Shown: piece by piece, positions 1 to 47,944 of the stretch
Numbering within the stretch: position 1 is the stretch's first letter
How the letters are laid out: each line of letters begins with the position of its first letter
Assembly (NCBI GenBank): GCA_027490265.1
Contig: JAIXYL010000083.1
Coordinates: forward strand, 1-47,944
DNA length: 47,944 nt
Direction: 5' to 3'
Origin: Sediminibacterium sp.
GTDB taxonomy: Bacteria; Bacteroidota; Bacteroidia; Chitinophagales; Chitinophagaceae
The notes under the pieces: generated by a model
Database searches by the model: none
Told to the model about the DNA's origin: nothing
Seen by the model: only the letters and a program-made list of their open reading frames with translations
Translations under genes and position numbers: made by a program

Positions 1-37
1 AGAACCCTGCTAGTACTAGCATGATGGTTTTTTTCAT
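1..37 (-). CDS. N-terminus of a secreted protein (partial, runs off the left edge)
   Basis: Reading leftward from an ATG at 37, the minus strand gives MKKTIMLVLAGF before the window ends. Two lysines followed by a hydrophobic run is the start of a Sec signal peptide. It lies downstream of the HYC_CC_PP gene on the same strand, separated by about 94 bases that hold an inverted repeat. From memory, HYC_CC_PP proteins often sit beside TonB-dependent receptors, so an outer-membrane receptor is a reasonable guess, but 12 residues cannot show it. Confidence 0.55.
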   Translation of the reverse strand, partial: MKKTIMLVLAGF

Positions 38-86
38 GTTGGTTTGTTTATGTAAATAAAGAAGATGCGGTATAGAAACGACAATT

Positions 87-112
87 GATACTACTAATCA
101 ATGCGTAGTATC
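87..112. repeat. 8-bp inverted repeat between two secreted-protein genes
   Basis: GATACTAC (87-94) and GTAGTATC (105-112) are perfect reverse complements around a 10-base spacer. The element is 50 bases upstream of the minus-strand start at 37 and just past the stop of the preceding gene. There is no T-run after it on the minus strand, so an operator or an mRNA hairpin fits better than an intrinsic terminator. Confidence 0.4.
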
Positions 113-131
113 CAACTAATGAAGTAGTAAA

Positions 132-518
132 TCAGATTCTGTAATTACAATAAAATTGGTAGAGCGGTATGCCGTCTTGTAAAGGTGGCGGATTGCTCTG
201 TGGAACAGCAATCGTTCCCTTGTAATGGATGATTGGCGCAATCGAAAAAAATGCAGTAGTATTCGTATGCATTTCTAAAGAAGGCATACTCATTAATCCT
301 GTTTTAGCAAAATGTGTATCCTGAGACTTTAGAAATGTCACTTTTGTCTTGCAGCAATCTTTCATCTTATGGCTCATGCCACAACTGCTTTCTTCAACAG
401 CGGTATATGCAAGACTGGTAGATTTTAATTGATTGCAACAATAGAACTGCTTGATGCTGATGCCAATGCTGGCTGCAGCATAAATGAGAAACAATCCTAT
501 AATGCCCAATTTTTTCAC
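132..518 (-). CDS. HYC_CC_PP family small secreted protein
   Basis: This 128-residue protein starts with a signal peptide (MKKLGIIGLFLIY...) and carries the three landmarks that name the Bacteroidota HYC_CC_PP family: a YCC motif shortly after the signal (residues 26-28, FYCC in place of HYC), a CC pair in the middle (KDCCKTK) and a PPP run near the C-terminus (SNPPPLQDG). The function of the family is not known to me; the paired cysteines suggest metal binding or disulfides in the periplasm. The start codon is GTG at 518. A -7-like box lies only 4 bases upstream, so the message could be leaderless. The next gene on the strand is another secreted protein, cut by the window edge. Confidence 0.7.
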   Translation of the reverse strand: MKKLGIIGLFLIYAAASIGISIKQFYCCNQLKSTSLAYTAVEESSCGMSHKMKDCCKTKVTFLKSQDTHFAKTGLMSMPSLEMHTNTTAFFSIAPIIHYKGTIAVPQSNPPPLQDGIPLYQFYCNYRI

Positions 519-522
519 TATA

Positions 523-530
523 CAAAAATA
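523..530 (-). promoter_or_regulatory. -7 box TATTTTTG for the HYC_CC_PP gene
   Basis: On the minus strand 530-523 reads TATTTTTG, matching the Bacteroidota sigma-70 -7 consensus TAnnTTTG. It ends 4 bases before the GTG start at 518, which would put transcription start at or next to the start codon. No clear -33 element was identified. Confidence 0.4.
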
Positions 531-576
531 GCGGCTTTATTGATTGAAGCCCTGTTAAAATATTCACTTCAACCTT

Positions 577-584
577 TATCTTCG
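577..584 (+). promoter_or_regulatory. -7-like box TATCTTCG before trmB
   Basis: TATCTTCG differs from TAnnTTTG by one base and lies 5 bases before the trmB ATG. It is divergent from the minus-strand box at 523-530, so 519-589 appears to be a bidirectional promoter region. Confidence 0.4.
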
Positions 585-589
585 CGTTT

Positions 590-1294
590 ATGGGCCAAAA
601 AAAACTCATCCGATTTGAAGCGATTAAAGCTTTCCCTAATGTGTTGGAATATCCACAGGATATGAAAGGCCAATGGGGCAGTTTTTTTAAAAATAATCAT
701 CCCATTACATTGGAATTGGCTTGTGGTAAAGGGGAATATGCTGTTGGTCTTGGTAGAATGCATCCCAATCGGAATTTCATAGGGATTGATATTAAGGGCA
801 ATCGAATTTGGCGAGGCGCCAAAACCGCAATTGATGAAGGCTTGCATAATGTGGCTTTTGTCCGTTCACATATAGACAAAGTCACCGATTATTTTGAACC
901 CAGTGAAGTAGCCGAAATTTGGATTACGTTTCCCGATCCTCAATTAAGAGGGTCTAGATTCAAGAAAAGGTTGACGCATCCAAGGTTTTTGCGCTTGTAT
1001 CAGACCATTTTAAAAAGTGGCGGCATCATTCACCTTAAAACCGACAGCCCTGATTTGTATCAATTTACTTTGACAGTTGTAAACTTATTCGAACTTAATT
1101 TGTTAGCATCCTCTGATAACGTGTACGCAGCTGCTTCTGTAAAGCCAGAACTGCAAATTAAAACACATTATGAGGGATTGGACATTGCGGGCAGCAATAG
1201 AATTCATTACTGTTGTTTTAGCTTAGACAAACCATTGCCCCTAGAGAAAGATGACATTTTAAAACAATTGATAAGTGAACAGGGAACTGATTGA
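590..1294 (+). CDS. trmB: tRNA (guanine-N7-)-methyltransferase TrmB
   Basis: TrmB transfers a methyl group from S-adenosylmethionine to N7 of G46 in the tRNA variable loop. The 234-residue product has the Rossmann SAM-binding motif ELACGKGEY (residues 42-50), the acidic strand end IGIDIKG (64-70) and the TrmB signature ITFPDPQ (112-118) followed by a basic KKRLTHPRF segment. Length is typical of the family. The ATG at 590 follows a -7-like box closely. The 3' end overlaps the next ORF (from 1275), suggesting co-transcription with the DUF5522 and alkyltransferase-like genes. Confidence 0.93.
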   Translation: MGQKKLIRFEAIKAFPNVLEYPQDMKGQWGSFFKNNHPITLELACGKGEYAVGLGRMHPNRNFIGIDIKGNRIWRGAKTAIDEGLHNVAFVRSHIDKVTDYFEPSEVAEIWITFPDPQLRGSRFKKRLTHPRFLRLYQTILKSGGIIHLKTDSPDLYQFTLTVVNLFELNLLASSDNVYAAASVKPELQIKTHYEGLDIAGSNRIHYCCFSLDKPLPLEKDDILKQLISEQGTD

Positions 1295-1484
1295 GGGCAA
1301 GGATTTTTATTATGACGATAAGGGGTATATGGTTTTTACAGCCGAGTACCATTTAAATAAAGGCCATTGTTGTGGCTATGGTTGCAGACATTGCCCATAT
1401 GACTACGAATCTGTGCCTGAGCCAAAACGATCGGCTTTATTAGAAGAAAAAGCCAATGGCCAATCAATGCTTACCAATGAGTAA
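1275..1484 (+). CDS. DUF5522-like small cysteine-rich protein
   Basis: This 69-residue protein overlaps the end of trmB by 20 bases and starts at GTG 1275. It has a compact cysteine cluster, GHCCGYGCRHCPY, preceded by a charged segment (EGKDFYYDDKGYMVF). The pattern matches the DUF5522 family as I remember it; the four cysteines could hold zinc or an iron-sulfur cluster, which is inference. Its stop overlaps the ATG (1477) of the next gene, so it is probably translationally coupled. No function is established. Confidence 0.7.
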   Translation: MNRELIEGKDFYYDDKGYMVFTAEYHLNKGHCCGYGCRHCPYDYESVPEPKRSALLEEKANGQSMLTNE

Positions 1485-1839
1485 ACTTAAACAAGTACTT
1501 CCCAGCGGCGCAAAGGATATTTCCTTTTTTGAACAAGTTTATGAAGTAGTTAAACTGATTCCTCCAGGTAGAGTCACAAGTTATGGCGCTATTGCCTTTT
1601 TCTTAGGCACCAAAATGAGTGCTCGAATGGTGGGCTGGGCGATGAATGCAGCACATGCAATGCCCGATATTCCTGCTCATCGTGTGGTCAATCGAAAAGG
1701 GTTGTTAACAGGTAAAATGCATTTTGAAACCCCCACTAAAATGGAAGAGTGCTTGGCTAAAGAAAACGTTAAAGTACTGAATGATCAGATTCAAGATTTT
1801 GAAAAAGTCTTTTGGGATCCTGCTGTAGAATTATCTTGA
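1477..1839 (+). CDS. Alkyltransferase-like protein (MGMT family without the acceptor cysteine)
   Basis: The 120-residue product matches the C-terminal DNA-binding domain of O6-alkylguanine-DNA alkyltransferases: VKLIPPGRVTSYGAIA (residues 26-40) and the active-site strand PAHRVVNRKG (66-75). In true alkyltransferases the strand is PCHRV; here alanine replaces the methyl-acceptor cysteine (A67), the hallmark of ATL proteins, which bind alkylated guanine and flag it for nucleotide excision repair. I chose ATG 1477 because it overlaps the stop of the previous gene and begins the family's usual length; ATG 1456 would add seven unconserved residues. Confidence 0.87.
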   Translation: MSKLKQVLPSGAKDISFFEQVYEVVKLIPPGRVTSYGAIAFFLGTKMSARMVGWAMNAAHAMPDIPAHRVVNRKGLLTGKMHFETPTKMEECLAKENVKVLNDQIQDFEKVFWDPAVELS

Positions 1840-1841
1840 AG

Positions 1842-1849
1842 TATATTTG
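1842..1849 (+). promoter_or_regulatory. -7 box TATATTTG before comB
   Basis: TATATTTG is a full match to TAnnTTTG, 6 bases before the chosen ATG at 1856, implying a very short or absent 5' leader. It overlaps the TTG at 1847 that would otherwise be a possible longer start. Confidence 0.5.
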
Positions 1850-1855
1850 CGCCCC

Positions 1856-2590
1856 ATGAGCACAAAACCTGTTTTACATACCATCCTTTCTCCTAGATTA
1901 TTAGATATTTATGATGTTAGCAATAGTATTGTAGTAGTGATTGATGTATTTAGAGCCACATCCACTATTGCAACTGCTTTGTACAATGGCGCTTCTAGAG
2001 TGATTCCCGTTGATTCTGTAGACAAGTGTATTCAAATCGGTAAAAACACGGGTGGCATTACTGCTGGCGAGCGTGATGGTAAAATCATTCCCGGATTAGC
2101 GCATGGGAATTCTCCAGCAGAATATCCACGTGAGTTCATTCAAGGCAAAACCTTGGTACTGACTACTACCAATGGCACCAAGTTGTTGCATATGGCTTTG
2201 CAAAATGGAGCGTCTGAAGTGGTGACTGGTTCCTTCCCCAATTTATCGGCACTTTGTGATCATTTGATTGCCGCTAAAAAAAATGTCATCTTGGGTTGCT
2301 CTGCTTGGAAAGACAAAATTAATTTGGAGGATACACTTTTTGCGGGGGCTGTAATCCAACGCGTTAAATCGCATTTTACCATTCATTGCGACAGCAGCTT
2401 GATGGCTGAAAATATGTATACGTTGCACCAAGATGATTTAAAGGGCTTTATTCGCCAAACCACCCATTGGCATCGCTTGGCACAGTATGGTTTAGAAAAA
2501 GATCTTGAGTACTGTGTAACCCCCGATCAAGCCAATATCTTGCCTTTTTATAAAAATGGCGACCTGATTGTGAAGGATTTACTAGATTAA
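1856..2590 (+). CDS. comB: Probable 2-phosphosulfolactate phosphatase ComB
   Basis: ComB hydrolyses 2-phosphosulfolactate to sulfolactate, a Mg-dependent step first described in coenzyme M synthesis. The 244-residue product has the family landmarks DVFRATST (residues 30-37), GERDG (71-75) and GNSP (84-87). The start is ATG 1856 (MSTKPVL) rather than the TTG at 1847, which lies inside a -7 promoter box. Bacteroidota do not make coenzyme M, so the role here is open; supply of sulfolactate or cysteate for sulfonolipids is one idea, with no support in the neighbouring genes. It follows the trmB cluster but probably has its own promoter. Confidence 0.83.
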   Translation: MSTKPVLHTILSPRLLDIYDVSNSIVVVIDVFRATSTIATALYNGASRVIPVDSVDKCIQIGKNTGGITAGERDGKIIPGLAHGNSPAEYPREFIQGKTLVLTTTNGTKLLHMALQNGASEVVTGSFPNLSALCDHLIAAKKNVILGCSAWKDKINLEDTLFAGAVIQRVKSHFTIHCDSSLMAENMYTLHQDDLKGFIRQTTHWHRLAQYGLEKDLEYCVTPDQANILPFYKNGDLIVKDLLD

Positions 2591-2646
2591 CAAACATTTC
2601 ATCCACATTTTACTGTTTAATCATCCATTTTAGATTTGCTTTCCTT

Positions 2647-2654
2647 TACTTTTG
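2647..2654 (+). promoter_or_regulatory. -7 box TACTTTTG before the SNF2 helicase
   Basis: TACTTTTG matches TAnnTTTG and lies 31 bases upstream of the ATG at 2686, giving a short ordinary leader. No convincing -33 element was seen at the expected distance. Confidence 0.45.
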
Positions 2655-2685
2655 CAAATTGGCCTTTTTTGGCTGATTCAATGTA

Positions 2686-5600
2686 ATGGCACTACCTTAT
2701 CTGATTAAGCATATTTATAATTTTGGTACGGAAGAAGTTATCCGTAGAGGAAAAAAAATTCATGCATTAGGCAATGTTGAGTTAATTGAATACGACGACC
2801 TAATGGGCAATATCATCTTTCGGGTAAAAGATGATGGCTACAGCACTTTCTATAAAGTACATATTCTACAATTTAAAGACCCCAAAACAATTTCATTGCG
2901 TTGCACCTGTCCGTATAATTTGGCAGAAGTATGCAGGCATAAAGCTGGGGCTTTGTTTCATTTGCAAGACATGCTCGATAAAAATTTATTGGGCGATAAG
3001 GAAACCGTGTATGATCAAAAACATACCGTGGTGAAAATGAAACTCCTTGATTTAAAATTGTTTCGAATGCTGATGTCTACTGAAGCATTTGAAATGGCTG
3101 AAGAATATTTGCGTACCAATAAAGCGAACATTCTGGAAGCTAAAAACGAACGGGTGGTTGCAGAATTAGACCATTTAAATGAGCACTACAAAGTGGTGTT
3201 GCAAAAAAATGAGGAGCGTAATTTTGATACCAGTTGTACCTGTAACAGTGATACAGCCCATCCAATCTGCGTACATAAGGGTATTGTTTTGTTGCAATTG
3301 TTTAAGAACGCTGGAGCCAATTATTTTGACAGTATTCGAAATTGGGATAAAGAAAAAAATAAATTACTGGCTTTATATGGCTATTCTTTGGCCGACGATA
3401 TCAAAGGCAAATTTGAATTCACTTATACAGATGGGAAGCCTTTTTTGCGTGTATTGGATCAAACCATCAAACGGGTGGCGCTTGTACCTCACGCAGAGCC
3501 AAAACCTCAGCTTGAACCCTATCAAACTGCAATTGAAATAGACACCAGCTCGCCTCAAGAGCCTAGTTTAAAGATTGGATTGGTGATCACTGCTTTTCCT
3601 ACCCAATACCCCTATGTTCAAATTGAAGCAGTTCAGGGTGAACCAAACGAAGATGGCACAGCATTTATTGGGAAAACAGCTAAAATTGATTTAACCAAAT
3701 TTGTGAATACAGCAGTTTTCTCTGAAGACGATAAAATGGTTTTGCAGCAATTGAGAAAGTTGATGCCAGCTGAAGTGAATCGTTACTTGAATCGAAATTC
3801 ACCATTCAGTGGTATTTGGGAAAACATCATCCAGCAACATACCGAAGAATTGCCAGAAGAAACCAAGCATTTGATTAATGAATATTTGCATCCCAAATTC
3901 AAAAAAATATTTTCAGAATTTGGCGCATCTTCTTTTGTGTTTTATTTGCCATCCGGCAAAAGATTTATGACCGATCAATTGGTTCAAGGGAGGTTGTCTG
4001 ATCATTTTATACATCCTGAGTTCAGTATTCAATACAATCAACAACAGTATGAGATTACTTGTCAGGTTCAGTTACCCACAGGTCTGGTTCCTATTCATGA
4101 GAATGCTTGTACTTCTGCTATGTTTTTTCAGTACGGCAATCAATTTTATATTTGGAAAAAGCCCGAGGATATTTTATTGGTTGAGCCATTTATCTTAACA
4201 GGAAAAAAACTAATTCCTGAACAAGATTGGGCCGAGCAATTAACCAATTTTATTTTGCCGCTTTCAAAAAACTATCCTGTTCATTTTGCAAACGTTAAGA
4301 AAGAGGATATTAAAGATGCAAAACCTGAATTAAAAATCTTGCTCAAAGAAAAAGGCGAATACTTACTTTTTCAACCTGTATTTAATTATAGAGGACACGA
4401 TATTCATCATACCGATAAAGACAAAATCATTTTTCCTGTTGCCGACCGCTTACTGGTGATTCATCGAAATTTAGCTGCTGAGCAAGCACTTTTAGCTAGA
4501 ATAGAATCTTTGCATTCAGGTTTTGTTAGACCAGTAGACTCTAATATTTTGGCTTTAAAAGGGAAAGACGTTTTAAAAAATAATTGGTTCTTCTTATTTA
4601 TTGACGCAGTTAAAGACATGAATATTCCGGTCTTTGGCTTCGAAGCTTTGAAAAACTTTAGATTCAATACAGCCAAACCATCCACTAAAATTTTCATCAG
4701 CAGTAATACCGATTGGTTTGACGCTAAAGTTGAAATTTTATTTGGTGAACAGAAAGTGACTGTTGACGATGTAAAAAAAGCATTGGCCAATAAACAACAA
4801 TTTGTTCAATTAACAGATGGCACTTTAGGCATATTGCCTGAAGAGTGGGTGAAAAAATATGCGTTGCTTTTTAGAGTTGGTGAAGGGAAAGCAGGCAATA
4901 TGAAGTTGAGTAAATATCATTTCAGTGTTATTGAAGAATTGTATTTACAAAGGGATGAAGAAGAACTATTCTTTCAACTCGAAGAAAAATATGAGCGGCT
5001 TAAAGGCAACCATGAAATTAAACCTGTTCCCGCCCCAGCCCATTTGCAATCCATTTTAAGACCGTATCAAGAAAGTGGCTTTCAATGGCTCAACTATTTG
5101 CGAGAAGTGCAATGGGGTGGTATTTTGGCCGATGATATGGGTTTGGGTAAAACCATACAAGCCCTTTGTTTTTTACATCATTTGAAAACCGAAAATGGGC
5201 AATTGAAAGCATTGGTGGTATGTCCTACCACGTTGATGTTTAACTGGCAAAATGAAATCAAGAAATTCACGCCAGAAATTACCTATTATGTGCACCATGG
5301 CGGCGCCAGATTAAAAGATGGGATTTCTAACAAAACTTATGATGTCATCATTACCACTTATGGTACCTTAAGAAGTGATATCAAACAATTTGTAGACGTT
5401 GCATTTGATTATGTCATTCTTGATGAAAGTCAGGCCATCAAAAATCCGGGCAGTAAAGTCACCAAAGCAGCTTCATTGCTAAAAGCCACCAGTCGGTTGT
5501 GTTTAAGTGGTACGCCTTTACAGAACAATACATTTGACATTTTCGCTCAAATGAATTTTCTGAATCCTGGTATGTTGGGCAGTATGGAATTTTTCAAACA

Positions 5601-6444
5601 AGAGTTCTCTATTCCGATTGATAAGTTTGGTGAAAAAGAACAGAAAGACCATTTGCGAAAATTATTATATCCCTTTATCTTAAGACGTACCAAAGAACAA
5701 GTAGCCAAAGACTTACCTGAAAAACAAGAAATGGTGTTGTTCTGTGAAATGGGCGATGAACAAAGAAAAATTTACGAAGCCTATCGCAATGATTATCGCG
5801 ACAAAATTTTGGGTGTTGTGGAGAATCAAGGAATTCAAAAATCGCAGTTGACCATTCTGCAAGGTTTAATGAAGCTGCGTCAGATTTGTGATAGTCCTGC
5901 AATTGTGAAGGAAGAAGAACGCTATCCAAATGTTTCAGTGAAACTAGAAGAGTTGGGTAGAGAAATTACTGAAAACATTAGTAATCATAAAGCCTTGGTG
6001 TTTTCGCAGTTCTTAGGCATGTTGGCTCTGATCAAAGACAAAATGAAGGAGTTGGGTGTGGATTATGAATATTTTGATGGCAGCAGTACCGTAGCTGAAA
6101 GAGAACGAGCAATTCAACGTTTTCAAAATGATGACCAATGCCGGGTATTTTTAATTTCATTGAAAGCAGGTGGTGTAGGGCTTAACTTGACTGCTGCCGA
6201 CTATGTGTACATTGTAGACCCTTGGTGGAATCCTGCTGTTGAACAACAAGCCATTGATAGAACCCATCGTATTGGTCAAACAAAAAACATTTTTGCTTAT
6301 CGCATGATTTGTACTGATACAGTTGAAGATAAAATCCTCAAGCTCCAAGAGCGTAAACGCAATCTTGCTAGAGAAGTCATTACGGATGATGAAGGATTTG
6401 TGAAGACTTTAACCAAAGAAGACGTGGAGTACCTATTCAGTTAA
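2686..6444 (+). CDS. SNF2-family DNA helicase/translocase with two SWIM zinc fingers
   Basis: This 1252-residue protein has a C-terminal SNF2/Rad54-type ATPase: Walker A DMGLGKT (817-823), Walker B DESQ (913-916), motif III LSGTP (940-944), and a helicase C lobe with GGVGLNL and DRTHRIGQ (1191-1198). The N-terminal region carries two separate SWIM-type zinc-binding motifs, CTC...CRH at 73-85 and CTC...CVH at 184-197, then a long SNF2-associated region of about 600 residues. Bacterial members are presumed to remodel protein-DNA or RNA polymerase-DNA complexes (HepA/RapA-like), but the substrate is unknown. It stands alone between promoter regions. Family assignment is firm; function is not. 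Confidence 0.92.
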   Translation: MALPYLIKHIYNFGTEEVIRRGKKIHALGNVELIEYDDLMGNIIFRVKDDGYSTFYKVHILQFKDPKTISLRCTCPYNLAEVCRHKAGALFHLQDMLDKNLLGDKETVYDQKHTVVKMKLLDLKLFRMLMSTEAFEMAEEYLRTNKANILEAKNERVVAELDHLNEHYKVVLQKNEERNFDTSCTCNSDTAHPICVHKGIVLLQLFKNAGANYFDSIRNWDKEKNKLLALYGYSLADDIKGKFEFTYTDGKPFLRVLDQTIKRVALVPHAEPKPQLEPYQTAIEIDTSSPQEPSLKIGLVITAFPTQYPYVQIEAVQGEPNEDGTAFIGKTAKIDLTKFVNTAVFSEDDKMVLQQLRKLMPAEVNRYLNRNSPFSGIWENIIQQHTEELPEETKHLINEYLHPKFKKIFSEFGASSFVFYLPSGKRFMTDQLVQGRLSDHFIHPEFSIQYNQQQYEITCQVQLPTGLVPIHENACTSAMFFQYGNQFYIWKKPEDILLVEPFILTGKKLIPEQDWAEQLTNFILPLSKNYPVHFANVKKEDIKDAKPELKILLKEKGEYLLFQPVFNYRGHDIHHTDKDKIIFPVADRLLVIHRNLAAEQALLARIESLHSGFVRPVDSNILALKGKDVLKNNWFFLFIDAVKDMNIPVFGFEALKNFRFNTAKPSTKIFISSNTDWFDAKVEILFGEQKVTVDDVKKALANKQQFVQLTDGTLGILPEEWVKKYALLFRVGEGKAGNMKLSKYHFSVIEELYLQRDEEELFFQLEEKYERLKGNHEIKPVPAPAHLQSILRPYQESGFQWLNYLREVQWGGILADDMGLGKTIQALCFLHHLKTENGQLKALVVCPTTLMFNWQNEIKKFTPEITYYVHHGGARLKDGISNKTYDVIITTYGTLRSDIKQFVDVAFDYVILDESQAIKNPGSKVTKAASLLKATSRLCLSGTPLQNNTFDIFAQMNFLNPGMLGSMEFFKQEFSIPIDKFGEKEQKDHLRKLLYPFILRRTKEQVAKDLPEKQEMVLFCEMGDEQRKIYEAYRNDYRDKILGVVENQGIQKSQLTILQGLMKLRQICDSPAIVKEEERYPNVSVKLEELGREITENISNHKALVFSQFLGMLALIKDKMKELGVDYEYFDGSSTVAERERAIQRFQNDDQCRVFLISLKAGGVGLNLTAADYVYIVDPWWNPAVEQQAIDRTHRIGQTKNIFAYRMICTDTVEDKILKLQERKRNLAREVITDDEGFVKTLTKEDVEYLFS

Positions 6445-6509
6445 TGGTTTCACCGATTTGCAGCAGATTGTTTCCTATTATCACGATAGCTTGCCATTAA
6501 TATTAAATT

Positions 6510-6526
6510 TCAAGTGTTTCACTTGA
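6510..6526. repeat. Palindrome TCAAGTG-TTT-CACTTGA upstream of the receptor gene
   Basis: Seven-base perfect arms (6510-6516 and 6520-6526) flank a TTT centre. The element ends 8 bases before a -7-like TAGCTTTA (6535-6542) and 35 bases before the ATG at 6562. This position is typical of an operator between the -33 and -7 elements. It lacks a following T-run, so I do not call it the terminator of the helicase gene. Confidence 0.45.
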
Positions 6527-6561
6527 CTCCAATTTAGCTTTATGCTATCAAAAAACTGTTT

Positions 6562-9408
6562 ATGCGTTTAAAATTATTGGTGCTGCTTTTGTTGACTGGT
6601 GTTGTAGGGATGGCACAAAACACGGCTACTCTTAAAGGAAAATTGATCGATAGCGTTGGCAAACAACCACTTAAAGATGCTTCTATCACGCTTTTAGAAG
6701 CAAAGGATTCAACCTTAGACGTTTTTGGATTAGCGAAAGCAGATGGCAGCTTTCAGGTTGATAAAATCTCTTTTGGGGAGATGATTGTTCTCATTAAGTT
6801 TCAGGGTTTTGAAGCGTATTCCAAAAAAATTACTTTTTCTAAAACCAACGCTAACGTAGACTTAGGCACCATTTATATGAAATTGGCTGCGAATGATTTG
6901 GGAGAAGTGACGGTTACGCAATCACCAATCACCATTAAAAAAGATACGGTTCAATTTAATGCCTCTAGTTTTAAGACCAAGCCCAATGCGGTCATGGAGG
7001 ACTTGTTAAAAAAATTACCAGGGGTGCAAGTGGAAGCCGATGGTACTGTTAAAGCACAGGGTGAAAACGTACAAAGAATTTTAGTAGATGGCAAACGATT
7101 TTTTGGGGATGATCCTAAATTGGCTACCAAGAACTTGCCGCCCGATATGATTGATAAAATTCAGGTTTTTGACGCACTCAGTGATCAAAGTGCATTCACT
7201 GGTTTTGATGACGGTAATCGGATTAAAACCATCAATATCACCACCAAAAAAGATAAGCGCAAAGGGTATTTTGGTAGAGCAATTGTTGGGGCGGGTTCAG
7301 ATTCTGACGAAGGACGTTATGATAATAGTGTCAATTTGAGTTATTTTAATGGTGATCGCCAAATTACACTTACTGGTCAAGCCAATAATGTGAACAAACA
7401 AAATTTTGGTGGTCAAGATTTATTTGGCGGTGGTGGAGGTGCTCGGGGTGGAGGTGCAGGAAGTTTTGCTGGTGCTATCCGTGGAGCTGTTTCTGCTGCT
7501 TCATCTGCGAATAATAACGGGGGTATAATCCAAACGATTGCTGGAGGTCTAAACTACAAAGATATTTGGGGTAAAAAAACGGATGTTTCAGGGAGTTATT
7601 TTTATAACAACCAACAAACTTTTAGAGAACAAAATAGTTTCACGCAGAATTTAATTCCTGGAAGTCCTGATTCTTCTATTTTTAATACTCAATCTAATAA
7701 TTCAGTAACTAAAAATCAGAATCATCGAATTAACTTAAACATAGAGCATCAATTTGATTCTTCTAATTCATTTATTATCAGACCCAATATTAGTTTTCAA
7801 GACACGGAATCTTCTACAGAAACAACAACTTTTTCTACAAGAGGCAGTAGTAAGAATTTAAATAATTCAATCGCAACCACGAATAGGAATAATAGTGGCT
7901 ATACGGCAAGCGTAGAAGCTACTTTTAGACACCGGTTTAAAAAGAAGGGTAGAACTTATTCAATTGCGTTTAACCCATCTCAAAGCATTAATGATGGTAA
8001 TACTTCAAACTATTCTATCAATAACTTCTTTAATAGACCCGTTCCTGTTTCTGATACAATCAATCAAATTGGCATAACGAATAGGGATAGTAAAACGATG
8101 AATGCTACATTCTCTTATACCGAACCTATTGGTAAAAACCAAATCTTAGAATTCAACTATAATTATAACTCTAATATAAATAATTCAGGTACAAAAACCT
8201 TTGCATATAATAGAACTTCTGGGCAATACGATTTAGTTGTACCTAATTTGACGAATATTTTTGAGAATACGTTTAATTCTAATCGGGTAACATTAAATTA
8301 TCGCTTGCAAAATGCTAAGTATAATTTTAGTATTGGATCAGGTATTCAAACTGGTGATTTAATTAGCAAAAATTTGAGCAAAGACAGTTCAATCACCCAG
8401 AACTTTGTCAATTTCTTTCCAACCATGAATTTCAGATATGATTTTTCAAGGACGACAAATTTGCGAATTTTCTATAATGGTAGAACCGGTCAACCTTCTG
8501 CACAACAATTACAACCAGTAGTTGACAATTCCAATCCATTGAATATCACATCAGGTAATCCGAATTTGAAACAGCAGTTCATTCATACGTTTAGAATATT
8601 ATATAACTCTGTGGATATTGTTTCTCAGAAAATATTCTTTGCAAGTATTAATGCCAATTTTACAGCAAACGATATTCAAAATTCTACCACGTATTTGCCA
8701 AATGGGGCGCAGTTTACTATGCCAGTGAATTTAAGCGGTACCTATAATATCAATGGATTTTTGAATTATGGTTTCCCACTTAAAAAACCAAAGAGCAATA
8801 TTAATCTAGGAGTTAACCTAAGTAGAAGCCAAAGTCAAACTTTGGTAAACGCCTTAAGTAACTATACCAGAAATACAATTGCAGGATTCAATGCATCTTG
8901 GACTACTAATATTAAGGAAGGTTTCGACATGAACTTCTCATCCAATTCTAGTGTGAATTTTGCGCGTTACACTTTGCAGCCACAGCAAAATGGCGACTTT
9001 TTTACACAAACATTTGTAGCCGAACCAACGATTTATACAAAGTCTGGTTGGGTCTTTTCAACTGATTTCAGATACATCAAGAATACTGGTAGAGCAGAAG
9101 GATTTAATACCAATATTCCTTTATGGAGCGCCAGCATTGCCAAACAATTGTTCAAAAAGAAAGAAGGCGAGTTGAAGTTCTATGTATTTGACTTGCTAAA
9201 TCAGAATCAGAGTTTAGCTAGAAACGTTACTGGCAATACTATTCAAGACGTTTCAACTGTAGTGTTAAAGCGGTATTTCATGATCAGCTTCACCTATAAT
9301 TTAAGAAGTTTTGGTGCGCCTGCTGGCAATCAACAAAGAGGCCCTGCCCAAATGTTTAGAGGTGCACCCGGACAAGGCATGCAAATGATGCGGAATTTTG
9401 GACAATAA
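6562..9408 (+). CDS. TonB-dependent-receptor-like outer membrane beta-barrel protein
   Basis: The 948-residue protein has a signal peptide (MRLKLLVLLLLTGVVGMAQ), a carboxypeptidase-D-like regulatory domain (about 25-105), a plug-like region with LLKKLPGVQVEADGTV and ILVDGKRFFGDDPK (about 148-190), and a long Asn/Ser-rich barrel of the OMP_b-brl_3 type. A glycine-rich stretch sits near residues 289-310. Related proteins take up or export large substrates with TonB, but no substrate can be read from the sequence and there is no SusD partner nearby. It resembles the protein at 18757-21564 throughout, including the barrel motifs QLQPV and SGNPNL, so the two are paralogues. Confidence 0.9.
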   Translation: MRLKLLVLLLLTGVVGMAQNTATLKGKLIDSVGKQPLKDASITLLEAKDSTLDVFGLAKADGSFQVDKISFGEMIVLIKFQGFEAYSKKITFSKTNANVDLGTIYMKLAANDLGEVTVTQSPITIKKDTVQFNASSFKTKPNAVMEDLLKKLPGVQVEADGTVKAQGENVQRILVDGKRFFGDDPKLATKNLPPDMIDKIQVFDALSDQSAFTGFDDGNRIKTINITTKKDKRKGYFGRAIVGAGSDSDEGRYDNSVNLSYFNGDRQITLTGQANNVNKQNFGGQDLFGGGGGARGGGAGSFAGAIRGAVSAASSANNNGGIIQTIAGGLNYKDIWGKKTDVSGSYFYNNQQTFREQNSFTQNLIPGSPDSSIFNTQSNNSVTKNQNHRINLNIEHQFDSSNSFIIRPNISFQDTESSTETTTFSTRGSSKNLNNSIATTNRNNSGYTASVEATFRHRFKKKGRTYSIAFNPSQSINDGNTSNYSINNFFNRPVPVSDTINQIGITNRDSKTMNATFSYTEPIGKNQILEFNYNYNSNINNSGTKTFAYNRTSGQYDLVVPNLTNIFENTFNSNRVTLNYRLQNAKYNFSIGSGIQTGDLISKNLSKDSSITQNFVNFFPTMNFRYDFSRTTNLRIFYNGRTGQPSAQQLQPVVDNSNPLNITSGNPNLKQQFIHTFRILYNSVDIVSQKIFFASINANFTANDIQNSTTYLPNGAQFTMPVNLSGTYNINGFLNYGFPLKKPKSNINLGVNLSRSQSQTLVNALSNYTRNTIAGFNASWTTNIKEGFDMNFSSNSSVNFARYTLQPQQNGDFFTQTFVAEPTIYTKSGWVFSTDFRYIKNTGRAEGFNTNIPLWSASIAKQLFKKKEGELKFYVFDLLNQNQSLARNVTGNTIQDVSTVVLKRYFMISFTYNLRSFGAPAGNQQRGPAQMFRGAPGQGMQMMRNFGQ

Positions 9409-9412
9409 TGTT

Positions 9413-9433
9413 AACTAAACTTGAATTTTAGTT
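9413..9433 (+). terminator. Weak AT-rich hairpin after the receptor gene
   Basis: AACTAAA (9413-9419) and TTTAGTT (9427-9433) form a 7-bp stem with a 7-base loop, 4 bases after the stop codon, with a short TT-A-TT tail. Only one G-C pair is present, so it is a poor intrinsic terminator at best. Confidence 0.3.
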
Positions 9434-9461
9434 TTATTACCCATTGTATTTATAAGAAGTG

Positions 9462-9469
9462 TAAATTTG
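9462..9469 (+). promoter_or_regulatory. -7 box TAAATTTG for the arginine operon leader
   Basis: TAAATTTG matches TAnnTTTG and is followed after 16 bases by the ATG of the leader ORF at 9486. It is the best candidate promoter for the arginine genes. A TTG at 9444-9446 is only 15 bases upstream, shorter than the usual -33 to -7 distance. Confidence 0.5.
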
Positions 9470-9485
9470 CATTTCATTCAACACA

Positions 9486-9593
9486 ATGGTAGCAAGCACT
9501 CCATACAGTTTTATTACTAACAGCTGTTCGTATTTCACCGAGCAGTTGATGATACCATTCATCGTATTACCGAGGCCACGACGTGGTTTCTGA
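9486..9593 (+). CDS. Putative arginine leader peptide (35 residues, ends RPRRGF)
   Basis: A short ORF (ATG 9486, TGA 9591-9593) starts just after a -7 box and ends 102 bases before the first gene of the arginine operon. Its last codons encode LPRPRRGF, with Arg at positions 30, 32 and 33 using AGG, CGA and CGT. The stop codon lies inside the 5' arm of a strong hairpin (9590-9625). Arg codons placed at the end of a small ORF ahead of arginine biosynthesis genes are what ribosome-mediated attenuation predicts: stalling during arginine shortage would change the downstream fold. No homologue is known to me. The opposite strand is also open here (76 codons), so coding is not proven by openness alone. 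Confidence 0.5.
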   Translation: MVASTPYSFITNSCSYFTEQLMIPFIVLPRPRRGF

Positions 9594-9630
9594 TAGGACG
9601 AGCAACTGGCACTTGCCCCTATCAGTGAAA
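9533..9630 (+). promoter_or_regulatory. Structured leader RNA, candidate arginine attenuator
   Basis: The main hairpin pairs CTGATAGG (9590-9597) with CCTATCAG (9618-9625), 8 bp, with an inner GCAA/TTGC stem (9602-9605 with 9613-9616). Two smaller helices lie upstream: GATGA/TCATC around 9548-9563 and CCAC/GTGG at 9576-9586, the latter over the Arg codons. TTTCAC (9533-9538) can pair with GTGAAA (9625-9630) to enclose the whole region. A competing helix pairs CAGTTG (9543-9548, codons 20-21 of the leader ORF) with CAACTG (9603-9608) inside the main hairpin. Mutually exclusive pairings fit an attenuator. No strong U-run follows, so control could be by Rho or at translation. Confidence 0.45.
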
Positions 9631-9695
9631 ATTTCTCCGACAATTGTTTAGGGCTTAACGCCATCATTTATTCTCTTTAATCATATTTATATACG

Positions 9696-10370
9696 TTGGA
9701 ACAGTCAATTATTGTTCGAGTAGCAACTGCTAATGATATTCATTATGCAAGTACCATTACAGATGAAATGGAAGCATCTGCTAAAGCCAGAGGCACTGGT
9801 ATTGCAAAAAGAAGTCCAGATTATGTGGCCGCAAAAATGCAAGAAGGAAAAGCGGTTATTGCAGTTGAACCCAATGGACATTGGGTAGGCTTTTGTTATA
9901 TAGAAGTCTGGGGGCACGAGCAATTTGTGGCCAACAGTGGGCTGATTGTTTCTCCTGCATACAGAAAAAGTGGGGTGGCCAAACAAATCAAACAGACCAT
10001 TTTCAATTTATCCAGACAAAAATATCCAGCAGCCAAAATTTTTGGCTTAACCACTGGATTGGCTGTCATGAAAATCAACAGCGAGCTTGGGTATGAACCA
10101 GTCACATACAGTGAGTTAACCGATGATGAAGAATTTTGGGCTGGCTGTAAAAGCTGTGTGAATTATGATATTTTAATGAGCAAGGATCGAAAGAATTGTA
10201 TGTGTACAGCCATGTTATACGACCCTGCTGATCATTATGAACCTGCTGAAACGATTGCTGATTTTAAACAAAATTCAAAGCTTTATGAACGTTTTATGAA
10301 AGTAAAACAGAGCAAGCTGTTGAAATGGTTTAGAAAAAAGACCTTAAAAAATTATATCGTTCATTTTTAA
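9696..10370 (+). CDS. GNAT-family acyltransferase, candidate acylglutamate synthase of the arginine operon
   Basis: This 224-residue protein has a GNAT fold: substrate-side strands to residue 80, then SGLIVSPAYRKSGVAKQIKQ, the acetyl-CoA-binding segment with the R/Q-x-x-G/A pattern, and FGLTTGLAVMKINSELGYEPV in the C-terminal half. It is the first gene of the arginine operon. The operon has argB, argC, an acylornithine transferase and a deacylase but no classical argA or argJ, so this GNAT is the best candidate for acylating glutamate (inference). A two-cysteine patch (CKSC) and a basic C-terminus are present. The frame has a stop at 9678 and its first start is TTG 9696; the next Met is about 22 codons in and would cut the fold, so I keep TTG. 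Confidence 0.8.
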   Translation: MEQSIIVRVATANDIHYASTITDEMEASAKARGTGIAKRSPDYVAAKMQEGKAVIAVEPNGHWVGFCYIEVWGHEQFVANSGLIVSPAYRKSGVAKQIKQTIFNLSRQKYPAAKIFGLTTGLAVMKINSELGYEPVTYSELTDDEEFWAGCKSCVNYDILMSKDRKNCMCTAMLYDPADHYEPAETIADFKQNSKLYERFMKVKQSKLLKWFRKKTLKNYIVHF

Positions 10371-10381
10371 AAAAGATAGAG

Positions 10382-11584
10382 ATGTCATCGAAAAAATTGG
10401 TGCTTGGGTTTAGTGGTGGATTAGACACAACGTATTGTGCCATTTACTTGTCTCAAGATTTGGGGTATGAAGTGCACAGCGTTATTGTTAATACAGGCGG
10501 CTTTACAATTCAAGAATTAGACCAAATTGAAAAACATGCTTATGCATTAGGCGTAAAAACACATACGACCATTGACGCCGTAAAAAGCTATTACGATCGC
10601 ATCGTTAAATACTTGATTTACGGGAATGTGTTAAAAAACAATACTTACCCTCTAAGTGTGAGTGCGGAAAGATTGAGTCAAGCCATGCATATAGCAGCGC
10701 ACGCTCAAAAAATGCAAGCGGTTGCTGTTGCGCATGGCAGTACAGGTGCTGGCAATGATCAAGTTAGATTCGACATGATTTTTAATATCATGATTCCTGG
10801 TATAGACATCATTACCCCAATACGTGATTTGCAATTAAGTAGAGAAGCTGAAATAGATTATCTCAAAGCCAAAGGGGTTCAAATGAATTTTGAAAAAGCC
10901 GCCTATTCAATTAATAAAGGATTATGGGGTACCAGTGTTGGCGGTAAAGAAACCCTTCATTCAAAAGGACTTTTGCCAGAATCTGCTTGGCCTACACAAG
11001 TAACCAAATCTGCCGCTGAAGAACTGACCATCCATTTTGAAAAAGGTGCCATTACTTGGGTCAATGGGCAACATTTTACGCATCCTGCTCATGCCATTCA
11101 GTTCATACAAGCCATTGCTGCTCCATTTGGGATTGGCAGGGATATTCATGTGGGCGATACCATTATTGGCATTAAAGGAAGAGTTGGTTTTGAAGCAGCA
11201 GCACCAATGGTGATTATCAAAGCCCATCATGCTTTAGAAAAACACGTGCTCACTAAATGGCAATTGAATTGGAAAGACCAGTTGGCGCAATTTTATGGCA
11301 ATTGGTTACATGAAGGTCAAATGATGGATCCAGTAATGCGCGATATTGAAGCATTTCTAGACAATTCACAAGCCCATGTTACAGGAACCGTATTTGTACA
11401 ATTATTGCCCCATCGTTTCCAAATCATCGGCATAGAATCTGAATATGATTTGATGAGCAGCAAATTTGGTAAATATGGTGAAATGAATAATGGATGGACT
11501 GGCACTGATGTAAGAGGATTCTCTAAAATATTTGGCAACCAAACCGCCATTTATCATCATATTAAAAACGCTTCCAATGATTAA
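10382..11584 (+). CDS. argG: Argininosuccinate synthase
   Basis: ArgG joins citrulline and aspartate with ATP to give argininosuccinate. The 400-residue product begins with the ATP-pyrophosphatase P-loop GFSGGLDTTYCAIYL (residues 9-23) and keeps the ArgG features HGSTGAGNDQVRF and SINKGLWGTSVGGKE. Length is normal. ATG 10382 is 11 bases after the GNAT stop, and its end overlaps argC by 8 bases, placing it firmly within the operon. Confidence 0.95.
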   Translation: MSSKKLVLGFSGGLDTTYCAIYLSQDLGYEVHSVIVNTGGFTIQELDQIEKHAYALGVKTHTTIDAVKSYYDRIVKYLIYGNVLKNNTYPLSVSAERLSQAMHIAAHAQKMQAVAVAHGSTGAGNDQVRFDMIFNIMIPGIDIITPIRDLQLSREAEIDYLKAKGVQMNFEKAAYSINKGLWGTSVGGKETLHSKGLLPESAWPTQVTKSAAEELTIHFEKGAITWVNGQHFTHPAHAIQFIQAIAAPFGIGRDIHVGDTIIGIKGRVGFEAAAPMVIIKAHHALEKHVLTKWQLNWKDQLAQFYGNWLHEGQMMDPVMRDIEAFLDNSQAHVTGTVFVQLLPHRFQIIGIESEYDLMSSKFGKYGEMNNGWTGTDVRGFSKIFGNQTAIYHHIKNASND

Positions 11585-12572
11585 AGTAGGCATCGTAGGC
11601 GGCGCTGGGTATACTGGTGGGGAATTAATCCGCTTGTTGTTGCGTCATCCCAACGTCAATATAAATTATGTGCATAGTACCAGCAATGCAGGTCAGCCCT
11701 TATTTAAGGTACACACTGATTTGGTTGGTGACACTGAATTGCATTTTACTGATCAAATCAGCCATGATATTGATGTGTTGTTTTTGTGTATGGGACATGG
11801 TGAAGCCCGTCAATTTTTAGCCAATCAAAAGTTGCCAGCTCAAATAAAATTGATAGACCTGTCTCAAGATTTTCGCTTGCATGATCATGCTTCATTTAAT
11901 GATCGCCGTTTTGTTTATGGACTTCCAGAACTAAATCGATCAATGATTGAGCAAGCCAATTATATTGCTAATCCGGGTTGTTTTGCAACAGCCATTCAGT
12001 TGGGTTTATTGCCCTTGGCCAAAGCAGGCGTATTGGGAGATATTTATACAACAGGCATTACTGGGTCAACAGGCGCAGGTCAAGGTTTAAGCAGTACGTC
12101 ACATTTTAGCTGGAGGGCTAATAATATAGAAGCATACAAATCTTTGACACACCAACATATTCATGAGATCACAGAATCATTGAATCAGTTACAATCAGAT
12201 AATCCTTTAGCAACCAATGGTAATGGCGTAGGATTACACTTTGTACCCTGGCGTGGGGATTTTACCAGAGGTATTTATGTGAGTTCAACTGTTGATATTG
12301 GATTGCCTTATGATGCGTTGGTAGCAATGTATCAAGATTTTTATGCCAATGCAGCATTCACAGTTGTCTCAGACAAAATGATCAATCTTAAACAAGTTGT
12401 GAATACCAACAAGTGCTTGATTCACTTAGAAAAACATGGCAATACAGTAGTAATTCATAGCGCAATTGATAATTTATTAAAAGGGGCGAGTGGACAAGCT
12501 GTACAAAATATGAATCTTGTTTTTGGATTAAATGAAACCGCCGGACTGCAATTAAAAGCCAGTTATTTTTAG
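11577..12572 (+). CDS. argC: N-acyl-gamma-glutamyl-phosphate reductase
   Basis: ArgC reduces the acylglutamyl phosphate made by ArgB to the semialdehyde with NADPH. The 331-residue product starts with the NADP-binding motif GIVGGAGYTGGELIRLL and has the catalytic-cysteine signature ANPGCFAT (Cys135). I chose ATG 11577 (MIKVGIVGG), which overlaps the argG stop; the longer frame from 11532 would add 15 residues ahead of the dinucleotide fold. It is followed after 2 bases by the aminotransferase gene. Confidence 0.95.
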   Translation: MIKVGIVGGAGYTGGELIRLLLRHPNVNINYVHSTSNAGQPLFKVHTDLVGDTELHFTDQISHDIDVLFLCMGHGEARQFLANQKLPAQIKLIDLSQDFRLHDHASFNDRRFVYGLPELNRSMIEQANYIANPGCFATAIQLGLLPLAKAGVLGDIYTTGITGSTGAGQGLSSTSHFSWRANNIEAYKSLTHQHIHEITESLNQLQSDNPLATNGNGVGLHFVPWRGDFTRGIYVSSTVDIGLPYDALVAMYQDFYANAAFTVVSDKMINLKQVVNTNKCLIHLEKHGNTVVIHSAIDNLLKGASGQAVQNMNLVFGLNETAGLQLKASYF

Positions 12573-12574
12573 TT

Positions 12575-13726
12575 ATGAAATTATTTGACGTATATCCTTT
12601 AAACAATTTAACCATCGACAGGGCACAAGGGGCTTATGTTTGGGACAATAATGGCGTTCAATACCTTGATATGTATGGTGGACATGCGGTCATCAGTATT
12701 GGACATACACATCCGCATTGGGTAACATCAATCAAAAAGCAGTTAGATAAAATAGCTTTTTATTCCAATTCAATTGTGATTCCTTTACAACAACAATTGG
12801 CTAATTTATTGGGTGAGTTAAGTGGAAAAACTGATTTTCAATTATTCTTATGTAATAGTGGAGCAGAAGCCAATGAAAATGCATTAAAGTTGGCCTCCTT
12901 TCATACAGGCCGAAAAAAAGTCATCGCTTTTTCTAAGTCCTTTCATGGTAGAACATCTTTAGCTGTTGCTGCAACAGATAATCCATCAATCATTGCACCA
13001 GTTAATGAAACCAGCCATGTCATTTTTCTACCCTTTAATGATGAAGCAGCATTGACAGACTGTTTCAACAATCATGGACAAGATATTGCTGCTGTTATTG
13101 TTGAAGGGATACAAGGTGTTGGCGGCATTATTCCAGCATCACCTGCTTTCTTGCGATTGATTCGCACCCAGTGTGACCAATACGGTGCACTTTATATTGC
13201 AGACAGTGTACAGTGTGGATATGGTAGAACTGGCCAATTTTTTGCACATGATATTGCAGAAGTGAATGCGGATATTTATTCGATGGCCAAAGGCATGGGC
13301 AATGGATTCCCCATAGGCGGCATTTTAATTGCGCCGCATATTCAAGCAAAGCATGGGATGTTGGGGACGACGTTTGGTGGCAATCATTTGGCTTGTGCAG
13401 CTGCTATTGCTGTATTGGAAGTGATACAACAAGAGCAACTGATTAGTATGGCAAAGCAACGTGGTATGTATTTAATGAATCAGTTAAAAGCCATTGATGG
13501 TATTGAAAATGTTAGAGGCAGAGGCTTAATGATTGGATTTGATACACCCGATTCAATGAAAGGATTGAAAAAATTATTACTAGAGAAGTACAATATTTTT
13601 ACTGGAGAAGCCAAACCCAACGTCATCAGATTACTCCCTTCTCTGGCTTTATCCCGTAAACAAGCCGATGAGTTTTTAGACGCTTTAAAAGAAGCTATTT
13701 CTGATATTCAAAACAATACCGCATAA
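12575..13726 (+). CDS. argD: Acylornithine aminotransferase (class III, ArgD type)
   Basis: This PLP enzyme converts acylglutamate semialdehyde to acylornithine with glutamate as donor. The 383-residue product shows NSGAEANENALKLA, the phosphate-binding FHGRTSLAVAAT, IADSVQCGYGRTG, and the PLP lysine in SMAKGMGNG (Lys239). In most ArgD proteins the third motif reads DEVQ; here it is DSVQ, keeping the Asp that contacts the PLP ring nitrogen. Whether it acts on acetyl or succinyl derivatives cannot be read directly. It is separated by 2 bases from both neighbours. Confidence 0.9.
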   Translation: MKLFDVYPLNNLTIDRAQGAYVWDNNGVQYLDMYGGHAVISIGHTHPHWVTSIKKQLDKIAFYSNSIVIPLQQQLANLLGELSGKTDFQLFLCNSGAEANENALKLASFHTGRKKVIAFSKSFHGRTSLAVAATDNPSIIAPVNETSHVIFLPFNDEAALTDCFNNHGQDIAAVIVEGIQGVGGIIPASPAFLRLIRTQCDQYGALYIADSVQCGYGRTGQFFAHDIAEVNADIYSMAKGMGNGFPIGGILIAPHIQAKHGMLGTTFGGNHLACAAAIAVLEVIQQEQLISMAKQRGMYLMNQLKAIDGIENVRGRGLMIGFDTPDSMKGLKKLLLEKYNIFTGEAKPNVIRLLPSLALSRKQADEFLDALKEAISDIQNNTA

Positions 13727-13728
13727 AC

Positions 13729-14706
13729 ATGAACCATTTTGTTTCCGCAAATGATGTAAACAGTATTCAACTACTGGTGAATCAGGCTTTAGCCTATAAA
13801 AGCAATCCTTTTGCAGATGCACAATTAGGCAAGGGTAAACGTATTGGTTTATTGTTTTTAAACCCAAGTTTAAGAACCAGGTTGAGTACACAAGTAGCTG
13901 CTTCAAATTTGGGTATGGAAGCCATTGTGTTTAATGTAGACAAAGAAGGTTGGGCACTCGAGTTTGAAGAAGGGGTGATCATGAATGGCAACACAGTAGA
14001 ACATATTAAGGACGCTGCTCCAGTATTAGGACAGTATTTTGATATATTGGCCATTAGAACTTTTCCTTCCTTAAAAAATAAAGATGTTGATTACAGTGAA
14101 CAGTTGATGCACCAATTTATCAAATATGCTGGTGTACCAATCGTAAGTTTGGAAAGTGCTACTTTACATCCACTCCAATCTTTAACAGATATTATTACCA
14201 TTCAAGAATCATTGTTGGCGAATCCAATTCAACATAAAAAACCTAAAGTGGTTTTAACCTGGGCGCCGCATATTAAACCTTTGCCACAATGTGTGGCCAA
14301 TAGTTTTGCGCAATGGGTTAATGCATGGGGTGAAGCAGACTTTGTGGTGACACATCCAAAGGGATACGAGTTATCTGAGACATACACTAAAGGCGCAACC
14401 ATTCAATATGACCAGGCTGCCGCATTGGAAAATGCCGACTTTGTTTATGTAAAAAATTGGAGCAGTTTTCATGCATATGGGCAAATGTTAAGCCATGATG
14501 AGGCTTGGATGTTGACCCAACAAACAATGATGCAGACCAACCAAGCCAAACTGATGCATTGTTTGCCTGTGAGAAGAAATGTAGAATTGAGTGATGAATT
14601 ATTAGATGGTTCCAATAGTTTGGTGACTCGCCAAGCAGGTAACAGAGTATGGGCTGCACAAGCCGTATTGGCTAATATTTTACATCAACAAAAACAGTTG
14701 ATATGA
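13729..14706 (+). CDS. N-acylornithine carbamoyltransferase (ArgF' type)
   Basis: This 325-residue enzyme carbamoylates acylornithine rather than free ornithine. It has the carbamoyl-phosphate motif SLRTRLSTQ (residues 47-55), HPLQSLTD, and MHCLPVRRN near the C-terminus, as in the acetyl- and succinylornithine enzymes. As I remember the work on Bacteroides fragilis and Xanthomonas, one residue sets acyl choice: Pro90 for succinyl, Glu92 for acetyl. The aligned residue here, in GNTVEH, is Val90, so the acyl group is undetermined. The Glu-rich FEEGVIMNG region precedes it. ATG overlap (ATGA at 14703) couples it to argB. Confidence 0.9.
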   Translation: MNHFVSANDVNSIQLLVNQALAYKSNPFADAQLGKGKRIGLLFLNPSLRTRLSTQVAASNLGMEAIVFNVDKEGWALEFEEGVIMNGNTVEHIKDAAPVLGQYFDILAIRTFPSLKNKDVDYSEQLMHQFIKYAGVPIVSLESATLHPLQSLTDIITIQESLLANPIQHKKPKVVLTWAPHIKPLPQCVANSFAQWVNAWGEADFVVTHPKGYELSETYTKGATIQYDQAAALENADFVYVKNWSSFHAYGQMLSHDEAWMLTQQTMMQTNQAKLMHCLPVRRNVELSDELLDGSNSLVTRQAGNRVWAAQAVLANILHQQKQLI

Positions 14707-15497
14707 CTACCTTAACTGTGGTTAAAATTGGCGGAAATATTGTAGATGATGCAGCTGCATTAACGCAGTTTCTTGCAGATTTTGCTGCCATTAAATCGGC
14801 TAAAATTTTGGTCCATGGTGGAGGGAAGCTGGCTACCCAATTAGCCAATACCATGGGCGTTCAACAGCAAATGGTGGATGGTAGAAGAATCACGGATACA
14901 GAAACACTGAAAATTGTGACCATGGTATATGCCGGCTTAATCAATAAAACGATTGTAGCGCAGTTGCAATCGCTTCAAGCCAATGCCATTGGACTAACTG
15001 GTGCTGATGCCAATCTGATTAGTGCCTATCAACGACGGGTAACACCTGAGCAGCCAATTCAATATGGATTAGTAGGGGACGTTAATGCTGTGAACAGTCA
15101 TTTTATCAATACTTTATTGCAACAACAATTGGTGCCAGTGATTGCTCCAATTACCCACAATGGGGAAGGGCAATTGCTCAACACCAATGCTGACACAATC
15201 GCTCAATCTATTGCTACTGCCATGAGCACATTGTATGAAACCGTTTTAATTTATTCATTTGAGAAAAAAGGGGTGTTATTAGACGTTAATGATGAAACCT
15301 CCGTTATTCCTTTGATACAGCCAACCTATTATCAAACCTTGAAACAAAACCAACAAATTTTTGCGGGGATGATCCCCAAATTGGATAATGCATTTAGTGC
15401 AATTGAGAACGGGGTTAAAAAAGTCATTATAGGAAACGCTTTAGAAATGCATCAATTAATTTCAGGACAATCAGGAACCACTATTCAGTATGAGTGA
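14703..15497 (+). CDS. argB: N-acylglutamate kinase
   Basis: ArgB phosphorylates the gamma-carboxyl of acylglutamate. The 264-residue amino-acid-kinase product begins TVVKIGGNIVDD with the ATP-binding lysine, then LVHGGGKLATQLA, LTGADANLI and NTNADTIAQSIA, and ends with the GMIPKLDNAFSAIENGV segment. Length and motifs are normal for the family. The start overlaps the carbamoyltransferase stop by 4 bases and the end overlaps the next gene by 8 bases. Confidence 0.95.
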   Translation: MTTLTVVKIGGNIVDDAAALTQFLADFAAIKSAKILVHGGGKLATQLANTMGVQQQMVDGRRITDTETLKIVTMVYAGLINKTIVAQLQSLQANAIGLTGADANLISAYQRRVTPEQPIQYGLVGDVNAVNSHFINTLLQQQLVPVIAPITHNGEGQLLNTNADTIAQSIATAMSTLYETVLIYSFEKKGVLLDVNDETSVIPLIQPTYYQTLKQNQQIFAGMIPKLDNAFSAIENGVKKVIIGNALEMHQLISGQSGTTIQYE

Positions 15498-16557
15498 TTT
15501 TACAAAACTATATCATGATGCAGTTCAATTATTAAAGGAACTGATTGCCATTCCTTCATTTAGCAGAGAAGAGGACTTAACTGCTGCTTGCATTGGTGCT
15601 TTTTTTCAAAAACAGGCCATTCCATTTAATCAATACAAAAACAATATTTGGGCAACCAATCAATATTTTGATGCCAGCAAACCCACTATATTATTGAATT
15701 CGCATCATGATACGGTTAAACCTAACACCGGGTATCAATTAAATCCATTTGAACCAATCATTGAATCCAATAAATTGTTTGGTTTGGGAAGTAATGATGC
15801 TGGGGGCCCACTTGTATCCCTAATTGCGTGTTTTGTGCATTATTATCCACAGTTTGACTTGCCATATAATCTGATCATTGCAGTCACTGCTGAAGAAGAA
15901 ATATCAGGTAAAAATGGGGTGGAGGCTTTGATCCCCTTATTGCCAACAATTGATTTTGCCATTGTGGGTGAACCTACCTTATGTCAATTGGCTATTGCTG
16001 AAAGAGGCTTATTGGTGATTGATGCAAGTGCCAAAGGGATAGCTGGGCATGCGGCCAGAAATGAAGGGGACAATGCTTTGTATAAAGCCATTAAAGATAT
16101 TGGGTGGATTCAAACCTATCAGTTTGACAAAGTAAGTGATTTGTTAGGCCCTGTGAAGATGACGGTTACTGCGATGTCTACCCCTAATCAACAACACAAT
16201 ATTGTGCCAGCTTCAGCTGATTATATCATTGATATTCGCGTCAATGAATTGTATCAATTTGATGAAATTTTGGATTTGCTGCGGGCGCATTTATCTGCCA
16301 ACATTCAACCTAGGAGTACCAGACTTAAATCTACGCTGATTGCGAAGGACCATCCAATTGTATTGGCTGGAATATCATTGGGCAGTACTTGCTATGGCAG
16401 TCCTACTACGAGTGATAAAGCTTTGATGCCTTTTCCAGCGTTAAAAGTTGGCCCTGGGGACAGTGCCAGAAGTCATACGGCCGATGAGTTTATTTATTTA
16501 TCTGAGATTGAAGAAGGCATTCATTTTTATATTCACCTTTTAAAAGCTGTTCAATGA
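15490..16557 (+). CDS. argE: M20-family deacylase, probable N-acyl-citrulline/ornithine deacetylase
   Basis: A 355-residue metallopeptidase-family hydrolase with the dinuclear zinc pattern: SHHDTVKP (first His and bridging Asp), GSNDAGGPLV, TAEEEISG (catalytic Glu pair) and VGEPT, plus a dimerisation domain around ERGLLVIDASAKGIAGHAARNEG. In this operon, whose carbamoyltransferase takes acylornithine, the natural substrate is acylcitrulline rather than acetylornithine (inference from pathway order). It overlaps argB by 8 bases and argH by 4. Confidence 0.9.
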   Translation: MSDFTKLYHDAVQLLKELIAIPSFSREEDLTAACIGAFFQKQAIPFNQYKNNIWATNQYFDASKPTILLNSHHDTVKPNTGYQLNPFEPIIESNKLFGLGSNDAGGPLVSLIACFVHYYPQFDLPYNLIIAVTAEEEISGKNGVEALIPLLPTIDFAIVGEPTLCQLAIAERGLLVIDASAKGIAGHAARNEGDNALYKAIKDIGWIQTYQFDKVSDLLGPVKMTVTAMSTPNQQHNIVPASADYIIDIRVNELYQFDEILDLLRAHLSANIQPRSTRLKSTLIAKDHPIVLAGISLGSTCYGSPTTSDKALMPFPALKVGPGDSARSHTADEFIYLSEIEEGIHFYIHLLKAVQ

Positions 16558-17888
16558 AACTATGGAGTAAGCAAAATACCAGTACCACTCAATTAGTGGA
16601 GCAGTTTACCGTTGGGAAAGACAAGGATTTCGATCAATTATTGGCACCCTTTGATGTATTGGGATCCATTGCACATGTGAAAATGTTGGCTTCTATTGGT
16701 TTGATTAGTGCTGCTGAATTGCAAGCGTTGGTTAAAGAATTGCAAGCCATTTATCAGATAGTTTCTGCTCCAACATTTGTAATTCCTGATGGTGTTGAAG
16801 ACATTCATTCTTATGTTGAGTTTTTGCTCACTAAAAACTTGGGCGAGATGGGCAAGAAAATTCACAGCGCCCGAAGTAGGAACGATCAGGTTTTAGTAGA
16901 CATCAAATTATATTTGCGCGCTGCCATTCAAACAGTTGTTGAAAGTACTTCCAGATTATTTGAATTATTACAAGCACAGAGTGAAAAACATCAATCCGTT
17001 CTGTTGCCAGGCTATACCCATTTACAATTGGCCATGCCTTCTTCATTTGGTCTTTGGTTCGGCGCTTATGCTGAAAGCTTGGTAGATGATTTGATCACCC
17101 TTGAAGCAGCATACCAAATTGTCAATAAGAATCCATTGGGTTCTGCAGCTGGCTATGGTTCTTCTTTCCCCATCAACAGACAAATGACTACTGAGTTGCT
17201 GGGCTTTGACACAATGCATGTAAATGTGGTTTATGCGCAAATGGGCAGGGGTAAAACGGAAAGAATTGTTGCAGCGGCACTGGCCAATATTGCCGATACA
17301 TTATCTAGGTTGAGTATGGATGCTTGTTTGTATTTGAATCAAAATTTTGCTTTTATCAGTTTTCCTGCTGATTTAACTACCGGCTCTAGCATTATGCCGC
17401 ATAAAAAAAATCCAGATGTTTTTGAGTTAACCAGAGCTTATTGCAATCGAATTAAAGCACTTCCCAACGAAATTATTGTAATGACTGCTAATCTGCCTTC
17501 TGGATATCATCGTGATTTGCAATTACTAAAAGAACATTTATTCCCCGCATTTAGCGAACTGAATCATTGTTTGAATATGATGCACCTAATGCTTAGCCAT
17601 ATTCAGATTAATCCAACAATTGTTGATGACCTTAAATACCAATATATGTTTAGTGTTGAAGAAGTCAACAAATTGGTATTGCAAGGCCTGCCTTTCCGAG
17701 ATGCGTATCAACAAGTGGGCAATGCCATTGAAAATGGTCAGTTTACTTATTCAACTCAACTTAACCATCAACACGAAGGCAGTATGGGCAATCTTTGCAA
17801 TGCGCAAATTAAAATGATGATGGATACCGTTACCGCAAGATTTCAATTTAACAAAGCCAGTCATGCGATTGATGCACTTTTAACTTAA
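16554..17888 (+). CDS. argH: Argininosuccinate lyase
   Basis: ArgH splits argininosuccinate to arginine and fumarate, the last step. The 444-residue product has the fumarase/aspartase-superfamily signature GSSIMPHKKNPD (about residue 277), KIHSARSRNDQV and LPGYTHLQ. It begins at ATG 16554 overlapping argE and is the last arginine gene before the FKBP gene. Length is normal. Confidence 0.95.
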   Translation: MKLWSKQNTSTTQLVEQFTVGKDKDFDQLLAPFDVLGSIAHVKMLASIGLISAAELQALVKELQAIYQIVSAPTFVIPDGVEDIHSYVEFLLTKNLGEMGKKIHSARSRNDQVLVDIKLYLRAAIQTVVESTSRLFELLQAQSEKHQSVLLPGYTHLQLAMPSSFGLWFGAYAESLVDDLITLEAAYQIVNKNPLGSAAGYGSSFPINRQMTTELLGFDTMHVNVVYAQMGRGKTERIVAAALANIADTLSRLSMDACLYLNQNFAFISFPADLTTGSSIMPHKKNPDVFELTRAYCNRIKALPNEIIVMTANLPSGYHRDLQLLKEHLFPAFSELNHCLNMMHLMLSHIQINPTIVDDLKYQYMFSVEEVNKLVLQGLPFRDAYQQVGNAIENGQFTYSTQLNHQHEGSMGNLCNAQIKMMMDTVTARFQFNKASHAIDALLT

Positions 17889-17916
17889 TTTGCACAGCAT
17901 AAATGAAACACATCAA

Positions 17917-18669
17917 ATGAAAAAAATAAGCATCTTTTTAGTTCTCGTTACTTTAGTTCAGTTTGCCCAAGCTCAGGTAAAGCCTGGTCCTAAAGCACCT
18001 TCAGCTGCAGGTGATAAATCAAAAACAGCTGTTAAGCCTTCTGCAAAAGCAACTACTGCAAACGTTCTTTTTAAATCGGCAGCAGACAGCGCCAGCTATG
18101 CCCTTGGGATTCGTATTGCCCAAAACCTTAAAGCACAGGGCTTGGATCCACTTGTGGCTTCCCAATTTCAAAAAGGGATTATGGATGGTTTTGCTGGCAA
18201 GAAATCCATGATTTCAGATGAATTATTAGACTTATGTATTGGCACATATCAACAAAAATTAAGTGCAGAAAAGTCTACTGTTGCCAGAAATGAGGGTAAA
18301 GCATTTCAGGCTAAGATGGCGCTAAAGCCTGGTGTGGTTACTTTGCCCAGCGGCTTACAATATGAAGTAATTAAAAATGGTACTGATACCGTTAAGCCAA
18401 AATTGACCAATAAGGTTAAATGTCATTATCATGGCACATTGATCAATGGGACGATTTTTGATAGTTCTGTTGAAAGAGGAGAGCCCGTTAGTTTTCCTTT
18501 AGGCAATGTGATATTGGGTTGGCAAGAAGGACTACAATTGATGACAGTGGGCAGTAAGTGGAAGTTTTATGTTCCAGCAGATCTTGCTTACGGAGACCAA
18601 CAAAAAGGCGATAAAATAATCCCAGGTTCTTTACTCATTTTTGAAGTAGAATTATTAGGGGTAGAATAG
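17917..18669 (+). CDS. Secreted FKBP-type peptidyl-prolyl cis-trans isomerase
   Basis: The 250-residue product starts with a signal peptide (MKKISIFLVLVTLVQFAQAQ), then a Pro/Lys/Ala-rich linker, an FKBP N-terminal dimerisation region (YALGIRIAQNLKAQGLD) and a C-terminal FKBP domain with VKCHYHGTLINGTIFDSS, GWQEGLQLM and LAYGDQ. It likely helps fold envelope proteins in the periplasm. I chose ATG 17917; the TTG at 17890 would add residues before the signal peptide. It lies 28 bases after argH and may be read through from the operon. Confidence 0.9.
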   Translation: MKKISIFLVLVTLVQFAQAQVKPGPKAPSAAGDKSKTAVKPSAKATTANVLFKSAADSASYALGIRIAQNLKAQGLDPLVASQFQKGIMDGFAGKKSMISDELLDLCIGTYQQKLSAEKSTVARNEGKAFQAKMALKPGVVTLPSGLQYEVIKNGTDTVKPKLTNKVKCHYHGTLINGTIFDSSVERGEPVSFPLGNVILGWQEGLQLMTVGSKWKFYVPADLAYGDQQKGDKIIPGSLLIFEVELLGVE

Positions 18670-18673
18670 TCTT

Positions 18674-18711
18674 TTAACCTTGATTAACCTTTAAGAAATA
18701 TTAGTTAACCC
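18674..18711 (+). promoter_or_regulatory. Direct-repeat operator (TTAACCTT x2 plus third half-site), site 1
   Basis: TTAACCTT occurs at 18674-18681 and 18684-18691 (10-bp period) and a third half-site TTAACCC at 18705-18711, 21 bp after the second. The same array, spacing and relative orientation occurs upstream of the GLPGLI gene (22463-22500). A 10-bp direct repeat is the usual site shape for a dimer of an OmpR/PhoB-type regulator, and such a regulator is encoded at 24301. A -7-like TAGCTTCG (18732-18739) lies 20 bases after the third half-site. Confidence 0.65.
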
Positions 18712-18731
18712 TTATTTGGGTGTTAGCCGAT

Positions 18732-18739
18732 TAGCTTCG
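18732..18739 (+). promoter_or_regulatory. -7-like box TAGCTTCG before the second receptor-like gene
   Basis: One mismatch to TAnnTTTG, 17 bases before the ATG at 18757 and downstream of the direct-repeat operator. It is the best -7 candidate for this gene. Confidence 0.4.
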
Positions 18740-18756
18740 TACAATAAATTTTTTGT

Positions 18757-21564
18757 ATGAAGCTAGTCGGTTTTTTTATGTTCAGCATATTGTTGTCATT
18801 TGCACTAAATGCACAGCAAACCAATGCCACTATTACAGGTGAAGTGGTTGATTCCATTGCAAAGAAGGGCTTGGCCTATACCACTGTGTCAATTGTTCAA
18901 GAAAAAGATTCCACGCTGGTAAGTTTTGCCAGAGCGGATTCATTAGGCAAATTCAAATTATCAGGGTTACCCAAGGGCAACTATTTATTGTCATTCTCTT
19001 ATGTAGGCTACTTGCCAGTTTGGAAACCCATTCAAATAAAGGGTACTGAACAGTTAAACTTAGGTCGCATCATTTTAACAGATTTAATTCATGCTGGAGA
19101 TGTAACAGTTACCGCAAGAAGGCCACCTGTCATCATCAACAATGACACTGTTGAATTCAATACTGAAAACTTTAAAACACAACCCAATGCAGTTGTTGAA
19201 GATTTACTGAAAAAATTACCCGGGGTAACCGTAGATAGGGATGGTACTGTAAAAGTGAACGGACAAAGAGTCAATCGATTTATGGTCAATGGGAAGGAAT
19301 TTTTTACAGGCGATCCTAAAATCGCTACTAAAAATTTAGATGCTGATGCTGTTGACAAAGTGCAGGTATATGATCGTAAAAGTGACCAAGCTGCTTTTAC
19401 AGGGATTGAAGATGGTCAATCAGAAAAAGCCATCAATTTAAAATTGAAAAAGGATAGAAACAATTCAACTTTTGGAAGGGTTACTATTGGTGGTGGAAAT
19501 AAAGACAGATATGAGGGGCAGACCAATATTAATCGCTTTAATGGCGACAAACAAATGTCAATAATTGGTATGGGAAATAATACCAATAAGCAAGGGTTCT
19601 CAATTGGAGATGTGATGAATTTTACGGGTGAATTAGCCAGGGGTATGCGAAACGGAACTGGCATAACGCTTAGAACAAGTAATAGTGATGAAACTGGTGG
19701 TGGTTTGCCCATTACAGGAATGGGCCCTAATCAACAAGGCATTGCCCAAACATTTGCGGGGGGCTTAAATTATAATAACAATTGGAACAAACGAACCGAT
19801 TTAAATGTCAATGGTATTATCAGTGATGTGAATCTTCTAACAAATAGAACAATCAATCGGCGCAATTTATTACCAGGGAATACTTTTGATTATACAGCGA
19901 ATAGCACTAATATCAATCACAATAAACAGAAGAAAATTAGTGCCATTCTTGATCAAAAAATTGATTCCTCGTCTTCATTAAGATTTACCCCACAATTGAC
20001 TGTTCAAGAAAACACAGCCAACTCTACGAGTAGTTATCAATCGGTTAATGATCAACAGGTGAAACTAAATGAAGGCAGTACCAATTTGATCAGTCAGTCA
20101 AAAGCTGTAAACTTTAATGGAAATCTCCTATTTAGAAAAAAATTTAAAAAACGTGGCAGAACCATCTCTTCAAACGTTAATCTGGCGTATAATGATAGCA
20201 AGCAAGATGGTACTTTAAACACAGTTAATCGGTTTTATAATGCGGGGATACCCTTGCCTGATTCCATTACTAATCAAATCAATCAGCGAGATGCCATTAC
20301 GAATAATATTGGCGGTAATCTTATTTATACAGAAGGTATTGGTTTAAAGTCATTATTAGAATTCAGTACTTTTTATAATATTAGTACCGGGGAAAGCAAA
20401 AGAAATACGTTTGATTTCAATAATGGAAACGGCAAGTATGATCAAGTCAATACCCTTTTAAGTAACCACTTTAGGAGTGTATATGCCTATGGCGGCGGAG
20501 GATTAAATTTTAGATCCAATTTCAAAAAGTTTAGTTTGACCACTGGCGCTAACTTACAAGTGGCTTCTTTAGAAAGCGTCAATAAAACAAATGCCTATAC
20601 AATTAGGCAAACGTTTGCGGATGTATTGCCCATGGTCTCTGTACAATTCAAATTAAAACCTTCTGTTAGTTTAGGGCTCAATTACAATACATCAACCAAT
20701 CAACCTTCCACCCAACAGTTACAGCCAGTGGCAGATATCAGCGATCCATTGAATACCTATACTGGTAATCCTAATTTAAGACGCAGTTATACGCAATCAT
20801 TGGCCATTAATTTTTCTTCATTTAATATGTACACACAAAGAAATCTGTTTTCATTTCTTTCTTATTCTAGAGTCAGTAATGCATTTGTCAATTCAGACAG
20901 GATATTGCCGAATGGTTCAAGAATAACGATGCCGGTAAATGCAGATGGAAACGCTTTTTTAGTGGGTAATATCAATGCGGGTTTCCCCATTAAAAAGCTG
21001 AAATCAAGGATTGATATTGGGATCAGTGGCTCAAGCAATCGAAATATTAGTTTTATCAATGACCAAAGAAATGTGATTGACAATATAAGTTTAACGCCCA
21101 ATTTCGGCTACCAATTTTCTCTGGACACAACAATCGACATTCATTTAACTGCTAGGGTCAATATCAACCAAGCAAAATATTCTTTACAACCGCAATTGAA
21201 TAACCGATTCTTTCAACAAGTCTATGGTCTGGATATTACCAATTTTTTACCAAAAGGATTTGTTTTGAATAATACCCTCGACTATACCATCAATACCGGT
21301 AGGGCAGACGGATTTAATACCAGCGTTCCTTTTTGGAATATATCACTTGCGAAAAGTTTTTTAAAGCATAAGAAGGGCGAATTGAAGTTCACTGTTTTAG
21401 ATGTGTTGAATCAAAACATAGGCGTTAACAGAACAGCGAATCAAAACTTTATTCAAGATACCAGATACAATGTATTACAACGATACTTCTTGTTAAGTTT
21501 TAGCTACCGCTTAAACAAGTCGGCTGGAGGCAATGGCCCCAATATTGTTATTCGCAGTTTTTAA
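18757..21564 (+). CDS. OMP_b-brl_3-type outer membrane beta-barrel protein
   Basis: The 935-residue protein has a signal peptide (MKLVGFFMFSILLSFALNAQ), a carboxypeptidase-regulatory-like domain (about 25-100), a plug-like region with LLKKLPGVTVDRDGTVKV and FMVNGKEFFTGDPK, and a long barrel ending in a Phe-rich strand. It is paralogous to the protein at 6562-9408. It probably sits in the outer membrane; transport or signalling substrate is unknown. The shared operator upstream of this gene and of the GLPGLI gene suggests that both answer to the adjacent two-component system. It ends at a strong bidirectional terminator. Confidence 0.9.
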   Translation: MKLVGFFMFSILLSFALNAQQTNATITGEVVDSIAKKGLAYTTVSIVQEKDSTLVSFARADSLGKFKLSGLPKGNYLLSFSYVGYLPVWKPIQIKGTEQLNLGRIILTDLIHAGDVTVTARRPPVIINNDTVEFNTENFKTQPNAVVEDLLKKLPGVTVDRDGTVKVNGQRVNRFMVNGKEFFTGDPKIATKNLDADAVDKVQVYDRKSDQAAFTGIEDGQSEKAINLKLKKDRNNSTFGRVTIGGGNKDRYEGQTNINRFNGDKQMSIIGMGNNTNKQGFSIGDVMNFTGELARGMRNGTGITLRTSNSDETGGGLPITGMGPNQQGIAQTFAGGLNYNNNWNKRTDLNVNGIISDVNLLTNRTINRRNLLPGNTFDYTANSTNINHNKQKKISAILDQKIDSSSSLRFTPQLTVQENTANSTSSYQSVNDQQVKLNEGSTNLISQSKAVNFNGNLLFRKKFKKRGRTISSNVNLAYNDSKQDGTLNTVNRFYNAGIPLPDSITNQINQRDAITNNIGGNLIYTEGIGLKSLLEFSTFYNISTGESKRNTFDFNNGNGKYDQVNTLLSNHFRSVYAYGGGGLNFRSNFKKFSLTTGANLQVASLESVNKTNAYTIRQTFADVLPMVSVQFKLKPSVSLGLNYNTSTNQPSTQQLQPVADISDPLNTYTGNPNLRRSYTQSLAINFSSFNMYTQRNLFSFLSYSRVSNAFVNSDRILPNGSRITMPVNADGNAFLVGNINAGFPIKKLKSRIDIGISGSSNRNISFINDQRNVIDNISLTPNFGYQFSLDTTIDIHLTARVNINQAKYSLQPQLNNRFFQQVYGLDITNFLPKGFVLNNTLDYTINTGRADGFNTSVPFWNISLAKSFLKHKKGELKFTVLDVLNQNIGVNRTANQNFIQDTRYNVLQRYFLLSFSYRLNKSAGGNGPNIVIRSF

Positions 21565-21578
21565 GTTTGGCTATAGTT

Positions 21579-21612
21579 AAAAAAAAGGCCCTTGGTTTCA
21601 AGGGCTTTTTTT
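21579..21612. terminator. Bidirectional intrinsic terminator between convergent genes
   Basis: GCCCTTG (21588-21594) pairs with CAAGGGC (21599-21605) around a GTTT loop, flanked by eight A on the left and seven T on the right, so it works in both directions. It lies between the stops of the receptor-like gene and the GLPGLI gene. Confidence 0.92.
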
Positions 21613-21614
21613 AT

Positions 21615-22427
21615 TTAGTTTCTACTCATCCTAAATCCACCAGGTGCTTGTGAACTCATGAGGTCGAACATGATCTTTTGAAATTCTTGCCTACTGACTG
21701 TTTTGCCTTTTTGTGGTTCTTTTAATTCTTTTTTATTAACGGTCTTCTTTACCTCTGTAGCAGTAAAAACTGTTGAGCCATTATCAAAGTCTAATTCAAG
21801 AATTAGTCCTGGCAATTGGCCAAAATTTTCAGGACCGGCAGGTGTAATTATATCGTTGGTAAACCAAGCTATGATCTCAATTTCTTTAACTTCTGGAGCA
21901 GATTGACTTTTGGCTGTATCGCTGATGTTATTGGCCGGTCCTCCAAATGTTCTGATAACGGACCTTTGTGCTTGCTTGATCTTTCTGGTAGCTTTATAAC
22001 AGGTGAACCCCATAATTTTTTTTGTTTCATCTGTCATTTTCCAAGGTTCTGCCTTTAATGTATCAATGATTAAATACGCTTTCCCGCCGAATTCTGAGGA
22101 TTGTACACCCTTTGATTGAGCAAAATTTTTATACAAATCACCCCCATCTGCTCCTCCACCAACATTGATAAATACTGGTCCACCACTTCCAGACGAAAAA
22201 GGATCTGGTGCATCTGTTTCAGGGATCATTCGATAAATGGACACACTGTCACTAAAGAGTAATTGGTGCCTGCTTGTTCTGAATTCAGGCATCATTGCTT
22301 TCATTTGTTCGTTTTGAATGGTTTTGTGTAGGTTGACCTTCTTTTCATAAAGAATTGTGCCTTCTTTTTGTTGTGCCAACAAAGTTGAGCAGCTGAGCAG
22401 CATAGAAGCTGTTATCCATTTTTTCAT
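21615..22427 (-). CDS. GLPGLI family secreted protein
   Basis: The 270-residue product has a signal peptide (MKKWITASMLLSCSTLLAQQ), an EGTILYEKKV opening, KIMGFTCYKATRKI in the middle and the family motif as QLPGLILELDF (LPGLI at 205-209), preceded by AWFTNDI. GLPGLI proteins are a Bacteroidota family without established function, probably periplasmic. I use ATG 22427; the frame is open to 22481 but that start would place 18 residues ahead of the signal peptide and overlap the operator. Convergent with the receptor-like gene, divergent from the kinase. Confidence 0.87.
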   Translation of the reverse strand: MKKWITASMLLSCSTLLAQQKEGTILYEKKVNLHKTIQNEQMKAMMPEFRTSRHQLLFSDSVSIYRMIPETDAPDPFSSGSGGPVFINVGGGADGGDLYKNFAQSKGVQSSEFGGKAYLIIDTLKAEPWKMTDETKKIMGFTCYKATRKIKQAQRSVIRTFGGPANNISDTAKSQSAPEVKEIEIIAWFTNDIITPAGPENFGQLPGLILELDFDNGSTVFTATEVKKTVNKKELKEPQKGKTVSRQEFQKIMFDLMSSQAPGGFRMSRN

Positions 22428-22445
22428 ATTATTTGTTTTAGAAAT

Positions 22446-22453
22446 CAAAACTA
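22446..22453 (-). promoter_or_regulatory. -7 box TAGTTTTG for the GLPGLI gene
   Basis: On the minus strand 22453-22446 reads TAGTTTTG, a match to TAnnTTTG. It lies 9 bases downstream of the third half-site of operator site 2 and 18 bases before the ATG at 22427. Confidence 0.5.
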
Positions 22454-22462
22454 TTTCTTGCT

Positions 22463-22500
22463 GTGTTAAACTGTCTTTCACTAAGGTTAATTAAGGTTAA
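22463..22500 (-). promoter_or_regulatory. Direct-repeat operator (TTAACCTT x2 plus third half-site), site 2
   Basis: Read on the minus strand, TTAACCTT occurs at 22500-22493 and 22490-22483, then TTAACAC at 22469-22463. Spacings (10 bp, then 21 bp) equal those of site 1 at 18674-18711, and both point towards the gene they precede. The distance from the third half-site to the -7 box is 9 bases here and 20 at site 1, a difference of 11 bp, close to one helical turn. Lying in the divergent region, it could also affect the kinase/regulator promoter. Confidence 0.65.
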
Positions 22501-22528
22501 TATGCAACTTAGTGGCTTGTTTCAGGTT

Positions 22529-22536
22529 TATATTTG
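22529..22536 (+). promoter_or_regulatory. -7 box TATATTTG before the histidine kinase
   Basis: A full match to TAnnTTTG, 9 bases before the ATG at 22546. Repeat site 2 ends 28 bases upstream of it, so the regulator may control its own operon. Confidence 0.45.
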
Positions 22537-22545
22537 TATTGAGCT

Positions 22546-24294
22546 ATGACAAAATTGACAATATCAAGATTGGTAATGATCAGCGCTATTGCTGTAATTG
22601 TAGCATTTCAATGTTATTGGATCAGTCTTATTTTTAAAGACCAAAAAGAAAGGACTTTTAAGCAAACTGACCTCTTATTTAAGGAATTGGTGTATGCGAT
22701 GCAAGTCAATCGATTTAAATCGGATACGCTTTTCTTCAATGCGGCTAAAGGCAATAATTTATTTGCTTTGGAAGCCGCCAATGCAGTGCTAAAAAAACGG
22801 GATAGTGTAAAGCCAAGTATGTTGCGCGATACTGGTTTTTTGAAAATGATGAAAGGCCTACTCCGAGACACTTTAGTGAAACAAATCACTATTACACAGA
22901 ATGAACCAACCGATACTAAAAAAATAAGTTTGATTTTAGATACGCTTTTGCCAAAGCCATCTTCAATCCTTAGTATTAGGGTCCACCCCAATCAGCCAAC
23001 TACCATTATTCGTGCAAATGATAGTTTGACAAATATTCGTCAATGGTTGCAAAAAAATAATAAGGACACCATTAGGGTCAAGCCCAAGATGCCAGATTCA
23101 TTTCTGCTACATCAATCAATTAACCTAACAAAAAAGTCGTTAAAGAATCATAATCAGTCACAGTCAATTAAACTATCCAAGGGGGCATCAGATATTACCA
23201 CCAACAGCTCATTTATTAGTTTGTTTTCTAGAAGTGTGGCGGTGGCTGATTCGCTTTCCATTAAAGACTTGGATTCTGCATATGCAGCCATTTTAAAGAA
23301 ATCTGGAATTAATTTAACATTTACCACCAAGACAGGTTTGTTTGATTCATTGCATTTAAAAGATACCGTAGCGACTAATTTTTACAGAACCAGTATTGCT
23401 ACAGTAGGATTTATACAGCCAAAATGGTATCAAGCAAAATTTGACAACCCTACCAAGTATTTATTGTTTAAAATCTTGCCGCAAGCGTTTCTTTCCTTGT
23501 TGTTAATTTCATTCATTTCAATTGCGTTTATCTTTTTGTATCGAAACTTAGTGGCACAACAGAAATTAGCCATTTTCAAAAATGAGTTTATCAGCAATAT
23601 TACCCATGAGCTAAAAACGCCGATTGCTACAGTAAATGTTGCGATAGAAGCCTTGAGAAATTTCAATGCTTTGCAAAATCCTGAGCGAACAAAAGAGTAT
23701 TTGGCCATTTCTTCTGCTGAAATGCAACGACTTAGTTTGCTGGTAGACAAAGTGCTTAAATTATCAATGTTTGAATCAGATAAAATTATTTTAAATAAAG
23801 AATGGTTCAATCTTAAACAGTTAATAGAAGACATACTCGATAGTATAAAAATTCAGTTCGATAAAAAGAACGCCAATATTGAATTCAATACTTCATTAGG
23901 AGAATTATTTATTGAGGCAGATAAATTGCACATATCAAGTGTGCTGTATAATTTATTAGACAACGCGCTGAAATACAGTGGCAATAATGCTGTTGTGAAA
24001 ATTTACTTGTCGATGCCTTCAAATCAGTTGGCGGAATTGCGCATCAGCGACAATGGTATAGGCATTGCTAAGCAATTTCAACATAAGATTTTCGATAAAT
24101 TCTTTCGTGTACCAACTGGGGACGTACATAATATCAAAGGCTATGGATTAGGCTTGAGTTATGTAAACCATATAATACGACAACACAATGGTTTGATTTC
24201 TGTAAAAAGTGAACTCGGCAAAGGCAGTGAATTTACAGTGCTAATGCCAATATCTACAACTGACAACAAACCAATGAATATAAATCCTTTATAG
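22546..24294 (+). CDS. Membrane sensor histidine kinase
   Basis: A 582-residue kinase: first membrane helix about 9-29, a periplasmic sensor region of roughly 280 residues without a domain I recognise, second helix about 311-332, then HisKA with the phospho-accepting His354 in SNITHELKTP, and a HATPase domain with DNALKYSGN (N box), ISDNGIGI (G1) and GYGLGLSYV (G2). It is 6 bases upstream of the response regulator, its clear partner. The layout resembles RprX-type Bacteroidota kinases. The signal is unknown; linkage to the receptor-like and GLPGLI genes points to an envelope cue (inference). Confidence 0.9.
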   Translation: MTKLTISRLVMISAIAVIVAFQCYWISLIFKDQKERTFKQTDLLFKELVYAMQVNRFKSDTLFFNAAKGNNLFALEAANAVLKKRDSVKPSMLRDTGFLKMMKGLLRDTLVKQITITQNEPTDTKKISLILDTLLPKPSSILSIRVHPNQPTTIIRANDSLTNIRQWLQKNNKDTIRVKPKMPDSFLLHQSINLTKKSLKNHNQSQSIKLSKGASDITTNSSFISLFSRSVAVADSLSIKDLDSAYAAILKKSGINLTFTTKTGLFDSLHLKDTVATNFYRTSIATVGFIQPKWYQAKFDNPTKYLLFKILPQAFLSLLLISFISIAFIFLYRNLVAQQKLAIFKNEFISNITHELKTPIATVNVAIEALRNFNALQNPERTKEYLAISSAEMQRLSLLVDKVLKLSMFESDKIILNKEWFNLKQLIEDILDSIKIQFDKKNANIEFNTSLGELFIEADKLHISSVLYNLLDNALKYSGNNAVVKIYLSMPSNQLAELRISDNGIGIAKQFQHKIFDKFFRVPTGDVHNIKGYGLGLSYVNHIIRQHNGLISVKSELGKGSEFTVLMPISTTDNKPMNINPL

Positions 24295-24300
24295 TGTGTT

Positions 24301-24987
24301 ATGGCCATCAAAATTCTATATGTTGAAGATGAAATGTTCTTGGGAAAAATTGTTGTAGAGTCATTAGAACAACGAGGGTTTGATGTATTAATGGAAATGG
24401 ATGGCGCCAAAGTGATCCATCAATTTCAACAATTCTTACCTGATTTGTGTGTATTAGATGTCATGCTTCCCAATAAAAATGGATTTGAGTTGGCTACTGA
24501 AATTCGGCGTTTACAAGACAATATGCCCATTATTTTTTTAACTGCGAAAACGCAAACAGAAGATGTTGTAAAAGGGTTTAATTTAGGCGGTAACGATTAC
24601 ATTCGCAAGCCTTTTAGCATTGAAGAGTTAATTGTTCGCATACACAATGTTTTGCGAATTCCTAAAGCAACTGTAATCAAGGGAATAGAGGAAGAAGTGA
24701 TGATTGGTCAGTTTGCATTTCATGCACACAAACAAATGTTAATTCTTGGAAAAGACATCCGAAAATTATCATATAGAGAGTCAGAGTTGTTGAAGTATTT
24801 TTACCTCAATGCGAATGAACTCATTCAACGAAGGGATTTATTGAACCATATTTGGGGGAATGATTCATTCTTTAACAGTAGAAATCTGGATGTTTATATT
24901 ACCAAATTAAGAGGATATTTGAAAGAAGATCCGAATCTTCAAATTATTACCATAAAAGGGGTTGGCTACCGCTTTGTTGCCGACTAA
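24301..24987 (+). CDS. OmpR/PhoB-type response regulator
   Basis: The 228-residue product has a receiver with E9/D10, phospho-acceptor Asp53 (CVLDVMLPN), Thr81 and Lys103 (YIRKPF), then a winged-helix DNA-binding domain ending ITIKGVGYRFVAD. It is the partner of the kinase just upstream. Regulators of this class bind as dimers to direct repeats of 10-11 bp, which is the pattern at 18674-18691 and 22483-22500, so those sites are its likely targets (inference). Confidence 0.93.
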   Translation: MAIKILYVEDEMFLGKIVVESLEQRGFDVLMEMDGAKVIHQFQQFLPDLCVLDVMLPNKNGFELATEIRRLQDNMPIIFLTAKTQTEDVVKGFNLGGNDYIRKPFSIEELIVRIHNVLRIPKATVIKGIEEEVMIGQFAFHAHKQMLILGKDIRKLSYRESELLKYFYLNANELIQRRDLLNHIWGNDSFFNSRNLDVYITKLRGYLKEDPNLQIITIKGVGYRFVAD

Positions 24988-25004
24988 AAAAGCCCGAACT
25001 TCCC

Positions 25005-25012
25005 TACCTTTG
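25005..25012 (+). promoter_or_regulatory. -7 box TACCTTTG for the kbl operon
   Basis: A full match to TAnnTTTG, 19 bases before ATG 25032. It probably drives kbl and the four genes behind it. Confidence 0.5.
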
Positions 25013-25028
25013 CCATTCTAATGAATGG
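25013..25028 (+). repeat. Inverted repeat CCATTC-TAAT-GAATGG before kbl
   Basis: Six-base perfect arms around a 4-base loop sit between the -7 box and the ATG at 25032, 3 bases from the start codon. If transcription starts before 25013 it would form a hairpin beside the start; otherwise it may be an operator. Confidence 0.35.
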
Positions 25029-25031
25029 AGT

Positions 25032-26219
25032 ATGAATGAAAAATTTGTTGCAAGAATTGCCACTGAATTAGCTGAAATTGAATCAGCCGGTTTATTCAAG
25101 AAAGAACGTGTTATTACGAGTGAGCAGGGTCCTGAAATAGTAGTGAATGGTAAAAAGGTTTTAAACTTTTGTGCCAACAATTATTTAGGCCTTTCATCAC
25201 ATCCTGCTGTTGTTGAAGCAGCACATAAAGCCATTGACACACACGGTTATGGCATGAGCAGTGTTCGGTTTATTTGTGGTACACAAGACATTCACAAAAC
25301 ATTAGAGCATAAACTTGCCGATTTTCTAGGAACAGAAGACACCATTTTATATGCGGCTGCATTTGATGCCAATGGCGGTGTCTTTGAACCTTTGTTTGGA
25401 GAGGAAGATGCCATTATCAGTGACGCGCTAAACCATGCTTCAATCATTGATGGGGTTCGTTTGTGTAAAGCACAACGTTTCCGTTACGAGCATAATAATA
25501 TGGCCGATCTTGAAGCCAAATTGAAAGAATCTGCTCATTGCAGAAGTAGAATTATAGTAACAGATGGTTCATTTAGCATGGATGGTACCATAGCACAATT
25601 AGATAAGATCTGTGATTTAGCCGACCAATATGATGCCATTGTGATGATTGATGAATGTCATTCTTCTGGTTTTTTGGGTAAAACAGGAAGGGGCACGCAT
25701 GAATACCGTGGGGTGATGGGCAGAATTGACATCATCACTGGTACTTTGGGTAAGGCGCTTGGTGGAGCAAGTGGTGGGTTTACTTCAGGACGGAAAGAGA
25801 TTATTGAAATGTTGCGCCAGCGCAGTAGACCCTATCTTTTCTCGAATACAGTTGCACCAAGTATTGTAGGCGCTTCTATTGCTGTTTTAGATATGTTGAC
25901 GTCGGCCACTACCTTACGCGACAAATTGGAATATAATACACAGTATTTTAGAACAAAAATGACAGAAGCTGGTTTTGACATAAAACCAGGCGACCACCCA
26001 ATTGTGCCCATTATGTTGTACGATGCAGTCGTAGCGCAAAAATTTGCAGCACAATTATTAGAAGAAGGCGTTTATGTGATTGGCTTCTTTTATCCTGTTG
26101 TTGCAAAAGGGTTGGCTAGAATTCGCGTTCAATTAAGTGCGGCACATGAACAAGCCCATTTAGACAAAGCCATTGCTGCATTCACTAAAGTGGGTAAGGA
26201 ATTGGGGGTATTAAAATAA
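25032..26219 (+). CDS. kbl: Glycine C-acetyltransferase (2-amino-3-ketobutyrate CoA ligase)
   Basis: This PLP enzyme of the alpha-oxoamine synthase family interconverts 2-amino-3-ketobutyrate plus CoA with glycine plus acetyl-CoA in threonine breakdown. The 395-residue product has NFCANNYLGLSSHP, VMIDECHSSGFLGKTGRG, and the PLP lysine in GTLGKALGGASGG. The N-terminus (AGLFKKERVITS) is the one seen in Kbl rather than serine palmitoyltransferases. No threonine dehydrogenase is in the window. A start 3 bases after an inverted repeat is fixed by the conserved N-terminus. Confidence 0.9.
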   Translation: MNEKFVARIATELAEIESAGLFKKERVITSEQGPEIVVNGKKVLNFCANNYLGLSSHPAVVEAAHKAIDTHGYGMSSVRFICGTQDIHKTLEHKLADFLGTEDTILYAAAFDANGGVFEPLFGEEDAIISDALNHASIIDGVRLCKAQRFRYEHNNMADLEAKLKESAHCRSRIIVTDGSFSMDGTIAQLDKICDLADQYDAIVMIDECHSSGFLGKTGRGTHEYRGVMGRIDIITGTLGKALGGASGGFTSGRKEIIEMLRQRSRPYLFSNTVAPSIVGASIAVLDMLTSATTLRDKLEYNTQYFRTKMTEAGFDIKPGDHPIVPIMLYDAVVAQKFAAQLLEEGVYVIGFFYPVVAKGLARIRVQLSAAHEQAHLDKAIAAFTKVGKELGVLK

Positions 26220-26226
26220 GAATCGT

Positions 26227-27003
26227 ATGAAAAAATGTTTACTATTTATTAGTGTTGCGTTGTATATGGTTGCCTGTTCGCCCAATAATGTTCAAGTGAA
26301 TAATGAACTTGGCAATTATTTTGATTCAGCTGGTGTAAAAGGCAGTTTCGCTTTATTCAATAATGGCACAGGTGATTTTACTATTTACAATTTGGATCGA
26401 TATAAGGATTCTGTTTATTCACCAGCATCCACATTTAAAGTGGTACATGCCATGATTGCGCTTGAAACTGGTGTAGTGTCTGATGAAAAGATGACCATCC
26501 AATTAGATTCTGCAGTAACGATGGAACAAGCATTTAAACAATCAATTGTACCTTATTTTCAAGAAGTCGCTAGGCGCATTGGTAAGGATACCATGCAATT
26601 TTGGTTAGACAGTTTGCAATATGGGAATCATACTATTGGAAAATCCATCGACAGTTTTTGGTTGAACAACACTATAAAAATCACTCCTGACGAACAATTG
26701 GGTATTGTAAAAAGACTGTTCTTTAATCAATTGCCTTTTCAAAAAAGAACCCATGAGATTGTAAAAAGGTTAATGCTCCAAGAATCAAACGCCAATTATC
26801 AATTGAGTTATAAAACTGGCTTAACCTATAAGGAAAATGGGGATCAATTGGCATGGGTAATTGGTTGGATTGAGGAGAACAAACACCCTTACTTTTTTGT
26901 ATTGAATTTAGAGGGCGCTAAGCAAGTGCCAATGGTAGAAACAAGGATCAATCTTCTTAAAAAAATATTGCGAAACCAAGGTTTTTTTGAAGGCAAAAGA
27001 TAA
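26227..27003 (+). CDS. Class D beta-lactamase-like lipoprotein
   Basis: The 258-residue product shows the full OXA-type set: STFK with Ser68/Lys71, SIV at 106-108, YGN at 132-134, FWLNNTIKITPDEQ at 144-157, KTG at 196-198 and WVIGW at 210-214. These are the residues used by class D enzymes to acylate and hydrolyse beta-lactams. The N-terminus MKKCLLFISVALYMVACSP looks like a lipoprotein signal with Cys17, though the lipobox is not ideal. It lies 7 bases after kbl and 13 before ispG, in a metabolic operon with no mobile-element trace, so it looks like an intrinsic chromosomal gene. Whether it hydrolyses drugs, or acts on another ligand, cannot be told. Confidence 0.85.
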   Translation: MKKCLLFISVALYMVACSPNNVQVNNELGNYFDSAGVKGSFALFNNGTGDFTIYNLDRYKDSVYSPASTFKVVHAMIALETGVVSDEKMTIQLDSAVTMEQAFKQSIVPYFQEVARRIGKDTMQFWLDSLQYGNHTIGKSIDSFWLNNTIKITPDEQLGIVKRLFFNQLPFQKRTHEIVKRLMLQESNANYQLSYKTGLTYKENGDQLAWVIGWIEENKHPYFFVLNLEGAKQVPMVETRINLLKKILRNQGFFEGKR

Positions 27004-27016
27004 AGCGATTTGATTT

Positions 27017-29035
27017 ATGCAACTATACTGTCAGTCACTCACACAATTAAGCCGGCTTAAAACCCGCGAAGTAAACATTGGTGATTTGTTATTGGGCAAT
27101 GGTCATCCTATTCGGGTGCAGACCATGACGACAACCGATACCATGGATACCATGGCAACAGTAGCCCAAGCCATCCGCTGTATTGAAGCAGGGGCTGAGT
27201 TGGTAAGAATTACAGCGCCTTCAAAGAAAGAAGCAGAAAATCTCCTCAACATTAAAAATGAATTACGCAAACGTGGGTATACTACCCCTTTAGTGGCGGA
27301 TATTCATTTTACCCCAAATGCTGCAGAAATTGCAGCGAAAATTGTGGAGAAAGTTAGGGTGAATCCGGGCAACTACGTTGATAAGAAAAAGTTTGAACAA
27401 ATTGATTATACTGATGCAGAATACCTTGAAGAGATTGAGCGCATCAGAGAACGATTTACGCCCTTGGTGTTAATATGTAAAGAGTATGGAACAGCCATGC
27501 GCATAGGCACCAATCATGGATCGCTTAGTGATCGCATCATGAGTCGATACGGAGATACTCCTATTGGTATGGTTGAAAGTGCGATGGAGTTTTTACGCAT
27601 TGCCCGTTCAGAAGATTACCACAATATTGTCCTCAGCATGAAAGCCAGTAACCCACAGGTGATGGTGCAAGCCTATCGTTTATTGGTGCAACAAATGGAA
27701 GCCGAATTTGGGGAATGTTATCCATTGCATCTAGGTGTTACAGAAGCTGGTGATGGTGAAGATGGTCGTGTGAAAAGTGCTGCAGGTATTGGAACATTAT
27801 TAGAAGATGGCATAGGAGATACCGTACGTGTCAGTTTAACTGAAGACCCTGAATTAGAAATTCCTGTTTGTAAAGATTTGATCAAACGTTACGCCCCTTC
27901 GGAAAGGTCGGCCGTTACACATGGCATAGTGCCTACAATTGATAAAATTCCTTATAACCCTTTTAGCTACAACAGACGACAAACATTTTCGGTAAGTAAT
28001 ATTGGAGGCAATCAAGTACCGGTGGTAGTAGCAGATTTGAGTAAGATTCCTCAAATTACTCCCCAACATTTAGAAGCCATCGGCTACAAATACGATCCTG
28101 CAACAGATAAATGGGCTATTGGGGATGCTGCAGCAGACTATATTTTTACTGGTCATCAAATACTTGATTTTGCTTTACCTGGTACCTTGAAAGTCATTGT
28201 GTATCCTGCCACTTATGAACTTTGTGAAGATCAGTACAGTTATTGCCCCATATTTGATCGCTCTGGTTATGCAGCAGCATCAAATAAAAGTTCAGTACTC
28301 AATTTTGTCATGATTGATTGTTATAATGATGACACAGCAATCAATGATTATTCATTCTTAGAACAATTTAGTAATGATACAACAGTAGTATTGTGCTTAA
28401 GCAGTACCAATGCCAATGCCATGCAATCAATCAGAAGAATGATGATGGCTTTGATGCAACATGCCGTAAAGAATCCCGTCATCATCATGACCGATAGTTA
28501 TTGGCAAACGCCAGACGAACACTTGATCCATTTTGCTACTGAATGCGGCGCATTGTTATTGGATGGTATGGGCGATGGTATTTGTTTGGGAATGCAAGCC
28601 AACAGTTATCAAAACATGAATAGCGGTGTTGTGGATACCAGTGGCAGAAACTATTTGAATAATACGTCCATTGAGCAATTCATCAATTCTTCAGCTTTTA
28701 GCATTTTACAAGCCACCAGAACAAGAATTTCAAAAACTGAATACATCAGCTGCCCAAGTTGTGGTAGAACCTTATTTGATTTGCAAGAAACCACTGCTAA
28801 AATCAGACAAGTGACCAATCATTTAAAAGGCGTCAAAATAGCCATCATGGGATGTATTGTGAATGGACCTGGTGAAATGGCCGATGCCGACTTTGGTTAT
28901 GTAGGAAGCGGTGTGGGAAAAATCACTTTGTACAAAGGCAAGGACATCATGAAGCGAAATATTGATAGCGATATTGCCGTATCAGAATTAATCAATCTAT
29001 TAAAAGAGCATGGTGCTTGGATAGAACCTGCTTAA
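27017..29035 (+). CDS. ispG: 4-hydroxy-3-methylbut-2-enyl diphosphate synthase, long form
   Basis: IspG makes HMBPP from the cyclic diphosphate MEcPP in the MEP isoprenoid pathway, using a 4Fe-4S cluster. At 672 residues it is the three-domain form known from plants, Chlamydia and Bacteroidota, with an insert between the TIM barrel (about 15-290) and the cluster domain. Cluster ligands are visible in SCPSCGRT (about 578-585) and MGCIVNGPGEM (about 612-622). Other motifs include IRVQTMTTTDT and MVESAMEFLRIARSEDYHNI. It sits 13 bases after the beta-lactamase-like gene. Confidence 0.95.
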   Translation: MQLYCQSLTQLSRLKTREVNIGDLLLGNGHPIRVQTMTTTDTMDTMATVAQAIRCIEAGAELVRITAPSKKEAENLLNIKNELRKRGYTTPLVADIHFTPNAAEIAAKIVEKVRVNPGNYVDKKKFEQIDYTDAEYLEEIERIRERFTPLVLICKEYGTAMRIGTNHGSLSDRIMSRYGDTPIGMVESAMEFLRIARSEDYHNIVLSMKASNPQVMVQAYRLLVQQMEAEFGECYPLHLGVTEAGDGEDGRVKSAAGIGTLLEDGIGDTVRVSLTEDPELEIPVCKDLIKRYAPSERSAVTHGIVPTIDKIPYNPFSYNRRQTFSVSNIGGNQVPVVVADLSKIPQITPQHLEAIGYKYDPATDKWAIGDAAADYIFTGHQILDFALPGTLKVIVYPATYELCEDQYSYCPIFDRSGYAAASNKSSVLNFVMIDCYNDDTAINDYSFLEQFSNDTTVVLCLSSTNANAMQSIRRMMMALMQHAVKNPVIIMTDSYWQTPDEHLIHFATECGALLLDGMGDGICLGMQANSYQNMNSGVVDTSGRNYLNNTSIEQFINSSAFSILQATRTRISKTEYISCPSCGRTLFDLQETTAKIRQVTNHLKGVKIAIMGCIVNGPGEMADADFGYVGSGVGKITLYKGKDIMKRNIDSDIAVSELINLLKEHGAWIEPA

Positions 29036-29054
29036 TTCCTATTTAACCAATTAT

Positions 29055-30653
29055 ATGCATCAAACCGACATCTTAGTCATTGGTTCTGGTATTGCAGGAT
29101 TAACGTATGCATTAAAAATGGCCAAAGCTTTTCCTGAAAAGCAAATCACCATTATTACCAAAACCCAAGCAGATGAAACCAATACCAAGTATGCTCAAGG
29201 GGGTATTGCGGGGGTTTGGGATGTCAATAAAGACAGTTTTGGTAAACATATTACTGATACGTTGATAGCGGGTGATGGACTCTGTAACGAATCCATTGTT
29301 GAAATAGTGGTTACAGAAGGACCAGAGCGCATCAAAGAAATTATTGATTATGGTGCTTCTTTTGATAAAGATGAAGCAGGGAGTTATAGCTTGGGAAAGG
29401 AAGGTGGGCACAGTGAAAACAGAATCTTGCACCACAAAGATGTGACTGGTCTTGAGATGGAGCGCGCTCTGCTCTCTCAATTGACTCATTTGCCAAATAT
29501 TGTTTTATTGAATCATTGTTTTGTTGTGGATTTAATTACCCAACACCATTTGGGTTATTTGGTCACCAAATCTACACTAGACATCACCTGTTATGGGGTT
29601 TATGTGCTCAATCTGCAAACCAATCAAATAGAAACCATCGCATCAAAAATTGTTTTGTTGGCTTCTGGCGGTTGTGGGCAGGCATACAGAACTACTACCA
29701 ATCCTAAGATTGCAACAGGCGATGGTATTGCAATGGTGTATCGCGCAAAGGGTAAAATTGAAAACATGGAGTTCATTCAATTTCATCCCACTGCATTGTA
29801 TGAACCAGGTGTTTCGCCTTCTTTTTTAATTACAGAAGCTGTGAGAGGGGATGGTGGAATCTTAAGAAACAAAGCAGGCGAAGCATTCATGGAACGCTAC
29901 GATCCCCGCAAAGATTTAGCGCCACGTGATATTGTGGCCAGAGCAATTGATAACGAAATGAAACGAACTGGAACCGAATATGTTTACTTGGATTGTAGGC
30001 ATATGGGGCAGGATCAGTTCATTCATCATTTTCCGAATATCTATCAAAAATGTTTGTCAATTGGTATTGATGTGATGCAACATATGATTCCGGTTGCACC
30101 GGCAGCACATTATAGTTGTGGAGGGATCAAAACTGATGAGTGGGGTAGAACTTCTATTAAACAATTATACGCCTGTGGTGAATGCGCCAGCACTGGCTTA
30201 CACGGCGCCAATCGTTTGGCCAGCAACAGTTTGTTGGAAGCCATGGTTTTTGCGCATCGCTGTTATATCAACAGTAGTGAGCAGATAGACCAAATGACCT
30301 TTACATCCAGTATTCCTGATTGGAATGCATTGGGAACCGCAGAGCCTAGGGAAATGATTTTGATCACGCAGAGTTTAAAAGAACTGCAGCAAATCATGAG
30401 TGATTATGTAGGGATTGTGAGAACAGATGTGCGATTAAGTAGAGCCATGAAGCGATTAGATTTATTATTTGAAGAAACTGAGCAATTGTATCGTTCCACT
30501 AAAGTATCACCACAACTCTGTGAATTAAGAAACTTAATTACGGTAGGGTACTTAATTGTAAAAGGTGCACAGTTTAGAAAAGAAAGCAGAGGACTGCATT
30601 ACAATACCGATCACCAAGAAAAGAGTGCTATTTTACAGAATATTATTCTTTAA
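29055..30653 (+). CDS. nadB: L-aspartate oxidase
   Basis: NadB oxidises L-aspartate to iminoaspartate, the first step of NAD synthesis. The 532-residue flavoprotein has the FAD motif VIGSGIAGLTYAL, NTKYAQGGIAGVW, GGHSENRILHHKD, MEFIQFHPTALYEP, the catalytic-region HYSCGGIKTDEWGRT and GECASTGLHGANRLASNSLLE. These are diagnostic of NadB over SdhA. It is 19 bases after ispG. nadA and nadC are not in the window. Confidence 0.94.
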   Translation: MHQTDILVIGSGIAGLTYALKMAKAFPEKQITIITKTQADETNTKYAQGGIAGVWDVNKDSFGKHITDTLIAGDGLCNESIVEIVVTEGPERIKEIIDYGASFDKDEAGSYSLGKEGGHSENRILHHKDVTGLEMERALLSQLTHLPNIVLLNHCFVVDLITQHHLGYLVTKSTLDITCYGVYVLNLQTNQIETIASKIVLLASGGCGQAYRTTTNPKIATGDGIAMVYRAKGKIENMEFIQFHPTALYEPGVSPSFLITEAVRGDGGILRNKAGEAFMERYDPRKDLAPRDIVARAIDNEMKRTGTEYVYLDCRHMGQDQFIHHFPNIYQKCLSIGIDVMQHMIPVAPAAHYSCGGIKTDEWGRTSIKQLYACGECASTGLHGANRLASNSLLEAMVFAHRCYINSSEQIDQMTFTSSIPDWNALGTAEPREMILITQSLKELQQIMSDYVGIVRTDVRLSRAMKRLDLLFEETEQLYRSTKVSPQLCELRNLITVGYLIVKGAQFRKESRGLHYNTDHQEKSAILQNIIL

Positions 30654-30664
30654 CGCGTTCGTCC

Positions 30665-31549
30665 ATGTATTATATCATTTTCCCATTATTTTATCTGTTG
30701 TCATTGCTGCCTTGGCGGTTTTTGTATTTTATTGCTGATGGATTATACGTTTTGGTATTTTATGGTTTTGGGTATCGTAAAAAAGTAGTCTTACACAATT
30801 TATTGATTGCGTTTCCTGAAAAAACTGATGCAGAACGCTTACGAATTGCTAAAGATTTTTATCACAATTTTATTGATACCATCGTTGAGACCATCAAAAT
30901 GATTTCCATCAGTACCAAAGAAGCCGACAAACGTTTGGTGGGTAATATTGATGAGCTCAACGCATTATATGCTTCTGGGAAAAATGTGCAATTAATGGCA
31001 GGGCATTTTTTTAATTGGGAATTTTTAAATCACTGGATTCCCAGACACAGCTTGTTCCCATTTGTAGGTGTATATCAACCATTGACGAATCAAGTGATGG
31101 ATAAAATCATTTATAATATGCGGGCTAAAAATGGCACCATATTGATTCCTACAAAACATTTTAAACACCAGTTTCATGTTTATGTGAAAGACCGTTATGC
31201 ATTGGGCTTGGCAGCAGATCAAAATCCGCCCAGTGATTTAAAAGCCTATTGGGTGCCTTTTTTCAATCGCTTAACACCATTTATTCTTGGACCAGAAAAA
31301 GGGGCAAAGCTCAATGATACCCATATGGTATTTTGTCATTTTTATAAGGTTCGCAGAGGCTATTATGAAATCAAGTTTGAATTAATGACTTCTGACCCAC
31401 TTCAATATAAAGATGGCGAACTCACCAAAATATATGCTCAAAAAGTGGAGCAAGCCGTGAAGCTAAAACCAGCTAATTATTTGTGGAGCCATCGCAGATG
31501 GAAATGGCAGTATGATCCTGCCAAACACCATACACTTAAAATTGATTAA
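30665..31549 (+). CDS. LpxL/HtrB-like lysophospholipid acyltransferase
   Basis: The 294-residue product has an N-terminal membrane helix (MYYIIFPLFYLLSLLPW...), YRKKVVLHNLLIAFPEK typical of LpxL-family proteins, and the catalytic HX4E motif HFFNWE (His114, Glu119). It probably adds a secondary acyl chain to lipid A in the inner membrane; exact acceptor is not determined. It is 11 bases after nadB and ends 2 bases before the convergent CstB-like gene. Confidence 0.85.
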   Translation: MYYIIFPLFYLLSLLPWRFLYFIADGLYVLVFYGFGYRKKVVLHNLLIAFPEKTDAERLRIAKDFYHNFIDTIVETIKMISISTKEADKRLVGNIDELNALYASGKNVQLMAGHFFNWEFLNHWIPRHSLFPFVGVYQPLTNQVMDKIIYNMRAKNGTILIPTKHFKHQFHVYVKDRYALGLAADQNPPSDLKAYWVPFFNRLTPFILGPEKGAKLNDTHMVFCHFYKVRRGYYEIKFELMTSDPLQYKDGELTKIYAQKVEQAVKLKPANYLWSHRRWKWQYDPAKHHTLKID

Positions 31550-31551
31550 GC

Positions 31552-32964
31552 TTAATTAAGTGTTGTGGCTTCTTTTTCGAAGCTGAATTTGTCTGCCATT
31601 GTTTTGATGGCGTCAAATCCACCTACCACATTTCTAATATTGTGAATGCCTTCTCGCTTAATCATTGATGCAGCAATTACACTTCTATAGCCACCAGCAC
31701 AATGAATGTAAATATTGTGATGATCATCTAAATTGGCCATGCTGCCTGGGTCTGTTAATTGGTCCAAAGGAATATTAATGGCTTCACTGATATGTTCATT
31801 GGCATATTCGGTTTCTCTTCTAACATCTACAATCACTAAGTTCTCATCAAATGGCATATCCATAGCCAACTCATCGGCTTCTACATCAATGATCAAATCG
31901 ATGGGTTCGCCTGCTGCTTGCCAAGCCTCAAATCCACCCGCTAAATAACCTTCAATTTTTTCAAATCCAACTCTACTGAGTCGAACAATGGATTCTTTTT
32001 CGCTGCCAGTTTCTGTAATTAAAATAATTGGTTGGGTAAATGACAATAGAGAGCCAGCCCATTCTGCAAATCTGCCGTTTAATCCAATATTGATTGAACC
32101 TGGCACAAAGCCCTGTACAAATGTAGAAGGGTGTCTGGTATCTAAAATAATAGGATGGTTATTGAGTTGCAGTTTAAATGCATCAATAGAAACAGGAACC
32201 AATGCTTTGTTTAATAGGTCAGTTAAACTAGTATAGCCCGCTTTATTGATGGCCGCATTGATAGGAAAATAAGCTGGAGGATTGGCCAAACCTTCAGTGA
32301 CTTCTTTAATAAAGGCTTCTTTGGTTTCTGCACGCAATGCATAGTTGGTGGCTTTTTGAACGCCAATGGTACTAAAGGTTTCAGCACCTAATTGTTTGCC
32401 ACAACTGCTGCCAGCCCCATGTGCGGGATAGACCACTACGTCATCAGCCAACGGCATAATTTTAGCGTGCAAACTATCATACAACATGCCTGCTAAATCG
32501 GCCATGCTCAACTCTTGGCTTTTTTGTGCAAGATCGGGTCTGCCCACATCTCCTACAAACAAAGTGTCGCCAGTAAATATGGCTTGGTCAATGCCTGCTT
32601 CATCTTTGAGCAAATAACAACTGCTTTCCAATGTATGCCCAGGTGTATGCAATACTTGAATTTGTAATTTGCCTAAGACAAAAATGTCTAAGTCTTTGGC
32701 AACATGTACAGGGTAATTGGTAACTGTGTTAGGTCCATAAACAATGGTAGCACCAGTAGCAGCTGCTAAATCTAAATGACCACTCACGAAGTCTGCATGG
32801 AAATGCGTTTCAAATATATACTGGATGGAAGCGTTTCTTTCTTTTGCTAAATCTACATACGCTTCAATATCTCTGAGTGGATCTATCACAGCCGCTACGC
32901 CATTACTTTCAATATAGTATGCAGCTTCGCTGATACATCCAGTGTATAATTGTTTGATAAACAT
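31552..32964 (-). CDS. CstB-like persulfide dioxygenase/rhodanese fusion
   Basis: The 470-residue protein has an N-terminal metallo-beta-lactamase-fold persulfide dioxygenase with THFHAD (His54, His56), HTPGH (His110) and the metal Asp133 in FTGDTL, then a rhodanese-like domain without catalytic cysteine (about 262-352) and an active rhodanese with HCAGGYR (Cys422). This order, PDO then pseudo-rhodanese then rhodanese, is that of Staphylococcus aureus CstB, which turns persulfide into thiosulfate; Cys188 in GAGSSCGK also matches my memory of it. Its role is therefore sulfide/persulfide detoxification. ATG 32964 is used; a TTG 18 bases upstream lies inside the -7 box. It follows an ArsR gene. 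Confidence 0.88.
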   Translation of the reverse strand: MFIKQLYTGCISEAAYYIESNGVAAVIDPLRDIEAYVDLAKERNASIQYIFETHFHADFVSGHLDLAAATGATIVYGPNTVTNYPVHVAKDLDIFVLGKLQIQVLHTPGHTLESSCYLLKDEAGIDQAIFTGDTLFVGDVGRPDLAQKSQELSMADLAGMLYDSLHAKIMPLADDVVVYPAHGAGSSCGKQLGAETFSTIGVQKATNYALRAETKEAFIKEVTEGLANPPAYFPINAAINKAGYTSLTDLLNKALVPVSIDAFKLQLNNHPIILDTRHPSTFVQGFVPGSINIGLNGRFAEWAGSLLSFTQPIILITETGSEKESIVRLSRVGFEKIEGYLAGGFEAWQAAGEPIDLIIDVEADELAMDMPFDENLVIVDVRRETEYANEHISEAINIPLDQLTDPGSMANLDDHHNIYIHCAGGYRSVIAASMIKREGIHNIRNVVGGFDAIKTMADKFSFEKEATTLN

Positions 32965-32979
32965 GCATTGATTTTTCCG

Positions 32980-32987
32980 CAAAGGTA
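32980..32987 (-). promoter_or_regulatory. -7 box TACCTTTG for the CstB-like gene
   Basis: On the minus strand 32987-32980 reads TACCTTTG, ending 15 bases before ATG 32964 and placed right after the arsR stop. It suggests the CstB-like gene has its own promoter in addition to any arsR read-through. Confidence 0.5.
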
Positions 32988-32988
32988 A

Positions 32989-33324
32989 TTAATCTACCAA
33001 TGCTTTCACAAAACCGACCACATCGTTCAAGCGTGTGTAATTCACGGAATAATAAATAAACTTCCCTTCGCGGGTAGTACTAACGATCCCTGCCCTTCTT
33101 AAAATGGCTAAGTGTTGCGAGGCTACTGATTGTTCTAAACGAAGTTTTACATAAAGCTCAGTCACCGTCATCTTTTCTTGGTCGTCCAATAATTTGATGA
33201 TTTGCTGTCGAAGCTTGTGATTGATTGAGCGAAGAATTAAAGCAGCCTTCTTGGTCTGAAGGAAATCTACCTTTACAGGCTCTTCGCCCTTTGTTAACGT
33301 AATGGATTGAATAGTTGCGTTCAT
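32989..33324 (-). CDS. ArsR/SmtB-family winged-helix regulator without cysteines
   Basis: The 111-residue product has the ArsR fold: VTELYVKLRLEQSVASQHLAILRRAGIVSTT contains the helix-turn-helix (split here at about 54-83) followed by the wing REGKFIYYSVN. It contains no cysteine at all, so it cannot use the dithiol switch of the persulfide sensors SqrR/BigR nor the cysteine metal sites of ArsR/CadC. It lies 24 bases upstream of the CstB-like gene and is its natural candidate regulator (inference), with a ligand that must be read some other way. Confidence 0.9.
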   Translation of the reverse strand: MNATIQSITLTKGEEPVKVDFLQTKKAALILRSINHKLRQQIIKLLDDQEKMTVTELYVKLRLEQSVASQHLAILRRAGIVSTTREGKFIYYSVNYTRLNDVVGFVKALVD

Positions 33325-33355
33325 GTCTTGTAATATTGGGGTATTATGACTTCTA

Positions 33356-33363
33356 CAAAGTTA
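33356..33363 (-). promoter_or_regulatory. -7 box TAACTTTG for arsR, with a possible operator upstream
   Basis: On the minus strand 33363-33356 reads TAACTTTG, 31 bases before ATG 33324. Further upstream GTATA (33377-33381) and TATAC (33398-33402) form short inverted arms over the expected -33 area, a possible ArsR-type operator, but five-base arms are weak evidence. Confidence 0.45.
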
Positions 33364-33419
33364 GCTTTTTTGTTATGTATACAGTACAGTTATTCACTAT
33401 ACTTTTTCGTCAAGCCCCA

Positions 33420-34106
33420 TTATTTGGCTAATGCTTGATAAAATTCCTTAATATAAAAAGGTTCAGCGTATGCCAAATCTGCAAAATTTTTGGCTTCAAA
33501 AGCCCGATTTGCAAGCATAACCATGTGATTAACAGTATGTTCGGTGTTATCAATACTACAGTTTTCTGGTAGAGTAAGGCTGAGGAGTTTTTTGGCACCA
33601 TCCCCGCAAAAAATGACTTTATTTTGACCAATTTGCTTATCCAATAGGGCCTGATTTAAGATTATGGCTTCAGATGGCCCAATTTCTAATAGCCCTTGGT
33701 TATATTTCCCTCCAAAAACTTCCATTCTTCTGGCATCAATCATTGGAAAAAAAACCACTGTTTCCTCAATTGTATCTGTATTAATATGTTCTGCAACTGC
33801 ATTGGCTATCACCGCTAAAGTATTCACCAATATCAATGGCTTATTCAACGCATAACAAATGCCTTTGGCAGAAGCGAGCCCTACACGAATGCCGGTATAA
33901 CTGCCCGGTCCGGCAGTGACTGCTACCGCATCTATCTCATGTAAGTGGTGGCCTATTTCTGCAACTATTGTTTCAATGGCAGGCTGTAGAAAAGCCGCAT
34001 GATCTTTTTGTAAGTGATGTGATTGACTGGCCAAAACTTGATGACCTTTACTAAGGCAAACGCCTGCATATTGCGTAGCCGTATCGATGTTTAAAATTAA
34101 AGCCAT
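33420..34106 (-). CDS. tsaB: tRNA threonylcarbamoyladenosine complex dimerisation subunit TsaB
   Basis: TsaB binds TsaD and TsaE to make the t6A modification of ANN-decoding tRNAs. The 228-residue product starts LILNIDTATQYAGV and has the TsaB signature TAGPGSYTGIRVGLASAKGI (about 64-83). It lacks the metal-binding histidines of TsaD, as expected. Length is normal. It starts 7 bases after the dehydrogenase-like gene and is probably co-transcribed with it. Confidence 0.93.
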   Translation of the reverse strand: MALILNIDTATQYAGVCLSKGHQVLASQSHHLQKDHAAFLQPAIETIVAEIGHHLHEIDAVAVTAGPGSYTGIRVGLASAKGICYALNKPLILVNTLAVIANAVAEHINTDTIEETVVFFPMIDARRMEVFGGKYNQGLLEIGPSEAIILNQALLDKQIGQNKVIFCGDGAKKLLSLTLPENCSIDNTEHTVNHMVMLANRAFEAKNFADLAYAEPFYIKEFYQALAK

Positions 34107-34113
34107 TCAGTTG

Positions 34114-34734
34114 TCAGTTTTTATGCAGGGTAATCAGTTTTAAGGCAGGTGCAATATCATACCGACTATTGGTACCAGACAATGCATCTAAAAGTGTTGC
34201 AATCTTCTGAACACCAATTAAATCGGCCCATTCAAAAGGTCCATAGGGATAGTTGGTGCCTAATTTCATGGCAGTATTGATGTCTTCCTTTGAACTAACG
34301 CCTTCGCCCAATGCAAAATAGGCTTCGTTAATTATCATCGCCACCACTCGAGCGCCAATCATCCCAATTTCATCAACAGATACCATGCAATCAACCCCTG
34401 CAGTTTGTAATAATTGCTTACATGTTTCAACACTGTTGGCAGGACCAGCAATTTCTAATTTGGCTTGCCCAAGGAATCCATTCCAACCATTGAACCGTAC
34501 AAAATTGTTGGGCAGTTGGTTAGATGTTGTCAAAACAGCGTTTACCAAAACCGGAATATGGCTAACCGATAAAAATGCAGGCCCTTCTTCTTCGTAACAA
34601 ACATCAATCAATAGGTCAGCTTGTAAAATATCGTTGTGTTCTTTGTTGTATTGACTGATATTGTGTGACCCCTTGGTGAATTTTTCAGCAAGTAAAAGAT
34701 ATTGGGGGTCCTTGGCGTTGATAATTATTTGCAT
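34114..34734 (-). CDS. 3-hydroxyacyl-CoA dehydrogenase C-terminal-domain protein, NAD site degenerate
   Basis: The 206-residue product ends with a clear 3HCDH C-terminal domain: IGARVVAMIINEAYFALGE and EDINTAMKLGTNYPYGPFEW. The N-terminal 100 residues are too short and lack the GxGxxG loop of the NAD-binding Rossmann fold; only the late strands (QADLLIDVC...) remain. Catalysis as a normal dehydrogenase is therefore doubtful, and it may bind acyl-CoA or act with a partner. ATG 34734 follows a -7 box. It is upstream of tsaB. Confidence 0.75.
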   Translation of the reverse strand: MQIIINAKDPQYLLLAEKFTKGSHNISQYNKEHNDILQADLLIDVCYEEEGPAFLSVSHIPVLVNAVLTTSNQLPNNFVRFNGWNGFLGQAKLEIAGPANSVETCKQLLQTAGVDCMVSVDEIGMIGARVVAMIINEAYFALGEGVSSKEDINTAMKLGTNYPYGPFEWADLIGVQKIATLLDALSGTNSRYDIAPALKLITLHKN

Positions 34735-34750
34735 AATCGTGCTTCAAGTG

Positions 34751-34758
34751 CAAATTTA
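34751..34758 (-). promoter_or_regulatory. -7 box TAAATTTG for the dehydrogenase-like gene and tsaB
   Basis: On the minus strand 34758-34751 reads TAAATTTG, 16 bases before ATG 34734. The divergent ridA gene begins at 34809. Confidence 0.5.
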
Positions 34759-34808
34759 GGTTGGCTGGTTGATTAAAATGCAGCAATTTGCTGACACAAT
34801 TAAATCGT

Positions 34809-35195
34809 ATGTCTAAACAAGTCATTAAAACAGCCAATGCACCTGCACCAATTGGTCCGTATAATCAAGCCATTAAAGCCAATGGTTTTGTGTTTTTAAG
34901 CGGCCAAGTAGCATTTGATCCTGCAACTGGGGCATTAGTACAAGACAGTATTGCAGCAGAAACACATCAAGTGATGAAAAATATTGAAGCAGTATTAAAG
35001 GAAGCCAAATTATCATTTGATCATATTGTTAAAACAACCATTTTTTTAAGTGATATGCAATTGTTTGCTGAAGTGAATGAAGTGTATGGCACATATTTCA
35101 ATGGCGACTTCCCAGCACGTGAAACCGTTGCTGTAAAAGGATTACCAAGAGGCGTGAATGTTGAAATTTCAATGACCGCTGTAGTAGAATTATAA
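34809..35195 (+). CDS. ridA: RidA family enamine/imine deaminase
   Basis: RidA hydrolyses reactive 2-aminoacrylate and related imines released by PLP enzymes. The 128-residue product has APAPIGPYNQAIKANGFVFLSGQ at its start (shown here only as the GPYNQA and FLSGQ motifs that matter), the catalytic-region arginine in FPARETVAVKGLPRG, and ends VEISMTAVVEL. I chose ATG 34809 (MSKQVIKT); TTG 34788 would add seven residues. It overlaps the convergent epimerase gene by 6 bases. Confidence 0.93.
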   Translation: MSKQVIKTANAPAPIGPYNQAIKANGFVFLSGQVAFDPATGALVQDSIAAETHQVMKNIEAVLKEAKLSFDHIVKTTIFLSDMQLFAEVNEVYGTYFNGDFPARETVAVKGLPRGVNVEISMTAVVEL

Positions 35196-36125
35196 GACTT
35201 GCACTTGATAGCTGGTTGAAAAATCATATGCACGATTGGGCATTAGCATGAGCAATCCAATGCCATTGTTAAAATTGTCTGGGGCGCCACTCAGATTTTC
35301 TATGGCAATACTTTGTCGATGATCGGGTGTGTACACTTGCAAAATTGGATAAGTTTCATCTGGTTGAATGGTTAATTGTAAACGCTCATTGCTTAACACA
35401 CACAAACCATTGGGCAATAATTCAAATGCATTATCTAAATGCGTTGTATCTAATTGGGAAGCTGTGCTAAATCTGGTATCTGTTATTTTTTTTCCAGTGG
35501 GGATTAAGGTTGCATCAAATTCAAGCTGGCTGTTCGAATCAAATTGTAGCGTGTAAGCGTTGATGGGACCTCCGAGCGTGAAATAGGGATGCCAACCATC
35601 GGCGTAAGGAATCGGCTGGTCATTGTTGTGGGTAACCGTTGTAGTAACGGTTAAATGATTGCAACAGCGCAGCTCCCACCGTATCTTCATTGAAAAATCA
35701 AATGGATAACCAGGATCTGTTTGTTGATATTGATAGTGCAAATGCACTGCAGCCATTTCTGTAGTAGCAATCGTGTCTTCAACCGTAAACACGGCATCAT
35801 AAAGCAAACCATGTAAAGCATGTGGCCCTAAATAATTTTTTTGAATGGTGTAGACTTGATCATTATAACGATACTGACCATGATGAAGTCTGCAAACAAA
35901 TGGGCTGATTTTGGCACTTTTAAATCCATTGGTAATTAAATGGCTTGCATCAGCAACCGATTCAAATCCGTCAATGCAATTAAAGGCTTCTTGCCCAACC
36001 TGAATTTGAAATGCATTGAGTAATCCCCCAAATGCATAAATCTCAGCTTTTGTTCCAGCGGCCAGGTCTTCTAAAATCACAACGGGATGTAGGCCCTGAC
36101 GGTTTACCGATACCTTAAATGACAT
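35190..36125 (-). CDS. Aldose 1-epimerase-like protein
   Basis: A 311-residue galactose-mutarotase-fold protein with GPHALHGLLYD (first catalytic-type His) and PYADGWHPYFTLGG (second His), a Asp-containing QLEFDATLIPTGK segment and an acidic IAIENLSG near the C-terminus. Members interconvert alpha and beta anomers of hexoses, though many remain uncharacterised. No signal peptide is seen, so it is cytoplasmic. It is divergent from icmF and convergent with ridA. Confidence 0.82.
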   Translation of the reverse strand: MSFKVSVNRQGLHPVVILEDLAAGTKAEIYAFGGLLNAFQIQVGQEAFNCIDGFESVADASHLITNGFKSAKISPFVCRLHHGQYRYNDQVYTIQKNYLGPHALHGLLYDAVFTVEDTIATTEMAAVHLHYQYQQTDPGYPFDFSMKIRWELRCCNHLTVTTTVTHNNDQPIPYADGWHPYFTLGGPINAYTLQFDSNSQLEFDATLIPTGKKITDTRFSTASQLDTTHLDNAFELLPNGLCVLSNERLQLTIQPDETYPILQVYTPDHRQSIAIENLSGAPDNFNNGIGLLMLMPNRAYDFSTSYQVQVL

Positions 36126-36215
36126 ACAACAGCTTTAGCAGTCAAGATACTGTAAATGCCCCTTTTTTTAACCAAATAAAAAACTAACAGTTGTTCACCC
36201 CTTGCATTTAAACAG

Positions 36216-36223
36216 TATTTTTG
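36216..36223 (+). promoter_or_regulatory. Promoter of icmF (-7 box TATTTTTG)
   Basis: TATTTTTG matches TAnnTTTG, and a TTG at 36191-36193 lies 22 bases upstream, near the expected -33 position. The ATG at 36245 is 21 bases downstream. Confidence 0.55.
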
Positions 36224-36244
36224 CCCAACTTTAAATAATTGGAT

Positions 36245-39200
36245 ATGCCATTTTCATTAAAGAATAAGGTTAGAATTGTTACTGCTGCAAGTTTGTTTGA
36301 TGGGCATGATGCTGCCATTAATATCATGCGTAGAATTTTACAAAGCAAGGGTGCCGAAATTATTCATTTAGGGCATAATAGAAGTGTTGCTGAAATTGTT
36401 GAGTGTGCCATTGAAGAAGATGTGCAAGGTATTGCCATTACTAGTTACCAAGGTGGTCATGTTGAGTTTTTCAAATACATGAAAGACTTATTAGATCAAA
36501 ATGGTTGTGGGCATATTAAAATTTTTGGCGGTGGTGGTGGAACCATTTTGCCAGAAGAAATTAGAGAATTGCATCAATATGGCATCACCAGAATTTACAG
36601 CCCTGACGATGGACGAACCATGGGATTGGAAGGCATGATTGAAGATGTGTTGTTGCAATGTGATGTTGAATTGAATACCGAAGCCAATACTGCAACCCCT
36701 TTAAAGTTGGGAGAAGTAAAAGACATTCGTGATATAGCGCGCAAAATAACATTGGCTGAAAATGGTCTTACTCAACAAGCTATTACTGTTACAGACAATA
36801 TCACGGTGCCTGTTTTAGGTATTACAGGAACTGGCGGTGCCGGTAAAAGCTCAGTGACCGATGAAATCGTTAGACGATATTTAAATAACTATACCGATAA
36901 AACCATTGCTGTTATTTCTGTTGATCCTTCAAAGAAAAAAACAGGTGGTGCATTGTTAGGCGATCGTATTCGCATGAATGCCATTGCCCATCACAGAGCT
37001 TATATGCGTAGTTTGGCAACGCGTGACGACAATACTGCATTGAGCGCACATGTTCAAGAAGCCATCAATATTTGTAAAATGGCTGGCTTTGACTTAATCA
37101 TTTTAGAGTCGGCTGGTGTAGGCCAAAGCGATGCATCCATTTTAGATTTTTGCGATGTCAGTTTATACATTATGACACCAGAATATGGTGCAGCGTCTCA
37201 ACTGGAAAAAATCAATATGCTTGATTTTGCTGATTTAATTTGTATCAACAAATTTGATAAAGCTGGCGCTTTAGATGCGTTACACGATGTGCGCAAACAA
37301 TACAAACGCAATCACGAATTATGGGAGGCCACCGATGATCAATTACCAGTGGTTGGTACAATTGCTGCTCAGTTTAACGACGTAGGCATCAATCAACTTT
37401 TTGGAAAAATCATGCAAACCATACAGGCAAAAACGGGGGTGCATTTTTCTGATGATTTGACCAATCATGCTGCTACAAGTGAAACAACCACGCGTGCGCA
37501 AATTATTCCACCTAAACGGGTTCGTTATTTAGCAGAAATTGCCGACGCCAATCGTGCATATAATGATTGGACCAATGAACAATGTACACTGGCGTCTAAA
37601 TGGTACCAAGTGCAAGGTGCCATTGCTGCTTTGCCAGCAACCAGTTCTGCAAAATCCGAATTAGAGACCATTGCTGCTAATTTTGAATCCGCCCTTCATC
37701 CTGATTGTAAGCGCATGATTCAACAGTGGCCTGCCTTGGTAAAGAAATACCAAGCTGACTATTTTGAATATACAGTTAGAGATAAAACCATTCGTCAGTC
37801 TCTCACCACACAATCTTTAAGTGGCACTAGAATCCCTAAAGTGATTTTACCTGCCTACAAAGATTGGGGTGATATTTTAAGATGGCAATTACAAGAAAAT
37901 ATTCCTGGTGAATTTCCTTATACTGCCGGTGTTTTTGAATTGAAAAGACAGGGCGAAGATCCCACTAGAATGTTTGCTGGTGAGGGCGGTCCTGAAAGAA
38001 CCAACAAGCGTTTTCACTATGTGTCATTAGGGCAACCCGCTATTCGTTTGTCTACGGCATTTGATAGTGTCACCCTTTATGGAGAGGATCCTGATCCTCG
38101 TCCGGATATTTATGGAAAAGTAGGGAACAGTGGGGTAAGCATTGCTACTGTAGATGACGCCAAAAAATTATACAGTGGTTTTGATTTATGTGATCCCAAA
38201 ACCTCAGTGAGTATGACCATTAATGGGCCAGCGCCCATTATCTTGGCTTTCTTCATGAATGCTGCGATTGATCAATTGTGTGAAAAGTGGATTACTGCCA
38301 ATGATAAATGGCCTGAAGTCAATGCATTAATTGCCAAAAAATTTGAAAAAATTCCCCGCCCTGTTTATTATAATCCTGCTTCTCCAGAACGGTTGCCTGA
38401 AGGCAATAATGGATTAGGCATTGGTTTATTAGGTGTCAGCGGTGATGAAGTGTTGCCCGCAGATATTTATGCCCAATTAAAAGCAGAAGCCTTATCACAG
38501 GTACGCGGTACTGTTCAAGCAGATATTTTAAAAGAAGACCAAGCACAAAACACGTGTATTTTTTCTACTGAATTTGCGTTGAAACTGATGGGCGATGTGC
38601 AGGCTTATTTTATTGATCAGAAAGTGCGCAACTTTTACAGTGTCAGTATTAGTGGCTATCATATTGCTGAAGCAGGGGCCAATCCAATTACCCAATTGGC
38701 ATTTACTTTAGCCAATGGATTCACTTTTGTAGAATATTATTTAAGTAGGGGCATGCATATTGATGATTTTGCACCTAATCTGTCTTTCTTTTTCAGCAAC
38801 GGTATGGACCCTGAATACAGCGTGATCGGCCGTGTTGCTAGAAAAATTTGGGCTAAAGCCATGAAGCAAAAATACAAGGGGAATGAGCGGTCTCAGAAAT
38901 TAAAATACCATATACAAACCAGTGGTAGAAGCTTACATGCACAAGAGATTGATTTTAATGATATCAGAACGACTCTGCAGGCTTTGTATGCGATTTATGA
39001 CAACTGTAATAGTTTGCATACCAATGCTTACGATGAAGCCATCACCACTCCAACAGAGGAAAGTGTTAGACGTGCAATGGCCATTCAGTTAATTATTAAC
39101 AGAGAATTGGGTACGGCCAATACTGAAAACTTTATTCAAGGCAGTTTTGCCATTGAAGCATTAACTGATTTAGTTGAGGAAGCTGTGCTTACTGAATTTG

Positions 39201-39604
39201 AACGTATCTCTGAAAGAGGTGGTGTATTGGGTGCCATGGAAAGAATGTACCAACGGAATAAAATTCAAGAGGAAAGTTTGTACTATGAAACCAAAAAACA
39301 TACTGGTGAATTGCCCTTGATTGGTGTCAATACTTTCTTGAATAAAAAGGGCAGTCCTACCGTGTTGCCTGGGGAAGTGATCAGAAGTACAACAGAAGAA
39401 AAAGAGCAGCAAATTCAAAATCTACAAGCGTTTCAATTAAGGAATCAAACGAAAAGACAAGCAGCACTTGAAAAATTACAAGTGGCTGCTGTTAATAACG
39501 AGAATTTATTTGCTGAATTAATGGAGACCGTAAAATATTGTTCTCTAGGCGAGATTACCAATGCGCTCTATGCGGTAGGTGGTCAGTATAGAAGAAATAT
39601 GTAA
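36245..39604 (+). CDS. icmF: Fused isobutyryl-CoA mutase
   Basis: IcmF uses adenosylcobalamin to interconvert isobutyryl-CoA and butyryl-CoA. The 1119-residue product has a cobalamin-binding domain (1-140) with DGH (His21 as lower axial ligand), a MeaB-type G-protein chaperone with P-loop GTGGAGKS (195-202) and INKFDKAGA, and a mutase barrel with [37 protein letters not shown] and [11 protein letters not shown]. The Phe/Gln-type substrate region resembles IcmF rather than methylmalonyl-CoA mutase. ATG 36245 is used; TTG 36239 adds two residues. It has its own promoter and is followed after 8 bases by a secreted protein gene. Confidence 0.93.
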
Positions 39605-39612
39605 ATTCAATT

Positions 39613-40197
39613 ATGAAAAAGCATTTAATACTATTTGCATTATTCCTGTTGTTTGCTCAATTTGGTTTGCAAGCTCAAGCCAGAAAGATTGACACGATTA
39701 TGAAATTGGGGAGTGTTGGATTTAAATTAATCTGCAACAACAAAAACGATGATAAAAACTATGTGACCATAAGTCCTATTGGATTTAGCAGTGGCGCAAG
39801 AGATGTAAGCTTTGAAATTAAAGGGCGTGTGCGTAAAGCAGAGTTAGACGATTTGAACAATGATATGTATCCTGATATGGTCATTTACGTATACCTAAAT
39901 GGCACGGATGAAAAAGGCACTGTGGTTGGGGTGTCTTCAGTAAAAAATGAAAGCTTTGCTGGGATTGCTTTTCCAGATATAGTAGATGATCCAAAATTAA
40001 GAACAGGGTATAAAGGTTTTGATACGTTTATGCTCATGGAGGGCACGTTAATGCGTCGATTCCCTGTATTCACTGCAGATTCTGTTGGTGCCCAGAGAAC
40101 TGGGATGTTCAGACAAGTACAATACAGAGTGGTTCCCGGTGAACGTGGTATGCTGACGTTTAAAGCCGTCAGAAGTTATGAGTTTGCCAAACAATAA
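39613..40197 (+). CDS. PliI-like secreted protein
   Basis: The 194-residue product has a signal peptide (MKKHLILFALFLLFAQFGLQAQA), an acidic calcium-loop-like DDLNNDMYPD (79-88), then GYKGFDTFMLMEGTLMRRFP and RQVQYRVVPGERG. This order resembles the PliI family, whose best-known members inhibit I-type lysozyme in the periplasm; I recall the pattern rather than having a search result. A role in blocking invertebrate-type lysozyme is possible but unproven. It lies 8 bases after icmF, which tells nothing about function. It could also be a plain structural relative. Confidence 0.55.
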   Translation: MKKHLILFALFLLFAQFGLQAQARKIDTIMKLGSVGFKLICNNKNDDKNYVTISPIGFSSGARDVSFEIKGRVRKAELDDLNNDMYPDMVIYVYLNGTDEKGTVVGVSSVKNESFAGIAFPDIVDDPKLRTGYKGFDTFMLMEGTLMRRFPVFTADSVGAQRTGMFRQVQYRVVPGERGMLTFKAVRSYEFAKQ

Positions 40198-40222
40198 GTA
40201 TTGCGCTTAGATTATTTTAAAG

Positions 40223-40243
40223 TGAACAGCATCAACCTGTTCA
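40223..40243. repeat. Inverted repeat TGAACAG-N7-CTGTTCA before the YncE/phosphoesterase gene
   Basis: Seven-base perfect arms (40223-40229 and 40237-40243) flank CATCAAC. The element lies 9 bases upstream of a -7-like TACCTTTA (40253-40260) and 36 bases before the ATG at 40280. That is operator territory; no T-run follows, so it is not a good terminator for the upstream gene. Confidence 0.45.
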
Positions 40244-40252
40244 ACCAAGTGC

Positions 40253-40260
40253 TACCTTTA
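40253..40260 (+). promoter_or_regulatory. -7-like box TACCTTTA
   Basis: One mismatch to TAnnTTTG at the last position, 19 bases before ATG 40280. Confidence 0.35.
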
Positions 40261-40279
40261 GTTTCCTTAAACCCCAAGT

Positions 40280-42709
40280 ATGTTCAGGAAATTAATGGTC
40301 TTTTTGGTTGTTTTGATTACATCAATAGCCAATGCTCAAACCGTACAACAATTATTGGCAAAAAAACAAGGCCTACCAAATGGTTGGAGCCTCACCCCAG
40401 TTGGTAGAAGTTTTCCTTTAGGAGATTTGCCTTTAAATATCGTTTTAAGCAAATCGGGTAAATTAATGGCAGTGACCAATAATGGTCAAAGCACCCAGAG
40501 TATACAACTCATTGATCCAGTTACTGAAAAAATTTTAGATACGAAACTGATTGAAAGAAGCTGGTATGGCTTGGCCTTTAGTGCTGATGATAAAACACTT
40601 TATGCTTCTGGTGGACACAACAATCGAATTGAGATTTTTTCAATTCAAAATTATCGGTTAACACTAACGGATTCAATTGTGTTGGGAAAAAAATGGCCCA
40701 ATAAAATCAGTCCAGCTGGCATGGCCATTGATCATCAAAAAAATTGGTTGTATGTGGTAACGCGTGAAGACAATCAGTTGTACATTATTGATTTAGCCAA
40801 CAATAAAGTGCTGCACAAACAACCATTAGAAGGGGAAGCATATACCTGTGTGTTGTCACCAGATAATCAATATTTATACATCAGTTGCTGGGGTTGCGAC
40901 AAAGTATACCAATACCAGACCGATCAACGGAAAATAGTGGCTGAGATTCCAGTTGGCGATAATCCCAACGAAATGGTATTGAATAAAAAAGGGACCATTT
41001 TATACGTAGCCAACGCGAATGATAATTCAGTATCCGTTATTCATACCAAAGAAAAAAAAGTGGTTGAAATATTGAATGTGGCTTTGTATCCTGATGCACC
41101 AAGCGGCTCTACCACTAATGGGTTGGCCCTGTCGCCGGATGAAAAAACATTGTTGATAGCCAATGCGGATAACAATTGTTTGGCTGTGTTTGATGTTAGT
41201 AAACCAATTCAAAGTAAGAGCAAAGGATTTATTCCAGTTGGTTGGTATCCTACCAACGTTAAAATGTTAGGCAATAAAATTTTTGTTTCAAATGGAAAGG
41301 GATTCTCTTCTAAAGCCAATGTTTATGGGCCTAATCCATTTGCCAATAAACAAATTGTATTGCATCACGAAGGCGATCCCAATAAGCCTAAAGGGGTTGA
41401 ATATATTGGTGGCTTGTTCATGGGAACCATGAGTGTGATCAATATGCCGACACCCAAACAACTCAGTGTGTATTCACAAGTAGTGTATCAAAATACACCT
41501 TACAATAAAGTCAAAGAATTACTGGCACAAGGTGAAGCCGGCAATCCCATTCCAAGGAAAGTGGGCGACAAAAGCCCCATCAAATATGTGTTTTATGTAA
41601 TCAAAGAAAACAGAACCTATGATCAAGTGTTGGGCGATATGAAAGAAGGCAATGGAGATCCTAGATTAACTTTATTTGGCGAACAAATAACGCCTAATCA
41701 GCATGCTTTGGCTAGAAACTTTGTGCTGCTTGATAATTTTTATGTTGATGGTGAAGTGAGTATGGATGGCCATAATTGGACGATGGGTGCTTATGCCACT
41801 GATTTTTTAGAGAAGAGTTGGGTCAGCAGTTATGGTGGTAGAGGTGGTAGTTATGATGGTGAAGGGAATAGAAAAGTTGCGAACAATAAAGGCGGTTTCT
41901 TCTGGGACCATGCTAAAAAAGCTGGGGTGAGTTATAGAAGCTACGGCGAATTTGTTGACAATTATAAAGCCAATATTCCTGTTTTAGAAGGGCATTTCTG
42001 TAAATATTTTACAGGCTATAATAATGCAGTGATGGATACTACGCGTTATTACCAATGGAAAAGAGATTTTGATTCTTTATTGGCCATTAATGCGGTGCCC
42101 CAGTTTAATACGGTTCGTTTTTCGAATGATCATACGGAAGGATTAAGATTGGGCAGGCCAACACCTTATGCACATGTGGCCGACAATGATTATGCTGTTG
42201 GATTATTTGTTGAGTATTTAAGCAAAAGCCCCATATGGAATGAAACAGCCATTTTTATTGTAGAAGACGATGCGCAAAATGGAGCAGATCATGTGGATGC
42301 ACATAGGAGCATTGCTTTTGTGGCTGGGGGATTTGTGAAGCGTGGTTTTGTAGACCACACCATGTATTCAACGTCTTCTGCTTTAAGAACCATGGAATTG
42401 ATTTTAGGTATCCCACCAATGAGTCAATACGATGCTGCTGCAACGCCCATGTGGCGCTCGTTTACCGCAAAACCAGACAACACACCATTTGTAGCGATTA
42501 AGCCGAATATTTATTTAAAAGACAAGAATACTGCAAAGAATGAATGGCAACAGCGCTCCGAATTATTCAATTTGGCCAAAGAAGACGATGTGCCAGATTT
42601 GGAATTCAATAAGGTGCTTTGGCATGGATTAAAAGGGGATCATATTCCTTTTCCAGGACCCAAAAGAGCGGCATTTTACAAGCCGATAGAAAAAGCGGAT
42701 AAAGATTAG
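40280..42709 (+). CDS. Bifunctional YncE-type beta-propeller / alkaline-phosphatase-family phosphoesterase
   Basis: The 809-residue product has a signal peptide (MFRKLMVFLVVLITSIANAQ), a seven-bladed YncE/lactonase-like propeller (about 50-380) with repeats such as LVVANANDNSVSVI-type blades (here LYVANANDNSVSVIH), and a C-terminal phosphoesterase domain with YVIKENRTYDQVLGDM, VDGEVSMDGHNWTMGAYATD, FSNDHTEGLR and VEDDAQNGADHVDAHRS, which supply the metal-binding Asp/His residues of the PF04185-type family. It is exported, likely periplasmic, and probably a phosphodiesterase or phospholipase of unknown substrate. Confidence 0.87.
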   Translation: MFRKLMVFLVVLITSIANAQTVQQLLAKKQGLPNGWSLTPVGRSFPLGDLPLNIVLSKSGKLMAVTNNGQSTQSIQLIDPVTEKILDTKLIERSWYGLAFSADDKTLYASGGHNNRIEIFSIQNYRLTLTDSIVLGKKWPNKISPAGMAIDHQKNWLYVVTREDNQLYIIDLANNKVLHKQPLEGEAYTCVLSPDNQYLYISCWGCDKVYQYQTDQRKIVAEIPVGDNPNEMVLNKKGTILYVANANDNSVSVIHTKEKKVVEILNVALYPDAPSGSTTNGLALSPDEKTLLIANADNNCLAVFDVSKPIQSKSKGFIPVGWYPTNVKMLGNKIFVSNGKGFSSKANVYGPNPFANKQIVLHHEGDPNKPKGVEYIGGLFMGTMSVINMPTPKQLSVYSQVVYQNTPYNKVKELLAQGEAGNPIPRKVGDKSPIKYVFYVIKENRTYDQVLGDMKEGNGDPRLTLFGEQITPNQHALARNFVLLDNFYVDGEVSMDGHNWTMGAYATDFLEKSWVSSYGGRGGSYDGEGNRKVANNKGGFFWDHAKKAGVSYRSYGEFVDNYKANIPVLEGHFCKYFTGYNNAVMDTTRYYQWKRDFDSLLAINAVPQFNTVRFSNDHTEGLRLGRPTPYAHVADNDYAVGLFVEYLSKSPIWNETAIFIVEDDAQNGADHVDAHRSIAFVAGGFVKRGFVDHTMYSTSSALRTMELILGIPPMSQYDAAATPMWRSFTAKPDNTPFVAIKPNIYLKDKNTAKNEWQQRSELFNLAKEDDVPDLEFNKVLWHGLKGDHIPFPGPKRAAFYKPIEKADKD

Positions 42710-42742
42710 TCAACCATTTTGGCTTAACAGCATTATATAGAT

Positions 42743-43354
42743 ATGCGGCAGTTTAATATTGATACCATCAAAAGTTGGGAAAGGTTTTATCGGGCTAATT
42801 TTATCAACTGTTTAACGGGTTTTAAGCCGGTGAGTTTAATTGGTACAATCAGTCCACAATGTGTACCCAATCTTTCTGTGGTGAGTAGTATTGTACACTT
42901 AGGTGCAGATCCAGCTTTAATTGGATACATCAACCGACCCATCGCTGCAGCACCTGATACCATTCAAAATATTGAGCAGACTAAGTCTTACACCATCAAT
43001 CATATTGCTGCTCATTTTTTGCCGCAAGCACACCAATGTAGCGCTAAATATGCTCCAGAAATCAATGAATTTGAAGCTGTGGGTTTAACGCCATTGTATG
43101 AATCGGATATTCTTGCACCATTTGTAAAAGAATCGGTAGTGCGCTATCAAATGGAATTGGTTGAGATTTGTCCTATCCAATACAATCAAACTTTTTTTGT
43201 GATTGGTGCTTTGCAATCGGTTTTCATAGATGAATCTATAATTGGAGCGGATGGTTTCATCAATTTAGAAGCAGCAGGATCAATCCTTTCTCTTGGATTA
43301 GATGGGTATGCTGCTGCAAAAATGATTACTAGGCTTCCTTATGCAAAGCCATAG
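42743..43354 (+). CDS. Flavin reductase family protein (FMN-binding split barrel)
   Basis: The 203-residue product has the split-barrel pattern of flavin-reductase-like proteins: GFKPVSLIGTISPQCVPNLS near the start, TKSYTINHIA, and KYAPEINEFEAVGLTP. Such proteins bind FMN and often reduce free flavin or modify small molecules with it. No partner oxygenase is adjacent. It is convergent with, and overlaps by 26 bases, the GNAT gene. Confidence 0.85.
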   Translation: MRQFNIDTIKSWERFYRANFINCLTGFKPVSLIGTISPQCVPNLSVVSSIVHLGADPALIGYINRPIAAAPDTIQNIEQTKSYTINHIAAHFLPQAHQCSAKYAPEINEFEAVGLTPLYESDILAPFVKESVVRYQMELVEICPIQYNQTFFVIGALQSVFIDESIIGADGFINLEAAGSILSLGLDGYAAAKMITRLPYAKP

Positions 43355-43853
43355 TATATAAAGCAAACTCGGTACTGTCTTGTGGCAGTCGCATCATTTT
43401 TTGAAAAGACATTCCAACTTTTTCTAGTACACTAATTGAAGCGGTATTGTCTAATTTGGTAATGCCGGCTAGTTCTCGCAATCCCAAATGGTCTTTTGCA
43501 TGTGTAACTATGGCCTTGCTGGCTTCTGTTGCATATCCTTTTCCAGTTTGATTTGGTAACATTGCAAAACCTAAGTCGGGAATTGGTAATCCTTCGCGTT
43601 TTACAATCCCACAAATCCCAATTGATGTTTTGGCTTGTTTTGTTTTAACCAAATACAAACCAAATCCGTTGACATAGTAACTGTTAATGATATTATTGAC
43701 AATATAATTGCTTGCAGCAGTGTTATCATACACTTGTCTGTTACCAATATGCTGAATCCAAGTTGGCGTATTCATCAATTGCAACATAAAGCCCGCATCA
43801 ATAATGGTCAATGCTTGAATCATTAAACGTTCTGTGTTGATGTTCACCTCCAT
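43329..43853 (-). CDS. RimJ/RimL-type GNAT acetyltransferase
   Basis: A 174-residue GNAT: NTERLMIQALTIID opening, IGICGIVKREGLPIPDLGFAML, the acetyl-CoA motif NQTGKGYATEASKAIV, and TKLDNTASISVLEKVGM, all typical of RimJ/RimL-like enzymes acting on N-termini or small amines. The substrate is not indicated. It is 11 bases downstream of the VOC gene on the same strand. Confidence 0.87.
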   Translation of the reverse strand: MEVNINTERLMIQALTIIDAGFMLQLMNTPTWIQHIGNRQVYDNTAASNYIVNNIINSYYVNGFGLYLVKTKQAKTSIGICGIVKREGLPIPDLGFAMLPNQTGKGYATEASKAIVTHAKDHLGLRELAGITKLDNTASISVLEKVGMSFQKMMRLPQDSTEFALYTMALHKEA

Positions 43854-43864
43854 GACTGGTTAAA

Positions 43865-44263
43865 TTATTTGAGGTGGTTGTATTGAATTAAATCCCAATA
43901 GTTACCATATAAATCAGCAAACACGGCTACTTTACCATACACTTCAATAGATGGTTCTCTAATAATCGTAATATTATTCTGCAGCAAATGTTGATAGTCT
44001 CTATCAAAATCATCGGTTGATAAAAATAAAAACACTCTGCCACCTGTTTGATTGCCTACCCTGGTTAACTGTGTTTCTGTTGCTGCTTTTGCCAATAATA
44101 AAGCACATTGACCTTGGCCTTTTGGTTTAACCAATACCCATCTTTTGGTAGGGCTCAGCACCGTGTCTTCAATCAGTTCAAAAGATAGTTTTTTTGTATA
44201 AAATTGAATGGCTTCATCATAGTCATTTACAACTAGGGCCATATGTACGATTTGTTGGTTCAT
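43865..44263 (-). CDS. VOC superfamily (glyoxalase-like) protein
   Basis: The 132-residue product has the paired beta-alpha-beta modules of vicinal oxygen chelate proteins: HMALVVNDYDEAIQFYTKKL at the start, and VAVFADLYGNYWDLIQY at the end. Metal-ligand positions are suggested by His7 and the late acidic residue, but the enzyme activity is unknown. Its start overlaps the stop of the porZ-like gene by 4 bases, implying coupled translation. Confidence 0.85.
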   Translation of the reverse strand: MNQQIVHMALVVNDYDEAIQFYTKKLSFELIEDTVLSPTKRWVLVKPKGQGQCALLLAKAATETQLTRVGNQTGGRVFLFLSTDDFDRDYQHLLQNNITIIREPSIEVYGKVAVFADLYGNYWDLIQYNHLK

Positions 44264-46554
44264 CTTCCGCTGGTAATTATAATTTTTGTAATGATTTGAT
44301 CATTGCCTTTTCCATCTTTGGCCAATACCAAGTATACCCCTGATGCTGTTTTATTGCCTAAGTAATCCCTGCCGTTCCAGATGGCTTGTCCGCCTAAACT
44401 TCTGGTTTGAAATACCAATCTCCCGTTTAATTCAGTGATCTTAACTAATGTATTTTCATTAAGTCCTCTGATGGCTATTTGACCATTGTACTGCGGTGGA
44501 ACAGGGTTGGGAAAAACCAATACATTGTTTTGTGGACTGTTGGCTTCGGTAGCCGTACTTCTATAACTGCACAATCCATTAAAAGTAGCAAAATAGACTT
44601 CCCCGGTAATGGGGTCAATCCCTATTTTTTTTACATCATTGCTGAGTAATGGGCTATTGGCTTCTGTAAAATGTAAAAGAATTTTTTTAGCATCAGCGCT
44701 TACCAACCAAACACCGTTTTGTGTGCCAACCCATTTTTGATTGGCGCCGTCCACGGCAATGCATTGAATCTGTTCTCCTTTAAATAAAAATCCTGCAAAT
44801 TGATCTTGCTGAATAATTGGCAACACTGCTTCGCAGCCATTAAATGGATTATCAGTGCAATTGATGATGCCTATTCCATCATCGGTGCCAACCCAAATAC
44901 TTTGGTCTTTGTCTTTAGCAATGCTTAAAACATTGTTGGAAGGTAGATTTCCATTGCCAACCCCTTGTTGAAACAGTTTCCATTGATCATCTGTACTTGC
45001 TTCAATATTATTACCAAATTTGTAAGCAATTAAACCATTGCCTTTAGGACTTTGAATCCACAAGTGGTTAAAATCGTCTGCAACAATTTGTCCGAGTGCA
45101 TTTTCAACTAAGTTAAAAGGTACAGTAAATTCAAACCATTTGCCATCTGCCGTTTTCAATTTAAGTGCCTGTGGTGCACCATAATTACTGATCCATAAAT
45201 TTTGTTGGGCATCAAATGCCAAACCGCTCACGCGATAGCTCGTGGGGTCGCCAATTGCAGCCTGTAAACTGCTGTTGCGTTGTTTATAAAGCTGTATTTG
45301 TGTAGTGGATTTGTTGACTAATCCACCCCCATAACTACCTGCCCAAATGCTTTCATCTTTGGGATCTATGGCAACTGTAATAATGTCTAATACCGAATCA
45401 GGCAAACCTTTGTTGAGCGCACCAGTGTTTTGCCAAATACCTTCATTAAAAGCTAAAATGCCTTCTCCATTAAATTGATAATTCCAAGCAGTATTCACAG
45501 CGCCAGCCCCTTGAAACAATTGCTGTTTGTTAAATGCAAATTCACCACTAGAAATACCCAAGGGGCCATTTGGTATAAATCGTTCAGTTGTATTACCAAA
45601 AGCAGAGAGTCCGCCAAATTGATCTGCTACCCAAACTGTTTGCTGATCCACAATTGCACTTCTAGGGAATGAAATAATGCCTGGTGAAGCTAAGGTTCGA
45701 TTGATTTGTCCATCAGCTTGTAGTACGAGTACTTTTGAGTTCCCAGAAGCAGTTCTTAAGCATAGCGTAATTTTGCCTTCACTGATGCCAGTTGAAATAA
45801 TGCGCCAATTTGCTTCTTGAAACAATATTTTCCATTGATTATTGTCTCGAATAAATAAGCTGTCTTGTTTGCTGATGATGAGTTGGTTATTGATTAGTCC
45901 TATATAATCAATCCTTCCGGTAGAAGGTCCAGCAATGGGTTGCCAATTTTGAAAATTGGCTGGATCGTTGCCTGATTTTAACGCTCGTTTAATGCCTTCA
46001 TCAGTTGCCGCATAATAGAACTGCCCATCTTCAGTAAATGCATTCACGCCTGTTTGAGTACCCCCATTGCCAATGATCCAGGTATCTTTGATTTCATACT
46101 TTACCAAATTAACTAGAATAATCCCTAGACCTGTAGACAAATAAGCTGTACCGTTAGATTGATATATCGCATGAATGGTTTTATTCCCACTAATAGCACT
46201 TCTTTGTATATCTCGTAAATTTTTAGTGATACTGCCTTTTAAGAAGTCGAGATTGCTGTTTTTATATGCAATGATTAATTGATTGTTTTGAGCATCCCAA
46301 GCAATTTGCTGCACTCCTATATCATTCAATCCATTGATTTTGGTATATCTACTGATCTCTTGTTTGGCATCAACAGAAAAAACTGCGGCATCAGTTGCAA
46401 TATATATTTGGTCACCCTTTACTACCTGGGTGGTTTTTTGAAAATTTAAATGTTCTCGCCATTGACCAATCGGCACCATTGCTTTTTGAGCAACTAAGCC
46501 AAAAGGATTTAGGAAGATGCTAAGGAGAATAATTATAAAGCCTTGCTTATGCAT
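44260..46554 (-). CDS. porZ: PorZ-like type IX secretion protein with T9SS C-terminal domain
   Basis: The 764-residue product starts with a signal peptide (MHKQGFIIILLSIFLNPFGLVAQ), then IGQWREHLNF and IYIATDAAVFSVD, repeated propeller blades of the two-component-regulator-propeller type, and a C-terminal T9SS sorting domain starting VFPNPVPPQYNG and ending with GVYLV...ITKIIIT. In Porphyromonas gingivalis PorZ is a surface component needed to attach anionic LPS to T9SS cargo. The full layout matches PorZ; the propeller alone could also be a generic sensor. It is followed by VOC and GNAT genes and preceded by a two-component pair. Confidence 0.78.
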   Translation of the reverse strand: MHKQGFIIILLSIFLNPFGLVAQKAMVPIGQWREHLNFQKTTQVVKGDQIYIATDAAVFSVDAKQEISRYTKINGLNDIGVQQIAWDAQNNQLIIAYKNSNLDFLKGSITKNLRDIQRSAISGNKTIHAIYQSNGTAYLSTGLGIILVNLVKYEIKDTWIIGNGGTQTGVNAFTEDGQFYYAATDEGIKRALKSGNDPANFQNWQPIAGPSTGRIDYIGLINNQLIISKQDSLFIRDNNQWKILFQEANWRIISTGISEGKITLCLRTASGNSKVLVLQADGQINRTLASPGIISFPRSAIVDQQTVWVADQFGGLSAFGNTTERFIPNGPLGISSGEFAFNKQQLFQGAGAVNTAWNYQFNGEGILAFNEGIWQNTGALNKGLPDSVLDIITVAIDPKDESIWAGSYGGGLVNKSTTQIQLYKQRNSSLQAAIGDPTSYRVSGLAFDAQQNLWISNYGAPQALKLKTADGKWFEFTVPFNLVENALGQIVADDFNHLWIQSPKGNGLIAYKFGNNIEASTDDQWKLFQQGVGNGNLPSNNVLSIAKDKDQSIWVGTDDGIGIINCTDNPFNGCEAVLPIIQQDQFAGFLFKGEQIQCIAVDGANQKWVGTQNGVWLVSADAKKILLHFTEANSPLLSNDVKKIGIDPITGEVYFATFNGLCSYRSTATEANSPQNNVLVFPNPVPPQYNGQIAIRGLNENTLVKITELNGRLVFQTRSLGGQAIWNGRDYLGNKTASGVYLVLAKDGKGNDQIITKIIITSGR

Positions 46555-46569
46555 GGTTAAATATAACCA
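46554..46569 (-). repeat. Small hairpin at the porZ start codon
   Basis: On the minus strand TGGTTA (46569-46564) and TAACCA (46559-46554) form a 6-bp stem around TATT; the last A is the first base of the ATG. It could hinder initiation, but the stem is weak and may be chance. Confidence 0.25.
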
Positions 46570-46575
46570 AACTAT

Positions 46576-47235
46576 TTATTCATAGATATTGACAATGCCT
46601 TGTTTTATGGCAAATAGAACCAGTCCAACCCGGGTTTTGATGTCTAATTTCCTGAATAAATTATCTCTGTGATTGTCGATAGTCCTAACACTGACGCACA
46701 TTTCATCCGCAATTTCTTTATAAGATTTATCGGCACAAAGCAATTGCAAAAAATGTGCTTCTGGTTCTGTTATATTTAATAATAATGCGGTTTGTTTGCC
46801 TTCATCTTCTTCATTGGATACGTAATTAATTAATTTGTCTCTCACTAACTCGTTCACGTAAAATTCATTCCTTTGAATAGACTCCATCGCCTCTCTAAAA
46901 ACATTGGGTTTGCTGTCTTTGATGATATAGCCTTTTACCCCATTCCTAAGCATTCTAATAATTGCCATATCATTCGACAACATGCTCAATACCAAAATCT
47001 TAATAGAAGGGATTTCCTTGCGAATCCAGACTGCTGTTTCGTAACCATCCATTTCTGGCATAGTAATGTCTAGAATAACAATATCTGGTGGATTATTTTT
47101 GTCTACTTTCTTTATGAATTCAAGCCCGTGACCTGCTTCAAAAATGACTTCAAAATCGCCGAGATTATTGATAATACCAGCCAGTCCTGATCTGAGCAAC
47201 TCATGATCATCTACTAATGCTACCGTTGTTTTCAT
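46576..47235 (-). CDS. NarL/FixJ-type response regulator
   Basis: The 219-residue product has a receiver with acidic D9/D10 and phospho-acceptor Asp56 (IVILDITMP), Lys in GYIIKDS, and a C-terminal LuxR helix-turn-helix (YKEIADEMCVSVRTIDNHRDNL). It overlaps the kinase gene by 4 bases (47232-47235), so the two form a pair. It lies 21 bases upstream of the porZ-like gene on the same strand and may be transcribed with it. Confidence 0.93.
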   Translation of the reverse strand: MKTTVALVDDHELLRSGLAGIINNLGDFEVIFEAGHGLEFIKKVDKNNPPDIVILDITMPEMDGYETAVWIRKEIPSIKILVLSMLSNDMAIIRMLRNGVKGYIIKDSKPNVFREAMESIQRNEFYVNELVRDKLINYVSNEEDEGKQTALLLNITEPEAHFLQLLCADKSYKEIADEMCVSVRTIDNHRDNLFRKLDIKTRVGLVLFAIKQGIVNIYE

Positions 47236-47944
47236 GGTGATTTTGCGTTTAAGAATATGGTAATAGTTGTGCCAGATCCAATAATGCTGTTGATATTTAC
47301 AGTGGCATTAATCAGCTTAGCTCTTGTTAGAATATTATTCAAGCCTACCCCTGCATTGTCTTGTTGAATTAATGCTGTGTCAAAGCCAACACCATTATCT
47401 TTTATCTCTACAATTAAATTTTTATTTTTTTCAATGATACGAATTTGGATGGTATCACAGGCCGCATGTTTCAAAATATTATTGATAATTTCTTGGATCA
47501 TGCGGTATAAGATGATGTCTACACTTTTATCCAATAAATCAATATTAACATTTTCGTCTATCTCTAATTGCGTTTCATATTTTCCAGTCTTTTTAATATT
47601 GTGCAATAGCTGTTCAAGTGATTCAATGAATCCAACTTGATGAAAATTGCTGTGAATTAAGCTATGACTAATATTTCTTAAGTCGTTCCAAACTCTTTTT
47701 AAGAAATTGTAAATTTCCTCTTTTTCCGACTCCTCAACTTTCTCATTTAAACTAGAAATCCTCAACATCGATAAATAAACAACTTGTGCGATATCATCAT
47801 GAATTTCTGCTCCAATATAATTCAGCGTTTGATTTTGAATTTCTAGTTGAGATTTAATAATGGTTTGTTCAAACCTATTTTTCATCTCTTCTTTTTCTTT
47901 TTGATTTTGGCGTTGCTTGCGTAAGAATAGATATAATAATACCA
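47232..47944 (-). CDS. HisKA_3-type sensor histidine kinase (partial, runs off the right edge)
   Basis: Minus-strand codons continue without a stop from the internal Met at 47885 to the window edge, reading VLLYLFLRKQRQNQKEKEE before MKNRF, which is the end of a membrane helix plus a charged linker. The true start is therefore outside the window. The visible part has a HisKA_3 domain with AEIHDDIAQVVYLSML (phospho-accepting His) and a HATPase with EIINNILKHA, DNGVGFD and GVGLNNI. It is the partner of the NarL-type regulator, with which it overlaps by 4 bases. The sensor part cannot be seen. Confidence 0.9.
   Translation of the reverse strand, partial: VLLYLFLRKQRQNQKEKEEMKNRFEQTIIKSQLEIQNQTLNYIGAEIHDDIAQVVYLSMLRISSLNEKVEESEKEEIYNFLKRVWNDLRNISHSLIHSNFHQVGFIESLEQLLHNIKKTGKYETQLEIDENVNIDLLDKSVDIILYRMIQEIINNILKHAACDTIQIRIIEKNKNLIVEIKDNGVGFDTALIQQDNAGVGLNNILTRAKLINATVNINSIIGSGTTITIFLNAKSP

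Follow-up and report, generated by a model that had tools for sequence, protein, structure and literature searches.

Whether the supply of arginine is gauged by a translating ribosome is the question raised by a short open reading frame (ORF) that ends in a cluster of Arg codons and lies just ahead of an arginine operon in G000, a 2.87 Mb genome of Sediminibacterium type (Chitinophagaceae). The window, i.e. the whole stretch of DNA that was analysed, is 47,944 nucleotides long. As developed in the following, the leader found there is very probably an arginine-specific, ribosome-mediated attenuator. Sequence comparison makes it very probable that the ribosome gauges amino-acid supply by reading the leader Arg codons, and folding models make it likely that transcription is attenuated through the competition of a hairpin, H1 (the 2:3 pair), with a 3:4 pair.

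The leader and its surroundings

The features of the locus are the following.

9462–9469, forward strand: putative −7 promoter box of the TAnnTTTG type, TAAATTTG, by motif match
9486–9593, forward strand: leader peptide ORF, 35 codons plus UGA, ending LPRPRRGF, from the ORF and the conservation of its frame
9573–9584, forward strand: control codons AGG-CCA-CGA-CGT, with Arg at −6, −4 and −3 from the stop
9590–9625, forward strand: H1 hairpin, proposed 2:3 antiterminator; outer stem 9590–9597/9618–9625, the 5′ arm of which contains the UGA
9602–9605/9613–9616, forward strand: inner stem of H1, from the alignment model
9606–9619, forward strand: region 3, CTGGCACTTGCCCC, H1 loop and start of the 3′ arm, complementary to region 4
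9651–9663, forward strand: region 4, GGGCTTAACGCCA, then U-rich TCATTTATTCTCTTT, proposed 3′ strand of a predicted terminator
9696–17888, forward strand: arginine operon of eight genes, from family profile matches and context

The original prediction had described a TAnnTTTG box at 9462, a 35-codon ORF ending LPRPRRGF, three Arg codons (AGG, CGA and CGT) among its last six sense codons, a stop within the 5′ arm of an 8-bp hairpin and an eight-gene arginine operon starting 102 bases downstream, and each of these was found in its place. The full translation of the leader is MVASTPYSFITNSCSYFTEQLMIPFIVLPRPRRGF, and its Arg codons lie at 9573–9575 (AGG), 9579–9581 (CGA) and 9582–9584 (CGT). The UGA (9591–9593) is contained in CTGATAGG (9590–9597), which forms eight base pairs with CCTATCAG (9618–9625). 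The genes of the operon, matched by family profiles, follow the order argA-like GNAT, argG, argC, argD, argF', argB, argE-like and argH, the GNAT (argA-like) and ArgE assignments combining weak family scores with gene context; the argA-like gene begins with TTG at 9696, 102 bases past the leader stop.

The −33 spacing at the window promoter box is non-canonical. Among 119 leaders with the Sediminibacterium-type element, TAnnTTT[GA] is present no more than 90 nt upstream in 113 (21 after shuffling), and the strict TAnnTTTG form in 29 (10 after shuffling). The segment from 9470 to 9720 folds better than all 200 of its 200 shuffles (z −2.6), and no Rfam 15 family, be it a riboswitch or a T-box, reached the gathering score anywhere in the window.

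Conservation within the genus

An argA-like gene was found in 53 of 61 genomes of the same genus, and the 36-base H1 element, in one copy each, in 50 of the 61 and in none of 39 genomes of other families; three mismatches were allowed in this search and none was seen in the 50 genus matches. Eleven genus genomes lack the element: eight have no argA match, two (G024 and G050) have argA at a contig end, and the last is G004. In the latter (locus L038/L331, G004:C332), argA is present without H1 and without the second Arg codon, and the leader frame runs on; H1 has either been lost in nature here or collapsed when the genome was assembled.

Together with the original prediction, a comparison of related genomes had been proposed for the conservation of the ORF, its terminal Arg codons and the hairpin. 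In a wide set of 125 sites (124 readable), delimited by the element and not by genus among the matches listed, and including members from other genera (L124, L134 and L140), Arg is found at codons −4 and −3 in 124 of 124 cases, and the leader frame and the two other frames are broken in 0, 100 and 106 cases, respectively. Since this set reaches beyond the genus, the frame test was repeated on genus genomes only. Here, too, both the frame and the terminal Arg codons are kept: all 50 genomes with the element have Arg at −4 and −3 and a leader frame free of stops over its last 28 codons, the other frames being broken in 40 and 41 of them. Changes in the Arg codons are synonymous (CGT/CGC, and in L111 AGA in place of CGA), and those in the glycine codon affect the third base, except in L041, which has RREF. 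The leader may start with ATG, GTG or TTG; its N-terminus is poorly conserved and its length variable, with the frame kept. A leader ending in RR was found upstream of argA in 50 of 51 genus regions, against a shuffled mean of 2.4 and maximum of 6, which is far beyond chance.

The Sediminibacterium-type element gave no match in the viral contigs searched; the matches listed for it include the culturable Sediminibacterium salmoneum and S. goheungense. A contig titled as a Comamonas MAG (L166) carries it, probably as the result of a binning error.

Conservation of H1 at the RNA level

The 5′ arm of H1 was present in 24 non-genus sequences, two of which (L277 and L283) have no 3′ arm and were dropped before alignment; the remaining 22 were aligned with 20 Sediminibacterium-type rows, chosen at less than 90% identity, to give 42 sequences, 41 of them distinct. 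In this alignment 95.7% of the cells pair, and the covariation score of 0.220 (0.105 when shuffled) was reached in none of 500 shuffles. Neither the pairs changed on both sides (4 vs 3.8) nor the further pair types (9 vs 8.7) exceed the shuffles; two of five covariation measures are at shuffle level, and the shuffles ignore relatedness. Since the search expression for H1 fixes seven of the eight outer pairs, evidence of covariation can come only from the fifth pair and the inner stem. Of 239 sites, 164 have U-A as the fifth outer pair, 64 have C-G, 11 have U-G and none has C-A; in the 215 sites of length 38, the first inner pair is G-C in 173, A-U in 30 and unpaired in 7, and the third is A-U in 133, C-G in 76 and unpaired in 4. 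On the evidence of these comparisons H1 is a conserved RNA hairpin, and its stem, the conservation of which was also part of the proposed comparison, is kept outside the genus by paired changes.

For the window H1 alone, the minimum free energy is −12.1 kcal/mol, with the outer stem formed and an inner pairing unlike that of the alignment model. Searched with a covariance model of H1, 57 of the 396 genomes from the order gave a match; they are all Chitinophagaceae and fall in 18 of 164 genera, with strict filters by which weak matches may be lost. The loops of H1 differ between genera.

Switch and output

With the 5′ arm of H1 shielded, CTGGCACTTGCCCC is predicted to pair with GGGCTTAACGCCA before the U-rich tract of the window at −13.6 kcal/mol, the predicted duplex of regions 3 and 4 having −13.4 kcal/mol, and H1 and the 3:4 fold use the same strand, namely region 3. 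For 35 representatives with a loop of the Sediminibacterium type, 5 of 200 column permutations equalled or bettered the 3:4 pairing, whereas 86 of 200 did so in a set of 22 other sequences, a result that is not significant. Region 3 was taken here as the loop plus five constant arm bases, one of which differs in the C-G types. Over 52 representatives, complementarity of the loop to downstream sequence gave a combined p of 2e-5 and plain downstream hairpins one of 0.04, both values being rough because the representatives are not independent and relatedness is untreated. Swapping of loops gave p = 0.07 among the 22 others and no difference in the Sediminibacterium type (−10.08 vs −10.02).

Three further pairings were considered. 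In other genera the H1 loop (ACCA) may form a kissing pair with a GGATTGGTNATCC hairpin further downstream, which was attractive on inspection by eye but reached only p = 0.07 on loop swapping; a T-box-like pairing of the loop UGGC with tRNA ends was dropped, as the loop is unconserved outside the genus; and a local 1:2 hairpin over the Arg codons (CCAC-GAC-GTGG) is present in the window and absent from some genus sequences.

A search for a strong intrinsic terminator shared across the genus found none; hairpins before U-tracts near H1 are only modestly stronger than shuffled ones (−2.0 vs −0.8), and in the window the U-tract is interrupted and the 3:4 terminator hairpin weak. This speaks in favour of a variant in which ribosomes stalled on, or released from, the same codon-sensing leader would control Rho-dependent termination or else the translation of the argA-like gene, which begins at a TTG start. 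The same variant would agree with the conservation of that start, kept in all 51 aligned genus sequences (L011, at a contig end, being left out of the alignment) and mostly GTG or TTG as judged by eye, with many GTG, in class-1 relatives of other genera, as well as with the precedent of Salmonella orf34-speF, which acts through Rho, unmasking of the ribosome-binding site (RBS) and RNase G (excerpt of PMC6386406). Against it stand the U-rich tracts and complements of region 4 that many sequences have in the interval from H1 to the gene, and the clearer terminator-like hairpins of some relatives (L053 and L258). Such an output deserves consideration but is the less likely one. Transcription attenuation by the 2:3 and 3:4 pairs is, instead, the output adopted in the following.

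Leaders in the family and the order

Beyond the genus, leaders were sought as short ORFs ending 60–230 bases before an argA-like gene with RR in their last eight codons. Such leaders are present in 54 of 62 upstream regions of non-Sediminibacterium Chitinophagaceae (shuffled mean 3.0, maximum 8), in 11 of 17 from other families (mean 0.6, maximum 3) and in 3 of 8 second argA copies (mean 0.6, maximum 3), L211–L217 (duplicates or second copies) being omitted from the counts and L268, with a run of N, being scored as a miss. They are missing from 8 of the 62 family regions, five of which still have H1 and at least one Arg, and from 6 of the 17 other-family regions. When the leaders are compared by group (the short L227 being left out), their C-termini fall into RRG[FC], RRRPxx, RRPRI, VRR, and SSRR or ASRR types, Arg alone being common to all.

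A second group in the Chitinophagaceae ends in RRPRI or alike, with the stop in a TGATA or TAATA context and without the class-1 hairpin pattern (L228, L232, L234, L235, L237, L238, L241, L242, L244, L245, L247, L252, L253, L255 and others), and a third one (L260, L267, L269, L270 and others) ends in VRR with CGACGTTGATA. In other families of the order, L053 has the leader MKIASNIFFHTSRSYRRRR and what appears to be a textbook attenuator with 1:2, 2:3 and 3:4 pairs (CAGGC:GCCTG, CTGCATA:TATGCAG and GACTAC:GTAGTC, then GTTTTT). L054 and L288, from a family of the order other than the Chitinophagaceae, have a single-Arg leader, NFECRP, and a terminator-like hairpin with a U-tract before the argA-like gene. 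In L218, L219, L222 and L225, likewise from outside the Chitinophagaceae and from one family of the order, leaders end in RRP with GGGC or GGGGC after the stop, possibly another type of attenuator.

Exchange of arginine for proline codons

A family-wide pattern search with H1 alone, and therefore blind to the leader codons, gave 136 places in 131 of 394 genomes, and its backward control gave none among the matches listed. An argA-like gene follows in 128 of these places and proC in three; one is cut by a contig end and four are due to chance. All gathered loci together contain 243 distinct H1 sites (L199, with fewer than 60 bases upstream, being left out), 234 of which precede an argA-like gene. 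All 234 of the latter leaders have Arg within their last eight codons, 231 have at least two Arg and 216 have RR. Neither gene is found at six of the 243 sites, two of which are too short to judge and have RRGC leaders, the other four being chance matches at three places.

The three sites before proC are L329 (G454:C44), L388 (G817) and L389 (G883). That of G454, with the leader MTGYNFHNASFVPCPPPGC, was a second, weak match of the covariance model, and the proC assignment has NCBIfam TIGR00112 above its cut-off. The leaders end in FVPCPPPGC (G454 and G883) or FPSPAPGC (G817), with no Arg and three to four Pro in the last eight codons, and their Pro codons differ at third bases (CCA/CCT). All three genomes also carry an Arg leader ending SRRGC before argA. 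The proC-linked copies are confined to one genus (three of nine g100 genomes), and the three cases, being species of one genus, may count as one event. As Pro is common in argA leaders as well (190 of 234 have one or more, 7 have three and none has four), the loss of Arg in the proC leaders tells more than the gain of Pro.

The exchange of Pro for Arg before proC favours the sensing of charged tRNA by the ribosome. Together with the conservation of the Arg codons, it supports the original proposal of attenuation by arginyl-tRNA supply and makes codon sensing the best reading; termination of transcription would be the output. There is good reason to think that the Chitinophagaceae use a modular attenuator cassette, made of a fixed hairpin with the stop in its arm and of exchangeable control codons, which would sense arginine ahead of the argA-led operon, a second copy having been recoded to proline before proC.

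Two other forms of arginine sensing have to be weighed at this point. In the fungal AAP and in SpeFL, the target of free arginine is the nascent peptide while it is still inside the ribosome tunnel. The leader could likewise be an arrest peptide, with free arginine acting on the nascent RRGF chain, as the near-fixation of a C-terminal RRG[FC] in the Sediminibacterium-type set might indicate; this is, however, very improbable given the range of C-termini with Arg alone in common (RRGF, RRRPEC, RRPRI, VRR and SYRRRR), the poor conservation of the region ahead of the C-terminal end and the replacement of Arg by Pro before proC. Alternatively, H1 might be an arginine-binding aptamer (riboswitch), with the RRG[F/C] end as a by-product of the conserved RNA. 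The near-invariance of the H1 letters, unpaired ones included, would agree with this and also counts against the attenuator, because letters such as ACGA exceed the needs of a plain antiterminator. An aptamer is hardly credible in view of the frame kept open upstream of H1, the variation of the H1 loops between genera, the Arg leaders without this H1 in other Chitinophagaceae groups and the occurrence of H1 with Pro codons before proC, which disfavours an arginine aptamer in particular.

Arginine repressor and arginine tRNAs

The C-terminal domain of ArgR (PF02863) was found in none of 40 genomes (25 of the genus, G000 included, and 15 of other families of the order), with a match in Bacteroides ihuae as positive control. 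In a sample of the phylum, by which alone the other Chitinophagaceae genera are covered for ArgR, 92 of 247 genomes match; the only one of this order, G133, has a partial match, exactly at the cut-off and containing a stop. The near-palindromic form of H1 and its closeness to the promoter might suggest an operator in the DNA, bound by ArgR or another repressor. This can practically be dismissed in view of the ArgR result in the genomes searched and of the paired changes in the stem and the position of H1, which is fixed relative to the reading frame.

The genome has 26 tRNA matches, including tRNA-Arg with anticodons TCT, CCT and ACG. Of the 634 Arg codons at the ends of leaders, 589 are of the CGN type vs 245 of 506 in 29 ORFs of the window, where AGA is the commonest Arg codon, a bias by which the leader would chiefly sample the ACG tRNA. 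This tRNA presumably carries inosine here and reads CGA slowly.

Proposed mechanism

The comparisons show a leader whose frame, Arg codons, H1 and linkage to the operon are kept, with Pro in the place of Arg before proC, and they suggest the following sequence of events. Transcription would start just before 9486, and the leader ORF would be translated by a ribosome moving behind RNA polymerase. If arginyl-tRNA is scarce, mainly the ACG tRNA that reads CGA, CGT and CGC, this ribosome would wait while CGA or CGT occupies the A site. The front edge of a ribosome reaches about 13 nt ahead, and with CGA in the A site it would end at the first base of the stop codon, leaving GATAGG free. The presence of Arg at codon −4 in 217 of 234 argA leaders fits this geometry. 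Directly ahead of the stalled ribosome H1 (2:3) would fold and keep region 3 from region 4, so that polymerase would continue and the operon would be expressed. When arginine is ample, the ribosome would reach the UGA and cover the 5′ arm of H1; region 3 could then pair with region 4 beside the U-rich tract, and transcription would stop. In such a scheme translation of the leader, stalling of the ribosome and the switch between the 2:3 and 3:4 pairs would make transcription the controlled step, with shortage of arginine raising expression.

Relation to known systems

The accounts that follow are drawn from excerpts of the papers cited. In other species, arginine genes are under T-box control, and in Actinobacteria no conserved RNA structure was found before arginine operons (PMC1262725). 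Salmonella orf34-speF has a leader of 34 codons, in which arginine is sensed by pausing of the ribosome at two adjacent Arg codons; the system differs from the present one in that an ornithine decarboxylase gene is controlled, in the mode of output described above and in the position of the Arg codons, at 12–13 and not at the end (PMC6386406). Rare Arg codons in the leader peptide rbfL of Staphylococcus aureus sense arginine supply, but there pausing blocks translation of a biofilm regulator, so that shortage lowers expression, and occlusion of the RBS takes the place of attenuator hairpins (PMC13009471). For Pseudomonas aeruginosa carA a leader peptide is reported, with control of transcription by arginine and of pyrimidine response possibly by attenuation (PMC4997734).

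As to the phylum, a study of Flavobacterium psychrophilum reports strong indications that amino-acid operons are attenuated by leader peptides (PMC9723704), and one of Bacteroides thetaiotaomicron reports leader-like short ORFs (PMC7366714). In both of these Bacteroidota, as here, leader peptides were suspected, in their case from structured or long 5′ UTRs; unlike the present case, the excerpts name neither an arginine operon nor the sequence or structure of a leader. The authors of PMC2965389 stated in 2010 that, to their knowledge, Proteobacteria and Actinobacteria were the only groups with demonstrated leader-peptide systems, except for ermC, and then added a Firmicutes case of their own; the main text of that paper contains no word beginning with Bacteroid or arginine. 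The excerpts of PMC4833913 and PMC8632094 have nothing on an arginine operon leader. An arginine attenuator in Bacteroidota was not found in the literature searched, most subscription papers being outside the reach of the search.

In this group of Bacteroidota, where the genomes searched gave no ArgR, arginine synthesis appears to be controlled mainly by leader-peptide attenuation. The exchange of Pro for Arg amounts to a natural experiment on what the leader reads, and suggests a compact amino-acid sensor that can be re-coded. The control of Bacteroidota amino-acid operons through nascent RNA becomes directly testable.

Leader-peptide attenuation is best known from Proteobacteria and for a handful of amino acids, the classical cases being the trp, his, leu, thr, ilv and phe attenuators. 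The leader described here departs from them in its arginine signal, its Chitinophagaceae host, the stop placed inside a near-invariant hairpin and the weak terminator, and resembles them in that a biosynthetic operon is preceded by a short ORF containing codons for its end product; the alternative RNA hairpins of the classical cases are here a prediction.
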